Shown here one piece after another: positions 1 through 64,000 of a stretch of DNA of 64,000 bases (the stretch's first letter is position 1; each line of letters opens with the position of its first letter). Origin of the DNA: Butyrivibrio sp. (GTDB lineage Bacteria; Bacillota; Clostridia; Lachnospirales; Lachnospiraceae); assembly GCF_017433805.1 (NCBI RefSeq), contig NZ_JAFRGN010000036.1:62001-126000 (forward strand), given 5' to 3'. The notes under the pieces were generated by a model that was given only the letters and a program-made list of their open reading frames with translations, had not been told where the DNA came from and did no database searches. The position numbers were made by a program, and so were the translations under genes.

Positions 1-830
1 TTCAGTATTTGGGAGCCTTCTTCCATATGGGCCAGATAAGAAATCATAAGCTTGCGTTCAGGAAGCACATAGCACTTCTGTCCCCATTTGCCGTTGATGC
101 TAAATCCATCACGATATTTCCAGATAAAAAAGCCATAGCCGCCTTCACGGTTCATCTGCTGAATAGAAGTTGCTTCATTTATATACGCTTCTGAAAGAAT
201 TCTTTTACCGTCAAAAATACCCTTGTTGTACAGCATAAGTCCGAGCCTGCTCAGTTCATTCACTGTAAGTTTAGTTCCGGAAGCTCCATAGAAATAGCCC
301 TCCGGGCACCTATTATACTCGAAGCGTGTGATTCCGAGTGGTCTGAATATCCTCTCTTCTATGAATGCGCCAAGGTCCATGCCAAGAAATTCAGTAAGGG
401 CAACACCCACCAGATATGCGCTTATATTGTTGTAATTAAAAACTCTTTCATCAGGATCAGCAATTTCTGTCTGAAGGGCAAAATCAATATAACTGCTACC
501 CTCTGGTCTAAATGGAAAATCAGCGACAGACATTGTCAGGAGCCTTTGAATAGTAATCTTTTCAAATGTTCTTTTCTGCTTATCAGAAATCTGCAAGAGC
601 TTATTCTGTGGTAGATAGTGCAGTACTGACTTACTGATATCAAATTTCTTTTCATCAGTGGCAATTCCCACGGCTATTGAGATTATCGCCTTGGTCGCTG
701 AATATATATCGTGAAGATTCTCTGTCGTATCCCCGTAGCTATGCGTCAAAACGCCGTCCTCATACACTTCCACACCATAGACGTCCCAATTGTTTCCATT
801 TATATCCCCAATAAAGGAGTCAAAATTCAT
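1..830 (-). CDS. Serine hydrolase, beta-lactamase class C fold (3' end cut off)
   Basis: The gene starts at an ATG whose complement lies at 828-830, preceded by a GGAGGA ribosome binding site, and runs off the left edge, so the C-terminus is missing. About 276 residues are visible. The SxxK motif (SATK, near residues 44-47) and a Y-N-N tyrosine motif near residue 145 are those of the class C beta-lactamase / DD-peptidase family. There is no signal peptide, so the visible part looks cytoplasmic. Members act as esterases, D-aminopeptidases or peptidases and the substrate cannot be told from the sequence. It diverges from the MFS gene. Confidence 0.88.
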   Translation of the reverse strand, partial: MNFDSFIGDINGNNWDVYGVEVYEDGVLTHSYGDTTENLHDIYSATKAIISIAVGIATDEKKFDISKSVLHYLPQNKLLQISDKQKRTFEKITIQRLLTMSVADFPFRPEGSSYIDFALQTEIADPDERVFNYNNISAYLVGVALTEFLGMDLGAFIEERIFRPLGITRFEYNRCPEGYFYGASGTKLTVNELSRLGLMLYNKGIFDGKRILSEAYINEATSIQQMNREGGYGFFIWKYRDGFSINGKWGQKCYVLPERKLMISYLAHMEEGSQIL

Positions 831-941
831 ACGAAAGTTCCTCCAAACTACAGCCCCGATTATATGTTTTTCCCTTATGGCCGTTTCCCCAAGCACTCTA
901 CTATAGTTTAGATGCTACATTCCAAATGAACAACCTCTTTT

Positions 942-970
942 TGGACCACTAACCCCGTCCCCTAGGACCA
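942..970. repeat. 29-nt dispersed repeat, copy 1
   Basis: A 29-nt sequence with core CTAACCCCGTCCCC between two GGACCA motifs. It is identical to the copy at 2345-2373 and related to 4445-4469. This copy sits between the divergent serine hydrolase and MFS genes. Confidence 0.85.
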
Positions 971-1023
971 TTTCTGTAGTATCATAGATATATACGAAAA
1001 ATAGTATGTGTGGGGGATTTCAT

Positions 1024-2355
1024 ATGAATACAGATTCTACCAAGAACAAAGTCACTTTCTGGTCGCTGATATGGCTTCTGGGACTAGCAGGACAGTTGTG
1101 CTGGAACATGGAAAATCAGTGGTTTAATACCTTTGTCTATGCCAAGATAGCCAAAGATCCTACAATCATTTCATGGATGCTGGCGATTTCTGCCACAGCG
1201 ACTACTATCTCGACATTTCTTTTCGGATGTATATCAGATAGAAAAGGCAATCGAAAGAGTCTTGTTTCTATTGGTTATATTCTATGGGGAATCTTCACGA
1301 TTCTTTTTGGATGTACAGAATTTATGAGGACGTCCAACAGCGATCAAAGTGCAATCATAGGAGTAGCCTTCGCTGTCATTGCTGCTGATGCCATTATGAG
1401 TTTCTTTGGATCTATGGGAAATGATATAGGCTTCAATGCCTGGATAAACGACCACATGAATCCTCAAAATGCCGGAGCTCTCGGCGCTGCCATCGCAGTT
1501 CAGCCGGTAATCGGCACCATTGTGGGCACTATCCTTGGTGGTCTCCTTGTGGGCGCTGACGACAACTACATGCGTCTTTTCACAGTTATCGGTGGAAGCG
1601 TTATAGTTCTTGGCCTCGTATCTTTACTGTGCATGAAGGATTCAAAAGAACTGAAGCCATCCATAAAAGGCTCCTTCTCCGAGCAGTTCTTTTCAATATT
1701 CAATGTAAAAGAGTACCTGAAGCACCGCGAGCTCGTATTCGTAAATCTGATGCTCGCAGTTTACTTCATCTCTTTTAATGTATATTTCTCTCACCTGGGA
1801 AATTTCATGATCTATTATCTTGGATTTACAGCTGACACCATGGGACTTATTGAAGGCATCGGCCTTCTCATTGCCATGTTTACTACAATCCCTGCAATTA
1901 AACTGATTCAGGCAGATAAGTCTTCCCTTATCATACTTGTTGCCCTTGTAGTCAACTCCATAGGCCTTCTGATCATCAGCCTATTGGTATCTCCTACTAA
2001 CGTTAACCCAGCTACTATATGGAATCCTCATCTTCTCGCCGGTGTTCTCTTTGTTGGAATCGGCTACATACTGTTCCTTCAGACTATCACAGTATGGTCC
2101 AAGCGACTTTATCCTGAAGATGCCAGAGGTCAGTTTGAGGGAATCCGCATTATCTTTTACGTTCTGATTCCAATGATCATCGCCCCTCTCATCTCCAATC
2201 CGATTATCAAAAGAAGTGGCGAATTTGTGGATGAATACGGCTTCACAGAGTATCTTCCTACCAATACACTTTTCATTGCAGGAGTTGTGATCGTACTTAT
2301 TACGCTACTTCCTCTGTTCCTCGCCCACAAAGAACATGCAAAAATGGACCACTAA
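1024..2355 (+). CDS. Major facilitator superfamily transporter
   Basis: A 443-residue integral membrane protein with about 12 hydrophobic segments. The loop after the second segment carries an MFS motif A variant (GCISDRKGNRKS). An in-frame ATG at 1006 also exists, but the GGGGGATT ribosome binding site lies just upstream of the ATG at 1024. The protein probably imports or exports a small solute, perhaps a sugar or glycoside given the neighbouring glycoside hydrolases, but the substrate is not determined. The last three codons and the stop lie inside a dispersed repeat (2345-2373), so the extreme C-terminus (MDH) may be recently acquired sequence. Confidence 0.9.
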   Translation: MNTDSTKNKVTFWSLIWLLGLAGQLCWNMENQWFNTFVYAKIAKDPTIISWMLAISATATTISTFLFGCISDRKGNRKSLVSIGYILWGIFTILFGCTEFMRTSNSDQSAIIGVAFAVIAADAIMSFFGSMGNDIGFNAWINDHMNPQNAGALGAAIAVQPVIGTIVGTILGGLLVGADDNYMRLFTVIGGSVIVLGLVSLLCMKDSKELKPSIKGSFSEQFFSIFNVKEYLKHRELVFVNLMLAVYFISFNVYFSHLGNFMIYYLGFTADTMGLIEGIGLLIAMFTTIPAIKLIQADKSSLIILVALVVNSIGLLIISLLVSPTNVNPATIWNPHLLAGVLFVGIGYILFLQTITVWSKRLYPEDARGQFEGIRIIFYVLIPMIIAPLISNPIIKRSGEFVDEYGFTEYLPTNTLFIAGVVIVLITLLPLFLAHKEHAKMDH

Positions 2356-2373
2356 CCCCGTCCCCTAGGACCA
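2345..2373. repeat. 29-nt dispersed repeat, copy 2, overlapping the MFS stop codon
   Basis: All 29 positions match copy 1. Its first bases encode the final Met-Asp-His and TAA of the MFS transporter, so the repeat supplies the stop codon. Confidence 0.85.
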
Positions 2374-2573
2374 CCTTTGTTTTCTCTCTATATCTAGTGC
2401 CTCAAAAGCCCAAACTACATCATATTCAAAGCGCTCTGAAATGCCATATTTTCTTTATATAAATTTAATTTATTTTTCAAAAATACTATCGTTTTAACAA
2501 TATATTATGTTCGTTTTAATGGTATGATTGTAATTGAGCCGCACACTTTTCCAACCTTAAAAGGAGGTTCGAA

Positions 2574-4265
2574 ATGAACAGTAATATGGAAGAAAAAAGT
2601 AGAAAAATGTCCCTCAAAATTTTCCTGACCGGCCTTGTAATGATATCTCTGATTCTCATTGGTGGTCTTATTACAACTCTTGCAGTAGTTAATCTGCGCC
2701 GTGGTATGGAAGACGAAGTTGAGCAGGGTGTTAAAGCTACTTGCCAGACCTATGCTATGGTACTTCAGTATACACACGACATAGACGATGGTTCTACAGA
2801 TAAACTCGAAATTGATATGCATAATTCAACCGGTTATGACTATACATATTTCGTTGGTGATACCAGAGAACGTTCCAGTATTGAAGGTGTTATAGGTACA
2901 AAGGCAGGCGATGCTGTTATCGCTGCTGTTCTAAAAAACAAACAGAGCTATCAGGCTAAAAACGTCGTTATCAACGGTGAAAAGTACTATGTTGCTTATG
3001 AGCCTCTCACTGATGATACAGGCGCTGTATATGGCATGGCATTCGTTGGTCTTAAAAAGATCAACATCAGCACCTACATCACTAACCGTGTACAGACTAT
3101 GATTATCCTTGCAGGTATTCTCATTATCGCCTTCACTATTACAACAATCAGATATGTCCTTAGCATTGTTGGCGCCCTTGATGAAAACGTTAAAGCAGTT
3201 CGTAAGATGGCTACAGGTGATCTTGATATCGAACTTAGCGCAAAGGTTAAGGATCGTGCAGACGAACTTGGCGAAATGTCTTCAGCTCTTTTTGATATGG
3301 CAGAGAAAATCCGCAGCGTTATCGGAAATGCAAGAGTTTCTTCTAATGAGGTTGATAACTCCGCTGGCTATCTGAATGAAACCGTTAAAACAATCTCAGA
3401 GACAGCCGAAAATGTTACTACTGCTGTTGCTCAGGTTGCAAGTGGTGCTTCCAGCCAGGCCGAATCTCTTCAGGAAGCAGTTGAAAACGTTAATGACATC
3501 AATGACGCAGTTCATTACATCATCGAAAATACAGATGAGATGCAGACTATCGCTGATACAATGCAGGAGAACTCACAGGCCAGCCAGGATAAGCTGAATG
3601 AGCTTCGAACCTCAACAAGAGATAGTATTGCTGCAATTGATGGCATTGTTGAACTTATTAAGAATACTAACACTGCTGTTACAACAATCAGTGAAGCAGT
3701 TGCCATTATCGATGCTATCGCTGCTCAGACAAACCTCCTTTCTCTTAACGCAAGTATTGAGGCAGCAAGAGCCGGCGAAGCTGGTAAAGGCTTTGCGGTA
3801 GTTGCTGATGAGATCCGACAGCTTGCTGATCAGTCTGCAGACGCTGCCAAGAATATTCAGGAAGCTATGAAGGGTCTTGCTTCTGACTCCAACAAGACTA
3901 TGGAAGAAGCAGGAAGTGTTCAGGAAGCAATGAGCAACCAGCGTAGCACGATTCACAGAACTATCGAGCAGGTTGACATGCTCATCGAAGATATCAACAA
4001 ATCTATCTCTCTTACTAAAGAGATTGTTAAAAACGTTGATAGAACAAATGCGGCAAGTACAAGCATTTCAGAGACTATTACCAGCCTTTCAGCTATCTCT
4101 CAGGAGAACGCAGCGAGTTCAGAAGAGACACGTGCTTCTATGCAGAATCTTTCTGAAACAATGGATATTCTGTCCGATAAGGCAAGCGGCCTTAATGATA
4201 TTGCAAAAGAGCTTGATGAAGAGATGGCATTCTTCCGTGTTGAAGGCGAGCTGGTTACTGAATAA
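2574..4265 (+). CDS. Methyl-accepting chemotaxis protein with periplasmic sensor domain
   Basis: A 563-residue chemoreceptor preceded by an AAGGAGG ribosome binding site. A first membrane segment (about residues 13-38) and a second (about 178-203) flank an extracellular domain of about 140 residues, probably a single Cache-type sensor. HAMP follows (about 205-260), then a long coiled-coil signalling domain whose hairpin tip contains the highly conserved [16 protein letters not shown] stretch. No C-terminal CheR-tethering pentapeptide is seen. It signals through CheW/CheA at the pole. The ligand is unknown. It is a single-gene unit ending in a hairpin terminator. Confidence 0.96.
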
Positions 4266-4293
4266 ATCATATACTAATCATTCAAAATTACGT

Positions 4294-4327
4294 AAGGACG
4301 GGCATTTCAGATGTCCGTCCTTCTTTA
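4294..4327 (+). terminator. Rho-independent terminator of the chemoreceptor gene
   Basis: Stem AAGGACGG / CCGTCCTT (4294-4322) with extra pairing towards the loop, followed by CTTTAAT. It lies 28 nt past the stop at 4265. Confidence 0.8.
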
Positions 4328-4444
4328 ATCCCTATTATTATTCCTCTTGTTGTAATTCAGTTATGATGTTCTTCATCAATCCATATTGTCCTCTTACAAT
4401 CATAGCAGTAGTACTGATACTGGTGCTGACTAAACCAAATAAAA

Positions 4445-4469
4445 CCACTAACCCCGTCCCCATGGTCCA
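4445..4469. repeat. Dispersed repeat, copy 3 (diverged)
   Basis: Shares the CCACTAACCCCGTCCCC core with copies 1 and 2, but the right end reads ATGGTCCA instead of TAGGACCA. It begins 2 nt outside the stop codon of the diguanylate cyclase. Confidence 0.7.
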
Positions 4470-4470
4470 T

Positions 4471-5667
4471 TTAGCGATTTTTCTTTATTTCCTTAAGCAT
4501 GTTTACGAAGGTGCCTGAATCAGCGTGACGAACTTCCTTGTCCTCATAGAGGGCAGCGTCAGCCTTTTCAATTGCCTGCTCGTAGTTTATGTCTGAAGAA
4601 GTGCAGCTGTATATGCCCATGCTAAAAGAAGGAATGTATTCCAAATCCTTATCATTTTCAAGGGCTGACAGCATACGCTCCCTAAAACCATCAAATACGT
4701 CTTTTCCTTTTCCTGCGACTATGAACTCATCGCCGCCCCATCTGCCGCCTATGGCATTTCTGGAATCAATGGATTCTCTGATAGAATTGGCAAAAGAAAT
4801 AAGTACTTTATCCCCTTCATCGTGACCAAGAATATCATTGATATTCTTAAAAAAGTCCATATCTATCATCATAATGGCAAAAGGATTCTCTTCACTGCAT
4901 TTGCTGATCTCTTCAGCCATGAAATCAGTCATACGCCTGCGGTTATAGAGCTTGGTCAAAGCGTCTGTATAAATCTGTGAATCCTGAAGCTCTGCAAATA
5001 GCTTGAGAACAACAGGGATAACGCACAGCTCTATTGCTGGAAGATTAAGAAGGAACCCGATTAGAATACCACTTACAGTAAATGCCAGGATAAAGATAAT
5101 CTGGCTTCTATACTTTTTCTTTTCCATCTTGGTTCTGGCTCTTCTCTTGTTATGTATGGAAATAGCCGTCGCATAGATAAGATATGCATAGTCAAGAAGC
5201 AGTACTACTCCAATCATAGGCTTAAAAACTGCTGTTCCACCTGTAAGCTCATAAGCATATACATGAAGTGGTGTAAGGAATAATATGAGCACAATAGCAA
5301 GAGGTATATGTATCAGAATTTTCCATATAAGTATTGCCCTATCGCTAGATGGCTTCTGTAGATTAGCAGATACATGCATAAACCAGAAATAACACGAGAA
5401 GGTCATAGACACGAACCCGGCAGATATAACAAGCTTAACAAACAGCTCTGGAAAAGCGGTGTAGAACCCATCGCCAATAAGGAGTCTGAAGTCCACCAGA
5501 GCATATACCATATATGATATCAGCATACCCTTGAATGCTCTTACTTCTCTCTTATTACCAATGCTCTCATTGGTCTTAAAATATATTATATTAAGCGAAA
5601 TCAGACATACCAATATAATCAAAAGAATAAATGGCTTAATCTGCATTTCAATAGGGATCATCGTCAT
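4471..5667 (-). CDS. Membrane diguanylate cyclase (GGDEF domain)
   Basis: A 398-residue protein. The N-terminal half (about residues 10-215) has six or seven hydrophobic segments and forms a membrane sensor. The C-terminal half (about 225-390) is a GGDEF domain with an intact GGDEF signature, so it should make c-di-GMP from two GTP. No RxxD inhibitory site is seen just upstream of the signature, so product inhibition may be absent. GGAG lies 12 nt before the ATG. It stands between a chemoreceptor and a sortase gene, consistent with control of motility or surface attachment, which is inference. Confidence 0.93.
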   Translation of the reverse strand: MTMIPIEMQIKPFILLIILVCLISLNIIYFKTNESIGNKREVRAFKGMLISYMVYALVDFRLLIGDGFYTAFPELFVKLVISAGFVSMTFSCYFWFMHVSANLQKPSSDRAILIWKILIHIPLAIVLILFLTPLHVYAYELTGGTAVFKPMIGVVLLLDYAYLIYATAISIHNKRRARTKMEKKKYRSQIIFILAFTVSGILIGFLLNLPAIELCVIPVVLKLFAELQDSQIYTDALTKLYNRRRMTDFMAEEISKCSEENPFAIMMIDMDFFKNINDILGHDEGDKVLISFANSIRESIDSRNAIGGRWGGDEFIVAGKGKDVFDGFRERMLSALENDKDLEYIPSFSMGIYSCTSSDINYEQAIEKADAALYEDKEVRHADSGTFVNMLKEIKKNR

Positions 5668-5741
5668 ATCAGTTCTCCAAACACCTCAAAAGAAATTAGT
5701 TACTATATTATTATATTCTATTATTGCAAACTACTCTACTA

Positions 5742-5786
5742 TACAAAAAGACCATAATCACGTTTTAATTTACGCAATTATGGTCT
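5742..5786 (-). terminator. Terminator downstream of the sortase gene
   Basis: Ten-base arms AGACCATAAT / ATTATGGTCT (5749-5758 and 5777-5786), followed on the minus strand by TTTTTG. It lies just beyond the stop at 5800. Confidence 0.8.
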
Positions 5787-5799
5787 GTATATCTTTTAG

Positions 5800-6813
5800 T
5801 TATTCAACTTCTACAGCAAACATTACGAAGAATAAGGTGTCCGATTTAGTACATGTAGAAAGAGTTATAATCTTGTCATCTACAGTTGGCTCTATGCCTG
5901 TATCTATGTAGGTCTTGTACTCGATAGTATCAAGGAACTCTCTCATATTCTCAGGATTTGCTCCGCAAACATCATAGATATATGAGTTCTTGGGAACATC
6001 CATGAAAGCAAAGAGCATATAGCGTCTTGTGCCTTCAGGAGTGATGATTTGGAAGTACTTGTGATTTTCAAGAAAGCCAAGATCCTCTTTATATGTTCTA
6101 AGCGCACCGAACATAGTACGGTTACGCATGTTGTGTCCATAAATAATTGAATTAGCATCGCTAAAATCAGAAGTTGCCCTATAATCCAGGAAAAGAGATC
6201 CAGTTTCAGAATCATTACCTTCGTAGTCCTTGATGGCATACTTGGAATTATCTCCAGCCTGCATAATAGGATAGCTAAGGCGGTCATCTTCAAATGAGAG
6301 CCATGCTACTGTATCAGGATACTCTGCCATAAACTTAGCAAGATCTTCATTAGGAAGAACTGCAGCCCCTGTACTTACTTCTGTAGTCGCTTCTGTACTT
6401 ACTTCTACAGTTTCTTCTGTCACACTTTCATCAATAGAAGCTTCATCAGAAGACTCAGTAGCTACTGCATTCTCGCTCGCTTCGCTGGTAGCACTAACAG
6501 CAGCTTCCACCAGCTTAATGGTTTCTTCCTTAGCAGCAATCATCTCTTCAACAGAAATAGTCTCTACGATTTCCGTTCCCATATCTTCCTTCTCAGAAGC
6601 ATTGACCATGCGGTCATTGTACAGAAGATGACCTAATGCAAATACTATCGCAATCACAACCAGTGCAACCACCGCTACCATTTTGAAATTCTTGCGAAAG
6701 CCCTTAAATATGCTGGCAATTAAAATTGCAAATATCTCAAAATATATAATGAACGGAACAAGCTTTCTATGCTTATTATTAAATTTCTTAAAAGACGATA
6801 TAAGGTTCTGCAT
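5800..6813 (-). CDS. Sortase (class B-like) with long STE-rich linker and no Arg after the catalytic Cys
   Basis: A 337-residue protein. Two membrane segments lie near the N-terminus (about residues 18-38 and 46-65). A linker rich in Ser, Thr, Glu and Val (about 75-150) precedes the sortase barrel (about 155-337). The catalytic His is in YGHNMRN and the Cys in TLSTC, as in sortase B type transpeptidases that join sorting-signal proteins to the wall or build pili. The segment after the Cys reads TKSDTLFFVMFAV, with no Arg where this family normally has RFVV. The second sortase at 37276 keeps that Arg. No substrate gene with an obvious LPxTG-like signal is adjacent. Confidence 0.88.
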   Translation of the reverse strand: MQNLISSFKKFNNKHRKLVPFIIYFEIFAILIASIFKGFRKNFKMVAVVALVVIAIVFALGHLLYNDRMVNASEKEDMGTEIVETISVEEMIAAKEETIKLVEAAVSATSEASENAVATESSDEASIDESVTEETVEVSTEATTEVSTGAAVLPNEDLAKFMAEYPDTVAWLSFEDDRLSYPIMQAGDNSKYAIKDYEGNDSETGSLFLDYRATSDFSDANSIIYGHNMRNRTMFGALRTYKEDLGFLENHKYFQIITPEGTRRYMLFAFMDVPKNSYIYDVCGANPENMREFLDTIEYKTYIDTGIEPTVDDKIITLSTCTKSDTLFFVMFAVEVE

Positions 6814-6982
6814 CGCTCTAAATCCACACCTTTTCTATATTTACACCCCTCATCAATAAGCACACAGCTATTGATTTTATCTAAAAAGGAATATAAAAGT
6901 CAATGAAAAATATTTCCAAATTTTTACCGATTATCGAAATACCATTTGTACTACATGCTAGGTATGTTTTTTAACGTCAAAT

Positions 6983-7006
6983 AGGGCAGTCCATTCGGAC
7001 TGCCCT
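6983..7006 (-). terminator. Hairpin downstream of the cellulase gene
   Basis: Perfect 10-bp stem AGGGCAGTCC / GGACTGCCCT around the loop ATTC, 20 nt past the cellulase stop. The minus strand continues ATTTGACG, a poor T-tract, so termination may be weak. Apart from this hairpin I see nothing in 6814-7025. Confidence 0.65.
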
Positions 7007-7025
7007 TAGCCTTAAAATCGCTTAT

Positions 7026-8672
7026 TTACTGAACTGTAACGTTAACAGATGTTCCAATAGAGCCTGAACCCTGGATACCGAAATCTACAGATGCTCCTGG
7101 CTCAAGCGATGAGTTCCATGACATAGGAGTGATTACGTAATAACCACCTTCCTCTGCGATGTTTACACACCAGCTGGAATCGATCTTAACTTCACTCTTG
7201 CTAACCTTAACTGTCCATGTATCTGTTCTGGAGCTTGATTCATTCTTAACCTTGATGAGAACCTGATAGCCTGAACACCAGTTATTGATTGTGTATTCAG
7301 CCTTAAGTCCGCCTGTTACAGGTGTTGGCTCTGGATCTACAGGAGTAGGATCAACCGGGTCTGGATTCACTGGAGTAGGATCTACTGGATCTGGATCTAC
7401 TGGAGTAGGATCTACTGGATCTGGATCAACTACTGGATCAGTAGAAGGAATCTGCTGACCATTGATTGTAGCAGGAGTTCCATCAACATGCTTCATGATA
7501 GCACTGATGATTTCAGGATCTGACCACTGAAGAGAATTTCTGTCGATATATCTGTGGCACTCACCATCTGAACCAGCTGAATTGTTCTGGTAGATGTTGT
7601 TGTCCCAAAGAACCATAGCAACGTTGCTGTACTTGGAAGCTGTTCCCCAATAGTAATCAGCCCACTTAACACGCTCTGCTGTGTTATTTCTGTTAGTAGC
7701 ACTTGTCTCGCCTACAACTACAGGAACATTCCTTGAAATGAACTTAGAATTAAGATCATTAAAGAATGAATCGATGTCGTACTTGAGGTTATCATCAAAT
7801 CTTGTAACATAAGTGTCGCTTGCAAGAGCGAAATAATAAGGAATGTACGCATGAACTGAAAGGATCAGTCTGTTGCTGGCTGAATCATTAGGAAGCTTAA
7901 ATCCATCTGTCATACAGCCTTCGATTGAAGCATCATAACCTGGAACCATAACGCATCTTGTTGCGTTGTTTCCGCCAGTTGCTCTGATAGCATCAAGCGC
8001 AACCTGATTGTAATCGTTAATGCATGCAACAGCTTCTCTGATGTCATTACTTGGGTTATTTCTAGGGAACCACCACTCTTCGCTGTGACCAACAAGTCTA
8101 GGCTCGTTCATGGTCTCAAATACGAGGTGATAATCATAGTTCTTAAACTCATTTGCTATCTGTGTCCAGATTGACTTGAAATATTTCTCAGAACGACTCT
8201 TGTTCGCATTGTTAGGAACATAGAAGCAGTAATCTGAGTTGATATCATGGTGAGAATTGAGGATTACATACATATCATTAACGATACAGTAATCAACTAC
8301 TTCTTTTACCCTCTTCATAAAGAAATCAGGAATCTTATAATCAGAACCTGAAGTATACTGTCCCCATGATACAGGAATACGAACTGTGTTAAAACCAGCC
8401 TTGGCAACTTCATCAATAAGAGCCTTGGTTGTAGCAGGATTTCCCCAATAAGTCTCATTTGAGCTGGTGTATGGGAAATTATAGCTCTGTCCATAAGAAT
8501 CCAGGCTGTTACCAATATTCCAACCAACTGTCATATCTGAGACAACCTGCGCAGCAGTCTTGTCTGTTCCACCTGCTGCATAAACCGTACTAGCCGGTAT
8601 CGCCATAACAAAAACAAATAATGCTAAAACAACTGTTAATACCCTTTTAATGCATTTTGAATTGTGCATCAT
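7026..8672 (-). CDS. Secreted endoglucanase: GH5 catalytic domain plus CBM2-like module
   Basis: The protein has 548 residues. The ATG at 8672 is used because GGGAGGTG lies 4-5 nt upstream; longer readings lack a site. A Sec signal peptide (about residues 1-33) ends near VYAAGG. A GH5 barrel follows (about 40-390), with acid/base Glu in ETMNEP and nucleophile Glu in VVVGETS. A repetitive linker of PVDPDP/PVDPTP units (about 410-450) leads to a C-terminal module of about 95 residues with W-x-V and paired Cys/Trp features of CBM2. The enzyme should cut internal beta-1,4-glucan bonds outside the cell. A good promoter lies within the upstream terminator. Confidence 0.95.
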
Positions 8673-8691
8673 AAGCACCTCCCATATATTT

Positions 8692-8701
8692 TGTCGCGAC
8701 A
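8692..8701. promoter_or_regulatory. Palindrome TGTCGCGACA in the cellulase leader
   Basis: Perfect 10-bp palindrome in AT-rich surroundings, close to the predicted transcription start of the cellulase gene. It could be an operator. No regulator can be assigned. Confidence 0.4.
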
Positions 8702-8707
8702 TATATA

Positions 8708-8735
8708 ATTATTAACGAAAAAACGGAATTGTCAA
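8708..8735 (-). promoter_or_regulatory. Sigma-A type promoter of the cellulase gene
   Basis: On the minus strand TTGACA (8730-8735), a 16-nt spacer, then AATAAT (8708-8713). The -35 box lies inside the descending arm of the upstream chemoreceptor terminator. Confidence 0.6.
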
Positions 8736-8755
8736 TAATATATTAACAATTCCGT
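8717..8755 (-). terminator. Terminator of the chemoreceptor gene 8818-10605
   Basis: Arms ACGGAATTGT / ACAATTCCGT (8723-8732 and 8746-8755), followed on the minus strand by a run of six T. Confidence 0.85.
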
Positions 8756-8817
8756 AATATTTTCGTAAATTATTCAACTTTATTCGTTATTATCTGAAAA
8801 CAATTGCAATCGTAATA

Positions 8818-10605
8818 TCAGATATTAATGAACTGCTTAGTACTGTCATTGAGCTTACTTGTAACGTCATTATTAGTATCCATAGCAGAACTGATACCTG
8901 TAATCTCATCAACAATATCCTGTGAATGACCAGCAGATGTATTAATTGCATCTGATGCTTCATTAACAGAAGAAGAGATTGAAGTAACTGAATCAGCCAT
9001 CTGTTCCATAATCTCATTCAGATTCTGGGTCTGCTCTGAAATACCATCAAGCATCTCATTGATAAGTCTAGCTGTCTCTTCATATTTCTCACCAGTATCA
9101 ACAAATGCATCATAATCAGCAAGTACTGTTGTATTGATGAATTCAAGCACCTGCATAGCGTTATCTGCAAGGGACTTAACTGCCTCAGTAACTTCATTAC
9201 TGATGTTCTGGATATTACCGGCTGTCTGGCGGGAGTTATCAGCAAGAGCACTGATTTCCTGCGCAACAACTGCAAAGCCCTTACCAGCTTCACCCGCTCT
9301 TGCTGCCTCAATAGAAGCATTAAGAGCAAGGAGGTTAGTCTGTGATGCGATATCAAGAATTACCTTAGTAAGCTCATTGATCTGTGATACCTTCTCACTA
9401 TCCTTAACAGATTTCTCAAGTACTCCTGAGAGTTCTTCCATCTTGGAGCCTGTGTTATCCTTCTTAACCTGAGCACCATTCTTAATCTCGATAGCCTCTG
9501 CTCTGATTTCCTCAGCCTTGGCTGTACCATCTTCAACGCCATTGTTGATGTTACCAGTAGCATTCTTAACATCATCAAGCTTATCATTCATTACATTTGC
9601 TGTATCAGATACATTCTGCATACTTGCTGACAATTCCTCAAGTGCTGCAGAAGTATTAGTAATATTGTCTCTAGCCAGAACAATCTGGTTAGTCATATCC
9701 TCAGAAGACTCTGTAAGTACAACTGTACCATCTTTAACTTCTCTAAGGATTTTCTGAAGAGTCTCAATAAAAAGGTTGAATCCATTTTTGATATAAACAA
9801 GCTCAGAAGCTGTATGGGTCTGAACTCTGACTGTAAGATCACCCTTATGATTCTGGATATTTGAAATAATATCGTTGATCTCGTCAGCCATCTGATTAAC
9901 CTTTTTACCAACCATCTGGTAGTTAAAGAAAAGGAATGCAACAATGAAAATGATATATACAACCATAAGAACATTTATAACTGCAATAGCTGCGTGCGTT
10001 CTGTTCTCAACAGTCTGATGAGATTTTTCTTCAACAAGAGCAACTTCTTCATTAAGTATTGCCAGCTGATCCTTCATGTTTGCAAGCTGAGTTGAAGCAT
10101 CACCATATACAACCATAAGGATTGAATTGACATCGCCAGTTCCAGCCGCAGTAATTACATTTTTGTAGCCTTCTCTATATGGCGTATAGTTATCCTGTAA
10201 TGTCTTAGCAGCCTCTACAGCTGTAGCACTGCTATATCCAGCCGTATTAAAGGTGGACACAATTCCCTCTACAGCACTATCCATCTCTGTGATACACTTC
10301 TCCATTTCAGGAATTTTCTGCTCAACCTGTCCCATTGCCTTAATAGTGTCATACACAGAAGCAAGCGCAAATCCGTCATTATCCAGGATTCGCATGTCTA
10401 CCTCAAATACTCTCATATCGTTCATAACGCCTTCTACAACTGTAGATGTAGCGATAGAAGTACTTGTCATCTGATTCATCTGATTCACAACGATAAAGAT
10501 TGAAACTGCAAACAGAATTAGCAGTGCACCATATGAAACAGCACTCATACCTGCTACAGTCTTGATAAATGGAATTTTCTCCTGTTTATTATTGTTAGAA
10601 GCCAT
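8818..10605 (-). CDS. Methyl-accepting chemotaxis protein with four-helix-bundle type sensor
   Basis: The start is the ATG at 10605, behind AAAGGAGAG, giving 595 residues. Membrane segments near residues 18-40 and 195-220 flank an extracellular helical domain of about 150 residues, resembling 4HB_MCP sensors. HAMP follows, then the signalling coiled coil with the conserved [18 protein letters not shown] tip. It differs clearly from the receptor at 2574 in its sensor, so the two probably read different cues. It lies next to, but is not co-transcribed with, the cellulase gene. Confidence 0.95.
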
Positions 10606-10709
10606 TATTTCTCTCCTTTTCCCGTGACACGCTAGTAATGTCATTCGTTTAAACGCACAATAATACACTTATAACAATAAAATTCTACACCACAATTTGA
10701 TTGCAAGCT

Positions 10710-10725
10710 ATACGATTAATCGTAT
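10710..10725. promoter_or_regulatory. Perfect 16-bp palindrome upstream of the chemoreceptor
   Basis: ATACGATTAATCGTAT reads the same on both strands. It lies about 105 bp upstream of the receptor start, between it and the terminator at 10756. It is an operator candidate with no assigned regulator. Confidence 0.4.
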
Positions 10726-10755
10726 TTTTATAGTATTTTGTAATTTTTAATCTTT

Positions 10756-10794
10756 ACAAAAAATCCCCTTGGTTTCTGCCTGTCCAAGGGGATT
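10756..10794 (-). terminator. Terminator of the glycan operon
   Basis: Eleven-base arms AATCCCCTTGG / CCAAGGGGATT (10762-10772 and 10784-10794), followed by TTTTTTG on the minus strand, 33 nt past the stop at 10828. Confidence 0.88.
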
Positions 10795-10827
10795 TCATAA
10801 TACTGATTCAAGATATAAAAGCAAAAA

Positions 10828-12999
10828 CTAATTCAACGAAATAACGCAGTATTTCCTGCCATCTACAACATTATTTGTAATTGCTTCATTTATGCTGGCA
10901 TCATAAATTCCAGCCTCTACCATGGCTGTAGCATCTGATGAAAGAATACACATCTGATTACTGCCATGGTATCTCTCTCGCAGTGACTCCATGGTATCAT
11001 CAGGACTAATCGTGCCTTCCACAACATCTGCCCTGTAGTACTGTGATCTGTAATCCAGTGTACTAAAGATCACTACGCTTCTATCAGGGATCTCTGCATA
11101 TTCCTCATCCCAGTTCATCTGAACAATATCGTAATAAGGAAGCTTATTGGTACGAATATGCTCTGTCTGATCACTCCATGCAAAGATGCAGATAAAGCAC
11201 ATAACAGTTAGTAAAAGCCCATTCCTCACTCGCACATCTCTCATCTTGCCATGCAAAAGACCTGCAATACCGAGAGTTAACAGGAAAGTAGCCGGAGCAA
11301 AAAATCTGTAGTAGAAAGTATCCATTGAAGAGAAATAACGGATAACAATGAACATTCCGTAATATACAACGCCGGTTGTAATAAGTACTGACTCTCTTGA
11401 TAATCTCTTGGCATTTCCAAGGATAAAAACAACAGCAACAATTATCACAAGAAATACTATCAGCACACTCTTTCCGTAGGGCAAGCCAGCAATATAAGCT
11501 GGTACCTCGGTATGGAAGATATTGAATATTTCAGCCAAAAGAGCTTTCACAAGGTCATTAGTTAATGACTGATAATCATCCCACCACATTGACCTTGATA
11601 CTCCGGAGGGCATTCCATTCTGAATCTTGTTATTAAGAAGATACAAAATACACATACATCCTGAAACAAAAGCTGTAATTCCAAGATAAATAATCTTCTT
11701 AAAGTCACCTTTTTTGCTGCCCCAGAGCTTATCGATCAGAAGAATCAGCATATAGAGCCCTATTACAAAATAGGTGAACATTCCAAAATATCTTGTAAGG
11801 AAGCATAAAAAGGCACTTGCACCAAGAAATACATGGCTAATAGCCTTATTCTCGCCATCTGCCAGCACCCTGTGAAGGCTAAGGGCAAATAACACCATAA
11901 AGATAATAAATGGGAGCTCGCTCCAGGAATACCAATACAGATACATAAGCCCCAGATTGGTCATAAAGAGCGCATAAAACCACGCATCCTTTTTGTAAGT
12001 GAACCTGAGTATCAAAATAAGCACACCTACAAGTATCATCGACAAAATCTTGGAAGCTGCATACACTTCCATTCCTGTAATCTTCATTACCAAAGCTATC
12101 ATAGCAGGATACAGAATCGGCCAGTTGGCAAACCAGGTGTTGTTATAACCAGCAAGACCATCGTAGTGGAATCCATTTCCAACCACCATATTGACGGCTT
12201 CTCTAAGGTAGCCTGCTGAATCAGCACTAATATTGATTCCCTCAAGATATCCATTTATCCATATAGAAAGACAAAGAGTGATATACAGCACGCATAAAAA
12301 GATATCACTTCCAACAGACTCAATAGCCTTAAGCTCTGGTAGCCTACGAAGCGTCATAACACACTTACCATAGCCAAAAAGAATCAGACAGATAAGAGCT
12401 ATACCTACAAGCACCGTAGTAACTCTGGAATAATAGAAAACATCCGCATAGGTAAGAGCCTTATCAGAAATAATAGAAGTTCCAAGGGAAATGCCTGTAT
12501 CAGCCCCTTCTACCTTCTCATAAAATGGCAGCACCTTATTGGTAGCATCTATCTGAGTTTTGATAAAATAAGGACTGCAACCTTTTGCATTAATAGATAG
12601 CCTATAGTCTTTGCCCTTTTCCATGTAAAAATCAGGGCTGCCTATATTAGTCCATTCACCGATAACTACAGTAGATTCATCCATGACTGTTGTCCAAAGC
12701 TCATTTCCAGAAGCATCAGTTAACCTGAACTCTATGGTTCCTTTTCCTGCAGGATCAGTATTAACAAGAACAACATTCATACTGCCAAGATAAGTATCTT
12801 CCTTGGCTACAAGCTCCAGATTAAGAATATCTCCTTCATTAACTTCTACATAAGACGGAGTATCAAAAAGCGGAGGATGAACATCCTCCGACTTATTATG
12901 AAGTCCAGTTTCTCTGCCCAGTATAATCTGAGCAAAGCATGTCAGCGCTACAACCAACACGCATAAAAGTATCTTAGTAACCTTAATCTTATTCTTCAT
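10828..12999 (-). CDS. GT-C type membrane glycosyltransferase (GT39/ArnT-like)
   Basis: A 723-residue membrane protein. After a first membrane segment (about residues 8-28), an extracytoplasmic beta-rich region of about 140 residues precedes roughly ten further segments. The stretch ISADSAGYLREA in the first large outer loop resembles the acidic catalytic loop of GT-C enzymes, which take sugars from polyprenyl phosphate donors. It is the last gene of a three-gene operon with a GT2 enzyme of the polyprenyl-phosphate sugar synthase type, which would supply such a donor. The acceptor is unknown. Confidence 0.75.
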   Translation of the reverse strand: MKNKIKVTKILLCVLVVALTCFAQIILGRETGLHNKSEDVHPPLFDTPSYVEVNEGDILNLELVAKEDTYLGSMNVVLVNTDPAGKGTIEFRLTDASGNELWTTVMDESTVVIGEWTNIGSPDFYMEKGKDYRLSINAKGCSPYFIKTQIDATNKVLPFYEKVEGADTGISLGTSIISDKALTYADVFYYSRVTTVLVGIALICLILFGYGKCVMTLRRLPELKAIESVGSDIFLCVLYITLCLSIWINGYLEGINISADSAGYLREAVNMVVGNGFHYDGLAGYNNTWFANWPILYPAMIALVMKITGMEVYAASKILSMILVGVLILILRFTYKKDAWFYALFMTNLGLMYLYWYSWSELPFIIFMVLFALSLHRVLADGENKAISHVFLGASAFLCFLTRYFGMFTYFVIGLYMLILLIDKLWGSKKGDFKKIIYLGITAFVSGCMCILYLLNNKIQNGMPSGVSRSMWWDDYQSLTNDLVKALLAEIFNIFHTEVPAYIAGLPYGKSVLIVFLVIIVAVVFILGNAKRLSRESVLITTGVVYYGMFIVIRYFSSMDTFYYRFFAPATFLLTLGIAGLLHGKMRDVRVRNGLLLTVMCFICIFAWSDQTEHIRTNKLPYYDIVQMNWDEEYAEIPDRSVVIFSTLDYRSQYYRADVVEGTISPDDTMESLRERYHGSNQMCILSSDATAMVEAGIYDASINEAITNNVVDGRKYCVISLN

Positions 13000-13042
13000 A
13001 CGCTACTAAGCTCTCCCCTTTCAAATCTCAATTCATCAAACC

Positions 13043-14269
13043 TCAGGCCCTGATAAGCTCGTCAGCAAGCTTCATAGCCCTTTCCATTACAACATCTGAG
13101 TTATAATGCTCATGTTCGCCCCATCTGCCAAGGCCGATAACGCCCTTAGACTTAGCTTCCTCCAGAATAAAGCTTATCTTCTGTGGCTTATCTATTGTGT
13201 TAAGCGGATAAGCATATTCATTCATATATGCATAATTACCAGCCCACTCAGAATCCGCATAGGCTGCTGTTCTCTTTTTAACAGTTTCAACCCAATAGCC
13301 CTTGGAGTCGGGACAGAAATTGCATCTGCACAAAATACGGTGATATGGCTTCTTTTCATCTGGCACATATACCCAGTGAGCAGGTGTCTGAGGATCCTCA
13401 TCCACGTATCTGATCTCCACTGCTGAATGCTTAAGTGCAGAAACTGCGTTCTTGAACTCATCAGATACTCCAACCACTTCAAAGCTATCCCATGGAATCG
13501 TAGTAATTATCTTATCTGCCTGTATCTTTCTGCCGTCATCACAAGTAATTACTCTGTTCTCAAGGTCAACCTCAGCTACAGAAAGTCCCGTAACCACATT
13601 TTCCTTCATGCTGTCAGCAATTCTGATGAAAGCCTCGCCATATCCATATTCCTTGGGATAATAGAACTGTGCATGGCCTGGCTGAGTACCAAACATCCTA
13701 TGCTCCTGACAGGACCTTAATGTATCCTCATAGCTTACATTAGGGAGCTTCTCAAGCCAGTATGTTCCAAGCTCATCAAGAGTATCAGAGAACATTTTGC
13801 CATTATATGGTAGCATATAATTATCAGCTATCTCATCTCCCAGCTTCCATCTGATCCATTCTGTGAAAAGAACTGGCTTCTCAGCCCCGGTATTACAGCC
13901 GGCATTCTTAATTGACTCAAGATATTTATCCTGATATTCCTCTGGAAGCTGCCAGATATTGGCCTCAAACGGATGATTTATCTCCATGCCATGAATGCTG
14001 ATCCTGGAATCTCTGTCAAAAGAATTCCACTCTTTTTCCTCAAGAAAACGGAAAACAAATTCACATACAGCTGGTCTTCTAACATCAAGAAAATGGCCGC
14101 CACCAATATCAAGTGGCTTGCCATCTACTGTTTCTGATCTGCAGAGTCCACCTACAGTGTCCTCTTTTTCTATTACAAGAAAGTCTCTTTCTCCCAGGTC
14201 AAGGAGCTTTCTTCCAAGAGTAAGTCCGGAAGGACCCCCACCCAGTATCAAATACTTTACTTTTTCCAT
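13043..14269 (-). CDS. FAD-dependent oxidoreductase of the protoporphyrinogen oxidase / UGM-like group
   Basis: A 408-residue soluble protein beginning with a Rossmann dinucleotide motif (ILGGGPSGLTLG, about residues 8-19), followed by the acidic end of beta-2 (VIEKEDTVGGLCRS). This pattern is shared by amine oxidases, protoporphyrinogen oxidase-like proteins and UDP-galactopyranose mutase. Its first 13 bp overlap the end of the GT2 gene, implying translational coupling. Sitting between two glycosyltransferases, it probably alters a sugar or lipid carrier. The exact reaction is not known. Confidence 0.8.
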   Translation of the reverse strand: MEKVKYLILGGGPSGLTLGRKLLDLGERDFLVIEKEDTVGGLCRSETVDGKPLDIGGGHFLDVRRPAVCEFVFRFLEEKEWNSFDRDSRISIHGMEINHPFEANIWQLPEEYQDKYLESIKNAGCNTGAEKPVLFTEWIRWKLGDEIADNYMLPYNGKMFSDTLDELGTYWLEKLPNVSYEDTLRSCQEHRMFGTQPGHAQFYYPKEYGYGEAFIRIADSMKENVVTGLSVAEVDLENRVITCDDGRKIQADKIITTIPWDSFEVVGVSDEFKNAVSALKHSAVEIRYVDEDPQTPAHWVYVPDEKKPYHRILCRCNFCPDSKGYWVETVKKRTAAYADSEWAGNYAYMNEYAYPLNTIDKPQKISFILEEAKSKGVIGLGRWGEHEHYNSDVVMERAMKLADELIRA

Positions 14270-14979
14270 ATGTACCTTTCGTGCTTTTTAAGCTTAAATA
14301 AGATTTCGAGAGCTTCTACAACAGCCTTGGGCTTAAGTCCTGTAGATGAGCCTACATAGTGGATCGGCACTTCTATGCAGTTAAGGTTTCTGCAATAATA
14401 GCGAAGCTCAGTCTGATACATATGCCCTGTAGACATAATCTGGTCCAGATTGATGTTCTCAAGTACATGTCTCTGGAATGCCTCATAGCCACTTGTCATA
14501 TCCTTAAGCTTGGTTCCAAGAACCACGTTGGCAAGAATAGTTCCACCACCGCTAAGTATTCGTCTATATAAAGGAAGGTCGCTTACACCGCCTCCCTTAA
14601 TGAATCTGGAGCCCCATACACAGTCATAGCCTTCATCAAGCTTGTCCATATACATGGGAATCTGCTTGGGATCATGGCTAAGTCCGCCGTCCATCTCAAT
14701 AATTCTGTCTGCCCCATCCAAAAGAGCCTGTCTATAGCCTTCAAGGTAACAGCTGATAACTCCCTTTGACTCCTTATAGTAAATAAGCTTGATCTTGGGG
14801 TTATTCTCTGCCTTTTCTCTTATGATCTTCTCTGTATCATCCTTGGAATAATCATCTATTACCGGATAGTAATACAGATTCTCATAAGGAAGTGCCATTA
14901 TCTCATCTATGACCTGTGCCATAGTAGCTGCCTCATTGGCTACGGGCATTACTATGATGGTCTTCTTGTCATTACACAT
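14257..14979 (-). CDS. GT2 family glycosyltransferase (dolichyl/undecaprenyl-phosphate sugar synthase type)
   Basis: A 240-residue cytoplasmic GT-A enzyme. The start MCNDKKTIIVMPVANEA is typical of GT2, with an early Asp in PVIDDYSKD and a later D-G-G near residue 100 (IEMDGGLSHDP) as the metal-binding DxD-like site. It has no C-terminal membrane pair, as in short DPM1-type synthases. It would transfer a hexose to polyprenyl phosphate for the GT-C enzyme at 10828. It is the first gene of the operon, with AAAGGA upstream of the ATG. Confidence 0.85.
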   Translation of the reverse strand: MCNDKKTIIVMPVANEAATMAQVIDEIMALPYENLYYYPVIDDYSKDDTEKIIREKAENNPKIKLIYYKESKGVISCYLEGYRQALLDGADRIIEMDGGLSHDPKQIPMYMDKLDEGYDCVWGSRFIKGGGVSDLPLYRRILSGGGTILANVVLGTKLKDMTSGYEAFQRHVLENINLDQIMSTGHMYQTELRYYCRNLNCIEVPIHYVGSSTGLKPKAVVEALEILFKLKKHERYIWKK

Positions 14980-15048
14980 TTTCGAATATCCTTTTACTTA
15001 AATTCAACGCTTCATTTTATCACACTGACATAAACCAGTCCAATAAAG

Positions 15049-15924
15049 TTAGCCAAATACCTGGTCTCTCAGTTTCTTGCCTGTTGGAGTAGCTGCAAGA
15101 CCTCCCTTGGCGGTCTCTTTAAGACTCTTAGGAAGGCTATCTCCAACCTCTGCCATTGCATCCAGACACTCATCTGCTGGAATCTTGGCATCAAGCCCCG
15201 CAAGTACCATATCCGCACTAGAAAAAGCAATCATCAGACCTGAAGCGTTTCTCTTAATACAAGGAATCTCTACAAGACCTGCAACCGGGTCACATACAAG
15301 CCCCATCTGGCTCGAAATAGCTATAGCCAGAGCATCTGCGCACTGAGATGGGCTTCCGCCACCAAGCTCTACAAGAGAAGCAGCCGCCATAGCCGCAGCG
15401 CTTCCGCATTCTGCCTGGCATCCACCCTGTGCTCCAGCTATACTGGCTCTACTGGCTATTACCATACCAAAGCCAGCAGCAGTAAACATACTCATCACTA
15501 TATCTTTTACATCGTACTCTTTGTCCTCATAAAGGCTAACAAGACATCCAGGAAGGATACCACAGCTACCTGCTGTTGGGGCTGCCACAATCTTGCCCAT
15601 GCTGGCATTACAGCATGACGCAGAAAGAGCCCTTGCGATAGCCTTAGTCATAAAGCTGCCGCTTAGGCCTCCATTATTCCTGGCATATTCATTCATAAGA
15701 AAACCTTCGCCTCCAGTAAGACCTGAAGTAGACCTCTGATTCTTGTCCATTCCAGCCTTAACTGATTCTCTCATTATCTGGAAGCTTTCTTCCATCTTCT
15801 CATATATCTCGCGCTCGGATTTCTCCATGCACCTTGCCTGGTCCTCCAGAACGAGCTGGCTTATCTTGATATCTCTTTTCTCAGCTTCCAGGACCAGTTC
15901 CTGTATTGATTCATATTTAAGCAT
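15049..15924 (-). CDS. sdaAA: L-serine dehydratase, iron-sulfur type, alpha subunit
   Basis: A 291-residue catalytic subunit converting L-serine to pyruvate and ammonia with a [4Fe-4S] cluster. Family hallmarks are APTAGSCGILPG and the Cys-bearing stretches QGGCQAECGSAA and CDPVAGLVEIPC, which provide cluster ligands and are in the expected order. It is 24 bp downstream of the beta subunit gene with its own GAGGTAG site. This oxygen-sensitive enzyme fits an anaerobe. Confidence 0.97.
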   Translation of the reverse strand: MLKYESIQELVLEAEKRDIKISQLVLEDQARCMEKSEREIYEKMEESFQIMRESVKAGMDKNQRSTSGLTGGEGFLMNEYARNNGGLSGSFMTKAIARALSASCCNASMGKIVAAPTAGSCGILPGCLVSLYEDKEYDVKDIVMSMFTAAGFGMVIASRASIAGAQGGCQAECGSAAAMAAASLVELGGGSPSQCADALAIAISSQMGLVCDPVAGLVEIPCIKRNASGLMIAFSSADMVLAGLDAKIPADECLDAMAEVGDSLPKSLKETAKGGLAATPTGKKLRDQVFG

Positions 15925-15948
15925 TACTACCTCTACTTCTTGCTGCGA

Positions 15949-16617
15949 TCACACGCGTCTGATCAAAATAGCATTTTTGACATGCTCTATTCCTCTTATC
16001 TCATCTACCAGTTCCTCTGGTGGCTGATTGTCTATCTCGATAGTCATGATAGCATCTCCGCCCTTCTCCTGTCTGGACAGATGGAAATTGGAAATATTAA
16101 GATCCTCATGTTCAAAGTGCATCATATGGGTTACATTTGCGATAACTCCAGGCTTATCCTCATGCATGACAAGAATCGTATTGTTATCTCCGTTAAACTC
16201 TACATTCATGCCATTTATCTGATTGACCAGAATATTGCCACCACCTATGCTGGCTCCCTGCATAGTTCCTTCAGTCCCATCCTCCAGATAGAACCTTACA
16301 ACCGCTGTATTGGGATGCGCATCCTTGATATTCTCCTTGGTAAAAGAGTAATTGATTCCTCTTTCATCTGCTATTGTCAGAGCATCCCTTATCTCAGGAG
16401 AATAGCTCTTGTAGCCCATAATTCCTGCAAGAAGCGCTTTATCAGTTCCATGCCCCTTGTAGGTCTGGGCAAAAGAACCAGAGAAAATAATCTCAACCTT
16501 ATTAAGCTTCCTGTCATCAATAAGCTTATTAACTACATTTCCAAGTCTCACAGCTCCTGCTGTATGAGAGCTTGAAGGTCCGATCATAACGGGACCTATA
16601 ATATCAAAAACATTCAT
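15949..16617 (-). CDS. sdaAB: L-serine dehydratase, iron-sulfur type, beta subunit
   Basis: A 222-residue partner of SdaAA. The N-terminal motif GPSSSHTAGAVRLG is diagnostic. The C-terminal 75 residues form an ACT domain (VMHEDKPGVIANV), a likely serine-binding regulatory site. The ATG at 16617 has GAGG upstream; an in-frame GTG five codons earlier overlaps the previous stop and is less likely. Only 7 bp separate it from the response regulator gene, so the dehydratase may be read through from the yesMN-like genes. Confidence 0.96.
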   Translation of the reverse strand: MNVFDIIGPVMIGPSSSHTAGAVRLGNVVNKLIDDRKLNKVEIIFSGSFAQTYKGHGTDKALLAGIMGYKSYSPEIRDALTIADERGINYSFTKENIKDAHPNTAVVRFYLEDGTEGTMQGASIGGGNILVNQINGMNVEFNGDNNTILVMHEDKPGVIANVTHMMHFEHEDLNISNFHLSRQEKGGDAIMTIEIDNQPPEELVDEIRGIEHVKNAILIRRV

Positions 16618-16624
16618 AAAAACC

Positions 16625-17416
16625 TCATGCACCTGTTTTGTGCACTGTCATCTTGCCGCCAAAGCTCTCTGCGTTAACGTAATCAGAGTAACTCATTCCG
16701 GCGTACTTTTTAAAACATCTTCCGAAATAGTTTGGATCAGGAATACCAACCTCTGCAGCCGCCTGATACATCTTGTGTCCATTCCTTGCTATATCCATGG
16801 CTTTGGTCATTCTGATACCGGTAAGATATTCGATGAAATTCTTGCCGGTGTCCTGCTTAAACTTTCTGGATAAATAGCTGGAACTAAAGCCAAAATGCTG
16901 TGCTATAAAAGCCAGATTAAGCTTGGGATCACCATAGTTTTCTTCCACATATGCCTTGATAGTATCTGTGGAATCGGCTTTGGAAGATGCCACTCCATCA
17001 TTTGCCTTATTATCATCCCAAAAATCAGGAGAATTATCAAGCTTTCCTTTAACTCTCTCCAAAACCTCTGTAATCTCCGCTCTGACCATTGGTTTGAGCA
17101 TATATTCAAATACGGGAAGGCTCACACATTTCCTTGCATATTCGAATTTGTCGATGGCTGTCATGATAATGATAACCAGATTCGGATATCTGCCTGTGGC
17201 AACCTGAGTGAATTCAATTCCATCCATAAATGGCATTGAGATATCTACAAATGCTATATCTGGCCTGAGCTCATCAATTGTATTGATAGCCTCGATACCA
17301 CTGGCTGCTTCCCCAACAACCTCCATGTTAAGACTATCCCAGTCTATGGAAGCCCTCATTAGTTTCCTGGCTGACTGCTCATCATCAATTATCATAACCC
17401 TGTATTTTCTATCCAT
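16625..17416 (-). CDS. YesN-type response regulator (receiver plus AraC HTH)
   Basis: A 263-residue regulator. The receiver domain (about residues 5-125) has acidic residues in IIDDE and the phosphoacceptor Asp in DIAFVDISMP. The C-terminal AraC/XylS double helix-turn-helix (about 160-255) contains GFSSSYLSRKFKQDTG and the conserved GI-x-D-PNYFGRCFKK second helix pair. It pairs with the adjacent sensor kinase and probably activates the sugar ABC operon upstream, as YesMN and related systems do. Confidence 0.95.
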   Translation of the reverse strand: MDRKYRVMIIDDEQSARKLMRASIDWDSLNMEVVGEAASGIEAINTIDELRPDIAFVDISMPFMDGIEFTQVATGRYPNLVIIIMTAIDKFEYARKCVSLPVFEYMLKPMVRAEITEVLERVKGKLDNSPDFWDDNKANDGVASSKADSTDTIKAYVEENYGDPKLNLAFIAQHFGFSSSYLSRKFKQDTGKNFIEYLTGIRMTKAMDIARNGHKMYQAAAEVGIPDPNYFGRCFKKYAGMSYSDYVNAESFGGKMTVHKTGA

Positions 17417-17454
17417 ACCTACCCCACTTTATGACTCGAAACCACCTATGATAC

Positions 17455-19215
17455 CTATTTTGCCTTAATTCTGAATTCTATCTGAGTGTATTCACCTATC
17501 TCACTCTCAATCTTAACTATATCCTCTTCACCTTCAAATATTCGGATTCTCTGGATCGTACCCCAAAGTCCAAAGCTATCCGCTTCTGATCTGCTGTCAT
17601 TTTTCTCCGTAGAAAGAATATCATCAATTTCTTCCTGACTCATACCAACGCCGGTATCTCTGACAGTCAGATAAAGCTCTCCATCCTCAAGTCTGCTACT
17701 GATCCTGATAATACCCTTCTCGCCCTTCTGCCTGATACCATGATAAATACTGTTCTCAACCAGTGGCTGCAATATCAGCTTGGGAACCACCACCTGAAGC
17801 GTATCCTCAGCTATATCATACTCATCATCCATGATGTCCCCATATCTTAGCTTCTGAAGAGCCAGATAATCTTTAACTATCCATATTTCCCTGGATAATG
17901 GAATCTCCCTGTCGCCCTTACTAAGGAAATTTCTGTAAAAGCTTCCCAAGGTTTCAAGTGCATCGTGAACCTTTTCTGCCCCTGCATCCAGCGCCATATA
18001 ACCAATTGTCTCTATGGAATTATAAAGAAAATGTGGCTTGATCTGTTCCTGCAAAACCCTCATCTCTGCTCGCTGCAGCGTTTTCTCTTTTTCTATGAGA
18101 GTATCAATAAGCTCATTGACATGATCAATAAGGCTGTTATAGTCCTCCTTGAGCATTTCAAGCTCGTCCGAAGGCATATGTGCATCAACCTTTTTAAGCT
18201 CTCCTGTCTTCTTGTTCTTGTCCATGGATTCTGACAGCAAAAGAACCGGATCAGTAATGTTCCTCCTGATAAATGTGCTGACAAAGAATACCGTAATGAT
18301 AAAGATGAGCAAAAGAGCTAACAAAACGTAAATAATACTAAAAGGAATTCCTTCTGTACTATAGGGTGCAAGCCTCATGACAATAATGGGATAATCACTG
18401 ACTCTTGTGGTAGATAAGAGCATCTTGGCCCCATTATAGTCAACATCTTTATATTTAATGCATCCCTGGGCTATATTGCCATCAAAGAACTGTGTGTAAC
18501 TACTATTTCCTGCAAGGAATGTACCATCCTCGCCCATGATGCAGATATTCCTGTATCCCAGCTGTGACAGCATCTTGTCAAAAAGGCTGGTGGAGATATT
18601 CATCAGCATAACTCCCTTTCTCTCCTGGGAGTCTATGTCATATATAGCTCTGGCAATTGTAACAACTGGCCTGTTATCAGCCTTGGAAGCCACATTGTTG
18701 CTGTTAAGTGTTACTATGGCGCTTCCTCTTCCATCGTATATATCTTTTCTCCACTCATCACTGTTCATGAGCTCGTAGTCATAGTTATATGTAAATCTGT
18801 TAGTCGCAACCATTATCAGATCTTCTCTGAAGATCATGACACCGTCCACGCTCTCAGTAACATTCAAAACACTCATAACGCCGTATCTGGCATCATTGAT
18901 CATACCAATATCAACTCTGTCAGCATCGGCCCTAAGAAACTCAACCAACCTGTCCTCAGTCATGACAAGCCTGGAAAGCTCTATGTATTTACGAACATCA
19001 GAATAAATATTGCTGGAAAGAGTCTTCAGAACGCTCTCAGACTCTCTTTTACAATAGTTCTTCTGCTCCTTATCTGCTATATAGTAGGTGGAAATAATAA
19101 AAGAAATGGTAACAACCAAAATAAGACCGAGTATCCCCTTCTGCAGACTGGCAGACAAAGACACTCTTCTCTTATGGCTACTCTTTAATTTGCCAAAAGA
19201 AACCTCTCTCCCCAT
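17455..19215 (-). CDS. YesM-type sensor histidine kinase
   Basis: A 586-residue membrane kinase. Segments near residues 27-48 and 295-318 flank an extracellular dCache-like sensor. HAMP follows, then a His_kinase domain with phosphoacceptor H in QIKPHFLYNSIET and a HATPase_c domain (N box LVENSIYHG; G box RDTGVGMS). The PHFLYN motif is characteristic of LytS/YesM kinases. It lies 38 bp upstream of its regulator and about 90 bp downstream of the permease genes, separated from them by a terminator-like hairpin. Confidence 0.95.
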   Translation of the reverse strand: MGREVSFGKLKSSHKRRVSLSASLQKGILGLILVVTISFIISTYYIADKEQKNYCKRESESVLKTLSSNIYSDVRKYIELSRLVMTEDRLVEFLRADADRVDIGMINDARYGVMSVLNVTESVDGVMIFREDLIMVATNRFTYNYDYELMNSDEWRKDIYDGRGSAIVTLNSNNVASKADNRPVVTIARAIYDIDSQERKGVMLMNISTSLFDKMLSQLGYRNICIMGEDGTFLAGNSSYTQFFDGNIAQGCIKYKDVDYNGAKMLLSTTRVSDYPIIVMRLAPYSTEGIPFSIIYVLLALLLIFIITVFFVSTFIRRNITDPVLLLSESMDKNKKTGELKKVDAHMPSDELEMLKEDYNSLIDHVNELIDTLIEKEKTLQRAEMRVLQEQIKPHFLYNSIETIGYMALDAGAEKVHDALETLGSFYRNFLSKGDREIPLSREIWIVKDYLALQKLRYGDIMDDEYDIAEDTLQVVVPKLILQPLVENSIYHGIRQKGEKGIIRISSRLEDGELYLTVRDTGVGMSQEEIDDILSTEKNDSRSEADSFGLWGTIQRIRIFEGEEDIVKIESEIGEYTQIEFRIKAK

Positions 19216-19234
19216 AAATTCCCCAAACTCCCTT

Positions 19235-19292
19235 ACACAAAAAAGATACCACTTTTTGGCCGTTTATTAAAGTAAAACAGCACAAAAAGTGG
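19235..19292 (-). terminator. Hairpin between ABC permease and kinase genes
   Basis: Ten-base arms CCACTTTTTG / CAAAAAGTGG (19249-19258 and 19283-19292), followed on the minus strand by TATCTTTTTTG. It probably limits read-through from the transporter into the two-component genes. Confidence 0.65.
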
Positions 19293-19307
19293 CGTCCAAG
19301 TGGGTTC

Positions 19308-20156
19308 TTATCCTTTCACAGCTCCCGCGATGAAACTAGCCTGTATCTTACGACTGAGAAATAGATAAACTATGAGAGTAGGGAAAGTTGCAATCACAAG
19401 TGCTGCTCCAATCGGTCCCCAATCCGTTGTATGCTGGCCTGAAAGAGCCTTAATACCAACCGGGAGGGTTCTGTGGGCCGAATCGGAAATGAATACATTG
19501 GCAAACATGAATTCATTCCAGCACTGGAGGTATGAATATATTCCAACCGTAGATACAGCCGGCTTCATCAGCGGTAATATGATGGTAAAAAATGTTCTGA
19601 AAAGTCCGCAGCCATCGATTCTGGCAGCCTCATCAAGAGCATAAGGAATCTCAGACATAAAGCCTGTGCAGATGAGGATAGCCATTGAAAGTGCAAACGC
19701 TGAATAAGGAATAATAAGTGTTGAATATTTGTTGAGCCAGTGAGCTCTACTCATTACTACATATACAGGAACGATAGATGCCTGAATAGGAATCGTAAGT
19801 CCCAGCATAAAGAATGCATTTGTGAGCCTACTGAATCTCCATTTGATTCTGGTGATAGCATAGCAGGCCATCATAGCTGCCATAATGGAAATAGCTATAG
19901 CCAGTGTTGTTACAAGAATACTGTTAAAGAAATACAGTCCCATATTTCCTGTATGAAGAGCTGTTGTGTAGTTGGACCAAAGCCACTCTTTTGGGAGTCC
20001 AATTATGTTTTCACCAAATATTTCTTCGTTTGACTTAAGAGAAAAAGTAAACATGAAATATATTGGGAAAAGATTTATGATAGCCCAGATAACCAAAAAC
20101 ACATCAATAATGATCTTGATCACGGGATTTTCTTCTTTTAATGTGTAACTTTCCAT
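19308..20156 (-). CDS. Carbohydrate ABC transporter permease (MalG type)
   Basis: A 282-residue membrane protein with six hydrophobic segments. The EAA loop EAARIDGCGLFRTFFTIILP (about residues 185-204) contacts the ATPase. The C-terminus AGAVKG is typical of the CUT1 second permease. The start overlaps the ribosome binding region after the preceding stop, with a 2-bp gap. No ATPase gene is nearby, so a shared MsmK-like ATPase encoded elsewhere is likely. Confidence 0.95.
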   Translation of the reverse strand: MESYTLKEENPVIKIIIDVFLVIWAIINLFPIYFMFTFSLKSNEEIFGENIIGLPKEWLWSNYTTALHTGNMGLYFFNSILVTTLAIAISIMAAMMACYAITRIKWRFSRLTNAFFMLGLTIPIQASIVPVYVVMSRAHWLNKYSTLIIPYSAFALSMAILICTGFMSEIPYALDEAARIDGCGLFRTFFTIILPLMKPAVSTVGIYSYLQCWNEFMFANVFISDSAHRTLPVGIKALSGQHTTDWGPIGAALVIATFPTLIVYLFLSRKIQASFIAGAVKG

Positions 20157-20158
20157 AT

Positions 20159-21073
20159 TTATACATCCTTTTCTCTAAATGCTGCAGTTATCAGTAGTGC
20201 AAAAGCAAAGCAAAGAAGTATCAGCATTACTGAAATAGTACTTCCCATTCCATAACGGTTTCTGAGGAATAACATGTTCTCCAAAAGTGTACTTGGAACC
20301 TCTGTTGACTGGAATGGACCACCTTCGGTAAGGATACGAACAAGGTCGTAGGTCTTAAGTGATCCGGTTACAGCAAAGATAACGCTTACTCTGAGGATTG
20401 GCTTGATAATTGGAATAACCACGTATCTGTCAACCTGCCACTTTGTTGCGCCATCAAGCATAGCTGCTTCTCTAAGATCAATATCAACACCCTTAACACC
20501 TGCGTACATCAGGAGCATATGATAGCCTACATACTGCCATACTGTTGGAACAATGATACTTCCAAGAGCAGTCTTGATATCTCCTACCCATACATGCTTC
20601 CAACTACTAAGGTGAACAGCATCAAGGAATCTGTTCAGGATACCATAATCAGGATTGTAAATTTTAAGCCATAACTGACCAATAACAACTGTTGAAATCA
20701 GTACCGGCATAAAGAATATAGAAAGAAAGGCTCTTTCTTTTCTGCTTTCACGTCTTCCCAGTATAAGAGCCAGTCCAAGCGCCAGAGGCAGCTGAATAAA
20801 CACTGAGAAAAACGCCAATATAAGAGAATTCTTAAGAGAATTCATGAATTTGATAGAACCATTTGTAAATAATTCTATATAGTTGTCAAAACCAATAAAT
20901 GTTCCCTCGGAAAAACCATTCCAATCGTACATACTTCTGTAAACAGAAACAGCAATAGGTGCGATCAGGATGCTTACAAAGAGAAGGAGTCCTGGAAGAA
21001 GAAATACGAAAATAGCAAGCCCCTCTTCTATTTTCCGCTTTTTCTTCTCATTTTTAACCTTATTATCACTCAT
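20159..21073 (-). CDS. Carbohydrate ABC transporter permease (MalF/UgpA type)
   Basis: A 304-residue membrane protein with six segments, starting at the ATG at 21073 behind TGAGGATTGG. The EAA loop reads EAAMLDGATKWQVDRYVVIP. It forms the heteromeric channel with the 19308 gene product for a sugar or oligosaccharide delivered by the binding lipoprotein. The highly charged cytoplasmic N-terminus (KVKNEKKKRKIEE) is usual for this subunit. Confidence 0.95.
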   Translation of the reverse strand: MSDNKVKNEKKKRKIEEGLAIFVFLLPGLLLFVSILIAPIAVSVYRSMYDWNGFSEGTFIGFDNYIELFTNGSIKFMNSLKNSLILAFFSVFIQLPLALGLALILGRRESRKERAFLSIFFMPVLISTVVIGQLWLKIYNPDYGILNRFLDAVHLSSWKHVWVGDIKTALGSIIVPTVWQYVGYHMLLMYAGVKGVDIDLREAAMLDGATKWQVDRYVVIPIIKPILRVSVIFAVTGSLKTYDLVRILTEGGPFQSTEVPSTLLENMLFLRNRYGMGSTISVMLILLCFAFALLITAAFREKDV

Positions 21074-21107
21074 ACCAATCCTCACTCAAACAACCCACTT
21101 GAATTCT

Positions 21108-21158
21108 TTTTTATAAAAGGTCCTTCCCTACTTCCAACGCGGAAGCAAGGAAGGACCT
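21108..21158 (-). terminator. Attenuating hairpin between binding-protein and permease genes
   Basis: Arms AGGTCCTTCC / GGAAGGACCT (21118-21127 and 21149-21158), followed by TTTTATAAAAAAG on the minus strand. Such partial terminators let the binding protein be made in excess of the permeases. Confidence 0.75.
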
Positions 21159-21184
21159 GAGAGATGGAAATTTAGTTTATGCTT

Positions 21185-22543
21185 TTATCTTATTTCTTTT
21201 GCAAGACCTTCGATGAACTGGTCGCCGTTTACCTGGCATCCATAAACCTGATCTACGTATGAAAGATATGTGTTAGCATCATCAGCGCTCATAGCTGTAT
21301 CTCCGAAGAGTACGAATGTATCAGCGTTTGCACAGATCTCAGCAACTGTCTGTGTAAGAGGGTTAACTGCACTTGTGTCACCATAAGGTGTCCATGCTGG
21401 AAGTCCACATCCATCAAGGTAACCATAGTGGCAGATGAGCTTACCAAGCTCCATAGCGTACTTAGCAGCAACCTCTGCGTTAGGTGAAGATGCAGCAACT
21501 GCAAGCGTGTCTGAAGGTCCACCGATGAGCTGTCCAAGCTTAGCCTTGTCAGAGTTGATAACTGGGAACTCAGCAACCTTAACCTTAGGAAGGAACTCTT
21601 CGTTAGAAGCAAAGTCAGCGCAGTTCCATGTACCATTCATGTAGAATGCATATTTGCCAGCGATGAAGTTGTTCTTAACTTCGTCATTTGTAAGGCCGAT
21701 TCCTGAAGGATCGAAGTAACCATTGTTAACGAGCTCCTGGAATGTATCAACAGCAGCGCCAACCTCAGCGTTGTTCCATGTATCTCTTCCAAGGAAGATG
21801 TCGTTAAGAGCATCAGCACCAACGCTCTTCTCGATAACTGACTCAAGGTACTCTGTTACGCACCATGTCTCTTTACCAGCGCATCCGAAAGGAATGATTC
21901 CTTTTTCCTTAAGAGCATCACAGCAAGCGATGAACTCTTCGTATGTGCCAGGAACTTCTGTGTAGCCAACTTCGCCAAGAAGATCCATGTTAGCGAAAAG
22001 ACCAACGATGTTCATTGTTGTAGGAACGCCGTAGTGTTTTCCATCATATGTTGTGTTACCAAGCATGTTCTCTGGAAGCTCTGAAGCAAACTCAGGATAA
22101 ACATCATCAAGGCAATATACCTTACCAGCGTCTACGAAATCACCAAGGAATGCACATGACCATGTGAAGAAGATATCAGGCATTTCGTTAGCAGATACAG
22201 CAGCTTTGATCTTTGTCTTGTAAGACTGATTCTCGAAAGCTTCCCAGTTAAGAGTGATGTTAGGATACTTCTCTGCCATCTCAGCGATAGCTGCTTCATA
22301 AGCGTGACGGTTTGAGTCACTCTCAGTAGCGATACACCACATGTTAAGTGTGATAGGCTCGTCTGTTGCAGCTGCAGCTGTCTCTGTTGTCTCTGTCTTA
22401 GTCTCTGTAGTAGTTGTTTCTGTCTTAGTTTCTGTTGTAGCAGAACCTGTGTCAGTTGTTGCAGCTGGAGTAGCACTTCCGCATCCGAACAAAGAAAGTG
22501 TCATGATGCCAGCCATAACGATTGAAGCAATACGTCTCTTCAT
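21185..22543 (-). CDS. Extracellular sugar-binding lipoprotein of the ABC transporter
   Basis: A 452-residue solute-binding protein. A lipoprotein signal peptide ends at LSLFGC (lipobox near residue 21). A Thr/Glu-rich low-complexity spacer (about residues 24-60) follows, then a family 1 type bilobal binding fold with the usual opening EPITLNMWCIATES. GGGAGG lies 5-6 nt before the ATG. It is the first gene of the transporter operon. The ligand is probably an oligosaccharide from plant polymers, which is inference. Confidence 0.95.
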   Translation of the reverse strand: MKRRIASIVMAGIMTLSLFGCGSATPAATTDTGSATTETKTETTTTETKTETTETAAAATDEPITLNMWCIATESDSNRHAYEAAIAEMAEKYPNITLNWEAFENQSYKTKIKAAVSANEMPDIFFTWSCAFLGDFVDAGKVYCLDDVYPEFASELPENMLGNTTYDGKHYGVPTTMNIVGLFANMDLLGEVGYTEVPGTYEEFIACCDALKEKGIIPFGCAGKETWCVTEYLESVIEKSVGADALNDIFLGRDTWNNAEVGAAVDTFQELVNNGYFDPSGIGLTNDEVKNNFIAGKYAFYMNGTWNCADFASNEEFLPKVKVAEFPVINSDKAKLGQLIGGPSDTLAVAASSPNAEVAAKYAMELGKLICHYGYLDGCGLPAWTPYGDTSAVNPLTQTVAEICANADTFVLFGDTAMSADDANTYLSYVDQVYGCQVNGDQFIEGLAKEIR

Positions 22544-22861
22544 TTCAAACCTCCCGTAATTTGAATAAGAAAATTGTTTCGCGACTACGTCGCTTGTTCA
22601 TAACTAAAATATAAAATATTTGTGAACTATATTGAATGTAAATCTTTTACATCATTAAGCATTATTTTTACTTTTTCACAAAAAAATATCATTATGCATC
22701 AGATTTTCGGTCTAATTGCATAATGATATGTAAATATTTGATGTGAAAGTAAAAATTTTGAACATAAATATGACGGATATTATTCAATTATGAGGTGGCT
22801 TTATTGTCACAATTGCTATCCATGTGCGCTACTAATGACAGGATTTCCTTTGATAACAACA
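22544..22861. other. Intergenic region: ABC operon leader and HAD gene terminator
   Basis: An AT-rich 318-bp gap. It holds the terminator at 22680-22729. Nearer the binding-protein gene is a GCGACTACGTCGC hairpin (about 22580-22592), which would form in the 5' leader, and weak promoter-like boxes (TTCACA, then TATGAA on the minus strand). No further gene is seen. Confidence 0.6.
22680..22729 (-). terminator. Terminator of the YjjG-like HAD gene
   Basis: Thirteen-base arms ATATCATTATGCA / TGCATAATGATAT (22686-22698 and 22717-22729), followed on the minus strand by TTTTTTTG. Confidence 0.8.
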
Positions 22862-23602
22862 TTAACTTCTTCCAAGAATTCCTGCTATCTCATGTAAATC
22901 TTTTATCTCATGATCAATAGTAACCCCGTGATCATTGACCATTCCCTTTGGGTTATACCAGCAGGAAATAAGCCCTGCATTATTGGCGCCTCTCATATCA
23001 CTTGTAAGAGAATCGCCAACCATGAGGATCTCTGAAGGCTTAACAGGACCAAGATACTCTCCTCTTATATCAGCTTCGTTAGCCTCAAGCCACTTATCCA
23101 CTTCATCAAGTGCCACATCAAAGAAGCCTACAGCTGGTTTCTCTATGCCAATTTCCTCTGATATAAAGCAAAGATCAAAGAGCTTATCAAAACCTGAATT
23201 CAAAAGCTTACCGGTCTGGGCCTTCTTGGTTCCATTAGAAGCCATGCACTGAAGATATTTGCCCTTAAGGCCCTTAACAAGCTCATAGGAATCATCCCTA
23301 AAGCAGATTGTCTCTCCAAGAAGTTCCTGATATCTGTCATTAAAAGCTGCAGCTATAGATGTATCAAAGCCCTTAAGTCCAAAGAATTCTCTAAATCTTC
23401 CTTCCAGAACTTCCTGCTTCTCCATCTCTCCACGCTCAAGAGCCTGCCAGCGTCTTCTATTAATTACCATATATTCAGAGAGCATTTCATCAGTAAACTC
23501 TCCAAGACCAAACTCCCTGAAATCCGTAGTAAGAGCTTCTTTTTCTGCCACATCAAAATCCAGCAGTGTATTATCAAGATCCCAAAATATTGCTCTGATC
23601 AT
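22862..23602 (-). CDS. HAD hydrolase, YjjG-like nucleotidase
   Basis: A 246-residue soluble phosphatase. The nucleophile motif DLDNTLLDF with WDLDN instead of FDxDG, motif II Ser/Thr in MASNGT, the Lys in GIEKPAVGFFD and the acidic motif in MVGDSLTSDMRGA are all present. The WDLDNTL start and size match the YjjG family of pyrimidine 5'-nucleotidases that clean up non-canonical nucleotides. AAAGGAG precedes the ATG. A 23-bp tandem duplication lies in its leader. Confidence 0.88.
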   Translation of the reverse strand: MIRAIFWDLDNTLLDFDVAEKEALTTDFREFGLGEFTDEMLSEYMVINRRRWQALERGEMEKQEVLEGRFREFFGLKGFDTSIAAAFNDRYQELLGETICFRDDSYELVKGLKGKYLQCMASNGTKKAQTGKLLNSGFDKLFDLCFISEEIGIEKPAVGFFDVALDEVDKWLEANEADIRGEYLGPVKPSEILMVGDSLTSDMRGANNAGLISCWYNPKGMVNDHGVTIDHEIKDLHEIAGILGRS

Positions 23603-23627
23603 TTTTAACTCCTTTAAATCGAAACTT

Positions 23628-23673
23628 GCCCAAACACATTACAACAGTTTGCCCAAACACATTACAACAGTTT
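23628..23673. repeat. Perfect 23-bp tandem duplication in the HAD gene leader
   Basis: Two identical 23-bp units (23628-23650 and 23651-23673), beginning GCCCAAACACATT. They lie immediately downstream of a likely promoter for the HAD gene, so they would be transcribed. Confidence 0.9.
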
Positions 23674-23696
23674 ACATAGGTGAATATTTTTGTCAA
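23669..23696 (-). promoter_or_regulatory. Probable promoter of the HAD gene
   Basis: Minus-strand TTGACA (23691-23696), a 16-nt spacer and TAAACT (23669-23674). The -10 box overlaps the tandem repeat. Confidence 0.45.
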
Positions 23697-23821
23697 GCTG
23701 TCCAAAATATGCCCCACGTCATGTGGCAGAATATAATCATCGGAAGTCCCAAAGGCCGTAATTCCGGTCACTTCCTACATTTAACCCGTAGTTTGTTTGA
23801 TATATTTTGGAGGTAAGTGTT

Positions 23822-24238
23822 ATGACAAAAGCATTGATGGAAGCAGCAAGTCTTTATAATGATCCAAGATTTCTTTCAAAAAGCGAGATCAGAATCCGCG
23901 AGAATAAAAAGAGACGCCTGAGAATCGTCAGAAGACAGAAAATCGCTCTTTTCCTAGGTATTGCATTTATTCTTTTTATCATTCTCTTTTCCAGCTATTC
24001 TCTTATGAGCGTTGCCCAGGATGATAATTTTGTTCCAAAATGCAAATACTACAAGGTTCTGACAGTACACGCCGGTGACAACATAAGTCAGCTAGCTCAG
24101 GAATACTTTGATGAAGAGGAATATGAAGATTTTGGTTCCTACGTTTCCGAAATTTGCAAGATCAATCAGCTTACAGATTCCAACTTCATCAAGGCTGGTG
24201 AAAATATAGTAGTGCCCTACTATGATGAATATAAATAA
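23822..24238 (+). CDS. Single-pass membrane protein with extracellular LysM domain
   Basis: The ATG at 23822 follows TTGGAGGTAAG and gives 138 residues. A basic cytoplasmic N-terminus (RENKKRRLRIVRRQK), one membrane helix (about residues 42-64) and a C-terminal LysM domain (about 82-135; VHAGDNISQLAQEYF to NIVVPYY) are visible. LysM binds peptidoglycan. The layout resembles YneA-type cell division regulators, but no SOS-type operator is seen upstream, so that role is not supported. It diverges from the HAD gene. Confidence 0.85.
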   Translation: MTKALMEAASLYNDPRFLSKSEIRIRENKKRRLRIVRRQKIALFLGIAFILFIILFSSYSLMSVAQDDNFVPKCKYYKVLTVHAGDNISQLAQEYFDEEEYEDFGSYVSEICKINQLTDSNFIKAGENIVVPYYDEYK

Positions 24239-24271
24239 GAAAAAAGAGACATGACGAAATGCCATGTCTCT
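24237..24271 (-). terminator. Terminator of rho, probably bidirectional
   Basis: Nine-base arms AGAGACATG / CATGTCTCT (24245-24253 and 24263-24271). The minus strand continues TTTTTCTT. It also lies 7 nt past the LysM gene stop on the plus strand. Confidence 0.8.
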
Positions 24272-24290
24272 TGTACTTATCCTATAAATA

Positions 24291-25760
24291 TTAGAAGCGA
24301 ACCTGTTTTTCAACCATTCTAACGAACTCAGTGTTGTTTCTGGTTTTGGAGAAGAGGTTGATACACTGGTCAACAGCGTCATCAGCCTTCATGCCATTGA
24401 AGCCCTTACGCAGGCTATTGATAGCAGCAAGTTCTTCTGATGTAAGAAGGAGATCTTCTCTTCTGGTGCTGGACTTAGGAATATTGATAGCAGGGAAGAT
24501 TCTCTTTTCCTGAAGCTTTCTATCAAGAACCATTTCCATGTTACCTGTTCCCTTGAATTCCTCGTAGATAACGTCATCCATCTTGGAACCAGTCTCAATA
24601 AGAGCTGTAGCAAGGATTGTGAGTGATCCACCCTCTCTCATGTTACGAGCTGCACCAAAGAACTTCTTAGGCATATGAAGAGCTGCAGGATCAAGACCAC
24701 CTGAAAGAGTTCTTCCTGAAGGAGGAACTACGATGTTGTATGCACGTGTAAGTCTTGTGATGGAATCGAGAAGGATCGCAACATCCTTGCCGTGCTCAAC
24801 AAGTCTCTTAGCACGCTCCATAACCATCTCTGCTACTCTCTTGTGATGCTCAGGAAGCTCATCGAAGGTTGAATAGATAACCTCTGCGTTTGGTCCCTCG
24901 ATAGATTCCTTGATATCTGTAACTTCCTCTGGTCTCTCATCGATAAGAAGGATGATCAGATGAATATTGTTGTCACTCTTTAAGATAGACTTCGCTACAT
25001 CCTTGAGAAGTGTTGTCTTACCAGCCTTAGGAGGAGATACGATCATACCTCTCTGTCCCTTACCAATTGGGCTGATGAGATCCATGATTCTCATAGCTAC
25101 TGATGATCCAGGCTGCTCAAGCTTGATTCTGGAATTAGGGAAAATAGGTGTCATATTCTCAAAGTTCCATCTTCCCATAGCAACTTCTGGCTTGTATCCA
25201 TTAACAGAATCAAGAACCAAAAGAGCTGCAAACTTATCTGTCTCCTTCTTGGCTCTGCATCTGCCCTTAAGAATATCACCAGTCTTGAGGTTGAACTTCC
25301 TGATAAGGCTTGGTGCTACATATACATCATTCTCACCAGGAAGATAGTTTTCGCATCTGATGAATCCATAGCCATCCTGCATAACCTCAAGGATACCATT
25401 TGCATCATCGCCATCAGCGATCTCTTCTTCTGTCTTCTCAGCCTCAGCTGTCTTCTCAGGTCTTTCTGATCTCTCTGGTCTAGCTGGTCTTCTATCTTCT
25501 GTATTCTCAGCTGTCTTAGGTGCTGGCTTAGCATTTCCACCTGTAACAACTATATTTTTCTTCTTAGGTACTGGCTTAGGGCTTTCTTCCTTTTCAGCCT
25601 CTTTCTTAGGTTCCTGCTTCTGTGCGTTTTCTTTTTCATCCATCTCGCACATAATATCAATTATCTCAGATTTCTTGAGCGCTGTAGCCCCCTTTATGCC
25701 TCTTTTCTTGGCAATTTCTCTAAGGTCATTAAGTTTAAGTGTCTCGTATCTTTCTCTCAA
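24291..25760 (-). CDS. rho: Transcription termination factor Rho
   Basis: A 489-residue hexameric RNA helicase. A TTG start at 25760 fits best: GGAG is 6 nt upstream and the protein then begins [10 protein letters not shown], matching other Rho proteins. The N-terminal helical domain is followed by a low-complexity, charged insertion (about residues 40-125; Lys, Glu, Pro and Arg-rich), typical of Gram-positive Rho. Then come the cold-shock RNA-binding domain ([20 protein letters not shown]), Walker A ([11 protein letters not shown]), Walker B ([11 protein letters not shown]) and the arginine-finger region. It is monocistronic. Confidence 0.97.
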
Positions 25761-25942
25761 AACATCTCCATTTCTGCGCAACAAAGGCGCTAATTTAAAA
25801 CATATAAAAATTAGTAAAGCAAAAAATTAACTGTGGGAAAAATAAACGACCGCAACTATATTGCATTTGTTTAAAGAATATAAATCATCAAAATCCTGTT
25901 TAATTTTTTCAACACGTAGCATACAATATTTTTTTTATAAAA

Positions 25943-26791
25943 TCAACTATAATTTTTTATTTGCTCCAAAACATTTTCCGGAACAAACAACTTACCATAG
26001 CCAACACCCAGATCTATAGCGGGTTTATTGTCACCATGGAAATCTGATCCACCACTAATAAGAAGACCATGCTTTTCTGCAAGCTCTTTCATCTGACGCT
26101 CTTCATATGCTTCATAGGTGGAATAAATAGCCTCGAGTCCAGCAAGACCAGCATCAATAAGACGTACTACCAAAGCCTCCAGCTTCTCATCACTCAAGTG
26201 GTAAAGAATTGGATGCGCAAGGATAGGAACACCACCATTTTTGATAATAGTCTCAATAGCCATCTCTGGAGTAATGTTCTCTCTTGGAACATAGTATGGA
26301 CAGTGATCTCCAATATATCTGTCAAAAACTTCCTGCTTGGAACTCACATATCCCTTTTCTAACATGTACTTGGCAAAATGAGCCCTTGTAATAACTGTGT
26401 TAGGATTAGCATCGCAAAGCGCCTCATAGGTAATATCAAAACCAGTTCCCTCAGAGAGCTTTTTGCACATCTTGATATTTCTCTCGACACGGGAGTTCAT
26501 AAAAGAGTCGATGGTATCAAGAAGCTCCTGGTCGTTGTAGTTCATATAAAGCCCTACGACATGGACGTCCTTGCCCTCATTGACAGTAGAAAACTCTATA
26601 CCAGGAACAAACTCCATATCTGGATAATTGGCTTTAGCATACTCGTCAGCCTCTTTAAGTCCCTTAACTGTATCGTGATCTGTAAGAGCAATAGCTGCAA
26701 GTCCCTTGGCATACGCATAGTCCATAAGTTCCTGAACAGAATATGTACCGTCTGAACATGTTGAATGTGTATGTAAATCTATAGCTCTCAT
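25943..26791 (-). CDS. PHP-domain phosphoesterase (YciV/TrpH type)
   Basis: A 282-residue metal-dependent phosphoesterase. Metal-binding motifs HTHSTCSDG, TDHDT, PGIEFS, HPILYH and GGSDFHG occur in PHP order. The family includes 3',5'-nucleotide bisphosphate phosphatases and the 5'-3' exonuclease RNase AM. GGAG lies 7 nt before the ATG. It is 21 bp upstream of nothing on its own strand but follows the Cof-type HAD gene closely, suggesting one transcript. Confidence 0.92.
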   Translation of the reverse strand: MRAIDLHTHSTCSDGTYSVQELMDYAYAKGLAAIALTDHDTVKGLKEADEYAKANYPDMEFVPGIEFSTVNEGKDVHVVGLYMNYNDQELLDTIDSFMNSRVERNIKMCKKLSEGTGFDITYEALCDANPNTVITRAHFAKYMLEKGYVSSKQEVFDRYIGDHCPYYVPRENITPEMAIETIIKNGGVPILAHPILYHLSDEKLEALVVRLIDAGLAGLEAIYSTYEAYEERQMKELAEKHGLLISGGSDFHGDNKPAIDLGVGYGKLFVPENVLEQIKNYS

Positions 26792-26812
26792 TGTTTTCTC
26801 CGTTTCAAAATA

Positions 26813-27625
26813 TCAGCCTATAGCCTGCAAAATAAAGGGCGCAAGGCCATCATTGTTATTATCCTCACTGGTAACCACATTGGCGCTTTTCTTAACAAGC
26901 TCAGTACCATTTATCATGGCTATTCCGCAGCCTGCAGCCTCGATCATCGAGATATCATTCTGCTCATCTCCAGCTGCATAGGTGTTTTCAAGAGGTATTT
27001 CCAGAATATCAGCAAGTCTTTTGACCGCGCTTCCTTTTCCCGCCTCTGCAGGAAAAATCTCCATGTAATATGGATTGGAATACAGCAGGGTAAGCTTACC
27101 TTCTGTCATCTCGTACAGGGCTTTCCTAAAGCGCTCTTGCTTATCATGGTCATGAAGCTCAATGGCGATCATCTTGGATGGCGGCGCCTGAAGTTCGCTC
27201 ATAACATCATCAGTTACAATAAGCGGAGTCTTGATAACTCTCCTGTAATAATCCATGCATTCGCCGTCATGCCTTGAAACAATATGTGTTTCATTGTAGG
27301 TATGACAATGTATACCATACTCATCCGCAAGGTCTAGTATTGGTTCCACCATTTCCAGAGGAATTCCGGTCTTAAACACATACCTTCCTTCATCTACACT
27401 ATAAATTTCTGTACCATTTGAACCACACAGAAAGCTCCCCTTGAAATCAAGTCCAAGTCCCTCGTACACAGCCTTGGCGCTGTCAATTGCTCTCCCCGTG
27501 TTGATACAGAAATGATTTCCTGCTTCAGTAAACTTTTTAAGTGCCTCCATTGTCCCTGGCGTTATCTCTTTTTGCTTGTTCAAAAGAGTTCCATCCAGGT
27601 CAAAGAAAAATATCTTTTTACTCAC
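26813..27625 (-). CDS. Cof-type HAD phosphatase
   Basis: A 270-residue protein. A GTG start at 27625 with TTGGAG upstream gives MSKKIFFFDLDGTLLN. The HAD motifs are DLDGT, an early Asn/Gly stretch (CGSNGTE), a conserved Lys near GKGSAVKRLA and the acidic pair in AAGDEQNDISM. The C2-type cap between motifs II and III marks the Cof subfamily, which dephosphorylates sugar phosphates, pyridoxal phosphate and similar metabolites. The substrate cannot be predicted. Confidence 0.93.
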   Translation of the reverse strand: MSKKIFFFDLDGTLLNKQKEITPGTMEALKKFTEAGNHFCINTGRAIDSAKAVYEGLGLDFKGSFLCGSNGTEIYSVDEGRYVFKTGIPLEMVEPILDLADEYGIHCHTYNETHIVSRHDGECMDYYRRVIKTPLIVTDDVMSELQAPPSKMIAIELHDHDKQERFRKALYEMTEGKLTLLYSNPYYMEIFPAEAGKGSAVKRLADILEIPLENTYAAGDEQNDISMIEAAGCGIAMINGTELVKKSANVVTSEDNNNDGLAPFILQAIG

Positions 27626-27639
27626 ATCTATCTCCAAGA

Positions 27640-27686
27640 CAAAACAAAATCTTTACCCAAATTTGCGCGAAAAATGGGTAAAGATT
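27640..27686 (-). terminator. Terminator at the end of the pheA-ppx-ppk-maf run
   Basis: Twelve-base arms AATCTTTACCCA / TGGGTAAAGATT (27648-27659 and 27675-27686), then TTGTTTTG on the minus strand. It lies 27 nt past the stop at 27713. Confidence 0.8.
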
Positions 27687-27712
27687 CTCTGATCATTTAA
27701 TCGCGAATAACA

Positions 27713-27967
27713 TCAGCCCTCAACTATAAGGTATCTGCCATCGCCTATATCAAATACTTCATCAGCATCAAGCACATTACCACCCTCGGTATCAACGCCT
27801 GATTCCTCAAAGTACTCTTCAACTTCATCAACGCCGTCCACAACAACAGCCATGCAGTCCTCTAAAAATGCCTCTGCCTCTTCCATATTGGACGCAACAT
27901 CCTCAGGAAAAAGCTGCCCCTGATTTTCCAAAAAACATCTCAGAACTGCCTCATCATACTCGTGCAT
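27713..27967 (-). CDS. Small acidic protein of unknown function downstream of maf
   Basis: The ATG at 27967 follows GGAGG and gives 84 residues. A longer in-frame reading into maf is possible but lacks a ribosome binding site. The protein is strongly acidic (many Glu and Asp), with EEAEAFLEDCMAVVVDG and VEEYFEESG, and ends in YLIVEG. It has no signal peptide or membrane segment. I recall similar small proteins beside maf in other Lachnospiraceae, but I know no function. It is the last gene of the run. Confidence 0.8.
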   Translation of the reverse strand: MHEYDEAVLRCFLENQGQLFPEDVASNMEEAEAFLEDCMAVVVDGVDEVEEYFEESGVDTEGGNVLDADEVFDIGDGRYLIVEG

Positions 27968-28013
27968 AATTAAAATCCTCCAAAAATCCTTTTCGAAGCT
28001 ATGCGTTTTCTCC

Positions 28014-28601
28014 TTACAAAAGCTCATGCTCCTGCATTTCATGATAGAGTCTTGCGATTGGAAGCCCAACTACATTGTAGTAGTCACCTCTGATACCTGA
28101 AATAAATATAGCAAACTGTCCCTGGACACCGTAGCCTCCTGCCTTGTCATCCGGTTCACCTGTCGCTACGTAAGTTTCTATTTCCTTGTCAGTCATAGGT
28201 GCTACATCCACCAGTGTTTCTTCATGGAAGGTAAAAGACTTCGCTTCCCCCTTCTCGTCAGTATAGAAAACTGTCACACCTGTGTACACCGCGTGAGTGT
28301 TACCTGAAAGGTCTCTGATCATCCGCGTTGCATCCGCTCTGTCCGCGGGCTTACCAAGCACTCTACGATTATATGATACAACGGTGTCTGCGCCGATTAC
28401 AACTAGTCTATCTGTCTCATTCGTAAAAATTTTGTGAAAAATCTCGGAAGCTTTTTTGAAAGAAAGCTCCTCAACCATCTTGCTAGGCTCGGTGTTATCA
28501 GCGTTTTCATCGCCCACTGCCGGAATAACCTCATAATTTGGAATCACCTTGGCAAGAAGCTCCCTTCTCCTTGGTGATCCTGATGCTAAAACATATCTCA
28601 T
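28014..28601 (-). CDS. maf: Maf family nucleotide pyrophosphatase
   Basis: A 195-residue protein starting 4 bp after the ppk stop. Hallmarks are LASGSPRRRELL (residues 5-16), the catalytic Asp in VIGADTVVSYNRRVLGKP and the closing GDYYNVVGLPIARLY. Maf proteins hydrolyse dTTP, UTP and modified nucleotides to monophosphates, limiting misincorporation, and are linked to septum inhibition. Its ribosome binding site is inside the 3' end of ppk. Confidence 0.95.
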   Translation of the reverse strand: MRYVLASGSPRRRELLAKVIPNYEVIPAVGDENADNTEPSKMVEELSFKKASEIFHKIFTNETDRLVVIGADTVVSYNRRVLGKPADRADATRMIRDLSGNTHAVYTGVTVFYTDEKGEAKSFTFHEETLVDVAPMTDKEIETYVATGEPDDKAGGYGVQGQFAIFISGIRGDYYNVVGLPIARLYHEMQEHELL

Positions 28602-28605
28602 ATTA

Positions 28606-30759
28606 TCAAACCTTCATTTCTGGTATGAACACTCTGGAATTCTGAGAATTCATTACCTTTGAATTTTTGGCTGCTTCTTCGCCAAATACTTTCTGGGAGT
28701 TGATTCTATCAGATGCATCTATCTTTTGGCAATCCACCTTAACATATACGCCCTTATCATTCATCACATGAGCTTTGTCAGTGTCAGCAAGCTCTACATC
28801 AAGGATATGTCTTAGCTTTTTGCGAAGCTTATCATTCTCAACGGGGAAAAGAATCTCCACACGTCTCTCAAGGTTACGTGGCATCCAGTCTGCGCTACTG
28901 CAGTAATACTCAGGGCTTCCACCGTTTTCAAAATAGAATATTCTGCTGTGCTCAAGGTAATTACCAACTATGGATCTGACTGATATATTCTCGCTTACTC
29001 CTGGAATTCCAGTGCGAAGGCAACATATACCTCTTACAATGAGATCAATCTTAACTCCCATGGAGCTTGCCTTATATAGCTCAGCTATTACCTCTTTGTG
29101 ACAGATTGAATTCATCTTGGCAACGATATGGGCTGGCTCTCCATTAAGAGCATGGTCCTCTTCTCTCTTGATAAGGTCCAGAACTCTGTCCTTGAGCCAT
29201 AATGGCGCAAGAGACAGCTTATTCCAGCCAAGTGGCTCTGAGTAACCTGAGAGCATATTAAACACAGCTGTAGCGTCCTCACCAAAAGCTGGAGCACAGG
29301 TGAAAAGACCTACATCCGTATACTGCTTGGCTGTTGAATCATTGTAGTTACCTGTTGCAAGATGTACGTATCTCTTGATACCATCTTCCTCTCTTCTCAC
29401 AACAAGAGTTATCTTACAGTGTGTCTTAAGGCCCACAAGTCCGTAGATAACGTGACAACCAGCTTTCTCAAGCATCTTGGCCCAGACGATATTGTTCTCC
29501 TCATCAAATCTGGCCTTGAGCTCAACCAGTACTGTTACCTGCTTGCCGTTGTCAGCAGCCTTGGCAAGAGCTGCGATGATTGGAGAATTACCACTTACTC
29601 TGTACAGTGTCTGCTTGATAGCAAGAACATCCGGATCAACAGCAGCGTCTTCAACGAACTTAACGACATTCTCAAAGGTCTCATACGGATGATGCATAAG
29701 GATATCGCCCTTTGAGATAACATCAAAGAGATTATCCTGTCCGATAAATTCAGGAACTGGCTGTGGCCCCTTATATCTATGCTCCTTGAGGTCATCAAAG
29801 CCCTCAAGCTTGTACATCTTCATAAGGAAGGTCAGATCAAGCGGTCCATCAATATCGTAGATTTCGTTTTCTTCTACTCCAAGCTCATCAACTATGAGCT
29901 TTAAGAGCCTTCTATTTATTCCTGTGGCAACTTCAAGCCTTATGGCCTGTCCCCACTGCCTTCTCTTGATCTGCTTCTCGATTTCTTTTAAAAGATCTTC
30001 TGCCTCATCCTCATCGATAGAAAGATCCGCATTTCTACCAACTCTGTATGGTGAACTTGTGATTACATCATAGTTAAGGAACAGCTTATCTACATTCCTC
30101 TGGATGATTTCCTCAAGGAAGATAACCTTGCGTACTTCTCTCTCCTTGCCGCCTCCCGGAATCTCAAGGATTCTTGGAAGAACGTCAGGAACCTGAACTG
30201 TAGCAAAATCTACATCATCCTTGCCCTCTTTTTTCTTAAGAAGAGCTGCAATGTTAAGTGTCTTGTTCCTGATAAGAGGGAAAGGCCTTGATGAATCTAC
30301 TGCCATCGGGGTCAGAACAGGGTAAACAAATTCCTCAAAGTATCTGTCTACATACTCACCATCCTTGGCATTCAGATCCTCTGCTCTGCAGATCATAAGT
30401 CCCTTGGATAAAAGATCTGGAACAAGCTCTTTGTTATAGATTCTATACTGTTCATCTACAAAGCTGTGGACAGTAGACAGAACCTCAGTAAGCTGCTCTT
30501 TGGCAGTCATTCCGGCGATATCAAGCTTCTTGTAATCAGCATTTATCATATCCTTGAGGGAAGCAACTCTTACCATGAAGAATTCATCAAGGTTACTTGC
30601 TGATATGCTCAGGAACTTGAGCCTTTCAAACAGAGGATTATCCTTATCCTCTGCCTCTGACAGAACTCTCTCATTAAACTGAAGCCAGCTCAGCTCTCTG
30701 TTTATATAGTATTTAGGATCTTCAAAATCGAATTCCTTTTTAGACTTATTCTTAGCCAT
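28606..30759 (-). CDS. ppk1: Polyphosphate kinase 1
   Basis: A 717-residue enzyme that polymerises the gamma phosphate of ATP into polyphosphate. The ATG at 30759 follows GAGGTGG. The N-terminal domain YYINRELSWLQFN is diagnostic. The phosphoacceptor His lies in GLKTHCKITLVVRR, and the second catalytic His in YLEHSRIFYFENGG. Length matches the family. It lies 7 bp downstream of the exopolyphosphatase gene, so synthesis and breakdown enzymes are co-transcribed. Confidence 0.97.
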   Translation of the reverse strand: MAKNKSKKEFDFEDPKYYINRELSWLQFNERVLSEAEDKDNPLFERLKFLSISASNLDEFFMVRVASLKDMINADYKKLDIAGMTAKEQLTEVLSTVHSFVDEQYRIYNKELVPDLLSKGLMICRAEDLNAKDGEYVDRYFEEFVYPVLTPMAVDSSRPFPLIRNKTLNIAALLKKKEGKDDVDFATVQVPDVLPRILEIPGGGKEREVRKVIFLEEIIQRNVDKLFLNYDVITSSPYRVGRNADLSIDEDEAEDLLKEIEKQIKRRQWGQAIRLEVATGINRRLLKLIVDELGVEENEIYDIDGPLDLTFLMKMYKLEGFDDLKEHRYKGPQPVPEFIGQDNLFDVISKGDILMHHPYETFENVVKFVEDAAVDPDVLAIKQTLYRVSGNSPIIAALAKAADNGKQVTVLVELKARFDEENNIVWAKMLEKAGCHVIYGLVGLKTHCKITLVVRREEDGIKRYVHLATGNYNDSTAKQYTDVGLFTCAPAFGEDATAVFNMLSGYSEPLGWNKLSLAPLWLKDRVLDLIKREEDHALNGEPAHIVAKMNSICHKEVIAELYKASSMGVKIDLIVRGICCLRTGIPGVSENISVRSIVGNYLEHSRIFYFENGGSPEYYCSSADWMPRNLERRVEILFPVENDKLRKKLRHILDVELADTDKAHVMNDKGVYVKVDCQKIDASDRINSQKVFGEEAAKNSKVMNSQNSRVFIPEMKV

Positions 30760-30766
30760 ACCCACC

Positions 30767-32311
30767 TCACATTTTCTTTTGTCTGATGACAGGTCTTATA
30801 CCAAAGACCTCTTCAAAAAATGCAGCTCTGTTATCAAATAGTCCCTTTTCAAGAGTGATATCTGCCTTGGTATCAACGTTAATAATAAGCTCATCATTAG
30901 CAAGACTTACCTTAACATCCTTAAACTTCTGCTTGTGAGTTCTGTCAAGACCATTAGCTACTCGAAGGAGCGCTGTCAGCTTGGCAACTCTTAGATAATC
31001 CTCCTTGGAGAGTCCTTCCAGATACTGGCTCTGGCTGCCATAATACTCAAAGTCCTCGTGATTGTATCTGACTACATTGGCTACTATAAGTCTCTCCAAA
31101 TGTGAAAGACCTATGATCTCAGTAGACATGATGATGTTAAAAGAGCAGTCTCCAAGATAAACTACGCTGATGTACTTACCACAGTCATGAAGAATTGTGG
31201 CAATTGTAAGAAGCAGCCTGTCTCTCTGGGAAAGCCCATGAAGACTCTTTGTATTGTCAAAGATATTAAGTGCGATCTTCTGCAAAGTCTCTCGTCTTGA
31301 TTTACTACCCATAAATCTCTTGGATATGTTCTGAGCACAGGCAACGATATCCTGTTCAAAGTCATGTGGTGATTTTATGAAGTTCTTTTGCTCAGCATAT
31401 TCATAAGCAATACCATCACACAACGTAATACCGGGAGCCCAGATATTTGCTGCCTTGGTAACATCAAGAATACACTTTATGAGAACCCCTGAAACATACA
31501 AAAGAGGTACGTTATCTTCAGGGATATTCAGCTTTTTGGCTACAACAATATCACTGACCTGATTGGCCTGCTCCAAAAATCCCATGTACTCCTGCCTTGT
31601 AATAAAGCCAGGGTTAACGGTATCTTTTTTGAACCTCTGAATGATAGGCGAAACGTAATCGTCAATGATAATGATATTTTCTATTGTTTTATCTTTGAGA
31701 TATAGTTTGGAAAATACTGATAGTTGGGAATTAACAAGTTCCGACACAAGGTCCATATATTTAAGCCTTGTGGCATGAACATACTCCATGGTTGTATGGA
31801 TTCTCAGAACTCCGGTACGAAGGTTCTGAGTAGCAACCAGGGTATCTTTTTCAAAGAGTGAAATCTGAATACTGCCACCGCCAATGTCCACTATGGCTGT
31901 GGGCTTTGCAATAATCTCTTTAAAATTGCCATGTTTAAGGGCGATGGATTTGTAATCCAGAAAGCGCTGTTCTGAGTTACTGAGGATATCAATGTGTATC
32001 CCTGTTCTCTGCTCTATAAGGTCACGAACAACCACAATATCTTTGGTTTCTCTGACCGCACTGGTACCATAGGCCTGGTAGTGCGTAACACCATACCCTT
32101 TCATGATCTGCCTGAAATCACACAGAATCCTGATCATCTCATCAACATGCCTATGGGAAATGCGACCAGTTGCATAGGTCTCACTGCCCAGATCCATGCG
32201 ATGTCTGACGTAATCCAGCTCTCTCACGCCATTTTTAGAAGAGAGCTCGAACACCTTAAGTGCCATCTCATAGGATCCCACATCAATTGCTGCAAAAACC
32301 TCTCCTGTCAT
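30767..32311 (-). CDS. ppx: Exopolyphosphatase / guanosine pentaphosphatase (Ppx/GppA)
   Basis: A 514-residue protein. The ASKHA phosphate loops AAIDVGSYEM and VDIGGGSIQISLF bound the actin-like N-terminal domains (about residues 1-300). The C-terminal part is an HD-like domain (TIATILHDCGKYI). It releases phosphate from polyphosphate chains and may hydrolyse pppGpp, linking polyphosphate to the stringent response. TGAGGGG lies upstream of the ATG. The downstream gene is ppk1. Confidence 0.93.
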   Translation of the reverse strand: MTGEVFAAIDVGSYEMALKVFELSSKNGVRELDYVRHRMDLGSETYATGRISHRHVDEMIRILCDFRQIMKGYGVTHYQAYGTSAVRETKDIVVVRDLIEQRTGIHIDILSNSEQRFLDYKSIALKHGNFKEIIAKPTAIVDIGGGSIQISLFEKDTLVATQNLRTGVLRIHTTMEYVHATRLKYMDLVSELVNSQLSVFSKLYLKDKTIENIIIIDDYVSPIIQRFKKDTVNPGFITRQEYMGFLEQANQVSDIVVAKKLNIPEDNVPLLYVSGVLIKCILDVTKAANIWAPGITLCDGIAYEYAEQKNFIKSPHDFEQDIVACAQNISKRFMGSKSRRETLQKIALNIFDNTKSLHGLSQRDRLLLTIATILHDCGKYISVVYLGDCSFNIIMSTEIIGLSHLERLIVANVVRYNHEDFEYYGSQSQYLEGLSKEDYLRVAKLTALLRVANGLDRTHKQKFKDVKVSLANDELIINVDTKADITLEKGLFDNRAAFFEEVFGIRPVIRQKKM

Positions 32312-32356
32312 ATATTGCCCCTCATATACTAATTCTTTTACCCCGGAAATATCAGA

Positions 32357-33484
32357 TCAATAGTTGCCGAGGATCTTCATCATCTTGGCTTCTTCTCTGA
32401 GTCCCCTCAATGCATTGCGAACAGAACTGTCCTCAAGGTTTCCTTCGAAGTCAATAAAGAATCTGTACTCCCAATCCTTGTCCTCGATAGGTCTTGATTC
32501 GATCTTGGTCATATTAAGATTATTATAAATGAAATGTGACATTATGTGGTAAAGTGAGCCGGCCTCGTGAGGAATCTCAAGGCAAAGACTGATCTTGCCA
32601 GCGCCCTTTAAAAAGACCTTCTGATTGGCCACAATAATAAATCTTGTAGAGTTAGAATCCGCCTGGTTGATACCTTCCTGAATAATATCAAGGCCATAGA
32701 TTCCTGCTGCAGCTGAACTTGCGATAGCTGCCTGAGTAATATCTTTATCCTCAGCTACCTTTCTGGCAGCAAAGGCGTTGTTCTTCATACCAATCTGCTG
32801 AATATCGCTGTGCTCATTGAGGAATCTGCTGCTCTGCATAAGAGACTGTGGATGTGAATATACAGTCTTGATATCATCCAGCTTAGCCCCTGGAACACCC
32901 ATGAGACAGTGTCTTATCTCGATGATCTGCTCTCCAACAATGTAGTTCTCGTACTCTGTCAGAAGATCGTATACTTCACTTACGATTCCAGCTGTGGAAT
33001 TCTCTATAGGAAGGACAGCATAGTCAGCACTTCCCTCTTCCAGAACACTCATAGCATCTCTGAAGGTCTCAACATGGAAGCTCTTGACGTTCTCGCCAAA
33101 GAACTTTTTCATAGCCATCTCTGAATAAGCGCCCTCAGCTCCCTGATAGCACACTCTGGAATTATCCTTATCGATTGAATCAATAGCAATAAATGGAAGT
33201 CTTCCAGTTGCGCCAGCGCTTGCAAGCTTCTGATACTGAAGCTTACGACTCATAGACATAAGGTGGGAAAAGAGCTCCTCTACTCCGGTTCTATTAAAAT
33301 CAGATGAGGCCATATCCCTTACAGCCTTTATTTTCTGAGCTTCTCTTTCTTTATCGAAAACCTTCTTGCCATTAGCGATCTTGTAATCAGCTACCTGTGA
33401 GGCAATCTCCATTCTCTTTTCAAAGAGGTCAACTATCTGCCTGTCTACACTATCTATCTCTACTCGAAGCTGTTGTAAGTCCAT
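32357..33484 (-). CDS. pheA: Bifunctional chorismate mutase / prephenate dehydratase
   Basis: A 375-residue enzyme. The ATG at 33484 has AGGATGG at good spacing; one three codons earlier is crowded by it. An AroQ chorismate mutase helical domain (about residues 1-85; LRVEIDSVDRQIVDLFEKR) is followed by prephenate dehydratase (YQGAEGAYSEMA to NSTRFIIV, about 105-285) and an ACT domain with ESRPI for phenylalanine feedback. It makes phenylpyruvate from chorismate. It starts the run leading to ppx and ppk1. Confidence 0.96.
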   Translation of the reverse strand: MDLQQLRVEIDSVDRQIVDLFEKRMEIASQVADYKIANGKKVFDKEREAQKIKAVRDMASSDFNRTGVEELFSHLMSMSRKLQYQKLASAGATGRLPFIAIDSIDKDNSRVCYQGAEGAYSEMAMKKFFGENVKSFHVETFRDAMSVLEEGSADYAVLPIENSTAGIVSEVYDLLTEYENYIVGEQIIEIRHCLMGVPGAKLDDIKTVYSHPQSLMQSSRFLNEHSDIQQIGMKNNAFAARKVAEDKDITQAAIASSAAAGIYGLDIIQEGINQADSNSTRFIIVANQKVFLKGAGKISLCLEIPHEAGSLYHIMSHFIYNNLNMTKIESRPIEDKDWEYRFFIDFEGNLEDSSVRNALRGLREEAKMMKILGNY

Positions 33485-33553
33485 TGGATCCATCCTTTTC
33501 TATATAAAATATTGCCCTCATAGGCGTATCTTTACTCATAATTCCACAAAATA

Positions 33554-33582
33554 AGTGTAAGATAAAAACCGCTTGATAGCAA
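33554..33582 (-). promoter_or_regulatory. Probable promoter of pheA
   Basis: Minus-strand TTGCTA (33577-33582), a 17-nt spacer, TACACT (33554-33559). Its -35 box overlaps that of the divergent promoter. Confidence 0.45.
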
Positions 33583-33601
33583 TAACTGGTACGCATATAA
33601 T
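33573..33601 (+). promoter_or_regulatory. Promoter of the DUF5050-type gene
   Basis: TTGATA (33573-33578), a 17-nt spacer, perfect TATAAT (33596-33601). Transcription would start near 33608, giving a leader of about 46 nt. Confidence 0.7.
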
Positions 33602-33653
33602 TAAGTTAAGGACACAATATTGGGTAGCTTGTTTTATATGCGAGGGGCATATT

Positions 33654-34661
33654 ATGAACAGACGACGAACTATTTTAGCCTTTATTATTGTCACACTTCT
33701 GATCGTTGCAGTAGTGATATTTACTATATTGGATAAAAGAGTCCCAAGAGCCCCTTCCGATCATGGCAATTCTGCCGGTAATCTCCACAATGGTGGCCTG
33801 TTTTTTGAAATGGATGGCAAGGTATATTTTGCTAATCCCTATGATTCTGACTGTCTATATTCTATGGATCCCGATGAAACTCATCCCAAGCGACTTACAA
33901 GTATGCGCGTTAAATATATAAGCGGAGCCAATGGTTTTCTGTATTTTTACATGGACTCAACCAAGAAGTCCGGCTCTGTAGGCGGTCTTGGTACCGTAGC
34001 CAACCAATATGGTATATACAGATGTAAGGTAAATGGAAGCGATCAGACATGTCTTCTCAGGGATTTCTGTGGAGAAATGCAGTTATGCGGAGAATATATA
34101 TATTATATAACAAAATTGGATGGCGGAGCTCTCAACAAAATCCGTGTAGATAAAAAGAATAGGTCTGTTGTCGCACCTGAAGCCATCTCTCCTGTATGCT
34201 ATGACAATGGTTATATCTTCTATACAGGAGTATCTGAGGATCACAGGATTCATGCTATGAACACTCAGGCTGGGGACACAATAAGCGATGTTTTACCAGG
34301 ACATCTCTTCTTCCCTGTTGTAAAAGGTAACTATATCTACTATATGAACGGAGATTCCAATTATAGCCTCTGGCGTACCAATCTCATGACTGGGGAAACC
34401 GAGATCGTTACTTCAGAGCGTATTGACTACTACACCCTTGATGATCAGCATGTTTACTACGCTTACGCCAACGGCCAGAATTCCGCGCTTAAAATGTGCG
34501 ACCTTGATGGCTATGGCAAAACCGTTCTTTTTGAGGGTGTAACAAATAGTTTGAATGTAACATCACATTATCTGTATTTTAAGGTTTACGGGAATGACGA
34601 TGTGGTGTATCATATGCCATTGGATGGAACAAATCGGATTTCAGTTCTGACTTTCGACTGA
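33654..34661 (+). CDS. Membrane-anchored beta-propeller-like protein (DUF5050 type)
   Basis: The ATG at 33654 follows GAGGGG and gives 335 residues. One N-terminal membrane segment (about residues 6-26) is followed by an extracellular region of about 300 residues built from repeating short units such as YIYYMNGDSNYSLWRTN and YIYYITKLDGGALNKI. These are the aromatic-rich blades of the DUF5050 family, which has no known function. It lies 64 bp upstream of pyrB with no clear terminator between, so read-through is possible. Confidence 0.8.
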   Translation: MNRRRTILAFIIVTLLIVAVVIFTILDKRVPRAPSDHGNSAGNLHNGGLFFEMDGKVYFANPYDSDCLYSMDPDETHPKRLTSMRVKYISGANGFLYFYMDSTKKSGSVGGLGTVANQYGIYRCKVNGSDQTCLLRDFCGEMQLCGEYIYYITKLDGGALNKIRVDKKNRSVVAPEAISPVCYDNGYIFYTGVSEDHRIHAMNTQAGDTISDVLPGHLFFPVVKGNYIYYMNGDSNYSLWRTNLMTGETEIVTSERIDYYTLDDQHVYYAYANGQNSALKMCDLDGYGKTVLFEGVTNSLNVTSHYLYFKVYGNDDVVYHMPLDGTNRISVLTFD

Positions 34662-34680
34662 TGGGGACGTTCCATTCTGG
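34662..34680. repeat. Possible fragment related to the dispersed repeat
   Basis: The bases right after the DUF5050-type stop read GGGGACGTTCCATTCTGG, starting like the GGGGACGGGG core of the 942/2345/4445 repeats read on the other strand. The similarity is short and may be coincidence. Confidence 0.25.
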
Positions 34681-34724
34681 CAAAGAGGTATTTTTCACAA
34701 TCATTTAATGTATGAGGAGAAGGT

Positions 34725-35681
34725 ATGAATAACTTGCGACACATGATGAACCCTCTTGATTTCTCTGTCGAGGAGCTTGAGGCATTATTCGATGTAGCCA
34801 ATGACATCGAAAACAACATGGCAGCCTATTCGCACAAGTGCGATGGCAAGATTTTAGCCACCTGTTTCTATGAACCCAGTACCAGAACAAGACTTAGTTT
34901 TGAGACCGCAATGCTCCGTCTCGGGGGCAAGACTCTCGGCTTTGCAGATGCCGGATCATCTTCAGCAGCCAAGGGCGAAAGCGTAGCCGATACAATACGT
35001 GTTATTTCCTGTTTCGCAGATATCTGCGCGATGCGTCATCCAAAAGAAGGTGCTCCAATGGTAGCAGCTTCCAATTCTCTCATTCCTGTTATCAATGCAG
35101 GTGATGGCGGACATCAGCATCCCACTCAGACACTTACAGATCTTTTAACTATCAGATCTTTATATGGCAAGCTTGGCGATTTTACTATCGGTCTTTGCGG
35201 CGATCTTAAATTTGGACGTACTGTCCACTCTCTTATAAATGCTCTTACCAGATACACTGGTATTCATTTTATTTTCATTTCCCCCAAGGAGCTCAAGGTT
35301 CCTGACTACATAACTGAAATGCTCGATTCTAAGGGTCTTACCTATGAAGAAGTAATTAAGCTCGAAGATGTTATGCCTCGACTCGACTTCCTGTACATGA
35401 CAAGAGTACAGAAAGAGCGTTTCTTCAACGAAGAAGACTACATACGTCTGAAGAACTTCTATATTCTGGACAAGGCCAAGATGGAGCTTGCAAAAGAGAA
35501 AATGTTCATTCTCCATCCACTTCCACGTGTAAACGAGATCTCTGTAGAAATCGACAGCGATCCAAGAGCCGCATATTTCAAACAGGTTCAGTATGGCCTC
35601 TACGTTAGAATGGCCCTGATCCTCACCTTGCTGGATATGACTGATGCTCACATGAACGAAGGTTTACTAAGGGAATTCTAA
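34725..35681 (+). CDS. pyrB: Aspartate carbamoyltransferase catalytic subunit
   Basis: A 318-residue enzyme joining carbamoyl phosphate and aspartate, the committed step of pyrimidine synthesis. Substrate motifs are present: [14 protein letters not shown] for carbamoyl phosphate, [15 protein letters not shown] and [21 protein letters not shown] precedes the ATG. The regulatory subunit follows 12 bp later. Confidence 0.98.
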
Positions 35682-35693
35682 AGGAGGAAATAA

Positions 35694-36140
35694 ATGTTAA
35701 ATATTGGAAAAATCGAAGAAGGCTTCGTTCTCGACCACATCCAGGCCGGAAAAAGCATGCAGATATACAAACACCTTGGTCTTGATAAACTCGACTCAAC
35801 AGTAGCCATCATCAAGAATGCTAAAAGTAAGGCCATGGGTAAAAAGGATATCTTAAAGATTGAATGTGACATTGAATCACTTGATCTCGACATTCTCGCC
35901 TACATCGACCACAACATCACAGTAAACGTAATCAAGGATGGCGAAATCATCGAGAAACGCTCTCTTGTACTTCCTAAGCAGATCACCGGAGTTATCAAGT
36001 GCCATAACCCTAGATGTATCTCCTCTATCGAACAGGAACTCCCACAGATCTTCTACCTCGCTGATGAGAAGAAGGAAATTTACCGTTGCAAATACTGTGA
36101 CGAGAAGTACAGTGATGGAGATGCTGCAGCGAAGGTTTGA
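35694..36140 (+). CDS. pyrI: Aspartate carbamoyltransferase regulatory subunit
   Basis: A 148-residue subunit that carries allosteric CTP/ATP sites and bridges catalytic trimers. The C-terminal zinc domain has CHNPRC (about residue 103) and CKYCDEK (about 132). AAAGGAGG precedes the ATG. It indicates a class B, allosteric holoenzyme. Confidence 0.97.
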   Translation: MLNIGKIEEGFVLDHIQAGKSMQIYKHLGLDKLDSTVAIIKNAKSKAMGKKDILKIECDIESLDLDILAYIDHNITVNVIKDGEIIEKRSLVLPKQITGVIKCHNPRCISSIEQELPQIFYLADEKKEIYRCKYCDEKYSDGDAAAKV

Positions 36141-36421
36141 CGACAACTTAACGACACATTATTGATTCATTGCAAATTGCATCTATAATAGCAGAATCCG
36201 CATTTTTGATGCCTTTTCCAAAGAAATAACAAAATCAAGTGCATCATTATTTCAATATTTTCAATAATAGATGCAAGTAGAATCGAAAAAGCTTGAATTA
36301 TGTCATCAAAAATAGAGAGCTCTCCATTTTTTGATGCATTTTACCACATTCGAAGTGCCACCAGACTCGGAACCGCTTCGCTTGTTCCTCGTTGGTGCGG
36401 CTTCGCCGTATGAAACAATAA
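36141..36421. other. Intergenic region after pyrI with spaced inverted repeat
   Basis: No gene is seen. TTGCATCTATAATAG (36177-36191) and CAATAATAGATGCAA (36262-36276) are inverted copies with two mismatches, about 70 nt apart, and further TGCATC/GATGCA words occur around 36210, 36241 and 36336. The stretch could fold on RNA from pyrBI. Near 36370-36405 a GC-richer patch repeats the word CGCTTCG/GGCTTCG. Confidence 0.4.
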
Positions 36422-36458
36422 AAAAATCGGATGCCTTGCAAGCAAGCATCCGATTTTT
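36422..36458. terminator. Bidirectional terminator between pyrI and the CAP lipoprotein gene
   Basis: Thirteen-base arms AAAAATCGGATGC / GCATCCGATTTTT with T-runs on both strands, serving the convergent pyrBI and CAP genes. Confidence 0.88.
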
Positions 36459-36479
36459 ATTATCGTTTCGCACTTCTCA

Positions 36480-37040
36480 TTAATATCCAAACTCCTGTGC
36501 CCAGTACCAACTTCCATCACCTGTCTGGCAAACTGCGATACCAACTGTCTTGTATCCGCCATCCATAATGTTAGCTGCATGAGTTGGTGAATTCATCCAA
36601 GCTGTGTAAACACTGTCAGCCGACTGATACAGCTTAGCAAGATTCTCACCGTACTGAACATTACTATCAACTGTCCAGAAATCTGATCCATTAGGTCTTG
36701 TGTGTGAGAATACTGATGTGATCTCACTAGCACGAACCTGAGCTGCATTTGTAAGAGCATCACTCCATACAAGTGCTGCAAGACCTCTTGCTACTCTCTC
36801 CTGATTCATAAGATTAAATACTGCATAGCAAGCATCGATTGCAGCCTGGCTTGATGCAGCAGATCCAGCAAGTGCAATAGCCTCATCATCGATCCAGATT
36901 TCACCGACGCCTTCATCCATTCCTCTTACAGCAGCCTGATCATCGATAACTGAATCAGCAGATGATGATCCACATGCAACGAAGGTGAATGCTAAAACCA
37001 GCGCCATTGATACTGCAAACACTTTCTTAAACTTTTTCAT
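36480..37040 (-). CDS. CAP-domain (SCP/PR-1-like) lipoprotein
   Basis: A 186-residue secreted protein. The signal peptide ends in a lipobox TFVAC (Cys near residue 23), then a short acidic region and a CAP domain (about 65-186). CAP motifs are LMNQERVARGLAAL, the His in FSHTRPNG, YGENLAKLY and SPTHAANIMDGGY. Bacterial CAP proteins are extracellular and of mostly unknown activity. It lies 235 bp downstream of a sortase gene. Confidence 0.92.
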   Translation of the reverse strand: MKKFKKVFAVSMALVLAFTFVACGSSSADSVIDDQAAVRGMDEGVGEIWIDDEAIALAGSAASSQAAIDACYAVFNLMNQERVARGLAALVWSDALTNAAQVRASEITSVFSHTRPNGSDFWTVDSNVQYGENLAKLYQSADSVYTAWMNSPTHAANIMDGGYKTVGIAVCQTGDGSWYWAQEFGY

Positions 37041-37214
37041 ATTTTAATCTCCTACTTGATTAATCCTAGAGTTAATATAGTAACCCACTTAATCATTTTC
37101 TTATAATAATGGTACCGTAACAAATAACCCAAATCAATAACACAGCGATAGATTTTATGCTTATTTTAGTATATTATTTCACTTTTAATTAACACACTTT
37201 GAAATTATAATTCA

Positions 37215-37232
37215 CATATGATTGATCATATG
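37215..37232. promoter_or_regulatory. Palindrome CATATGAT-TG-ATCATATG upstream of the CAP gene
   Basis: Two 8-bp arms around TG. A minus-strand TATAAT lies just downstream (37204-37209) with no good -35 box, so this may be an activator or repressor site of the CAP gene. Weak evidence. Confidence 0.35.
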
Positions 37233-37275
37233 ATTTATACTATAAAAACAATCCATTTTCGAAATTTGATGCATC

Positions 37276-38055
37276 TTATCTTTCCCATGCTGCGGTCTTG
37301 TACGTGTGTACTACGAACCTCTTGCCGCTTCCAGACTGGCCGCTACAGGTAGATAATGTCAAAAGACTAGGTTTACCCGAGAAGTCAGCATCTGCCGGTC
37401 TTGGATATGCCGAATGTAACTGGATATATTCAAGCAAGTCCTCGTAGGATTCGTCTGTTTCAACAACTTTATAAGCTTCACTTCCTACTTTCGTGATGTA
37501 ATAGCCAAATACACGATACTGGAAAACGTAATCCTTGGTATATACATAAACGTAGGGGTTTTCTTCCAGCAAATGCTCATTACCAGTGGCATACAGCTTT
37601 TTGAGACTTCCGAACATGGATCCATTTCTCATGTTATGTCCAAAAACTATATCATGCATTCCTCTGAACTCTTCATCGCTGAGAACATCTTCAAACAAAC
37701 ATCCAGCCTTATTTACCTGTTTATCAAAGGTGAGATGAATGTATTCGTCTACTGTATTCTCTTTTACCACGGGATAACTGATTTCAAGACAAGGAAAATA
37801 TAGCCATGCAACCACGTCTTCGTTGATTTCCTCAAGCTTATCAAAATCAATCTGAATAAGTGGATAATAAATTACCTGCGCACTATCTTCCTCTTTGGGC
37901 CAGGTGACTGCCATAGACTCAATTTCTTCATACTCGTCGTCAGCCACGGCATATTCTTTTTGATCATCATAGATTCTGACTGCTTCATACACGATTATGC
38001 CAAGGCATAGTATGATAGCCAGAATTCGCAAGACTTTTAAGACAGTTTTATTCAT
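37276..38055 (-). CDS. srtB: Class B sortase
   Basis: The ATG at 38055 follows GAGGGGAAG and gives 259 residues. One N-terminal membrane segment (about residues 7-27) anchors the enzyme. The catalytic His is in FGHNMRNGSMFGSL, Cys in LTLSTC and Arg in GKRFVVHT, the full sortase B triad. It should attach surface proteins to peptidoglycan. No substrate gene with a clear sorting signal lies nearby. Confidence 0.94.
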   Translation of the reverse strand: MNKTVLKVLRILAIILCLGIIVYEAVRIYDDQKEYAVADDEYEEIESMAVTWPKEEDSAQVIYYPLIQIDFDKLEEINEDVVAWLYFPCLEISYPVVKENTVDEYIHLTFDKQVNKAGCLFEDVLSDEEFRGMHDIVFGHNMRNGSMFGSLKKLYATGNEHLLEENPYVYVYTKDYVFQYRVFGYYITKVGSEAYKVVETDESYEDLLEYIQLHSAYPRPADADFSGKPSLLTLSTCSGQSGSGKRFVVHTYKTAAWER

Positions 38056-38131
38056 AATCTTCCCCTCTAAGATCAAATCTTGAAATCGTTAATATTATAT
38101 CAATAATATGTATACGATTCATAAATTAATA

Positions 38132-38160
38132 TTATCACTTATTCACACATGCTGTATACT
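38132..38160 (+). promoter_or_regulatory. Probable promoter of the CPBP-dinB pair
   Basis: TTATCA (38132-38137), a 17-nt spacer, TATACT (38155-38160), 33 nt before the CPBP start. Confidence 0.45.
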
Positions 38161-38193
38161 AAACTTGTATGAAATTAAAGGAGGGGACCTAAA

Positions 38194-39108
38194 ATGGAAG
38201 AAAAACAGAGCATCTTCAAAAAAATCCACACAGATAGATTCAGATGGAATGATTTCTTTATCATTCCAATGTTCCTCACATATATAATGATCATCGCAGG
38301 TGAAGTCCTTGGGCAGCTCATAATAGGGCTTTTGTTCGGAAATGCCATTGCAAAGGATGAAACAGGCTTTTTAGAGATTACAACCATGTACTTACTTTTC
38401 ATTGGTATGTGGATCATTACCTTGTTATGTATAGTTGTTTCCAAGGGAAATAGACCTGTTCTCAAGGCTCTTTGGACTGCACCCAAGGGAAATAACGTTA
38501 AGTATTTATTACTTGGATTGTTAATTGGCTTTGTAACTAACATGATCTGCGCTATCACAGCAATGATCAACAAAGATATCAGTATTTACTATGATTCATT
38601 TCCATTTCTTCAGCTGGTAATCATATTCATAGCTGTGTTTATTCAGTCATCTGCCGAAGAACTGGTTTGCAGAGGTTTCCTGTATTACAGGCTCAGACGA
38701 GGCTACAGACATCCAGCAGTTGCAATAGTATTAAACGCCCTCTTATTTGCCTCTATACACGTTGGCAATCCTGGTGTTAGCAATCTAGCCCTTCTCGACA
38801 TTTTTATCACAGGAATTTTCTTCTCACTGATGGTTTATTATCTGGACAGCATCTGGTGTGCGATGGCAGCTCACGCAGCATGGAACTACACTCAGAACAT
38901 TATCCTTGGCCTTCCTAACAGCGGTATAGTTTCTCCATTTTCAATTTTCAAGCTTGATGCTGCTTCGGCCACAGATTCTTTTGCCTACAGTGTAGCCTTC
39001 GGACTTGAAGGAACTATCCTTTCAACTGTTGTAATGGCTGCTGGCTGCGTGGTACTATACGTATTATTCCACAATAAAGAAGTAAAGGCTTATGACCCCT
39101 GGAACTAA
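38194..39108 (+). CDS. CPBP family intramembrane metalloprotease
   Basis: A 304-residue membrane protein with about eight segments. The Abi/CAAX protease motifs are present: EELVCRGFLYYRLRR, the His in LLFASIHVGN and HAAWNYTQN. Members include prenyl-protein endopeptidases and bacteriocin self-immunity proteins. No bacteriocin gene is seen here. AAAGGAGGGG lies before the ATG. Its last 17 bp overlap the next gene. Confidence 0.93.
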   Translation: MEEKQSIFKKIHTDRFRWNDFFIIPMFLTYIMIIAGEVLGQLIIGLLFGNAIAKDETGFLEITTMYLLFIGMWIITLLCIVVSKGNRPVLKALWTAPKGNNVKYLLLGLLIGFVTNMICAITAMINKDISIYYDSFPFLQLVIIFIAVFIQSSAEELVCRGFLYYRLRRGYRHPAVAIVLNALLFASIHVGNPGVSNLALLDIFITGIFFSLMVYYLDSIWCAMAAHAAWNYTQNIILGLPNSGIVSPFSIFKLDAASATDSFAYSVAFGLEGTILSTVVMAAGCVVLYVLFHNKEVKAYDPWN

Positions 39109-40432
39109 TTTTGCTGATTCTTACACAAACATCATATTTCACATAGACGTTAATTCTGCATTTCTATCCTGGTCTGCGGTAAAAAAGCTTAAGGATGAGC
39201 CAGGCAGTATTGACCTGCGCACAGTTCCTTCTGCTGTTGGCGGCGATGTCAAAAGCCGCCACGGTATCATTACCGCCAAATCTATCCCAGCTAAAAAATA
39301 TGGAATTGTAACTGGAGAGCCCGTTGTTAAGGCTCTCCAGAAATGTCCTGATCTGATTCTCATCCCAGGCGACTTTAATACCTACAGAGAATATTCCAGA
39401 GCTTTCATTGAGATAATCAGCAAGTACTCTCCTGTGGTTCAGCAGGTCTCAATAGATGAGGCCTATATCGACATGTCCGGCTCCAGAAATCTTTTTGCAT
39501 ATTCGGAAACAGACGAATATCCATTTCCACTTAATGTAGCCAAAATGATCCGGGATGAAATCAGAAACACCCTAGGTTTTACTGTTAACATTGGCATTTC
39601 CTGTAATAAGCTCCTTGCCAAAATGGCAAGCGATTTCCAAAAGCCTGACAGGACACATACTCTTTTCCCAGAAGAAATCGAGACCAAAATGTGGCCTCTT
39701 CCAATAGGTGACCTCTATGGTTGTGGCAAATCAACAGCATCAAGGCTCATGTCAGTAGGCATCAGGACTATCGGCGATGCAGCAACTTCCGATCCTGAGT
39801 TTCTATATTCAATTCTTGGAGAAAATGGCGGTGGATACATCTATGCGAGTGCCAACGGCTATGGCAACACCGAAGTCAGTGAGCACTACGAGGATGCCAA
39901 GAGTTATTCCAACGAAACTACTCTCTCTTCTGATCTGACTGCCGATTCCTACGATAAAGAAATCGTACCAGTTCTCAAACATCTGTCGGCCAGTGTTTCA
40001 AGAAGGCTTAAAAGAGATCATGTATATGGCCAGACAGTAACTGTCAGCGTCAAAACTGGTAACTTCAAGCGCCACTCATGCCAGATGAAGGGCTCTGACC
40101 TGATTGATGATGAGAATACCATATATGAATATGCCAAAATCCTAGCAGATAAGCTCCTGCTTGGAGATGATGGTCTATTTATCCGAGGCGAAGTTGTGAG
40201 ACTTGTGGGCGTTGGAGTATCCAAGATTGACGATGGTTCCTACAGACAGCTTAGTTTGTTTGATGTCATGAGTAAAGAACAGGGCACATCCAGGAACATC
40301 CAGCCTGATAAAAATGTAAATGAAGAATTTGAAAAGAAAATTGAAAAGCAGAAAAAACTGGACAAGATGTCCGAAGCAATAGATTCCCGCTACGGGAAAG
40401 GAACCATATTTAAAGGGAGCAACCTCAAATAA
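39092..40432 (+). CDS. dinB: DNA polymerase IV (Y family)
   Basis: A 446-residue translesion polymerase. The palm motifs DVNSAFLSW (first metal Asp) and SIDEAYIDM (catalytic Asp-Glu), the finger motif ISCNKLLAKMASDFQKP and a helix-hairpin-helix thumb region are visible, with a little-finger domain from about residue 250. The start lies within the CPBP gene, suggesting translational coupling. The C-terminal tail is Lys/Glu-rich. I see no clear beta-clamp peptide beyond QLSLFD (about residue 390), which fits that role. Confidence 0.96.
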   Translation: MTPGTNFADSYTNIIFHIDVNSAFLSWSAVKKLKDEPGSIDLRTVPSAVGGDVKSRHGIITAKSIPAKKYGIVTGEPVVKALQKCPDLILIPGDFNTYREYSRAFIEIISKYSPVVQQVSIDEAYIDMSGSRNLFAYSETDEYPFPLNVAKMIRDEIRNTLGFTVNIGISCNKLLAKMASDFQKPDRTHTLFPEEIETKMWPLPIGDLYGCGKSTASRLMSVGIRTIGDAATSDPEFLYSILGENGGGYIYASANGYGNTEVSEHYEDAKSYSNETTLSSDLTADSYDKEIVPVLKHLSASVSRRLKRDHVYGQTVTVSVKTGNFKRHSCQMKGSDLIDDENTIYEYAKILADKLLLGDDGLFIRGEVVRLVGVGVSKIDDGSYRQLSLFDVMSKEQGTSRNIQPDKNVNEEFEKKIEKQKKLDKMSEAIDSRYGKGTIFKGSNLK

Positions 40433-40456
40433 TTCAAGGTTTGCTCCCTTTTATCA
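40412..40456 (+). terminator. Terminator overlapping the dinB stop
   Basis: AAAGGGAGCAACCT / AGGTTTGCTCCCTTT arms (40412-40425 and 40437-40451) with a T-rich tail. The left arm encodes the last dinB codons. It may also work for the convergent gene at 40458. Confidence 0.75.
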
Positions 40457-40457
40457 T

Positions 40458-42938
40458 CTATTTTTCAGCACCTGCTGGCCTTAAATCTCCGTACTCTTTT
40501 TGGAGCTTTCTAAGGATCTTCACAAGGGTTGTTTCTTCATCAAAAAGATATACATAGCCGTGAAGTGACTGGGCTTTCTGCCTAAGAGTCTTGCAGTGGT
40601 TCCAGACAAAAATCGCTGCTTTACCTTTTCCGTTTCTGGCTTCCTGAATAAGGTTTGCTCCTGCACTGTTACCATCAAAAGCAACAACCATGGACGGACG
40701 TCTTTCAAAAATCTCGTAGTTAAAACTCTTATATATTCCCATTCCTTCAGCTTCAGTTGATACTCTGATGATCACACCAGCTTTTTGAAGCTTTTCAATT
40801 TCCTTAGGACTAATCAGTGCCGGAACAACCGCATATATCCTGAAGTTCTTTTTGTTATGTTCTATCAGGTATTTCTCGTACCCTCCAAGCTTATGTCCTA
40901 TTACAAAACATACTTCATCAGGATTAAGGAACTTAAGAAGTTCATCAAGCTGCCTGATTGCTGCATCTGTCATCCTTGTAGCTCTGTTTTCTGTATTAAA
41001 GCTTCCGCCCATGAGAATAATCGGGAAACGGTCCCAGGTTATTTCTGAGATCTGGTCTTTAAGCTCTGCATTAGCATCAAGACGGATTTCTGCTTTCTTA
41101 CTGGTTCTTGAAACCTTAACAGTCTGCATCTTTTCAAGAAGTACATCCTCCATGTCTCTGCCATTTAAAAGCTTGGCAAAGGATGCCTTCTTATCGGAGT
41201 AGGCCTGTCTACTCTTTTCTATACTGGTGCTCTCTGTCTCCTTCATAAGGCGAAGATCATTCTCAGACAGATTAAGGAGTTTTTCCAAAGATAGCTGCTC
41301 ATCCAGGGAAGTAGTACCATAGAGAGCTGCTCCATCAGTTCCCTCTACGCACTTGATTCCATGCTTCAAATACTCTTTAAGCGGATGCTTATCAAGAGAA
41401 TTCAGGTTATTGAGTCTTACATTACTGGTTATCTGGAACTCCAGAACAACGTTATTCTCTTTTAACTCTTTGAGAACTTCTCTTCCCTTCTGTGATTTAA
41501 GCGAATAGGTGTAAAGGCCGTGACCAAGCCTTATTCTAGGCATCGGCTGTCCCTTTGAAAGAGAATCTCTAACACACTGTATTGAATGAGCTATATTGTC
41601 CCTAAGGCTGTCATTTTCGCCAGCATGAACTCTGATAACAAAGGTCGGATCCTTGGCGGCTATCTTGGCAAGCTCTTTAAATACAGGCTTGAGCACGATG
41701 ATATCATTGATCTCTTCTCCTACAAAGTCGCAGCCTGCCACATATGGGTCAAGGGATGTAGCCTTCAAAACCTCAAGGTTCTGTTCCAGATAGTTCTCAG
41801 GAGTAACAGCATCCTTGATGATTGTAAGAGGAATCCTCCGCATAGCTGCAAGAAATCTGATCATAACTCCAGTTTCCCTGTAGATAGCAGGCATTACCTC
41901 ATGAACCTGTCTGAGCATTTCAATAGACTCATACTTTTTAACCAGGGTTGTATCGCTGATTTCAGCGTATTCAACACCCTGTTTCTTATAATTTCTAGCA
42001 ATCCAAAGGAGCTTATCCTGGAAAATAGTGTTATTTGTGTAATCTGGATTTTCCTTATCCTTCAGCATCTGCTTGAGGGTACTCTGTACATCTCTGTCAG
42101 GAATCTGGGATACGTTGTTAAACGGAATCTTCTCCTCACTCTCTTTTCCCTTGGCAAAGACATAGCGATATAGATACACCTTCTCAAGATTGGTAAAGAC
42201 GGCCTGACCATCCCTGATAATTCCAAGTGAGCCACGTATCTTAACAATATTGAGCTCGGCATTATCAAGATTATTAAGGATAAGGTCAGCAAAGTTGATA
42301 AAGGTATTATCGTTGATCTTTCTGTCCAGATATTTGCCCTTAAGGTCGGAAGTCACAAACTGTCTTGCAACCTTTTCTCTCTGGGCATTTACCTTGATCC
42401 ACTGCTCTGGTGTGAGCTCCAGCTCAAGCTTTTTGACATAATATAACGGGTAACGAATCTGATGGTAGATTCCAAGTGCGATCAGCACATCTGCCGGCAG
42501 ATTGCCGTTCATGTGGGTATGCAGATCAGCTCTGAATTTGAGCTCTTTGGGAATATAGGTCTTGAAAAGAGTCTTGGACATATCTAGCTGATAGTCCTTG
42601 GTCTGACTCATAAGTGTCTTGGCAATAGCTGGGACCAGAGCCTTGGTCGTGACTCTTCCGTCAGGATAAATGGTGGCAACCTCCACATCTCCCAGCTTGA
42701 AAAGATATATTTCTTCGCAGTTAGCATTTATATAGCATGGAACCTCGCCCTTTATGATGAACTTGCCGTCCGTATCCTGCGACAGAGGCAGTTTGCAGGT
42801 TCTAGCCAGATTGCTTATAAGATTTCCAGAGTGATGATTAGGAGTTGCCAGGACGTAAAAGAGCTTATCCAGATCCTTGTACAGATTCACAACAATATCT
42901 TTTTCATTATCCAAAAAGAAAAATGTAAAGTATGTCAT
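40458..42938 (-). CDS. Adenosine-deaminase-like protein with C-terminal Rossmann (DprA/SLOG-like) domain
   Basis: An 826-residue cytoplasmic protein, over twice the size of ordinary adenosine deaminases. Residues 1-130 form an unrecognised N-terminal domain. The amidohydrolase barrel (about 135-600) has HTH (H140, H142), HAGE (H438, E441), LGHG (H473) and TSN; the usual Asp-Asp pair reads TDG (D535, G536). A large insertion sits at about 200-320. Residues 638-826 look like a nucleotide-binding Rossmann domain: MGGSFNTENRATR (643-655), then FDGNSAGANLIQEA (754-767) as in DprA/SLOG proteins. GAGAGG precedes the ATG. It is transcribed alone or with rluA. Purine or nucleotide deamination is likely, but the substrate is unknown. 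Confidence 0.8.
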   Translation of the reverse strand: MTYFTFFFLDNEKDIVVNLYKDLDKLFYVLATPNHHSGNLISNLARTCKLPLSQDTDGKFIIKGEVPCYINANCEEIYLFKLGDVEVATIYPDGRVTTKALVPAIAKTLMSQTKDYQLDMSKTLFKTYIPKELKFRADLHTHMNGNLPADVLIALGIYHQIRYPLYYVKKLELELTPEQWIKVNAQREKVARQFVTSDLKGKYLDRKINDNTFINFADLILNNLDNAELNIVKIRGSLGIIRDGQAVFTNLEKVYLYRYVFAKGKESEEKIPFNNVSQIPDRDVQSTLKQMLKDKENPDYTNNTIFQDKLLWIARNYKKQGVEYAEISDTTLVKKYESIEMLRQVHEVMPAIYRETGVMIRFLAAMRRIPLTIIKDAVTPENYLEQNLEVLKATSLDPYVAGCDFVGEEINDIIVLKPVFKELAKIAAKDPTFVIRVHAGENDSLRDNIAHSIQCVRDSLSKGQPMPRIRLGHGLYTYSLKSQKGREVLKELKENNVVLEFQITSNVRLNNLNSLDKHPLKEYLKHGIKCVEGTDGAALYGTTSLDEQLSLEKLLNLSENDLRLMKETESTSIEKSRQAYSDKKASFAKLLNGRDMEDVLLEKMQTVKVSRTSKKAEIRLDANAELKDQISEITWDRFPIILMGGSFNTENRATRMTDAAIRQLDELLKFLNPDEVCFVIGHKLGGYEKYLIEHNKKNFRIYAVVPALISPKEIEKLQKAGVIIRVSTEAEGMGIYKSFNYEIFERRPSMVVAFDGNSAGANLIQEARNGKGKAAIFVWNHCKTLRQKAQSLHGYVYLFDEETTLVKILRKLQKEYGDLRPAGAEK

Positions 42939-42992
42939 CAGTATTCCTCTCTGTAATCATTTGTGACTGTTGCAATATACTCATATAGCATA

Positions 42993-44021
42993 TCAATTAT
43001 CATCAAGTAATCTTCTCATATCTTGTGGTAAATCAGCTTTGATTTTAATCCTCTCACCTGATATAGGCTGATCCAGCTCAATGTAACCAGCGTGCAGAGC
43101 AGCTCTCGTCATCTCGTGGTTATCAGGTATCTCTTTGCCGTAGAAATTATCCCCAAGAAGCGGATGTCCAAGATGCGCCATGTGAACACGAATCTGGTGG
43201 GTTCTTCCTGTATCCAGCTGAAGTCTCACAAGTGCATAATCTTCAAACTGTTTCTCCACCTTGTAGTGAGTTATTGCTTCTTTTCCATCAGGATGAACCT
43301 CTCTTATCATGCGCTCATCAGGCCTTCTGCGTATAGGTGCATTAACTGTCCCCTGCGGCTGTTCAAACACGCCACTGCAAATAGCCAGGTATTCCTTGCG
43401 CCTTGACATGTTCTCTTTTTGCCCTGCTAAAAGAGCTGCTGCATGCCTGTTTTTGGCAAAGATGACAAGACCGGAAGTCTCACGGTCAAGTCTTCCAACA
43501 GTTCTAATAACATGGTTCTGACCTGATTTAATGTAATAGCCGGCAAGGTAGTTACTAAGTGAATCCTTGTAATGAGCATAGGATGGGTGCACCACCATAT
43601 CTCCAGGCTTGTTGATGATTATTAGATCCTCATCCTCATACACTATATCAAGAGGTCCATCGGCTGGAACAATATCTCCTGCGTTATCATTGTCTTCATA
43701 GACTCTGACAATCAGCTCATCGTCAGGATTCAGCTTATCTATGAGCCTAATTGGAGCCATTTTTTCTTTTAACAACGAGTGTTCCTCAACACCATTACAA
43801 TCCAATTGTTCTAAATTATGGCGAATGCACATCACTCCGTCATCAAACTGCTTGCATCTTGATATCTCGCGGCTTGAAAGCTTCATGATCTCACGCATTA
43901 TATCGCCTGCCATTACAGCATCATCATTATCTGTCTTCTTTTTATCTGTGCTGACACTTGTAATTCTGTCCTTATCAGTCACCTTGTACGTATATCGTAG
44001 TTCTCTATAACCAGATTCCAT
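42993..44021 (-). CDS. RluA family pseudouridine synthase
   Basis: A 342-residue enzyme. The catalytic Asp is in GRLDRETSGLVIFA. Before it lies VYEDEDLIIINKPGDMVVHPS, and after it LDTGRTHQIRVHMAHLGHPLLGDNFYG, all signatures of RluA/C/D. An N-terminal region of about 110 residues could be a degenerate S4-like domain. It isomerises uridines in rRNA or tRNA; the site cannot be told. The ribosome binding site is weak. It lies 54 bp upstream of the deaminase-like gene. Confidence 0.93.
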   Translation of the reverse strand: MESGYRELRYTYKVTDKDRITSVSTDKKKTDNDDAVMAGDIMREIMKLSSREISRCKQFDDGVMCIRHNLEQLDCNGVEEHSLLKEKMAPIRLIDKLNPDDELIVRVYEDNDNAGDIVPADGPLDIVYEDEDLIIINKPGDMVVHPSYAHYKDSLSNYLAGYYIKSGQNHVIRTVGRLDRETSGLVIFAKNRHAAALLAGQKENMSRRKEYLAICSGVFEQPQGTVNAPIRRRPDERMIREVHPDGKEAITHYKVEKQFEDYALVRLQLDTGRTHQIRVHMAHLGHPLLGDNFYGKEIPDNHEMTRAALHAGYIELDQPISGERIKIKADLPQDMRRLLDDN

Positions 44022-44062
44022 TTCTACAATCTTTCTATTCGTATTTCATATATCATTCTAGC

Positions 44063-45844
44063 CTACATTTTGGTCTTTGCTCTGTCAATCGTAATTGTCA
44101 AAACATTAAGTCCCAGCAGATTCTGGTAATTAGTCTCATCCGCCAGTTTCATAACCATCTTTATTCCAATATTCTTTGTAGTATCTTCAGGTCTAAGCTG
44201 TTCTTTCATGCTAACCGGGTCAAATGGAATACAGTCATCTTTAATTCTCAAAAGAATACAATCGTCCTTGCTGACAACTCTTGTCTCTAGATAATGCTTT
44301 TTATTATCACTGGTAAAGCCATATTCTATGACGTTTCTGGCCATTTCCTCAAGACAAAGTGCTGCATACAAAGATACTTTATTATCATATCCCTGTTTCT
44401 TGCAAAAACCTTGAACAAGCTCTGCTGTGTTTGTTACATCTTCCATATTCGTAATACTAACAGCAAGCCTGTCTTCGTCTTTTACTCCAAAGCCATCATC
44501 AAATAATAGCCATTCGTTGACATTACGTGGTATACGACGCCAGTGGATAATAGCATAAACAGGATATACAAACGCTGATATTACTATTCCTATCGGTGTT
44601 GCCAGCCATACACCTAATATACCAATTATAGGTGCAAGTATTAGTGCTGGAAGTACAACACTCGCAAATCCATCTATTACAGAAAATGCATTTACGCAGG
44701 TGTTTTTTCCCATAGCCTGCAGATAGTTAGTCTCCACTTGAACAACCTGAATAAGCGGAATCGACGCAGCATAGATGATAAAGTACTGATGCGCTAATTT
44801 GAATACATTAGACGTAGGGTCTGCAAAGAATATCCTGACTACAGCCCCAGAAAGAAGCATTACAACAACTGCAATAATACATGACAATATCAGAACCTTC
44901 GTAAGTCCAAGCTTAATCAGCTCTTTTATCGAATCCCTATCTTCCTCGCCCACATGAACGCTTCCCAGGGTTCGAACTACTGTACCTGTTCCTAGGCACA
45001 ATGCAATGAACAGTCCCCCAACCATGCCTAGAGCTGATTTAGCCGACATACCATCCTGTCCTGCTACATTAAGAATTATTCTATTTAAAACAACATCCCT
45101 AAACGAAAGGCAAAGTACAAGTAAAGCTCCCGGAAAGCCTATTTTTAGCATATTCCAGGCATCGCCCCAAAGTGCACTTCTAAAACTATATTTAAGCTGT
45201 GATTTTTTACCAAAATAATAGGTCACAAGAATAATAAAATATATCCAGTTGCATATAGAGGTAGAAAGCGCAAGTCCAAATATCCCCATATTAAACACAG
45301 CAACTAATGCTATATTCAAGGTAATATTGCAGATGATCATTGTAGCTATTCCAATGTAATTTCTTTTGCTCTGCCTCTCTAATTGTAGGAATGCCGCCAA
45401 TTGCTGCGACATCATCATTGGGAAAACACCTATTCCATAACCTGATATATATGTGATAAGACTAGCTTTAAGTGTCTCATCTGCGCCGCAAAACGCAGCC
45501 ACTGCTCCAGGGAAGACTAAAAGAATTGATGAAACTAAGATACTGATAATTGCTGTAAGATTAACAGTTAACGAGAATATCCCTGATGTCTTGTCGATAT
45601 TTCCGCTTCCTATATATCTTCCACTCAAAACAGAGCTTCCACCCAAAAGGACAGAACCTGCAGCATTAAGTCCCAGCACAATTGCATAGAACAGACCTAT
45701 TACTCCTACAGAAACAGCATCAATAAACCGTCCAGCTATAATACCGTCTACAATCGAATTAATAGAGCCCATTGCAACTACCATAATCTGAACTGGAAGA
45801 AGCTTAAAAAACAAAACACTACTCATCGAAGTTTTATTTTTCAT
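44063..45844 (-). CDS. MATE-family transporter fused to a C-terminal RsbW-like HATPase domain
   Basis: About 593 residues. The ATG at 45844 is 10 nt from GGAG; an in-frame ATG at 45853 is too close to it. Residues 1-445 have 12 hydrophobic segments and MATE features (GSINSIVDGIIAGRF, a duplicated half near the middle), normally cation-coupled export of drugs or metabolites. Residues 460-593 form a soluble HATPase_c domain of the anti-sigma kinase type: N box LEEMARNVIEYGF, G1-like IKDDCIPFDP and G2-like NIGIKMVMKLAD. There is no frameshift or gap between the parts, so it is a real fusion. What the kinase-like domain acts on is unknown. Confidence 0.88.
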   Translation of the reverse strand: MKNKTSMSSVLFFKLLPVQIMVVAMGSINSIVDGIIAGRFIDAVSVGVIGLFYAIVLGLNAAGSVLLGGSSVLSGRYIGSGNIDKTSGIFSLTVNLTAIISILVSSILLVFPGAVAAFCGADETLKASLITYISGYGIGVFPMMMSQQLAAFLQLERQSKRNYIGIATMIICNITLNIALVAVFNMGIFGLALSTSICNWIYFIILVTYYFGKKSQLKYSFRSALWGDAWNMLKIGFPGALLVLCLSFRDVVLNRIILNVAGQDGMSAKSALGMVGGLFIALCLGTGTVVRTLGSVHVGEEDRDSIKELIKLGLTKVLILSCIIAVVVMLLSGAVVRIFFADPTSNVFKLAHQYFIIYAASIPLIQVVQVETNYLQAMGKNTCVNAFSVIDGFASVVLPALILAPIIGILGVWLATPIGIVISAFVYPVYAIIHWRRIPRNVNEWLLFDDGFGVKDEDRLAVSITNMEDVTNTAELVQGFCKKQGYDNKVSLYAALCLEEMARNVIEYGFTSDNKKHYLETRVVSKDDCILLRIKDDCIPFDPVSMKEQLRPEDTTKNIGIKMVMKLADETNYQNLLGLNVLTITIDRAKTKM

Positions 45845-45982
45845 ATCATTCATTCTCCATTTTTCGCGTATACTATATCACTTTAATGATAACATAGAGC
45901 CCAGGCGACAATAATTAAGCTTTTGTGAAAAAAGAATTACACATTATTTCGCAAGAACAAGGAAAAACCTAGCAAGTAGTGA

Positions 45983-46012
45983 TTGGCTCTACCTCGCGCT
46001 GCGGAATATAGT
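45983..46012 (+). promoter_or_regulatory. Probable promoter of the xylanase gene
   Basis: TTGGCT (45983-45988), an 18-nt GC-rich spacer, TATAGT (46007-46012), about 73 nt before the start codon. Confidence 0.4.
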
Positions 46013-46084
46013 AATATTTGTCAGCTTGGATCAGATACTAAGACTCCGAGCGATTTATAGAAGGTATGGAGGATATTTACAGGT

Positions 46085-47365
46085 ATGAAAAGAAAATGTG
46101 TATTAGCAGGAATTCTTGCTGCTACTCTTCTGGTGGGATGCGGGGGTCCCAATGCCGGAAATGCTGCAGCCGTAGAGAATTCAGCTACAGTTGCTGCTAC
46201 TGAGGCTAGCAGTGCTGAAGAATCAGCTACAGCTGAGAACAGTGCTGATGCTGCAGAGGCTTCTACAGAAGCCGTTGAGGAATTCGTTGATGACGTAGCG
46301 CTTAAGGATCTCTGCGCTGACTACTTCACTCTTGGAGTTGGCATCAATGGAAGTGACCTTTTTAATCAGTGTCTTAATATTCCACAGTATATGGAACTTT
46401 CCAAGAAGCACTTTAACAGTGTTACAATGTCCAATCTCATGAAGAGCTGCTACATCCTTGATCAGATGGGATGCCAGAAGAATCTCGAGAGCGGTGATAA
46501 GGAGGTCGCTGTTTCTTTTGCCTCTATTGATCCTACACTTGAATGGTGCAAGGAAAACGGCATGAAGATGAGAGGCCACACACTTGTATGGCACACACAG
46601 GCGCCTAACTGGTTCTTCAGAGAAGGCTATACAGATGACGGCGACTATGTAGATAAAGAGACAATGCTCGCCCGTATGGAGAGCTATATCAAGCAGGTTA
46701 TGACTCACTGTCAGGAAGAATATCCTGGAGTAATCTACTGCTGGGATGTTGTAAATGAAGCTGTTGACCCTGAAAGCGCTGATCCAGACAGCTTCTTCAA
46801 GTGCAGAACCAAGTGCGGTCAGGATCCTAACCCATGGTACGACACAATCGGACCTGAATATGTAGAGATGGCATTTACCTACGCTAGAAAATATGCTGCA
46901 GACGATGTTAAGCTCTTTTACAATGACTACAACACTTTCCAGGAGCCAAAAACTGAAGGAATCGTTGCTCTTGCAACTTCCCTCAATGAAAAAGGACTCA
47001 TCGATGGTATTGGAATGCAGGGCTATTGGGGAATCAAGTACCCTTCAATCGATGAGATCAAGACAGCAATGACCAAGTTCGCTGAGCTTGGCCTCGAGAT
47101 TCAGGTTACTGAGCTCTCTATCGGTGTTGATAAAGAAACTGACGCTGAATTCGAGAAGCAGGCAACAGCCTACGAGAAAGTATTCGAAATGTTCAAGGAA
47201 ATGGACACTCAGGGTGGCGGCCCAGTTAACATCACCAACGTTACAGTATTTGGTCTTGTTGACCACTACCGCGACGGTGACCAGACAAACACTCGTCTCT
47301 TCGACAAAGACTACCAGCCGAAGGCTGCATTCAAAAAGGTCAGAGCTGTTATGGAGACATATTAA
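46085..47365 (+). CDS. Lipoprotein endo-1,4-beta-xylanase (GH10)
   Basis: A 426-residue protein. The lipoprotein signal ends at LLVGC (Cys about residue 19). An Ala/Ser/Glu/Thr-rich spacer (about 20-70) leads to a GH10 barrel. The acid/base Glu is in WDVVNEAVD and the nucleophile in QVTELSIGVD; HTLVWHTQAPNWFF is also conserved. It should cut xylan backbones at the cell surface. GGAGG lies 13 nt before the ATG. A bidirectional terminator follows. Confidence 0.96.
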   Translation: MKRKCVLAGILAATLLVGCGGPNAGNAAAVENSATVAATEASSAEESATAENSADAAEASTEAVEEFVDDVALKDLCADYFTLGVGINGSDLFNQCLNIPQYMELSKKHFNSVTMSNLMKSCYILDQMGCQKNLESGDKEVAVSFASIDPTLEWCKENGMKMRGHTLVWHTQAPNWFFREGYTDDGDYVDKETMLARMESYIKQVMTHCQEEYPGVIYCWDVVNEAVDPESADPDSFFKCRTKCGQDPNPWYDTIGPEYVEMAFTYARKYAADDVKLFYNDYNTFQEPKTEGIVALATSLNEKGLIDGIGMQGYWGIKYPSIDEIKTAMTKFAELGLEIQVTELSIGVDKETDAEFEKQATAYEKVFEMFKEMDTQGGGPVNITNVTVFGLVDHYRDGDQTNTRLFDKDYQPKAAFKKVRAVMETY

Positions 47366-47375
47366 GATAATAGTA

Positions 47376-47407
47376 AAAGGACATGTGAATCACCTCACAT
47401 GTCCTTT
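47376..47407. terminator. Bidirectional terminator after the xylanase gene
   Basis: Twelve-base arms AAAGGACATGTG / CACATGTCCTTT, between convergent xylanase and pyruvate-kinase-like genes, with TTTAATAATTT after it on the plus strand. Confidence 0.8.
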
Positions 47408-47428
47408 AATAATTTATCTGTCGATTTC

Positions 47429-48406
47429 TTATTCATCACAAGCAGCTTTTACTGTATTTACCATATATCTGATTACTTCTACAGGATAATCTCCTACGGC
47501 AGTCTCCCCAGTTACCATTACAGAACTTGCGCCGTCGATGGCTGCATTGTAGATGTCGCTTACTTCTGCTCTGGTGGGGACTTTGCTGTGTTCCATAGAG
47601 GCAAGCATCTGAGTAACTACCATGAACGGCATATTATGGGTGTTGCATCTAGCAGATATATCTTTTTGTATTTTAGGAAGATTCCAGAGTGGCACAGCAT
47701 TTCCGAGGTCTCCTCTTGCTATGACTATCTCATCCGCATAATCAAAAAAACTTTCCAGATTCTCTACGCCTATTGTGTTCTCGATTTTGGCATATATCTT
47801 AATGTTCTGTCCGCCATTTTTATCCAGCACTTCTCTGACAGTTTTAAGGTCATCTGCGCTTCTGACGAAGGGCTGCATTACTCCAGTTACATTGTAATCA
47901 GCAGCTATTCGTATATTCTCCAAGTCGCTATCTGTTAGTGCTGGCATATCTACTGTTGCACCGACAATAGCTATGCTCTTTCTGCCAGAAAGCTGACCTC
48001 CACGAATTACCTTAAGTTTAGCGCTGCCACTATCAGCTTCAACAACCTTTGCCAGTATCTTGCCATCATCTAGAAGCACTTCATTTCCTGTTTTCATAGC
48101 CTCAAGAATTCGATTATCTACATCTATTCCTGCTGCGCCCAGAATAAACTCATCTTCTTCCTCAAGTATTACAGGAATATCAAGCTTTCCAATTCTTAGC
48201 TCCGGTCCCTGCATATCTATGAGTATCTTGGGCGAAACACCCGCTCTTTTGGCAGCTCTTTTTATGACCTTAATGCTCTCTTCGCAGTCTCTTAACATAA
48301 CATGAGATAAGTTTATCCTGATTCCAGTCATGCCCAAAGAGAACACTTCATATAGTGTTTCCTCGTCCGTGCAGCTTGGTCCTAGTGTTCCAAATACATC
48401 AATCAT
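47429..48406 (-). CDS. Pyruvate kinase-like protein lacking the C-terminal domain
   Basis: A 325-residue protein, against about 470 or more for ordinary pyruvate kinase. The A and small B domains are present: GIRINLSH for RxNxSH, the Lys and Glu in YAKIENTIGVENL, metal Asp in IARGDLG and TRAEVSDIYNAAIDGASSVMVTGETA. The TKGPEIR loop reads MQGPELR. It ends straight after the barrel, so the regulatory C domain is absent. It may have weak or different activity or be a phosphoenolpyruvate-binding relative. Its first 8 bp overlap the upstream lipoprotein gene. Confidence 0.88.
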   Translation of the reverse strand: MIDVFGTLGPSCTDEETLYEVFSLGMTGIRINLSHVMLRDCEESIKVIKRAAKRAGVSPKILIDMQGPELRIGKLDIPVILEEEDEFILGAAGIDVDNRILEAMKTGNEVLLDDGKILAKVVEADSGSAKLKVIRGGQLSGRKSIAIVGATVDMPALTDSDLENIRIAADYNVTGVMQPFVRSADDLKTVREVLDKNGGQNIKIYAKIENTIGVENLESFFDYADEIVIARGDLGNAVPLWNLPKIQKDISARCNTHNMPFMVVTQMLASMEHSKVPTRAEVSDIYNAAIDGASSVMVTGETAVGDYPVEVIRYMVNTVKAACDE

Positions 48407-49127
48407 TATCTACCCCTAGTATCTCTTTCATTAGCTTCTCGTACTCATCCATGGTTATCTTCTCACCTCTATAGGTAAAGTCGCTATTTTCATCATAGCT
48501 GTCATCATCACTATCCCAGTATTCTGCCGACAGTTCAAAAGAGTCAACTACTGCCCCTGTTCCGTCATATAGATCAAACCAGTATATCTGGCGGCCGCCA
48601 TGGGATACATCTCTATGGGTGATGTATGTTCTACCCTCATATACTGTGTAACTGAGTTCACCTGCGGTTCCCTCTCCCTGAGCAAGGACATAAACTCCAC
48701 CATCTCTTGCATCCAGGTACATTCCGCCATAGGGGCCATTCAAGATAAGCTCAGTCTCTCCATCATTATCAAGGTCTATCTTTTCATCGCTCACGCTATA
48801 GCTATCCCATTCTTCCGGATCCTGTGGAAGCTCATTGAACCAAACTTCATACTTGCTACCTTCGAAGTAACCTACTGCACTGATTTCTCCAGCAAGGAAC
48901 TTGTCGTAGATTTCGTCGTTGCTTTCACCCTCGCTAATACTGTTTTCATCAGTGCTGCCAAGTTCCTTAGTCTCATCAGACATTTCTATAGCATCTACTG
49001 CTTCTATGGATTCAACATGCTCAAATGACGCTCCTAAGCTTGTCTCTTCCTGTACTTCCGCCTTATCTGCGCAGCCTGTAAGATATAGGATTAGCCCCAG
49101 GATTGTAATTAGTCTATATTTTTTCAT
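48399..49127 (-). CDS. Acidic lipoprotein of unknown function
   Basis: A 242-residue protein. A signal peptide ends at LYLTGC (Cys about residue 19). A strongly acidic, Ser-rich spacer (about 22-75) is followed by a domain of about 160 residues containing DLDNDGETELILNGPYGGMYLD, which looks like a calcium-binding FG-GAP/EF-like loop. GGAG lies upstream of the ATG. It overlaps the pyruvate-kinase-like gene by 8 bp. I do not recognise the family. Confidence 0.78.
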   Translation of the reverse strand: MKKYRLITILGLILYLTGCADKAEVQEETSLGASFEHVESIEAVDAIEMSDETKELGSTDENSISEGESNDEIYDKFLAGEISAVGYFEGSKYEVWFNELPQDPEEWDSYSVSDEKIDLDNDGETELILNGPYGGMYLDARDGGVYVLAQGEGTAGELSYTVYEGRTYITHRDVSHGGRQIYWFDLYDGTGAVVDSFELSAEYWDSDDDSYDENSDFTYRGEKITMDEYEKLMKEILGVDND

Positions 49128-49181
49128 AATTCATTCTGCTCCCATCAAAATTGGATCCGGCTTACCGGCATAATTGAATCT

Positions 49182-49249
49182 GTCTCCCGTTAATAATTGG
49201 CTCCCGCTAAAAATATGCTTCTGCTATAAATTAGCTTCTGCTATAAATT
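49182..49249. repeat. Four tandem 17-nt repeats upstream of the lipoprotein gene
   Basis: Units at 49182, 49199, 49216 and 49233, each exactly 17 nt. The last two differ by one base (GCTTCTGCTATAAATT shared). The first two are diverged (GTCTCCCGTTAATAATT, GGCTCCCGCTAAAAATA). They start 55 bp upstream of the lipoprotein start, so they may be in its promoter or leader. Confidence 0.7.
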
Positions 49250-49265
49250 CGAACTATCTCATACT

Positions 49266-49530
49266 TTTTATATGTATTTTTCCCATGTAAAAAAGCATCA
49301 AAAGCATATAAAACAGGGCCGTTCTGCCGTTTTTATACGAAATCGCCACCCGTTTACAGAGGGAAAATACGTATAAAACAACCTATTATCCTATGTTTTA
49401 TATAACTCCCCCCTCTTACAGGGTAAAAAAGAACGTATAAAACTCCTAGTATCTGGTAATTTTATACCTCAACCTCTTTTAGCAAGAAAAGAGAACATAT
49501 GAGAGTCAGTAATATCCTAAGATTTATAGC
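49266..49530. repeat. Degenerate array of about 65-nt units with internal dyad symmetry
   Basis: Each unit opens with TTTTATA plus two or so bases (unit starts at 49266, 49331, 49396, 49460 and a decayed one near 49522) and about 40 nt later has the inverted arm C-x-TATAAAAC (ends at 49314, 49379 and 49443; decayed near 49505). A smaller pairing of CCC with AGGG/GGG sits inside. Together with the 17-nt array and the terminator this fills the 476-bp gene-free gap 49128-49603. I see no ORF in it. Confidence 0.65.
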
Positions 49531-49534
49531 ATTT

Positions 49535-49590
49535 AAAACAAAAAAACGGTTCTTACTACCTTCAGTATAACTGATGTAAGCAAGAACCGT
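49535..49590 (-). terminator. Terminator of the glp operon
   Basis: ACGGTTCTTACTAC pairs with GTAAGCAAGAACCGT (49546-49559 and 49576-49590), with an inner TCAGT/ACTGA pair. The minus strand ends in a run of seven T. Confidence 0.82.
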
Positions 49591-49603
49591 CCAATTAACT
49601 GTA

Positions 49604-49969
49604 TTAAGCTATCTCAACATTTCTTGTAGCGATTACGTCTACGCCAGTTCCAGCAACGTCCTTGATAAGCACGTCTCCGATGTGAGCAGGAGCTGCAACA
49701 CAAGCTGCATCGATATCCTTCATTACTTCGAATATCTTGTTCTTGGGAATATCGCTTGCAGTCTTGCAGGATACTCTCTCTTTATCACCGCCAGTAATCT
49801 TAACTGTACTGGTTACGATTCTGGTAGGGTTAACTACTTCTTTTCTGGCATATATATCGCCCTTAGGACAGGTGTTACCTGTAACTTCAGTAACTTCACC
49901 ATTCTCCATGCTGACTGTCAGCATGCAGCCCATAGGACATCCTATACAAGTGAGTTCTCTTTTCTCCAT
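49604..49969 (-). CDS. DUF1667 protein, iron-sulfur or zinc partner of the glycerol-3-phosphate oxidation genes
   Basis: A 121-residue protein with four N-terminal cysteines, CIGCPMGC (residues 8-15) and TCPKG (about 33-37), suited to an iron-sulfur cluster or zinc. It belongs to the DUF1667 family, which regularly follows the two flavoproteins seen upstream. A role in passing electrons from glycerol-3-phosphate oxidation is inferred from this context. AAGGAG precedes the ATG. Confidence 0.88.
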   Translation of the reverse strand: MEKRELTCIGCPMGCMLTVSMENGEVTEVTGNTCPKGDIYARKEVVNPTRIVTSTVKITGGDKERVSCKTASDIPKNKIFEVMKDIDAACVAAPAHIGDVLIKDVAGTGVDVIATRNVEIA

Positions 49970-50024
49970 GATATGTCTCCTTATATTTCAATACATAGCC
50001 ATATTCTAATGGCTGCCTGATTTA

Positions 50025-51293
50025 TCAATCTTTCTCAATCTTAATGGTAATCTTCTTAAGTCCGCTCTTCTCCTGGAGCTGAGTCTTACGAAGAACAATC
50101 TGCTCCATCTCACCAGGTGCCAGGATTCTCTTCTGGTTGTGCATTACTCTCTCATCATCGAAATAAACGCTGACAAAAGAATTCTTGTAAACATCACCAA
50201 CTCTGAATCTGACTGTAAGAAGGTCATCCATTCTATCTACATTGATTGTGCTAGGAACTGTGTATCTGGCACCGTCAGTTGCTGTAACCTCGATAACCTC
50301 AGCATCTCCAGCTTCCTTGCAGCCATCATTTATGTACTTAACTGCGTTCTGACCTGCGCGCTTTGCTTCCTCAGAAACATAGTCAACAAGGTCGTGAACG
50401 TGAAGAACGTTACCACAGGCAAATACGCCAGGAATGTTAGTTTCAAGAGATTCGTTTACTACAGGGCCTGATGTTATAGGACTCATCTGTACTCCAGCAG
50501 CTCTTGAAAGCTCGTTCTCAGGGATAAGTCCACAGGAAAGAAGAAGTGTATCGCATGTATATCTTTCTTCTGTACCTGGAATTGGCTTTCTGTCTGGGCC
50601 AACCTCAGCGATAGTAACAGCTGTCACATGCTCTTTTCCCTCAATATCAACTACTGTATGTGAGAGCTTAAGAGGAATTCCGTAGTCATCAAGACACTGA
50701 ACGATGTTTCTCTTAAGACCGCCTGAGTAAGGCATGAGCTCTGCCACAACCTTAACCTTAGCTCCCTCAAGTGTCATTCTGCGTGCCATGATAAGTCCGA
50801 TATCACCGGATCCAAGGATAACTACCTCTCTACCTGGCATGTAGCCTTCGATATTAACAAGTCTCTGAGCTGTACCAGCTGAGAAGATACCTGCTGGTCT
50901 GTAGCCAGGAATGTTCAGGGCTCCACGAGGCCTCTCTCTACAGCCCATTGCAAGGATAACTGCCTTGGCAGGAATCTGGAACATTCCATCTTCTCTGTTC
51001 ATAGCTGTAACTGTCTTGTCCTCAGCAATGTCCATAACCATTGTGTTAAGCTTATATTCGATTCCAAGGTCCAGTACCTGCTTGATAAATCTGTAAGCGT
51101 ACTCAGGACCTGTGAGCTCTTCTTTAAAAGTGTGGAGTCCGAAACCATTGTGAATACACTGATTCAGGATTCCGCCAAGCTCGTGATCTCTTTCAAGGAT
51201 AAGGATGCTGTCATTTCCAGCTTCCTTAGCAGCTACTGCTGCTGCGAGGCCTGCAGGACCACCGCCAACTATAACTATATCGTATGTCTTCAT
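50025..51293 (-). CDS. NAD(P)/FAD-dependent oxidoreductase of the glp operon
   Basis: A 422-residue flavoprotein. FAD Rossmann motif IVGGGPAGLAAA (about residues 8-19), a second dinucleotide motif ILGSGDIGLIMARR (about 155-168) and the FAD-contacting GVFACGNVLHVHDLVD (about 290-305) are visible. It is 5 bp downstream of the glycerol-3-phosphate dehydrogenase-like gene and probably hands electrons between it, DUF1667 and a carrier. Confidence 0.92.
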   Translation of the reverse strand: MKTYDIVIVGGGPAGLAAAVAAKEAGNDSILILERDHELGGILNQCIHNGFGLHTFKEELTGPEYAYRFIKQVLDLGIEYKLNTMVMDIAEDKTVTAMNREDGMFQIPAKAVILAMGCRERPRGALNIPGYRPAGIFSAGTAQRLVNIEGYMPGREVVILGSGDIGLIMARRMTLEGAKVKVVAELMPYSGGLKRNIVQCLDDYGIPLKLSHTVVDIEGKEHVTAVTIAEVGPDRKPIPGTEERYTCDTLLLSCGLIPENELSRAAGVQMSPITSGPVVNESLETNIPGVFACGNVLHVHDLVDYVSEEAKRAGQNAVKYINDGCKEAGDAEVIEVTATDGARYTVPSTINVDRMDDLLTVRFRVGDVYKNSFVSVYFDDERVMHNQKRILAPGEMEQIVLRKTQLQEKSGLKKITIKIEKD

Positions 51294-51298
51294 GATCC

Positions 51299-52738
51299 TT
51301 ATACCTCCCCTTTAGTTCTCTCAATGACGATATTTGACTTACCGCCGCTCTTAGTGATTTCCTCATAAGAAAGTCCAAGCTCTCTGTTGAGGATTTCCAT
51401 TGTCCTTGGTGAGCAGAAGCCTGCCTGACATCTACCCATTCCAGCTCTTGTTCTGCGCTTAACACCATCAAGTGATCTTGCGCCAAGAGGTCTGTGAATT
51501 GCATCGAGGATCTCGCCCTCTGTGATTGACTCGCATCTGCAAACGATTGTGCCATAAGCTGGATTTTTTTTGATAAGAGCATTCATCTCTTCTACAGAAA
51601 GTCCCTCTGTTCTTGTGATGCCCTTTCTGGTTCCAATCCAGTTCTCTTTCTCTGTGAGATTCATCTTCTCTTTGAGCATATTTCCAACCATCTCGCCGAT
51701 AGCAGGTGATGCAGAAAGACCTGGAGATTCGATTCCAGCTACATCTATAAAGCATGGAGCATCAGCAACCTCCTCGATCACGAACTCGTGTCTCTCGAGG
51801 TGTGCACGAAGTCCGGCAAAAGAGGTAATGACATTTCTCATTGGAAGATTTCTAACATTTTCAGAAGCCTTAGCTGTCAGCTCATCGATTCCCTGAGCTG
51901 TTGTAGCCGTGCCTTCTTTGTTCTCAATATCAATAGCTGTAGGACCTACAAGGAGGTTACCATGTACAGTTGGTGTTACGAGTACTCCCTTACCATACTT
52001 AGTTGGCTGAGGGAAAATAGTGTGTGAAACATATCCGCCAACCTGCTTATCAAGAAGACAGTAATCACCACGTCTCTCGATGATGTGCATCTTGTCAGCA
52101 CTTACCATGTTGTGGATCTTGTCAGCGTACACACCAGCTGCATTTACAACGTATTTTGAAATGTATTCGCCGTTATTGGTTCTAAGGTGCCAAAGGCCAT
52201 CCTCGCCCTTCTTGATATCCTCAACCTTAGTGTTGAATCTGAATTCTACGCCGTTAACGTTGGCATTTTCTGCCATAGCGATAGTGAGCTCGAATGGGCA
52301 GATGATTCCACCTGTTGGAGCAAAAAGAGCTCCCTCAACATTCTCAGAAAGGTTTGGCTCCATCTCAAGAGCTTCCTCTCTTGTAAGAATCTTAAGACCC
52401 TTAACGCCATTCTTAACACCTCTGTCATAAAGAGTCTTAAGACCGTCAAGCTCTTCCTTGTGGATGCATACTACCATTGATCCATTTCTCTTAAATGGGA
52501 TATCAAGGTCCCTTGCAAGGTCATCCATCATCTCATTTCCGCGAACATTGAGCTTAGCCATGAGTGAGCCTTCATCAGCATCAAAACCAGCATGTACAAT
52601 AGCTGAATTAGCCTTTGATGTTCCTTCGCAGACATCTTCGCACTTCTCAAGAACGCATACACTTGCGTTGTAGCGTGAAAGCTGTCTTGCAATCGCACTT
52701 CCGGATACACCGGCACCAATTACAATTACGTCAAACAT
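51299..52738 (-). CDS. Anaerobic glycerol-3-phosphate dehydrogenase-like flavoprotein with BFD-type Fe-S domain
   Basis: A 479-residue protein. The DAO/GlpA-type FAD domain starts with VIVIGAGVSGSAIARQLS and has a long substrate domain (to about residue 375). The C-terminal 90 residues are a BFD-like [2Fe-2S] domain with four Cys in VCRCES and GRCQAGFC. It should oxidise glycerol-3-phosphate to dihydroxyacetone phosphate, fitting its place after glpK. GAGGAG precedes the ATG. Confidence 0.92.
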   Translation of the reverse strand: MFDVIVIGAGVSGSAIARQLSRYNASVCVLEKCEDVCEGTSKANSAIVHAGFDADEGSLMAKLNVRGNEMMDDLARDLDIPFKRNGSMVVCIHKEELDGLKTLYDRGVKNGVKGLKILTREEALEMEPNLSENVEGALFAPTGGIICPFELTIAMAENANVNGVEFRFNTKVEDIKKGEDGLWHLRTNNGEYISKYVVNAAGVYADKIHNMVSADKMHIIERRGDYCLLDKQVGGYVSHTIFPQPTKYGKGVLVTPTVHGNLLVGPTAIDIENKEGTATTAQGIDELTAKASENVRNLPMRNVITSFAGLRAHLERHEFVIEEVADAPCFIDVAGIESPGLSASPAIGEMVGNMLKEKMNLTEKENWIGTRKGITRTEGLSVEEMNALIKKNPAYGTIVCRCESITEGEILDAIHRPLGARSLDGVKRRTRAGMGRCQAGFCSPRTMEILNRELGLSYEEITKSGGKSNIVIERTKGEV

Positions 52739-52794
52739 AATAATCTCCTCTTCTACATCTATCTGTATTTCTCTATCAAGTAATTACTTATTTA

Positions 52795-54312
<1,518 letters not shown>

Positions 54313-54340
54313 TTATACATGTTAAAGCTATTTGCTGTAT

Positions 54341-54922
54341 TTACAGTCCCCATACATCTTCATTTGTAGATGAAATAGCGATTGCGCCCGCTTCTAAGGC
54401 GTTCATAACATCTTCCTTATCTGAGATAAGTCCACCTGCGATAATTGGAACTCTGCTGACCTTGTTGATCTTCTTGATCATCTTGGGCATTACAATTCCC
54501 GGCAGGAACTCGATGCAATCAGGCTTAACTCCTGATGCCTTGGACTGCTTCTCAATATTGGTAAGTGCCATGCTATCTAAGATAAAATATCTAAGTACTG
54601 TGCTAAGTCCCAGCTCCTTGGCGTGTGGGATAAGATTACTCTTAGTTGTGATGATCCCGTCCGCCGCTGTATTGTTCCTAATAAAATCAACGCACACATC
54701 TCTTGAATTGTTGAGCCCGGTTATCAGATCCAGATGTACCATGGCTACCTTGTCTGCAGCCTTGATCTCATCAACAATATCAGCGATAGTACATACATCT
54801 CCATACAGTACGAAAATGATCTCAACATCTTCCTTTAGCGCCGTTTCAAGACCTTCATGATCCTTGACCGCTGCAATTATGGGATTTTGTTCTATCTTTG
54901 CAATAAACTCGCAATTTTCCAT
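54341..54922 (-). CDS. glpP: GlpP glycerol-3-phosphate-responsive antiterminator
   Basis: A 193-residue TIM-barrel-like protein matching the GlpP family (IVMPKMIKKINK, IIAGGLISDKEDV). In Bacillus GlpP with glycerol-3-phosphate binds leader RNA and allows transcription past a terminator. Here it is the first gene of the glp operon and its leader contains a long hairpin, so it may control its own operon. Confidence 0.93.
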   Translation of the reverse strand: MENCEFIAKIEQNPIIAAVKDHEGLETALKEDVEIIFVLYGDVCTIADIVDEIKAADKVAMVHLDLITGLNNSRDVCVDFIRNNTAADGIITTKSNLIPHAKELGLSTVLRYFILDSMALTNIEKQSKASGVKPDCIEFLPGIVMPKMIKKINKVSRVPIIAGGLISDKEDVMNALEAGAIAISSTNEDVWGL

Positions 54923-54949
54923 TTAGTAATTTCCCTAGAAACAAAGAAA

Positions 54950-55005
54950 GATGAGCGCAACAAATAAGCAGAGGTCCTCCCTCTTGCTTACCCTTTGCTC
55001 TCATC
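54950..55005 (-). promoter_or_regulatory. Leader hairpin upstream of glpP (candidate GlpP-responsive terminator)
   Basis: On the minus strand GATGAGAGCAAA pairs with TTGTTGCGCTCATC, and inside it TAAGCAAGAGG pairs with CCTCTGCTTA, forming one long interrupted stem. It is followed by CTTTCTTTGTTTCT before the glpP ribosome binding site. This suits a terminator/antiterminator. Confidence 0.6.
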
Positions 55006-55041
55006 TCTAAGGTTCATAATTAATATTTTATCCATAAAACT

Positions 55042-55070
55042 ATAATAGGCTCGTCGCCCTAAAAACGCAA
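55042..55070 (-). promoter_or_regulatory. Probable promoter of the glp operon
   Basis: Minus-strand TTGCGT (55065-55070), a 17-nt spacer, TATTAT (55042-55047). Transcription would begin near 55035, placing the leader hairpin in the RNA. Confidence 0.5.
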
Positions 55071-55151
55071 CATATTCTAAATAGTTTCCTGATCATTTCA
55101 TAATTTTTGTGACATCTCCACAAAATCAATTATTCTTTTTGTATGAAATTA

Positions 55152-56999
55152 CTACTCCACTCTTGAGTCCATGAATTTGTCGATGACTTTGTAGGCTTCC
55201 ATGTTGGGGTCGTCGACCATTTTGATTTCTGTGTCGAGCTGAAGGAGCTGGTCCTGGGTGGCAGTTCTCTTTTCCCAGGCTGGGAGGAGTTCACTAGTCT
55301 TGGAACCATCAGCATTTAAAAGAAATCCGTTAGGATCTCCGGTATAGGCGAAGTTTACCCAGTAGCTCTGCATGATTTCAGAAAGCTTGTAGTCCTCTTC
55401 GTCATAGAGTCCTGGATGTCTCCAGAGATTGCCGTAGGCATAAGGAAGCTCACCAGCGTGATAGTTGGACAAAATGTCATTTGTCTTGGTGAAGTAGTAC
55501 TCGTAGGCTGGTCTTCCCTGCTCTATCATGTAGTTGTTCCATACATAGTGGGAATAGCTAAACCACATAGCACTATAGGCCACATTAAGCGCTCCCTTGG
55601 CTTCTCCAAGTGCATCAATGATAAAGTACTGATCACGCTGAGGAAGCGTTGGAGGTACAACCTCGGCAAGCTCCTGCGCATATTCCTTGATATCCTCAGC
55701 CAAGAGATCAACGTAATTATCCTTAGTTGCCTCAGTATTTAAAAGAAAAGCATCTGCCTCTTTTACGTTAAATCCATTAAGAAGGGCCTGCTCATGATTC
55801 TCACCCTTTTCATAGGTAAGATACGGCTGCTCGACGATAGCATAGCCATCAACAGTCATTGATGAGTTCTGAGTCTGTGTCTGAACAAGCTTATCGGCCG
55901 GAATATTTCTAAGCTCCGCAGATGAAGTTACTCCAAACTCCTCTCTTACCTTATCTCCAGTCTCAAAAGCATCCTCATAATATCTGAAGGTATGGAATGG
56001 CTCTTTTGCCACAATTCCACTGGACTCAGCTATAGCATATCTAAAAAGCCCCTCTGTAAGCGGAGACACGCAGAGCGCGTTAACACTTGAAGAGCCTGCT
56101 GATTCACCGGCTATAGTGATCTTATTCTTATCACCGCCAAAATATTCAATATTGTCATAAACCCACTGAAGGGCTGCAATCTGGTCGAGAAGTCCGTAGT
56201 TGCCTGTTGTTCCATTTGGAGATTCAGCCTTGAGATCGTCAGCCGCATAATATCCGAACACTCCAAGTCTGTAAGCAAAGTTTACGAATACGACGCCTTT
56301 TTTAGCCAGGTCTTCTCCTCTGTACTCAGTATATGAAGACTGACCAGTTGTAAGTGATCCGCCGTGAACATAGACAATAACTGGAAGAGGTTCATCACCA
56401 ATATTTTCAGGTGTAAAGACATTAAGATACAGGCAGTCCTCGCTGACCTCCTCTACATATTCATCGCCGAATTTCACCTGATAATCGTGCCAGCCAAGTA
56501 TGTGTGACAGAGAGTCAAACCATATTGCACCTGACGTTTGCATTGCTCTTGGACCGAAATGATCAAAGGCTCTAATTCCATCCCAGCTTTCAGGAGCCTG
56601 TGGTTCTTTAAACCTTAGGTCACCAACAGGAGCTTTGGCATAAGGTATTCCAGCGTACACCTTAACAGAATGATCCTCGTTATATACTCCTGTCAGCTGT
56701 CCCTGAGGAATGGTCATAACCTCAGTAACATCGGGATTCTTATTATCTACCGCAGGAATTCTTCCAACAGGTGGCTGAGTGAGCGCACAGTTCAGAGCCA
56801 GCACAGCAAAATAAATAGCAAAAGGAATCAGAATAGCCTTGGCTCCGCTTCCCTTTTTGTAAAAAAAGCTTCTATAAATGAGCATGGCAACCGTCGCCAG
56901 TATTCCTACTATCCAGCCAGCAATAATATTCTTGGAAAGCTCCAGAAACGCAATGTACAAGGCTCCTATAAGGAGTACACATACATAATATAAGATCAT
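55152..56999 (-). CDS. Membrane-anchored type B carboxylesterase
   Basis: A 615-residue protein. Three N-terminal hydrophobic segments (about residues 3-22, 26-43 and 55-75) are followed by a large extracellular carboxylesterase domain (about 85-610). Nucleophile Ser is in GESAGSSS, the oxyanion region VYVHGGSL is present and the His is in NYHAGELPYAYGN. Type B esterases in plant-fibre bacteria hydrolyse ester side chains, but the target here is unknown. GGAGG precedes the ATG. Confidence 0.92.
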   Translation of the reverse strand: MILYYVCVLLIGALYIAFLELSKNIIAGWIVGILATVAMLIYRSFFYKKGSGAKAILIPFAIYFAVLALNCALTQPPVGRIPAVDNKNPDVTEVMTIPQGQLTGVYNEDHSVKVYAGIPYAKAPVGDLRFKEPQAPESWDGIRAFDHFGPRAMQTSGAIWFDSLSHILGWHDYQVKFGDEYVEEVSEDCLYLNVFTPENIGDEPLPVIVYVHGGSLTTGQSSYTEYRGEDLAKKGVVFVNFAYRLGVFGYYAADDLKAESPNGTTGNYGLLDQIAALQWVYDNIEYFGGDKNKITIAGESAGSSSVNALCVSPLTEGLFRYAIAESSGIVAKEPFHTFRYYEDAFETGDKVREEFGVTSSAELRNIPADKLVQTQTQNSSMTVDGYAIVEQPYLTYEKGENHEQALLNGFNVKEADAFLLNTEATKDNYVDLLAEDIKEYAQELAEVVPPTLPQRDQYFIIDALGEAKGALNVAYSAMWFSYSHYVWNNYMIEQGRPAYEYYFTKTNDILSNYHAGELPYAYGNLWRHPGLYDEEDYKLSEIMQSYWVNFAYTGDPNGFLLNADGSKTSELLPAWEKRTATQDQLLQLDTEIKMVDDPNMEAYKVIDKFMDSRVE

Positions 57000-57259
57000 C
57001 TTGTTACCTCCATGTATTTCTCAATCCATTGCTTTACTAAACTAAAGTCGTAATAAATGTTATACCACTATTTTGAATTGTATGCAATTTATTTTTTAAA
57101 TTTCATTAAATAAGATCATATACATGTATATCGACAAATTACCCTTATCTTGTTAATGGTGATAATTCTCCAATCCCCGTAAATATACATCTAAACATTC
57201 AACAATGTTTGTTATATAATATTATTAGAGACGTAATCATGTTACGAAGGAGAGCTAAT

Positions 57260-57562
57260 ATGTCACTTGGAAGAGAAGATCTGATTCATTCATTAGCTAA
57301 ATCAATGGGAATGGGCGAAGCCCAAAAGGCCAAATACACAGCAGGTAAATATAATGCAGATACAGGTAGCATTTTCTGTAATGGCCATGTGATCACCAAA
57401 CAGACCATTGAACAATCCCGTATCTATTTTCATAATCAGTACCGTAAGCTTGCGAGCAAGGACGATGAAGGAGCTAAGGATCTTGCAAGTATCTACGAGG
57501 TTGCTCTTGAAGCCATCAACATGATGGTTGAAAGTGGTAAGCCTGACGCTCCTACTTCCTGA
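57260..57562 (+). CDS. Small protein of unknown function
   Basis: The ATG at 57260 follows AAGGAGAG and gives 100 residues. It is soluble, with no signal or membrane segment. A helical N-terminus (LIHSLAKSMGMGEAQKAK) is followed by a short GSIFCNGHVITK stretch and a long helical half ending in VALEAINMMVESG. The 57000-57259 leader is AT-rich with no further gene seen. A terminator follows. I do not recognise the family. Confidence 0.75.
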   Translation: MSLGREDLIHSLAKSMGMGEAQKAKYTAGKYNADTGSIFCNGHVITKQTIEQSRIYFHNQYRKLASKDDEGAKDLASIYEVALEAINMMVESGKPDAPTS

Positions 57563-57600
57563 TATCAGACCAAAACAAAAATCAAACACCAATAAATCCT

Positions 57601-57654
57601 CAAACAAAAAACCATCCGCCTATGTGAGATGCCCCACATACTACGGATGGTTTT
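57601..57654. terminator. Bidirectional terminator after the 100-aa gene and uraA
   Basis: Arms AAAACCATCCG / CGGATGGTTTT (57607-57617 and 57644-57654), plus inner TATGTG/CACATA pairing, with T-rich tails on both strands. Confidence 0.85.
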
Positions 57655-57677
57655 ATTATTCTTATATTATGCTCTGA

Positions 57678-59066
57678 TTAAGCTCTCTTTTCTTCCTCAT
57701 CGTGATTGTTGAAGCTTACACCTCTGTTGATGTCGCCCTTGTGGTTAACACCAAAGTTGTAGTCATTACCAGGAAGAACAGCATTTAAGATAATTCCCAG
57801 AAGTGCTGCAATAGCAAGTGATGTAAGTGTAATAGATGTTCCTGCTACTACAAATGTGATTCCATCAGAGAAGCCAAGTCCTGAAACAAGGATAACTGCT
57901 GCAACGATGAGGTTACGTGACTTAGTAAAGTCAACCTTGTTCTCAACAACATTTCTAACTCCGATAGCTGAGATCATACCATAGAGTACGAAGCTGATTC
58001 CACCGATGATTGCTGTAGGCATTGTACCAATGACATCTGCAATCTTAGGAATAAAGCTAACAACTATAGCATAGCAAGCAGCTATACGAACAACCTTAGG
58101 ATCATAAACCTTGGAAAGCTCGAGAACGCCTGTGTTCTCACCATAGGTTGTGTTAGCTGGGCCACCGAACAAACCTGCCATTGCTGTTGCAAGTCCATCA
58201 CCAAAGAGTGTTCTGTGAAGACCAGGCTCTTCGATGAAGTTATTACCTGTTGTAGCAGAGATTGCTGAGATATCACCAACATGCTCCATCATTGTAGCAA
58301 GTGCAATAGGTGCCATAACAAGAATGGCTGTGATATCGAACTTGGCAATAAGGAAAGGAGGAAGTCCTACCCAGCTTGCCTGTGCGATAGGCTCAAAGTT
58401 GAGTATTGCGCTTCCATCTGCATTTGTGAAACCAATAAGCTGCATTACAACTGCAACTACATAAGAAATAACTACGCCCATGAGAATAGGAATGATCTTC
58501 CACATTCCCTTTCCCCAGATATTAAATGCAATAACAACTGCAAGAGCTACGAAAGCCAGAAACCAGTTCATTGAAGCATTACTTACTGCTGAAGGAGCAA
58601 GTGAAAGTCCGATACAGATGATGATAGGACCAGTTACTACAGGTGGTAAGAAACGCATTACCTTCTTAACTCCCACAACCTTGATGATCACACCAAGAAC
58701 CAGGTAAAGAAGTCCTGCAACTACAATTCCGCCACAAGCATATGGAAGCTTTTCTCCATAAGTCATATTAGCGAACTTGCCTGTATTAAGTTCTGCCACC
58801 GTTGCAAATCCCCCAAGAAATGCAAATGATGAACCAAGAAATGCTGGAACTTTAAATTTGGAAAATACGTGGAACAAGAGTGTTCCGAGACCTGCAAAGA
58901 AGAGTGTAACCTGGACTGAAAGTCCCTCTCCACCGAAATAGCTGTTAACCAGGATTGGCACCAGAATCGTTGCACCAAACATGGCAAACATGTGCTGAAG
59001 ACCAAGGATCAGCATTTTGGGTTTCCCCAGAGTTGTTGCGTCGTAAATAGCCTGTTTTTCTCCCAT
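57678..59066 (-). CDS. uraA: Uracil permease (NCS2 family)
   Basis: About 462 residues with some 12-14 hydrophobic segments. The family motif TTYGENTGVLELSKVYDP marks the uracil/xanthine permeases, closest to UraA. The ATG at 59066 has GGGAG 8 nt upstream; another at 59081 and a TTG at 59096 are in frame but lack a site. The 15-bp unit containing the ATG and GGGAG is duplicated here. It imports uracil, matching the pyrimidine genes at 34.7 kb. Confidence 0.95.
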   Translation of the reverse strand: MGEKQAIYDATTLGKPKMLILGLQHMFAMFGATILVPILVNSYFGGEGLSVQVTLFFAGLGTLLFHVFSKFKVPAFLGSSFAFLGGFATVAELNTGKFANMTYGEKLPYACGGIVVAGLLYLVLGVIIKVVGVKKVMRFLPPVVTGPIIICIGLSLAPSAVSNASMNWFLAFVALAVVIAFNIWGKGMWKIIPILMGVVISYVVAVVMQLIGFTNADGSAILNFEPIAQASWVGLPPFLIAKFDITAILVMAPIALATMMEHVGDISAISATTGNNFIEEPGLHRTLFGDGLATAMAGLFGGPANTTYGENTGVLELSKVYDPKVVRIAACYAIVVSFIPKIADVIGTMPTAIIGGISFVLYGMISAIGVRNVVENKVDFTKSRNLIVAAVILVSGLGFSDGITFVVAGTSITLTSLAIAALLGIILNAVLPGNDYNFGVNHKGDINRGVSFNNHDEEEKRA

Positions 59067-59143
59067 ACGTTTTTCTCCCATACTTTTTTCATACAAATAA
59101 TTACCACATAAATAATCGCATTAATGCATCATTTAATCAACAT

Positions 59144-60310
59144 TTATTCTCCCACCGCTTCATAAGCTGTATAGTATGTTTCTATCCTGTCAAATTTGTA
59201 GTAAGCATCCCCCTTGATTGCCGCACTACTACCTGGTTCTATGCAGACTTCGCCCGAATTCTGAGGAATCATCCAGATGCAGTCCACAAGCTCATCTCCA
59301 TCAAAAAACAAAACATACGCATCAACCTTAGCTTTCTTTTTGCTGGTATTCATGGCTGTAACAAAGGCTGAATTTTCAACTATCTCCCCAAGTACTGTAA
59401 CTTCATCGTAAAGATTTTCTTCATATGGTTCTCTCTTTGAGATCAGGAACTCATACATTGCCGGCAGAACGCCTCCCAGCTCATCATTATCAAAACGGCC
59501 CTCAAACACGAACTTTTCACCGTTTTTAACTATTTCTACTGTCTTGTTGGAGGTTGCAAGCTCATTACCATCTTCATCTCTTGCTGTAAAAAGACATTCA
59601 AACCTGCAATCTTTACCTGTCTCATTCTGCAGTACCAGAACAGGATTACAGTTATGGTCATCCTCTCTGAAATACTGCCCTACTATAAGTGTTCCAATAG
59701 GAAGGCCTCCATAAGAAGGCATATCATCGTCAGAAGCGCCCGACATATCAGCTCCATAGCATTTATCATTTCCCTCGTCCAAACTATCTATACTCTCAAA
59801 AATACTATCCACGCCAAGTTCATTTAATATCTTATCTCCAGCTGCTCCTTCGCCCTCAGTTAGATCAGTTCCGGCTTCTGTCTCATCTAATTTTGTATCA
59901 AGCTTAACTCCATCATCCGTTTCCACAACACCCTCTGCCACATAGTACATTCCGCCGGAAGGCTCCTCTGCAGAACTATCGGTAAGCTCGAGACTATCAT
60001 CTTTGATAAGTCCGTTCATATTAAAGCCAAGTCGTGAGTAATTGTCATAGATAATTTGTGATAGCATTCCAAGCTTTTCAGGCTTGTCATAGGGCAGATG
60101 CAGGCCATAGCAATTCAGATACATGACGGCAGGAAGCAGGATTCCGGCAAAAGAAATAGCCAGTGCTCTAATAGTCCTTATGGACTTTTCTTCTCTTAAA
60201 TTGAGAATATTCAGAACAAAGGCTGCAACTGACGGGATTATTCCTACAAAACCAAAGGACGTAAGTAGTCCCAGTATAGAGATTATCAGAGCAATTGTAG
60301 TTATATGCAT
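59144..60310 (-). CDS. Membrane protein with acidic extracellular domain, unknown function
   Basis: A 388-residue protein. Two N-terminal membrane segments (about residues 5-34 and 45-70), the first rich in Gly/Leu/Ile, precede a long extracellular part. An acidic Glu/Asp/Ser region (about 100-180) leads to a beta-rich domain of about 190 residues (PVLVLQNETGKDCRFECLF, AFVTAMNTSKKKAKVDAYV), resembling FxLYD-like surface domains. GAGAGGG precedes the ATG. It diverges from the 56-aa gene across an 18-bp palindrome. Confidence 0.78.
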   Translation of the reverse strand: MHITTIALIISILGLLTSFGFVGIIPSVAAFVLNILNLREEKSIRTIRALAISFAGILLPAVMYLNCYGLHLPYDKPEKLGMLSQIIYDNYSRLGFNMNGLIKDDSLELTDSSAEEPSGGMYYVAEGVVETDDGVKLDTKLDETEAGTDLTEGEGAAGDKILNELGVDSIFESIDSLDEGNDKCYGADMSGASDDDMPSYGGLPIGTLIVGQYFREDDHNCNPVLVLQNETGKDCRFECLFTARDEDGNELATSNKTVEIVKNGEKFVFEGRFDNDELGGVLPAMYEFLISKREPYEENLYDEVTVLGEIVENSAFVTAMNTSKKKAKVDAYVLFFDGDELVDCIWMIPQNSGEVCIEPGSSAAIKGDAYYKFDRIETYYTAYEAVGE

Positions 60311-60372
60311 GAAATTCCCTCTCGTTTTCTGTGCATATTTTACAAAAATTATTTCAAAATAAATGTCAATAC

Positions 60373-60400
60373 TTGTATCATTTTATTTTTGTACTACAAT
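60373..60400 (+). promoter_or_regulatory. Probable promoter of the 56-aa gene
   Basis: TTGTAT (60373-60378), a 16-nt spacer, TACAAT (60395-60400). The -10 box lies within the palindrome 60393-60410. Confidence 0.5.
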
Positions 60401-60410
60401 ATATTGTAGT
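60393..60410. promoter_or_regulatory. Perfect 18-bp palindrome overlapping a promoter
   Basis: ACTACAATATATTGTAGT reads the same on both strands. It covers the -10 box of the 56-aa gene and lies 83 bp upstream of the divergent membrane protein gene. It is a strong repressor-site candidate. Confidence 0.6.
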
Positions 60411-60462
60411 TAAGAAATGATTTTTATTTCGTACGTTATGTTTTTTGAGGAGGGTGTAGATT

Positions 60463-60633
60463 ATGAGTAATGTTGCCGATATTGAGGCTCTTGATTCAGG
60501 GGTTATACGCAACATCCTTCGCTCCATGACCAATGAACACTGGTCAGTAGCTGAGGCATTGGATGAGTATGATATTCCAGAGGAACTTCGTAGTGAGTAT
60601 GTAGCTCAGATTGAGGAATGCTTCGTAGACTGA
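60463..60633 (+). CDS. 56-residue acidic small protein
   Basis: A short ORF with a very strong ribosome binding site (GAGGAGGG, 8 nt before the ATG), a promoter and a terminator of its own, all signs of a real gene. The product is acidic and probably all helical (IEALDSGVIRNILRSM, EALDEYDIPEELRSEYV), with one Cys near the end and no membrane segment. I do not recognise it. A DNA- or protein-binding regulator is possible. Confidence 0.8.
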   Translation: MSNVADIEALDSGVIRNILRSMTNEHWSVAEALDEYDIPEELRSEYVAQIEECFVD

Positions 60634-60662
60634 TCACACAGTCTACTATACCAGACATTACC

Positions 60663-60689
60663 GGCCGCTGTTTATCAGCGGCCTTTTTT
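60663..60689 (+). terminator. Terminator of the 56-aa gene, inside the 3' end of the opposing gene
   Basis: GGCCGCTG / CAGCGGCC (60663-60670 and 60676-60683) around TTTAT, then six T. Its T-run and right arm are part of the last codons of the convergent gene ending at 60675. Confidence 0.88.
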
Positions 60690-61880
60690 ATTGTCATCAT
60701 GGAGCAGATCCATTCCCACATCATAAACCTTGCCCTCACAGGCATCAATCAGCCACTTGGCCATAGTAATGCCATTCTCTGTAAACAAAAGAAAATGTGG
60801 CTCTCTTACACTGGTGTGCACAGTTCCACCCATGGTGATAAGCGGAATTCTCCAGTCATCTATAAACATCCCAAACTTAGGAGTTATCTCCTTAAGCTCT
60901 TTTACCATTACCTGCAGCTGCTTGTAATACTCCAGCTGAACATCCTGGTCTGTCTTATATTTCTTGTTGATAATATCGTTGTAATAGGCACTCAGAAGAT
61001 AATCATAAATAGAGCTTGAATAAAGGTATTTGAACCTATCGCCATACTTGGCATATAGATCCTTATACCAGTCAAGCGTGATATTCTCTCCATGAATGGC
61101 CTTCCAGGTAGATTCCTTGGTCATCCAGATGTTCCTGGCTGTCTTCCTCCAGTTCTTATATAGGAGCTGTCCACTATCTGAAAAAAGAGTAATATTCCTG
61201 GCCTTGGGATAATAATCATCCACAATCTCGCCTGCAAGCGCTGGAACTGCAAACGCCCCGGCAGAATTGCCCGCTATCAGAAGTGTGCTGGGATTTGGGA
61301 AAAGAGATTTAGAAACATTCATGCTCTCCAGGAAATTAACATATCCATGAAAATGAAGGACATTATCCTGTCCATCCTCTCCCACATAAGGATAATCATT
61401 ATTACCAACATGGAAATCCCCTGTAGCATAAGTTATAACAACAAAGCTCCATTCCCTGAAAGGATTCTTATCTGTAAAGATATCCGTGATTCCCACATTG
61501 ATATTCATTATCTGAGTAAATGGGCGAAGGTTATTCCAATAATAGTTGGGAAGTCCGGCAGCAACCTTGCCACCAGTAACAGGTCTTGCTGCTGTGTACT
61601 CATTGTAGGCAACACCACCTCCAGATAAGAAAACACAGAGCTTATCCGGATCAGCAAGCTTAACATAAATATGATACTCAGATCCATCACCTGACATTCC
61701 CTTTTCCAAAGGTACCTTATACCAGGTCATCTTCTCTGGATTGTCTGGTAACACCTCTGCCTTAAAAGAGCTGTCTTCTATAGCCTTGCCTATTCTGTTT
61801 TCAACGAAATCTCCAACTTTAGATGCAAAGACAATTCCCCTTTTGAAATTGTCCTTATTCAGTCTGTCTTTTAAACTCAT
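60675..61880 (-). CDS. Pectinacetylesterase family hydrolase
   Basis: A 401-residue protein without a signal peptide, so probably cytoplasmic. The oxyanion motif VFLSGGGVAYNEY (about residues 82-94), nucleophile elbow AGNSAGAFAVP and the His in GGTVHTSVREPHF are those of the pectinacetylesterase/Notum-type alpha/beta hydrolases. Without export, pectin is an unlikely substrate; a small ester or lipid is more plausible. It is 15 bp downstream of the DUF6320-like gene. Confidence 0.85.
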   Translation of the reverse strand: MSLKDRLNKDNFKRGIVFASKVGDFVENRIGKAIEDSSFKAEVLPDNPEKMTWYKVPLEKGMSGDGSEYHIYVKLADPDKLCVFLSGGGVAYNEYTAARPVTGGKVAAGLPNYYWNNLRPFTQIMNINVGITDIFTDKNPFREWSFVVITYATGDFHVGNNDYPYVGEDGQDNVLHFHGYVNFLESMNVSKSLFPNPSTLLIAGNSAGAFAVPALAGEIVDDYYPKARNITLFSDSGQLLYKNWRKTARNIWMTKESTWKAIHGENITLDWYKDLYAKYGDRFKYLYSSSIYDYLLSAYYNDIINKKYKTDQDVQLEYYKQLQVMVKELKEITPKFGMFIDDWRIPLITMGGTVHTSVREPHFLLFTENGITMAKWLIDACEGKVYDVGMDLLHDDNKKGR

Positions 61881-61895
61881 TCCTCACCTGTATGA

Positions 61896-62561
61896 TTACA
61901 TATTAAACATCTTCTCTGATGCTCTCTTAAGATCTCTGAACCTGAATATCACAAGACCTACAATAAGTATCAGGTAGATCATTATCACGATAACAGCAGG
62001 CCAGGTAAAGAAATTACGACCCATTCTGATAAAGATGATCTGTGAAAGCGCCATAATAAGATCCAGCACCAGATACAGAATATACTCATCGAGCCTTAGT
62101 TTTAATACTTTGGCGGTTATAACTGTAGCTATAGCCAGTGCCAGAAGCGTACTAGGAACCATCCACATTACACTCCAGCCATGATAACCGGTTCGATAAT
62201 CAACATAAATATCAACCACAATGGCCACAACTACCTCAAAAGTAATGACCTTGATCAGGTTATTTCTAAGGTACAGTGTAGCAACAATTGTAACCCAGGC
62301 AGCCAGAATTCCCAGCATGGTAACACCAATAAATGGATATCTATTCTCTGTCTGGTAATTGATAGTTCCAAACACTATCTCTGAGGCAATGAATAAAAAC
62401 GTAGCCATCTTAAACAAAGTTATGCTACTGACCTTTTTCTTTCTAAGTGTTGGAAAAGGAGCTTCCGGCTCACCATCTATCTGTTTGAGCTGTCCCTGAC
62501 AAAGTGGACAGCAGGCCTTACGCCCTCTTATATTGACTTTACATTTAGGACAATACTGCAT
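61896..62561 (-). CDS. Zinc-ribbon multi-pass membrane protein (DUF6320-like)
   Basis: A 221-residue protein. An N-terminal zinc ribbon (YCPKCKV near residue 4 and CCPLCQG near 18) is followed by a basic stretch and six hydrophobic segments (about 50-205). It resembles DUF6320 proteins, known to me only by their genomic company with acyltransferase-like genes. It sits 3 bp after the acyltransferase and 15 bp before the esterase, in one operon. Confidence 0.78.
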   Translation of the reverse strand: MQYCPKCKVNIRGRKACCPLCQGQLKQIDGEPEAPFPTLRKKKVSSITLFKMATFLFIASEIVFGTINYQTENRYPFIGVTMLGILAAWVTIVATLYLRNNLIKVITFEVVVAIVVDIYVDYRTGYHGWSVMWMVPSTLLALAIATVITAKVLKLRLDEYILYLVLDLIMALSQIIFIRMGRNFFTWPAVIVIMIYLILIVGLVIFRFRDLKRASEKMFNM

Positions 62562-62564
62562 TTC

Positions 62565-63830
62565 TTACTCCTTGTCGTAATCATTAGTTCCAAGCTCAAC
62601 CTCAAGCCCCATCTCAGTAAGGCATCTAAAGAAGTTCAGCATACTCTTATGAGTCTTGTACGGAGAGCACTCACCAAAGGTAAGTCTGTCCTTGTAGGAA
62701 CATACAGTGATCTGCTGGCTTGCAGCAGTCATAAAGGCACTAAAGCCCTGAATATAATCTGCTACCTCTTCAGGCATCTTGATCTGACCAAGGTTTGACA
62801 TGGAACTTGTAATTCCCTTCTTGGCTGTTCTGTCAAAATAGCCAATTCCCAGATCCTTAAGAGGAAGTGGAATCATCTTGATTCCGATATTATGCTCAAG
62901 CGCAGCATAGGAATTCATGGTCTTCTCAATGTTCTCCTGCGAAAGCTTTTCCTTGAAATCCTTGTCTACCTTGTTGATAATACTGCTCATCTGACCGTCG
63001 TACTCAGCAGGATCATAATCAATGTTGATGACGCCAAAGAAATTACGGCTGGTTCCAGACTTAAAGTACTGTCTAAGATTAACAGGAACACTAATAACAA
63101 TATGCTTCTTACTCTGAGCTCTGTTCATTCCCTGAATGATAGCCTTGATATAAACTGCAACACACATAACACCTACTGTTGTGTTGTACTCATGCGCTAT
63201 ATCAAGGAATTTCTTGGCTGATATAGTTCCCTCGATCAGATGTGGCAAAAGATTGTCGTCAATCTCGCCACCTATCTGGTAAGCCTTAACAGAACGCATC
63301 TCTTTGAGCTGTTTTAAGCCCTTTTGCTTACTATAGAAGTCCGTAAAGGCATCTACATTTTTTTCCTCAATAGAAAATTCATCAGTTGGCTTAATATCCG
63401 CATCTATTCCATGTTTGATAACGATGTATCTGGTAAGGAGATTTTTGAAGAACATAAAAGCTCCTGTACCATCAGCCAGAACATGGAACATCTCAAGATT
63501 TATTCTGTTGTTGTAGTAATTAACTCTGTACAAAAGGTTCTTACGACCAGGTATGTACAAAGGCATACAGGCTGGAGTATTCTCTTCCTCAACTATTTCA
63601 CGGAGGTTACTTTCCTCCAGGTAGTACCAGAACAATCCCCTCCTGAGGACACAGTTAAAGATAGGGAATTCTTCTATGATCTCGTCAAGCGCCTGCTGCA
63701 GAATATCCTCATCCACCTGCTCAGTCAGCTGACAAGTCAGTCTGAATACTCTGGTATTTGCACCTTTTGCAGTTGAAGGTACTATCTTGGCTGCATTATC
63801 CAGCTTGTACCAATTGTTGCTGTTTTCCAT
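62565..63830 (-). CDS. Condensation-fold acyltransferase-like protein
   Basis: A 421-residue protein of the chloramphenicol-acetyltransferase / condensation superfamily. The HxxxD motif is in FHVLADGTGAF (about residues 119-128), and an opening such as NTRVFRLTCQLTEQVDEDILQQAL is like alcohol acetyltransferases and PapA proteins. It probably transfers an acyl group to an alcohol or amine. No carrier protein or adenylation gene is nearby. AAAGGA lies 11 nt before the ATG, inside the preceding stop region. Confidence 0.85.
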   Translation of the reverse strand: MENSNNWYKLDNAAKIVPSTAKGANTRVFRLTCQLTEQVDEDILQQALDEIIEEFPIFNCVLRRGLFWYYLEESNLREIVEEENTPACMPLYIPGRKNLLYRVNYYNNRINLEMFHVLADGTGAFMFFKNLLTRYIVIKHGIDADIKPTDEFSIEEKNVDAFTDFYSKQKGLKQLKEMRSVKAYQIGGEIDDNLLPHLIEGTISAKKFLDIAHEYNTTVGVMCVAVYIKAIIQGMNRAQSKKHIVISVPVNLRQYFKSGTSRNFFGVINIDYDPAEYDGQMSSIINKVDKDFKEKLSQENIEKTMNSYAALEHNIGIKMIPLPLKDLGIGYFDRTAKKGITSSMSNLGQIKMPEEVADYIQGFSAFMTAASQQITVCSYKDRLTFGECSPYKTHKSMLNFFRCLTEMGLEVELGTNDYDKE

Positions 63831-63834
63831 TTAG

Positions 63835-64000
63835 TCAGTTTTCCTTTTTCACATTTTCAAGTCGTTCAGTAACAACATCCATTGACCCTCTGCTCATCCT
63901 GTAGATAACATCCTCTAGGGAAATGAATTTCTTGTTCCTGATAAATTTAAGATATTTAGGAGTAAATCTCATCTTGATGCCTTTAGGCTCTATTCCGCTA
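63835..64000 (-). CDS. Partial gene, C-terminal 54 residues, function not identified
   Basis: An open frame runs in from the right edge and stops at a TGA (63835-63837), 4 bp before the acyltransferase start. It ends in a helical, charged tail (MDVVTERLENVKKEN). The protein belongs to the same operon. What lies upstream is outside the window, so its family cannot be judged. Confidence 0.7.
   Translation of the reverse strand, partial: SGIEPKGIKMRFTPKYLKFIRNKKFISLEDVIYRMSRGSMDVVTERLENVKKEN

Follow-up and report, generated by a model that had tools for sequence, protein, structure and literature searches.

The window analysed here, a stretch of 64,000 nt from a Butyrivibrio sp. genome, raises the question of what an 826-residue adenosine deaminase (ADA)-like protein with an additional domain at either end does for its host. 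The gene lies on the minus strand (40458–42938, stop codon included), starts with ATG and is preceded by a ribosome-binding-site-like AGAGAGG (42946–42952). A chance reading frame is excluded because the length and the order of the motifs are kept in orthologues and the catalytic residues are invariant. An rluA-like pseudouridine synthase gene (42993–44021; Pfam PF00849) is located on the same strand 54 nt upstream of the start, and the two genes may be co-transcribed. However, the rluA-like gene is no conserved partner: neighbourhoods change, and no neighbour family recurred within three ORFs at more than 8 of the 87 loci. The first-pass annotation of this DNA had described the gene as encoded alone, which thus holds for conserved partners, less so for the possible transcriptional unit. 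It had also called the neighbours housekeeping genes, and the ten window neighbours that we identified are of this type, with no AAA+ ATPase and no CRISPR gene among them.

We delineated an ADA-like catalytic barrel at residues 135–590 (41169–42536; the end is approximate). The Pfam model A_deaminase (PF00962) matched residues 314–565 with an E-value of 2.5e-16 and 60.1 bits (cut-off 27), which assigns the protein to the superfamily, and 11 sequences of solved adenosine deaminases and ADA-like proteins were matched by profile (best E-value 1.7e-10). As noticed in the first pass, the motifs follow in ADA order: HTH, predicted to bind metal (residues 140–142; 42513–42521), HAGE with a metal-binding His and the catalytic Glu (438–441; 41616–41627), LGHG with the catalytic His473 (471–474; 41517–41528) and TSN (504–506). 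We add GTDG (533–536), which holds the last metal ligand, Asp535, followed by Gly536 (TDG, 534–536; 41331–41339). The six metal and catalytic residues H140, H142, H438, E441, H473 and D535, the complete set of an ADA-superfamily enzyme, are the same in all 103 distinct rows of the alignment. Position 78 of the Pfam model falls on residue 314, and therefore about 100 extra residues lie inside the barrel, in line with the long insertion reported earlier. The extended region between the first and second barrel strands (residues ~160–310; 42009–42461; boundaries approximate) contains a well conserved segment around DGQAVFTNLEKVYLYRYVF.

The barrel departs from canonical ADA where the substrate is held. 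In mouse ADA, Asp19 contacts the ribose hydroxyls of the substrate and, together with Asp296, holds adenosine, according to the part of the source consulted (PMC12669630). In the alignment with the solved structure 6n9m, Asn144 (42507–42509) takes the Asp19 position, with Asn in 102 of the 103 rows and Ser in one, and Gly536, present in all 103 rows, takes the Asp296 position in the alignment with solved ADAs. The same account gives Gly and Asn at these positions in TaqCad1, as opposed to Asn and Gly here, and describes that TaqCad1 does not deaminate adenosine but converts ATP (PMC12669630). All seven ordinary ADAs from relatives retain the first Asp, but position 296 is Asn in six of them, which leaves the missing first Asp as the sole discriminating change. 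The exchange of Asp for Asn at the Asp19 position is a mild change.

The N-terminal domain (residues 1–134; 42537–42938) belongs to no known family. It had no Pfam family match in the 15 members scanned (best E-value 0.059) and nothing beyond chance in the PDB (best E-value 0.053). Within the order, it was matched in 9 of 116 genomes, in all nine inside ORFs of 722–869 aa of the same family, and its description as a new domain of about 130 residues is borne out.

At the other end, residues 636–810 (40509–41033) are predicted to form a Rossmann-like domain, possibly a divergent SLOG domain related to YAcAr/DUF2493. The C-terminal 220 residues had no Pfam family match in the 15 members scanned (best E-value 0.024), and the domain had no match in the PDB. 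With YAcAr/DUF2493, which was chosen for comparison after the motif had been noticed, hhalign gave a weak end-to-end alignment with a score of 24.5 over 101 columns. None of 300 column shuffles and one of 300 block shuffles reached this score, and no shuffle reached both score and length. Two of 108 comparison families scored higher (28.1 and 27.1), but over 37–38 columns, and true SLOG pairs lay above 24.5 in the same test (LOG–YAcAr 37.8, LOG–DprA 44.3, DprA–YAcAr 75.4). An identity as DprA or LOG was rejected at the level of sequence, with scores of 16.9 (rank 29 of the 108 families) and 14.3 (rank 64) against the DprA–LOG control. Of the "DprA/SLOG-type" C-terminus originally proposed, the DprA part is thus not supported, and what stands is a possible divergent SLOG domain, with a weak signal from the YAcAr/DUF2493 branch only.

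In the YAcAr alignment (YspA, cpYpsA-related SLOG, PF10686), the pattern RNxxM....vaFwDGxSxGT pairs with FNYEIFERRPSMVVAFDGNSAG, and DGNSAG (residues 755–760; 40659–40676) is placed on DGxSxGT. D755, G756 and N757 are found in 103 of 103 rows, and position 760 is Gly in 34 and Ala in 69. In contrast to YAcAr, the first glycine motif is strongly diverged and the domain is fused to an ADA instead of free-standing. The first strand-loop carries GGSFN (residues 644–648; 40995–41009), with G644, S646 and N648 in all rows and G645 in 102 of 103. The invariant polar residues K737, S738, E742, R747, D755, N757 and E766 suggest a ligand pocket in this domain. GGSFN resembles the nucleotidyltransferase motif GGSFNPxHxGH, but this reading was abandoned, since the HxGH that should come next is not conserved. 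Outside the order, the C-terminal domain gave two weak genome matches (E-value ~0.003), one to a dehydrogenase-like protein and the other in a frame of 60 aa, and both appeared chance-like by eye.

The reading that we favour, at a probability of about 0.45, is a ligand-gated deaminase of purine nucleotides that works alone and serves physiology, not defence. The ADA-fold barrel, metal-dependent and by homology probably using zinc, would act on a 5′-phosphorylated purine nucleotide (AMP, ATP or dATP) and not on adenosine. Its activity would be set through the binding of a nucleotide-type ligand to the SLOG-like domain at the C-terminus, and the single chromosomal protein would serve the purine-nucleotide economy or the stress response of the cell itself instead of phage defence. 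A more far-reaching version, about which we are doubtful, would make the combination of ADA barrel, SLOG sensor and own N-terminal domain a new physiological class, acting as a near-core regulator of the adenine-nucleotide level in rumen and gut Lachnospirales. The design idea, an enzyme and a SLOG sensor in one chain, resembles the SIR2-SLOG protein ThsA of Thoeris as described in the excerpts consulted (PMC11204291, PMC12948488), but the enzyme differs, none of the window neighbours is a Thoeris partner and the likeness concerns the design. In the literature consulted, ADA-fold enzymes that deaminate ATP/dATP come from phage defence, namely RADAR and Cad1 (PMC9994260, PMC11645235). Under the more far-reaching version, the protein would be a physiological counterpart of RdrB and Cad1, perhaps of the enzyme kind from which such deaminases were recruited. 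If the favoured reading is true, switchable nucleotide deamination would also be used in the ordinary physiology of common rumen bacteria. The protein is encoded by a single gene in named isolates.

Against this stands a single-gene anti-phage system, in which the SLOG-like domain would sense an infection-derived nucleotide and unleash ATP/dATP deamination, as in the CARF-gated Cad1 or the RdrA-gated RADAR. We regard this as improbable, and the phage-defence lead of the first pass as weak. Several observations speak for it. CARF_ADA was the only PADLOC family matched, with an E-value of 7.4e-08 in the window protein and matches in 12 of the 15 scanned members, and substrate positions are altered at the same two sites as reported for TaqCad1 (PMC12669630). 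The gene tree suggests transfer between genera, and neighbourhoods shift. However, the CARF_ADA match spans profile positions 333–558 of 605, that is, the ADA part only. Cad1 (CAAD), the CRISPR-associated CARF-ADA that converts ATP to ITP, is likewise an ADA with both substrate positions altered and a fused Rossmann-type domain, but its CARF domain is N-terminal to the ADA, whereas here no CARF domain was found ahead of it (neither by PADLOC nor as a Pfam match in the N-terminal region), and the domain that resembles a sensor, of SLOG-like type, sits at the C-terminus. A type III CRISPR locus was neither present among the ten window neighbours nor seen by eye among the recurrent neighbour families at other loci.

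RdrB of RADAR comes close in length, and its N-terminal extension before HxH, core insertion and long extension after the last motif recall the layout found here, a likeness by description in the part of the source consulted (PMC9994260). Yet RdrB has an ATPase partner, the AAA+ protein RdrA, whereas the ADA-like protein has none and ends in a SLOG-like domain. The RdrB model NF041744 (threshold 800 bits) had no match at an E-value of 0.01 in the window genome, with 14 control genomes likewise silent, and a search at 1e-30 through 348 genomes from the phylum found neither RdrB nor a match in any control. The lack of an AAA+ ATPase among the ten window neighbours agrees with the earlier statement that the locus is not a canonical RADAR system.

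Distribution and conservation also argue against a defence role. Of the 79 genomes sampled from the genus, 58 carry an orthologue, as do 39 of the 47 high-quality ones, whereas 24 defence families each occur in <20% of Butyrivibrio genomes, with RM and Abi being common, in the portion of the survey consulted (PMC11834463). The gene is absent from the other eight high-quality genomes and is therefore dispensable, which, like the transfers suggested by the gene tree, speaks against the favoured reading. Named Butyrivibrio, Pseudobutyrivibrio, Lachnospira, Bilifractor and Acetitomaculum have it as well. Mean pairwise identity, taken over one set of 12 genomes for both proteins, was 77% for the ADA-like protein and 53% for DprA, the single comparator, which may itself evolve fast; RdrBs of distinct systems share 24–28% identity in the text consulted (PMC9994260). 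On vertical descent, a mirror-tree comparison with DprA gave discordant values, a Pearson coefficient of 0.45 (Mantel p 0.0024) and a Spearman coefficient of 0.07. No defence gene was seen by eye among the recurrent neighbour families at other loci, which appear housekeeping-like on the same inspection, and searches of phage, plasmid and viral contig collections gave no match to the family. The best PHROG match of the protein (E-value 0.0014, 1 of 15 members) is a family of unknown function; PHROGs and NCBIfam were searched with the whole protein only.

An ordinary salvage deaminase for adenosine, deoxyadenosine or adenine, with structural extensions for oligomerisation, is likewise unlikely in our view. 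The profile-matched solved relatives are adenosine deaminases and ADA-like proteins, and canonical ADAs (PF00962; PDB 6n9m, 6ii7, 2pgf) share the motif order and the metal and catalytic residues. Moreover, the protein is the only PF00962 protein found in several relatives (e.g. G004, G008, G012, G020 and G035), although others carry additional, smaller ones. The solved single-domain ADAs among the profile matches comprise 326–376 aa, however, and have neither the extra barrel residues nor the two extra domains, whose mean identity to the window protein is 67% in the family. The sugar-binding Asp is lost in every row, and the best of the ten NCBIfam models listed reached 56.8 bits against the cut-off of 216.55 for the adenosine deaminase equivalog (TIGR01430, PRK09358 models). 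The first pass had considered an ordinary purine-salvage enzyme present across all Lachnospiraceae; of 392 genomes from the order, 39 had a family match, which does not fit such a distribution.

A bifunctional enzyme, in which the ADA part would convert AMP to IMP and the product would then be split into base and ribose-5-phosphate by the SLOG-like part, as LOG/PpnN nucleosidases do, is very unlikely: LOG-type SLOG enzymes cleave nucleoside monophosphates and the invariant charged residues of the C-terminal domain exceed the needs of a passive scaffold, but the LOG signature PGGxGTxxE, present in the LOG rows of the profile comparison, does not occur in the window protein, and no similarity to LOG emerged from that comparison.

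In a few clades, the neighbours of the gene include NUDIX hydrolases or a YfbR-like nucleotidase, too few for them to be given weight.

The gene occupies positions 42938 to 40458 of the reverse strand, begins with an ATG preceded by a purine-rich AGAGAGG, and encodes 826 residues in which an adenosine deaminase (ADA)-like region lies between an N-terminal and a C-terminal domain. By the tests made, the protein differs from RdrB, the deaminase of RADAR, from the CRISPR-associated CARF-ADA protein Cad1 and from DprA. It is a genuine, conserved and apparently uncharacterised ADA-superfamily architecture, novel as a variant and not as a category, whose mechanism and substrate we infer from sequence.

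The catalytic part is recognised by Pfam A_deaminase over residues 314–565 (60.1 bits, cut-off 27). A profile of the ADA region returned 11 PDB sequences at E-values up to 0.1, all carrying names of adenosine deaminases or ADA-like proteins; the top match (E 1.7e-10) aligns HTHMNGN over HRHLDGN and TDG over TDD. With the full profile and E-values up to 10, 11 entries were found, none named RdrB or Cad1, which the PDB set may not contain. We aligned the window protein with 102 sequences of at least 700 amino acids from the fetched loci, giving 103 distinct rows. Because the six catalytic residues H140, H142, H438, E441, H473 and D535 are identical in 103/103 rows, the protein is likely an active metal-dependent deaminase. 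Full-length rows share 54% to 90% identity with the window protein, and the mean over the 102 relatives is 67% for the N-terminal domain, 77% for the ADA region, 53% for the linker and 67% for the C-terminal domain.

Residues 1–134 matched no Pfam family in the 15 members scanned (best E 0.059), and against solved structures the best E was 0.053. This domain was found in 9 of 116 genomes of the order, always inside a long ORF of the same family (722–869 amino acids).

The C-terminal domain was likewise not recognised by Pfam in 15 members (best E 0.024), and its profile gave no PDB match at E-values up to 10. It occurred in 4 of 249 genomes of the phylum, twice within a protein of the 826-residue type, both in the genus of the window; the other two matches, with E near 0.003, look like chance. 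The first-pass annotation had described it as DprA/SLOG-type, and the DprA assignment was not borne out: in a profile-profile comparison with 108 families from the fetched loci, DprA ranked 29th and LOG 64th by score, and the true pair DprA and LOG, serving as positive control, scored 44.3. On visual inspection, the last part of the domain looks similar to SLOG proteins of the YAcAr/DUF2493 type. Against 17 of these (three genomic, two from viral contigs and 12 from phages), chosen after the motif had been seen, it scored 24.5 over 101 columns, compared with 37.8 to 75.4 for true SLOG pairs, and the alignment is in register with RNxxM....vaFwDGxSxGT. This score was reached by 0/300 column shuffles and 1/300 block shuffles, score and length together by none. 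Two of the 108 families outscore YAcAr (28.1 and 27.1), over 37–38 columns only, and none attains 101 columns. A divergent SLOG domain is possible and, in our judgement, probable. Its invariant polar residues (S646, N648, R725, K737, S738, E742, R747, D755, N757, E766) suggest a ligand site.

The substrate positions were compared with TaqCad1, a Cad1 protein described in the available text of PMC12669630 as an ATP deaminase with two departures from canonical ADA: in place of mouse Asp19, which contacts the 5′- and 3′-hydroxyls of adenosine, it has Gly264, and in place of mouse Asp296, Asn549. In the 826-residue family, the first position is N144 in 102/103 rows (Ser in one) and the second is G536 in 103/103. 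As a check on discrimination, 20 loci with PF00962 proteins from related genomes were entered, of which 18 yielded a protein. Since all seven ordinary ADAs (L203–L209) keep the first Asp while 6/7 carry Asn in place of the second, the first position is the more telling; its loss is meaningful for sugar recognition, the second change less so, and in these genomes further ADA-like proteins have lost the first Asp too. Eleven smaller proteins of HNHxx type (L162, L210–L219) lack it, keep the second Asp and carry QHG or HHG where GHG is expected. They make up a further ADA-like family, about 320 amino acids long, with HNHFV (HNHST in L219) and HVGE, at 11 loci of the genus, the window genome included. 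For the 826-residue family, the putative substrate would be one without a free 5′-hydroxyl, such as AMP, ATP or dATP.

Among the 145 genomes around the window genome, 71 match at E 0.001. We dropped 12 with short, weak ADA-region matches (E 1.2e-8 to 9.9e-4), namely G059 and G065 from the genus and 10 of the 11 matching outside it, leaving as carriers 58 of 79 genus genomes and G117, from another family (f8). Three of the 58 hold contig-end pieces only (G032, G060, G077) and two an in-frame stop (G044, G021). By our count, 47 genus genomes have a completeness of 90% or more and a contamination of 5% or less, and 39 of these are carriers. Across the order, 39/392 genomes match at 1e-12, spread over two families; across the phylum, a cut-off of 1e-20 gives 2/398, the window genome and another member of its genus. 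The best 80 of 521 relatives in GTDB species genomes include Butyrivibrio, Pseudobutyrivibrio, Lachnospira, Bilifractor, Acetitomaculum, Clostridium vitabionis and many other Lachnospiraceae, mostly from the rumen. The closest named carriers point to Butyrivibrio as the likely source genus of the window.

A quick maximum-likelihood tree built from 59 rows and rooted at its midpoint nests rows of the genera g68 and g9, together with named Lachnospira rows, within those of g1, the genus of the window (SH-aLRT 98–100). G117 stands among rows of the family f1 (SH-aLRT 92), a picture that a mis-binned contig would also give, and another seven f8 rows group in a separate clade. This nesting and the placement of G117 point to transfers of the gene between genera.

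In the window, an rluA-like gene lies 54 nt upstream on the same strand and a dinB-like gene downstream, convergent. Pfam assigned ten neighbours: pyrB- and pyrI-like genes, a CAP protein, a sortase, a CAAX protease, the dinB-like gene (IMS), a pseudouridine synthase, a GH10 protein, a pyruvate-kinase barrel and a MATE protein with a kinase-like ATPase tail. By these matches, the ten include neither an AAA+ ATPase nor a recognised defence protein. No neighbour family was constant across 46 regions (gene recognised in 45), and of 87 loci no more than 8 shared any one neighbour family within three ORFs of the gene; recurrent neighbours were by eye of housekeeping, transport or regulatory type. 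The upstream ORF (at least 90 amino acids) is on the same strand in 71/85 loci, at a median distance of 27 nt, and varies in identity (rluA-like, YfbR-like nucleotidase, NUDIX, Crp/Fnr-like, YbaK-like; named by eye except rluA), as if the gene travelled by itself, a one-gene cassette joining the ends of other transcription units. In several clades (L106, L111, L121, L143, L125, L129, L093, L097 and others), the gene is directly preceded by the YfbR-like nucleotidase or by a NUDIX hydrolase from one of three clusters, but the independent cases are too few to support a link.

A function in defence would agree with the PADLOC CARF_ADA match of the window protein, repeated in 12 of 15 members, and with the altered substrate site and gene transfer. 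However, the gene is highly prevalent in the genus, whereas in the accessible part of a rumen survey 24 defence families each occur in <20% of Butyrivibrio genomes, RM and Abi reaching 37–97% across four genera (PMC11834463). The sequence is also constrained, with a mean pairwise identity in 12 genus genomes of 77% versus 53% for DprA, the sole comparator; RdrBs of distinct systems share only 24–28% in their conserved part, according to the available text of PMC9994260. Besides the ordinary neighbourhoods, the plasmid and phage collections gave no match at 1e-5, and IMG/VR contigs no confirmed match to the full profile or either end domain in scans that start from short patterns. We consider a physiological role more likely than defence, with moderate confidence.

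Among the matches listed from the open-licence PMC literature, an ADA-SLOG fusion was not found in any title or abstract opening; earlier comparative-genomic work on nucleotide-centred conflict systems may mention such fusions. In the accessible part of the review PMC12948488, SLOG refers to ThsA only, the SIR2-SLOG protein of Thoeris.

Two further observations concern other genes. At 44063–45853 on the reverse strand, a MATE-type transporter continues at its C-terminus into a histidine-kinase-like ATPase domain (MatE and HATPase_c_2), a combination that looks unusual. Another large ADA-like protein, encoded in two relatives at L232 (528 amino acids) and L233 (531 amino acids) with NLHIHTSS, HDGES, GHG and CNDDP, looks ADGF/ADA2-like by eye; the ORFs nearby are pyridoxal-kinase-like and transporter-like.
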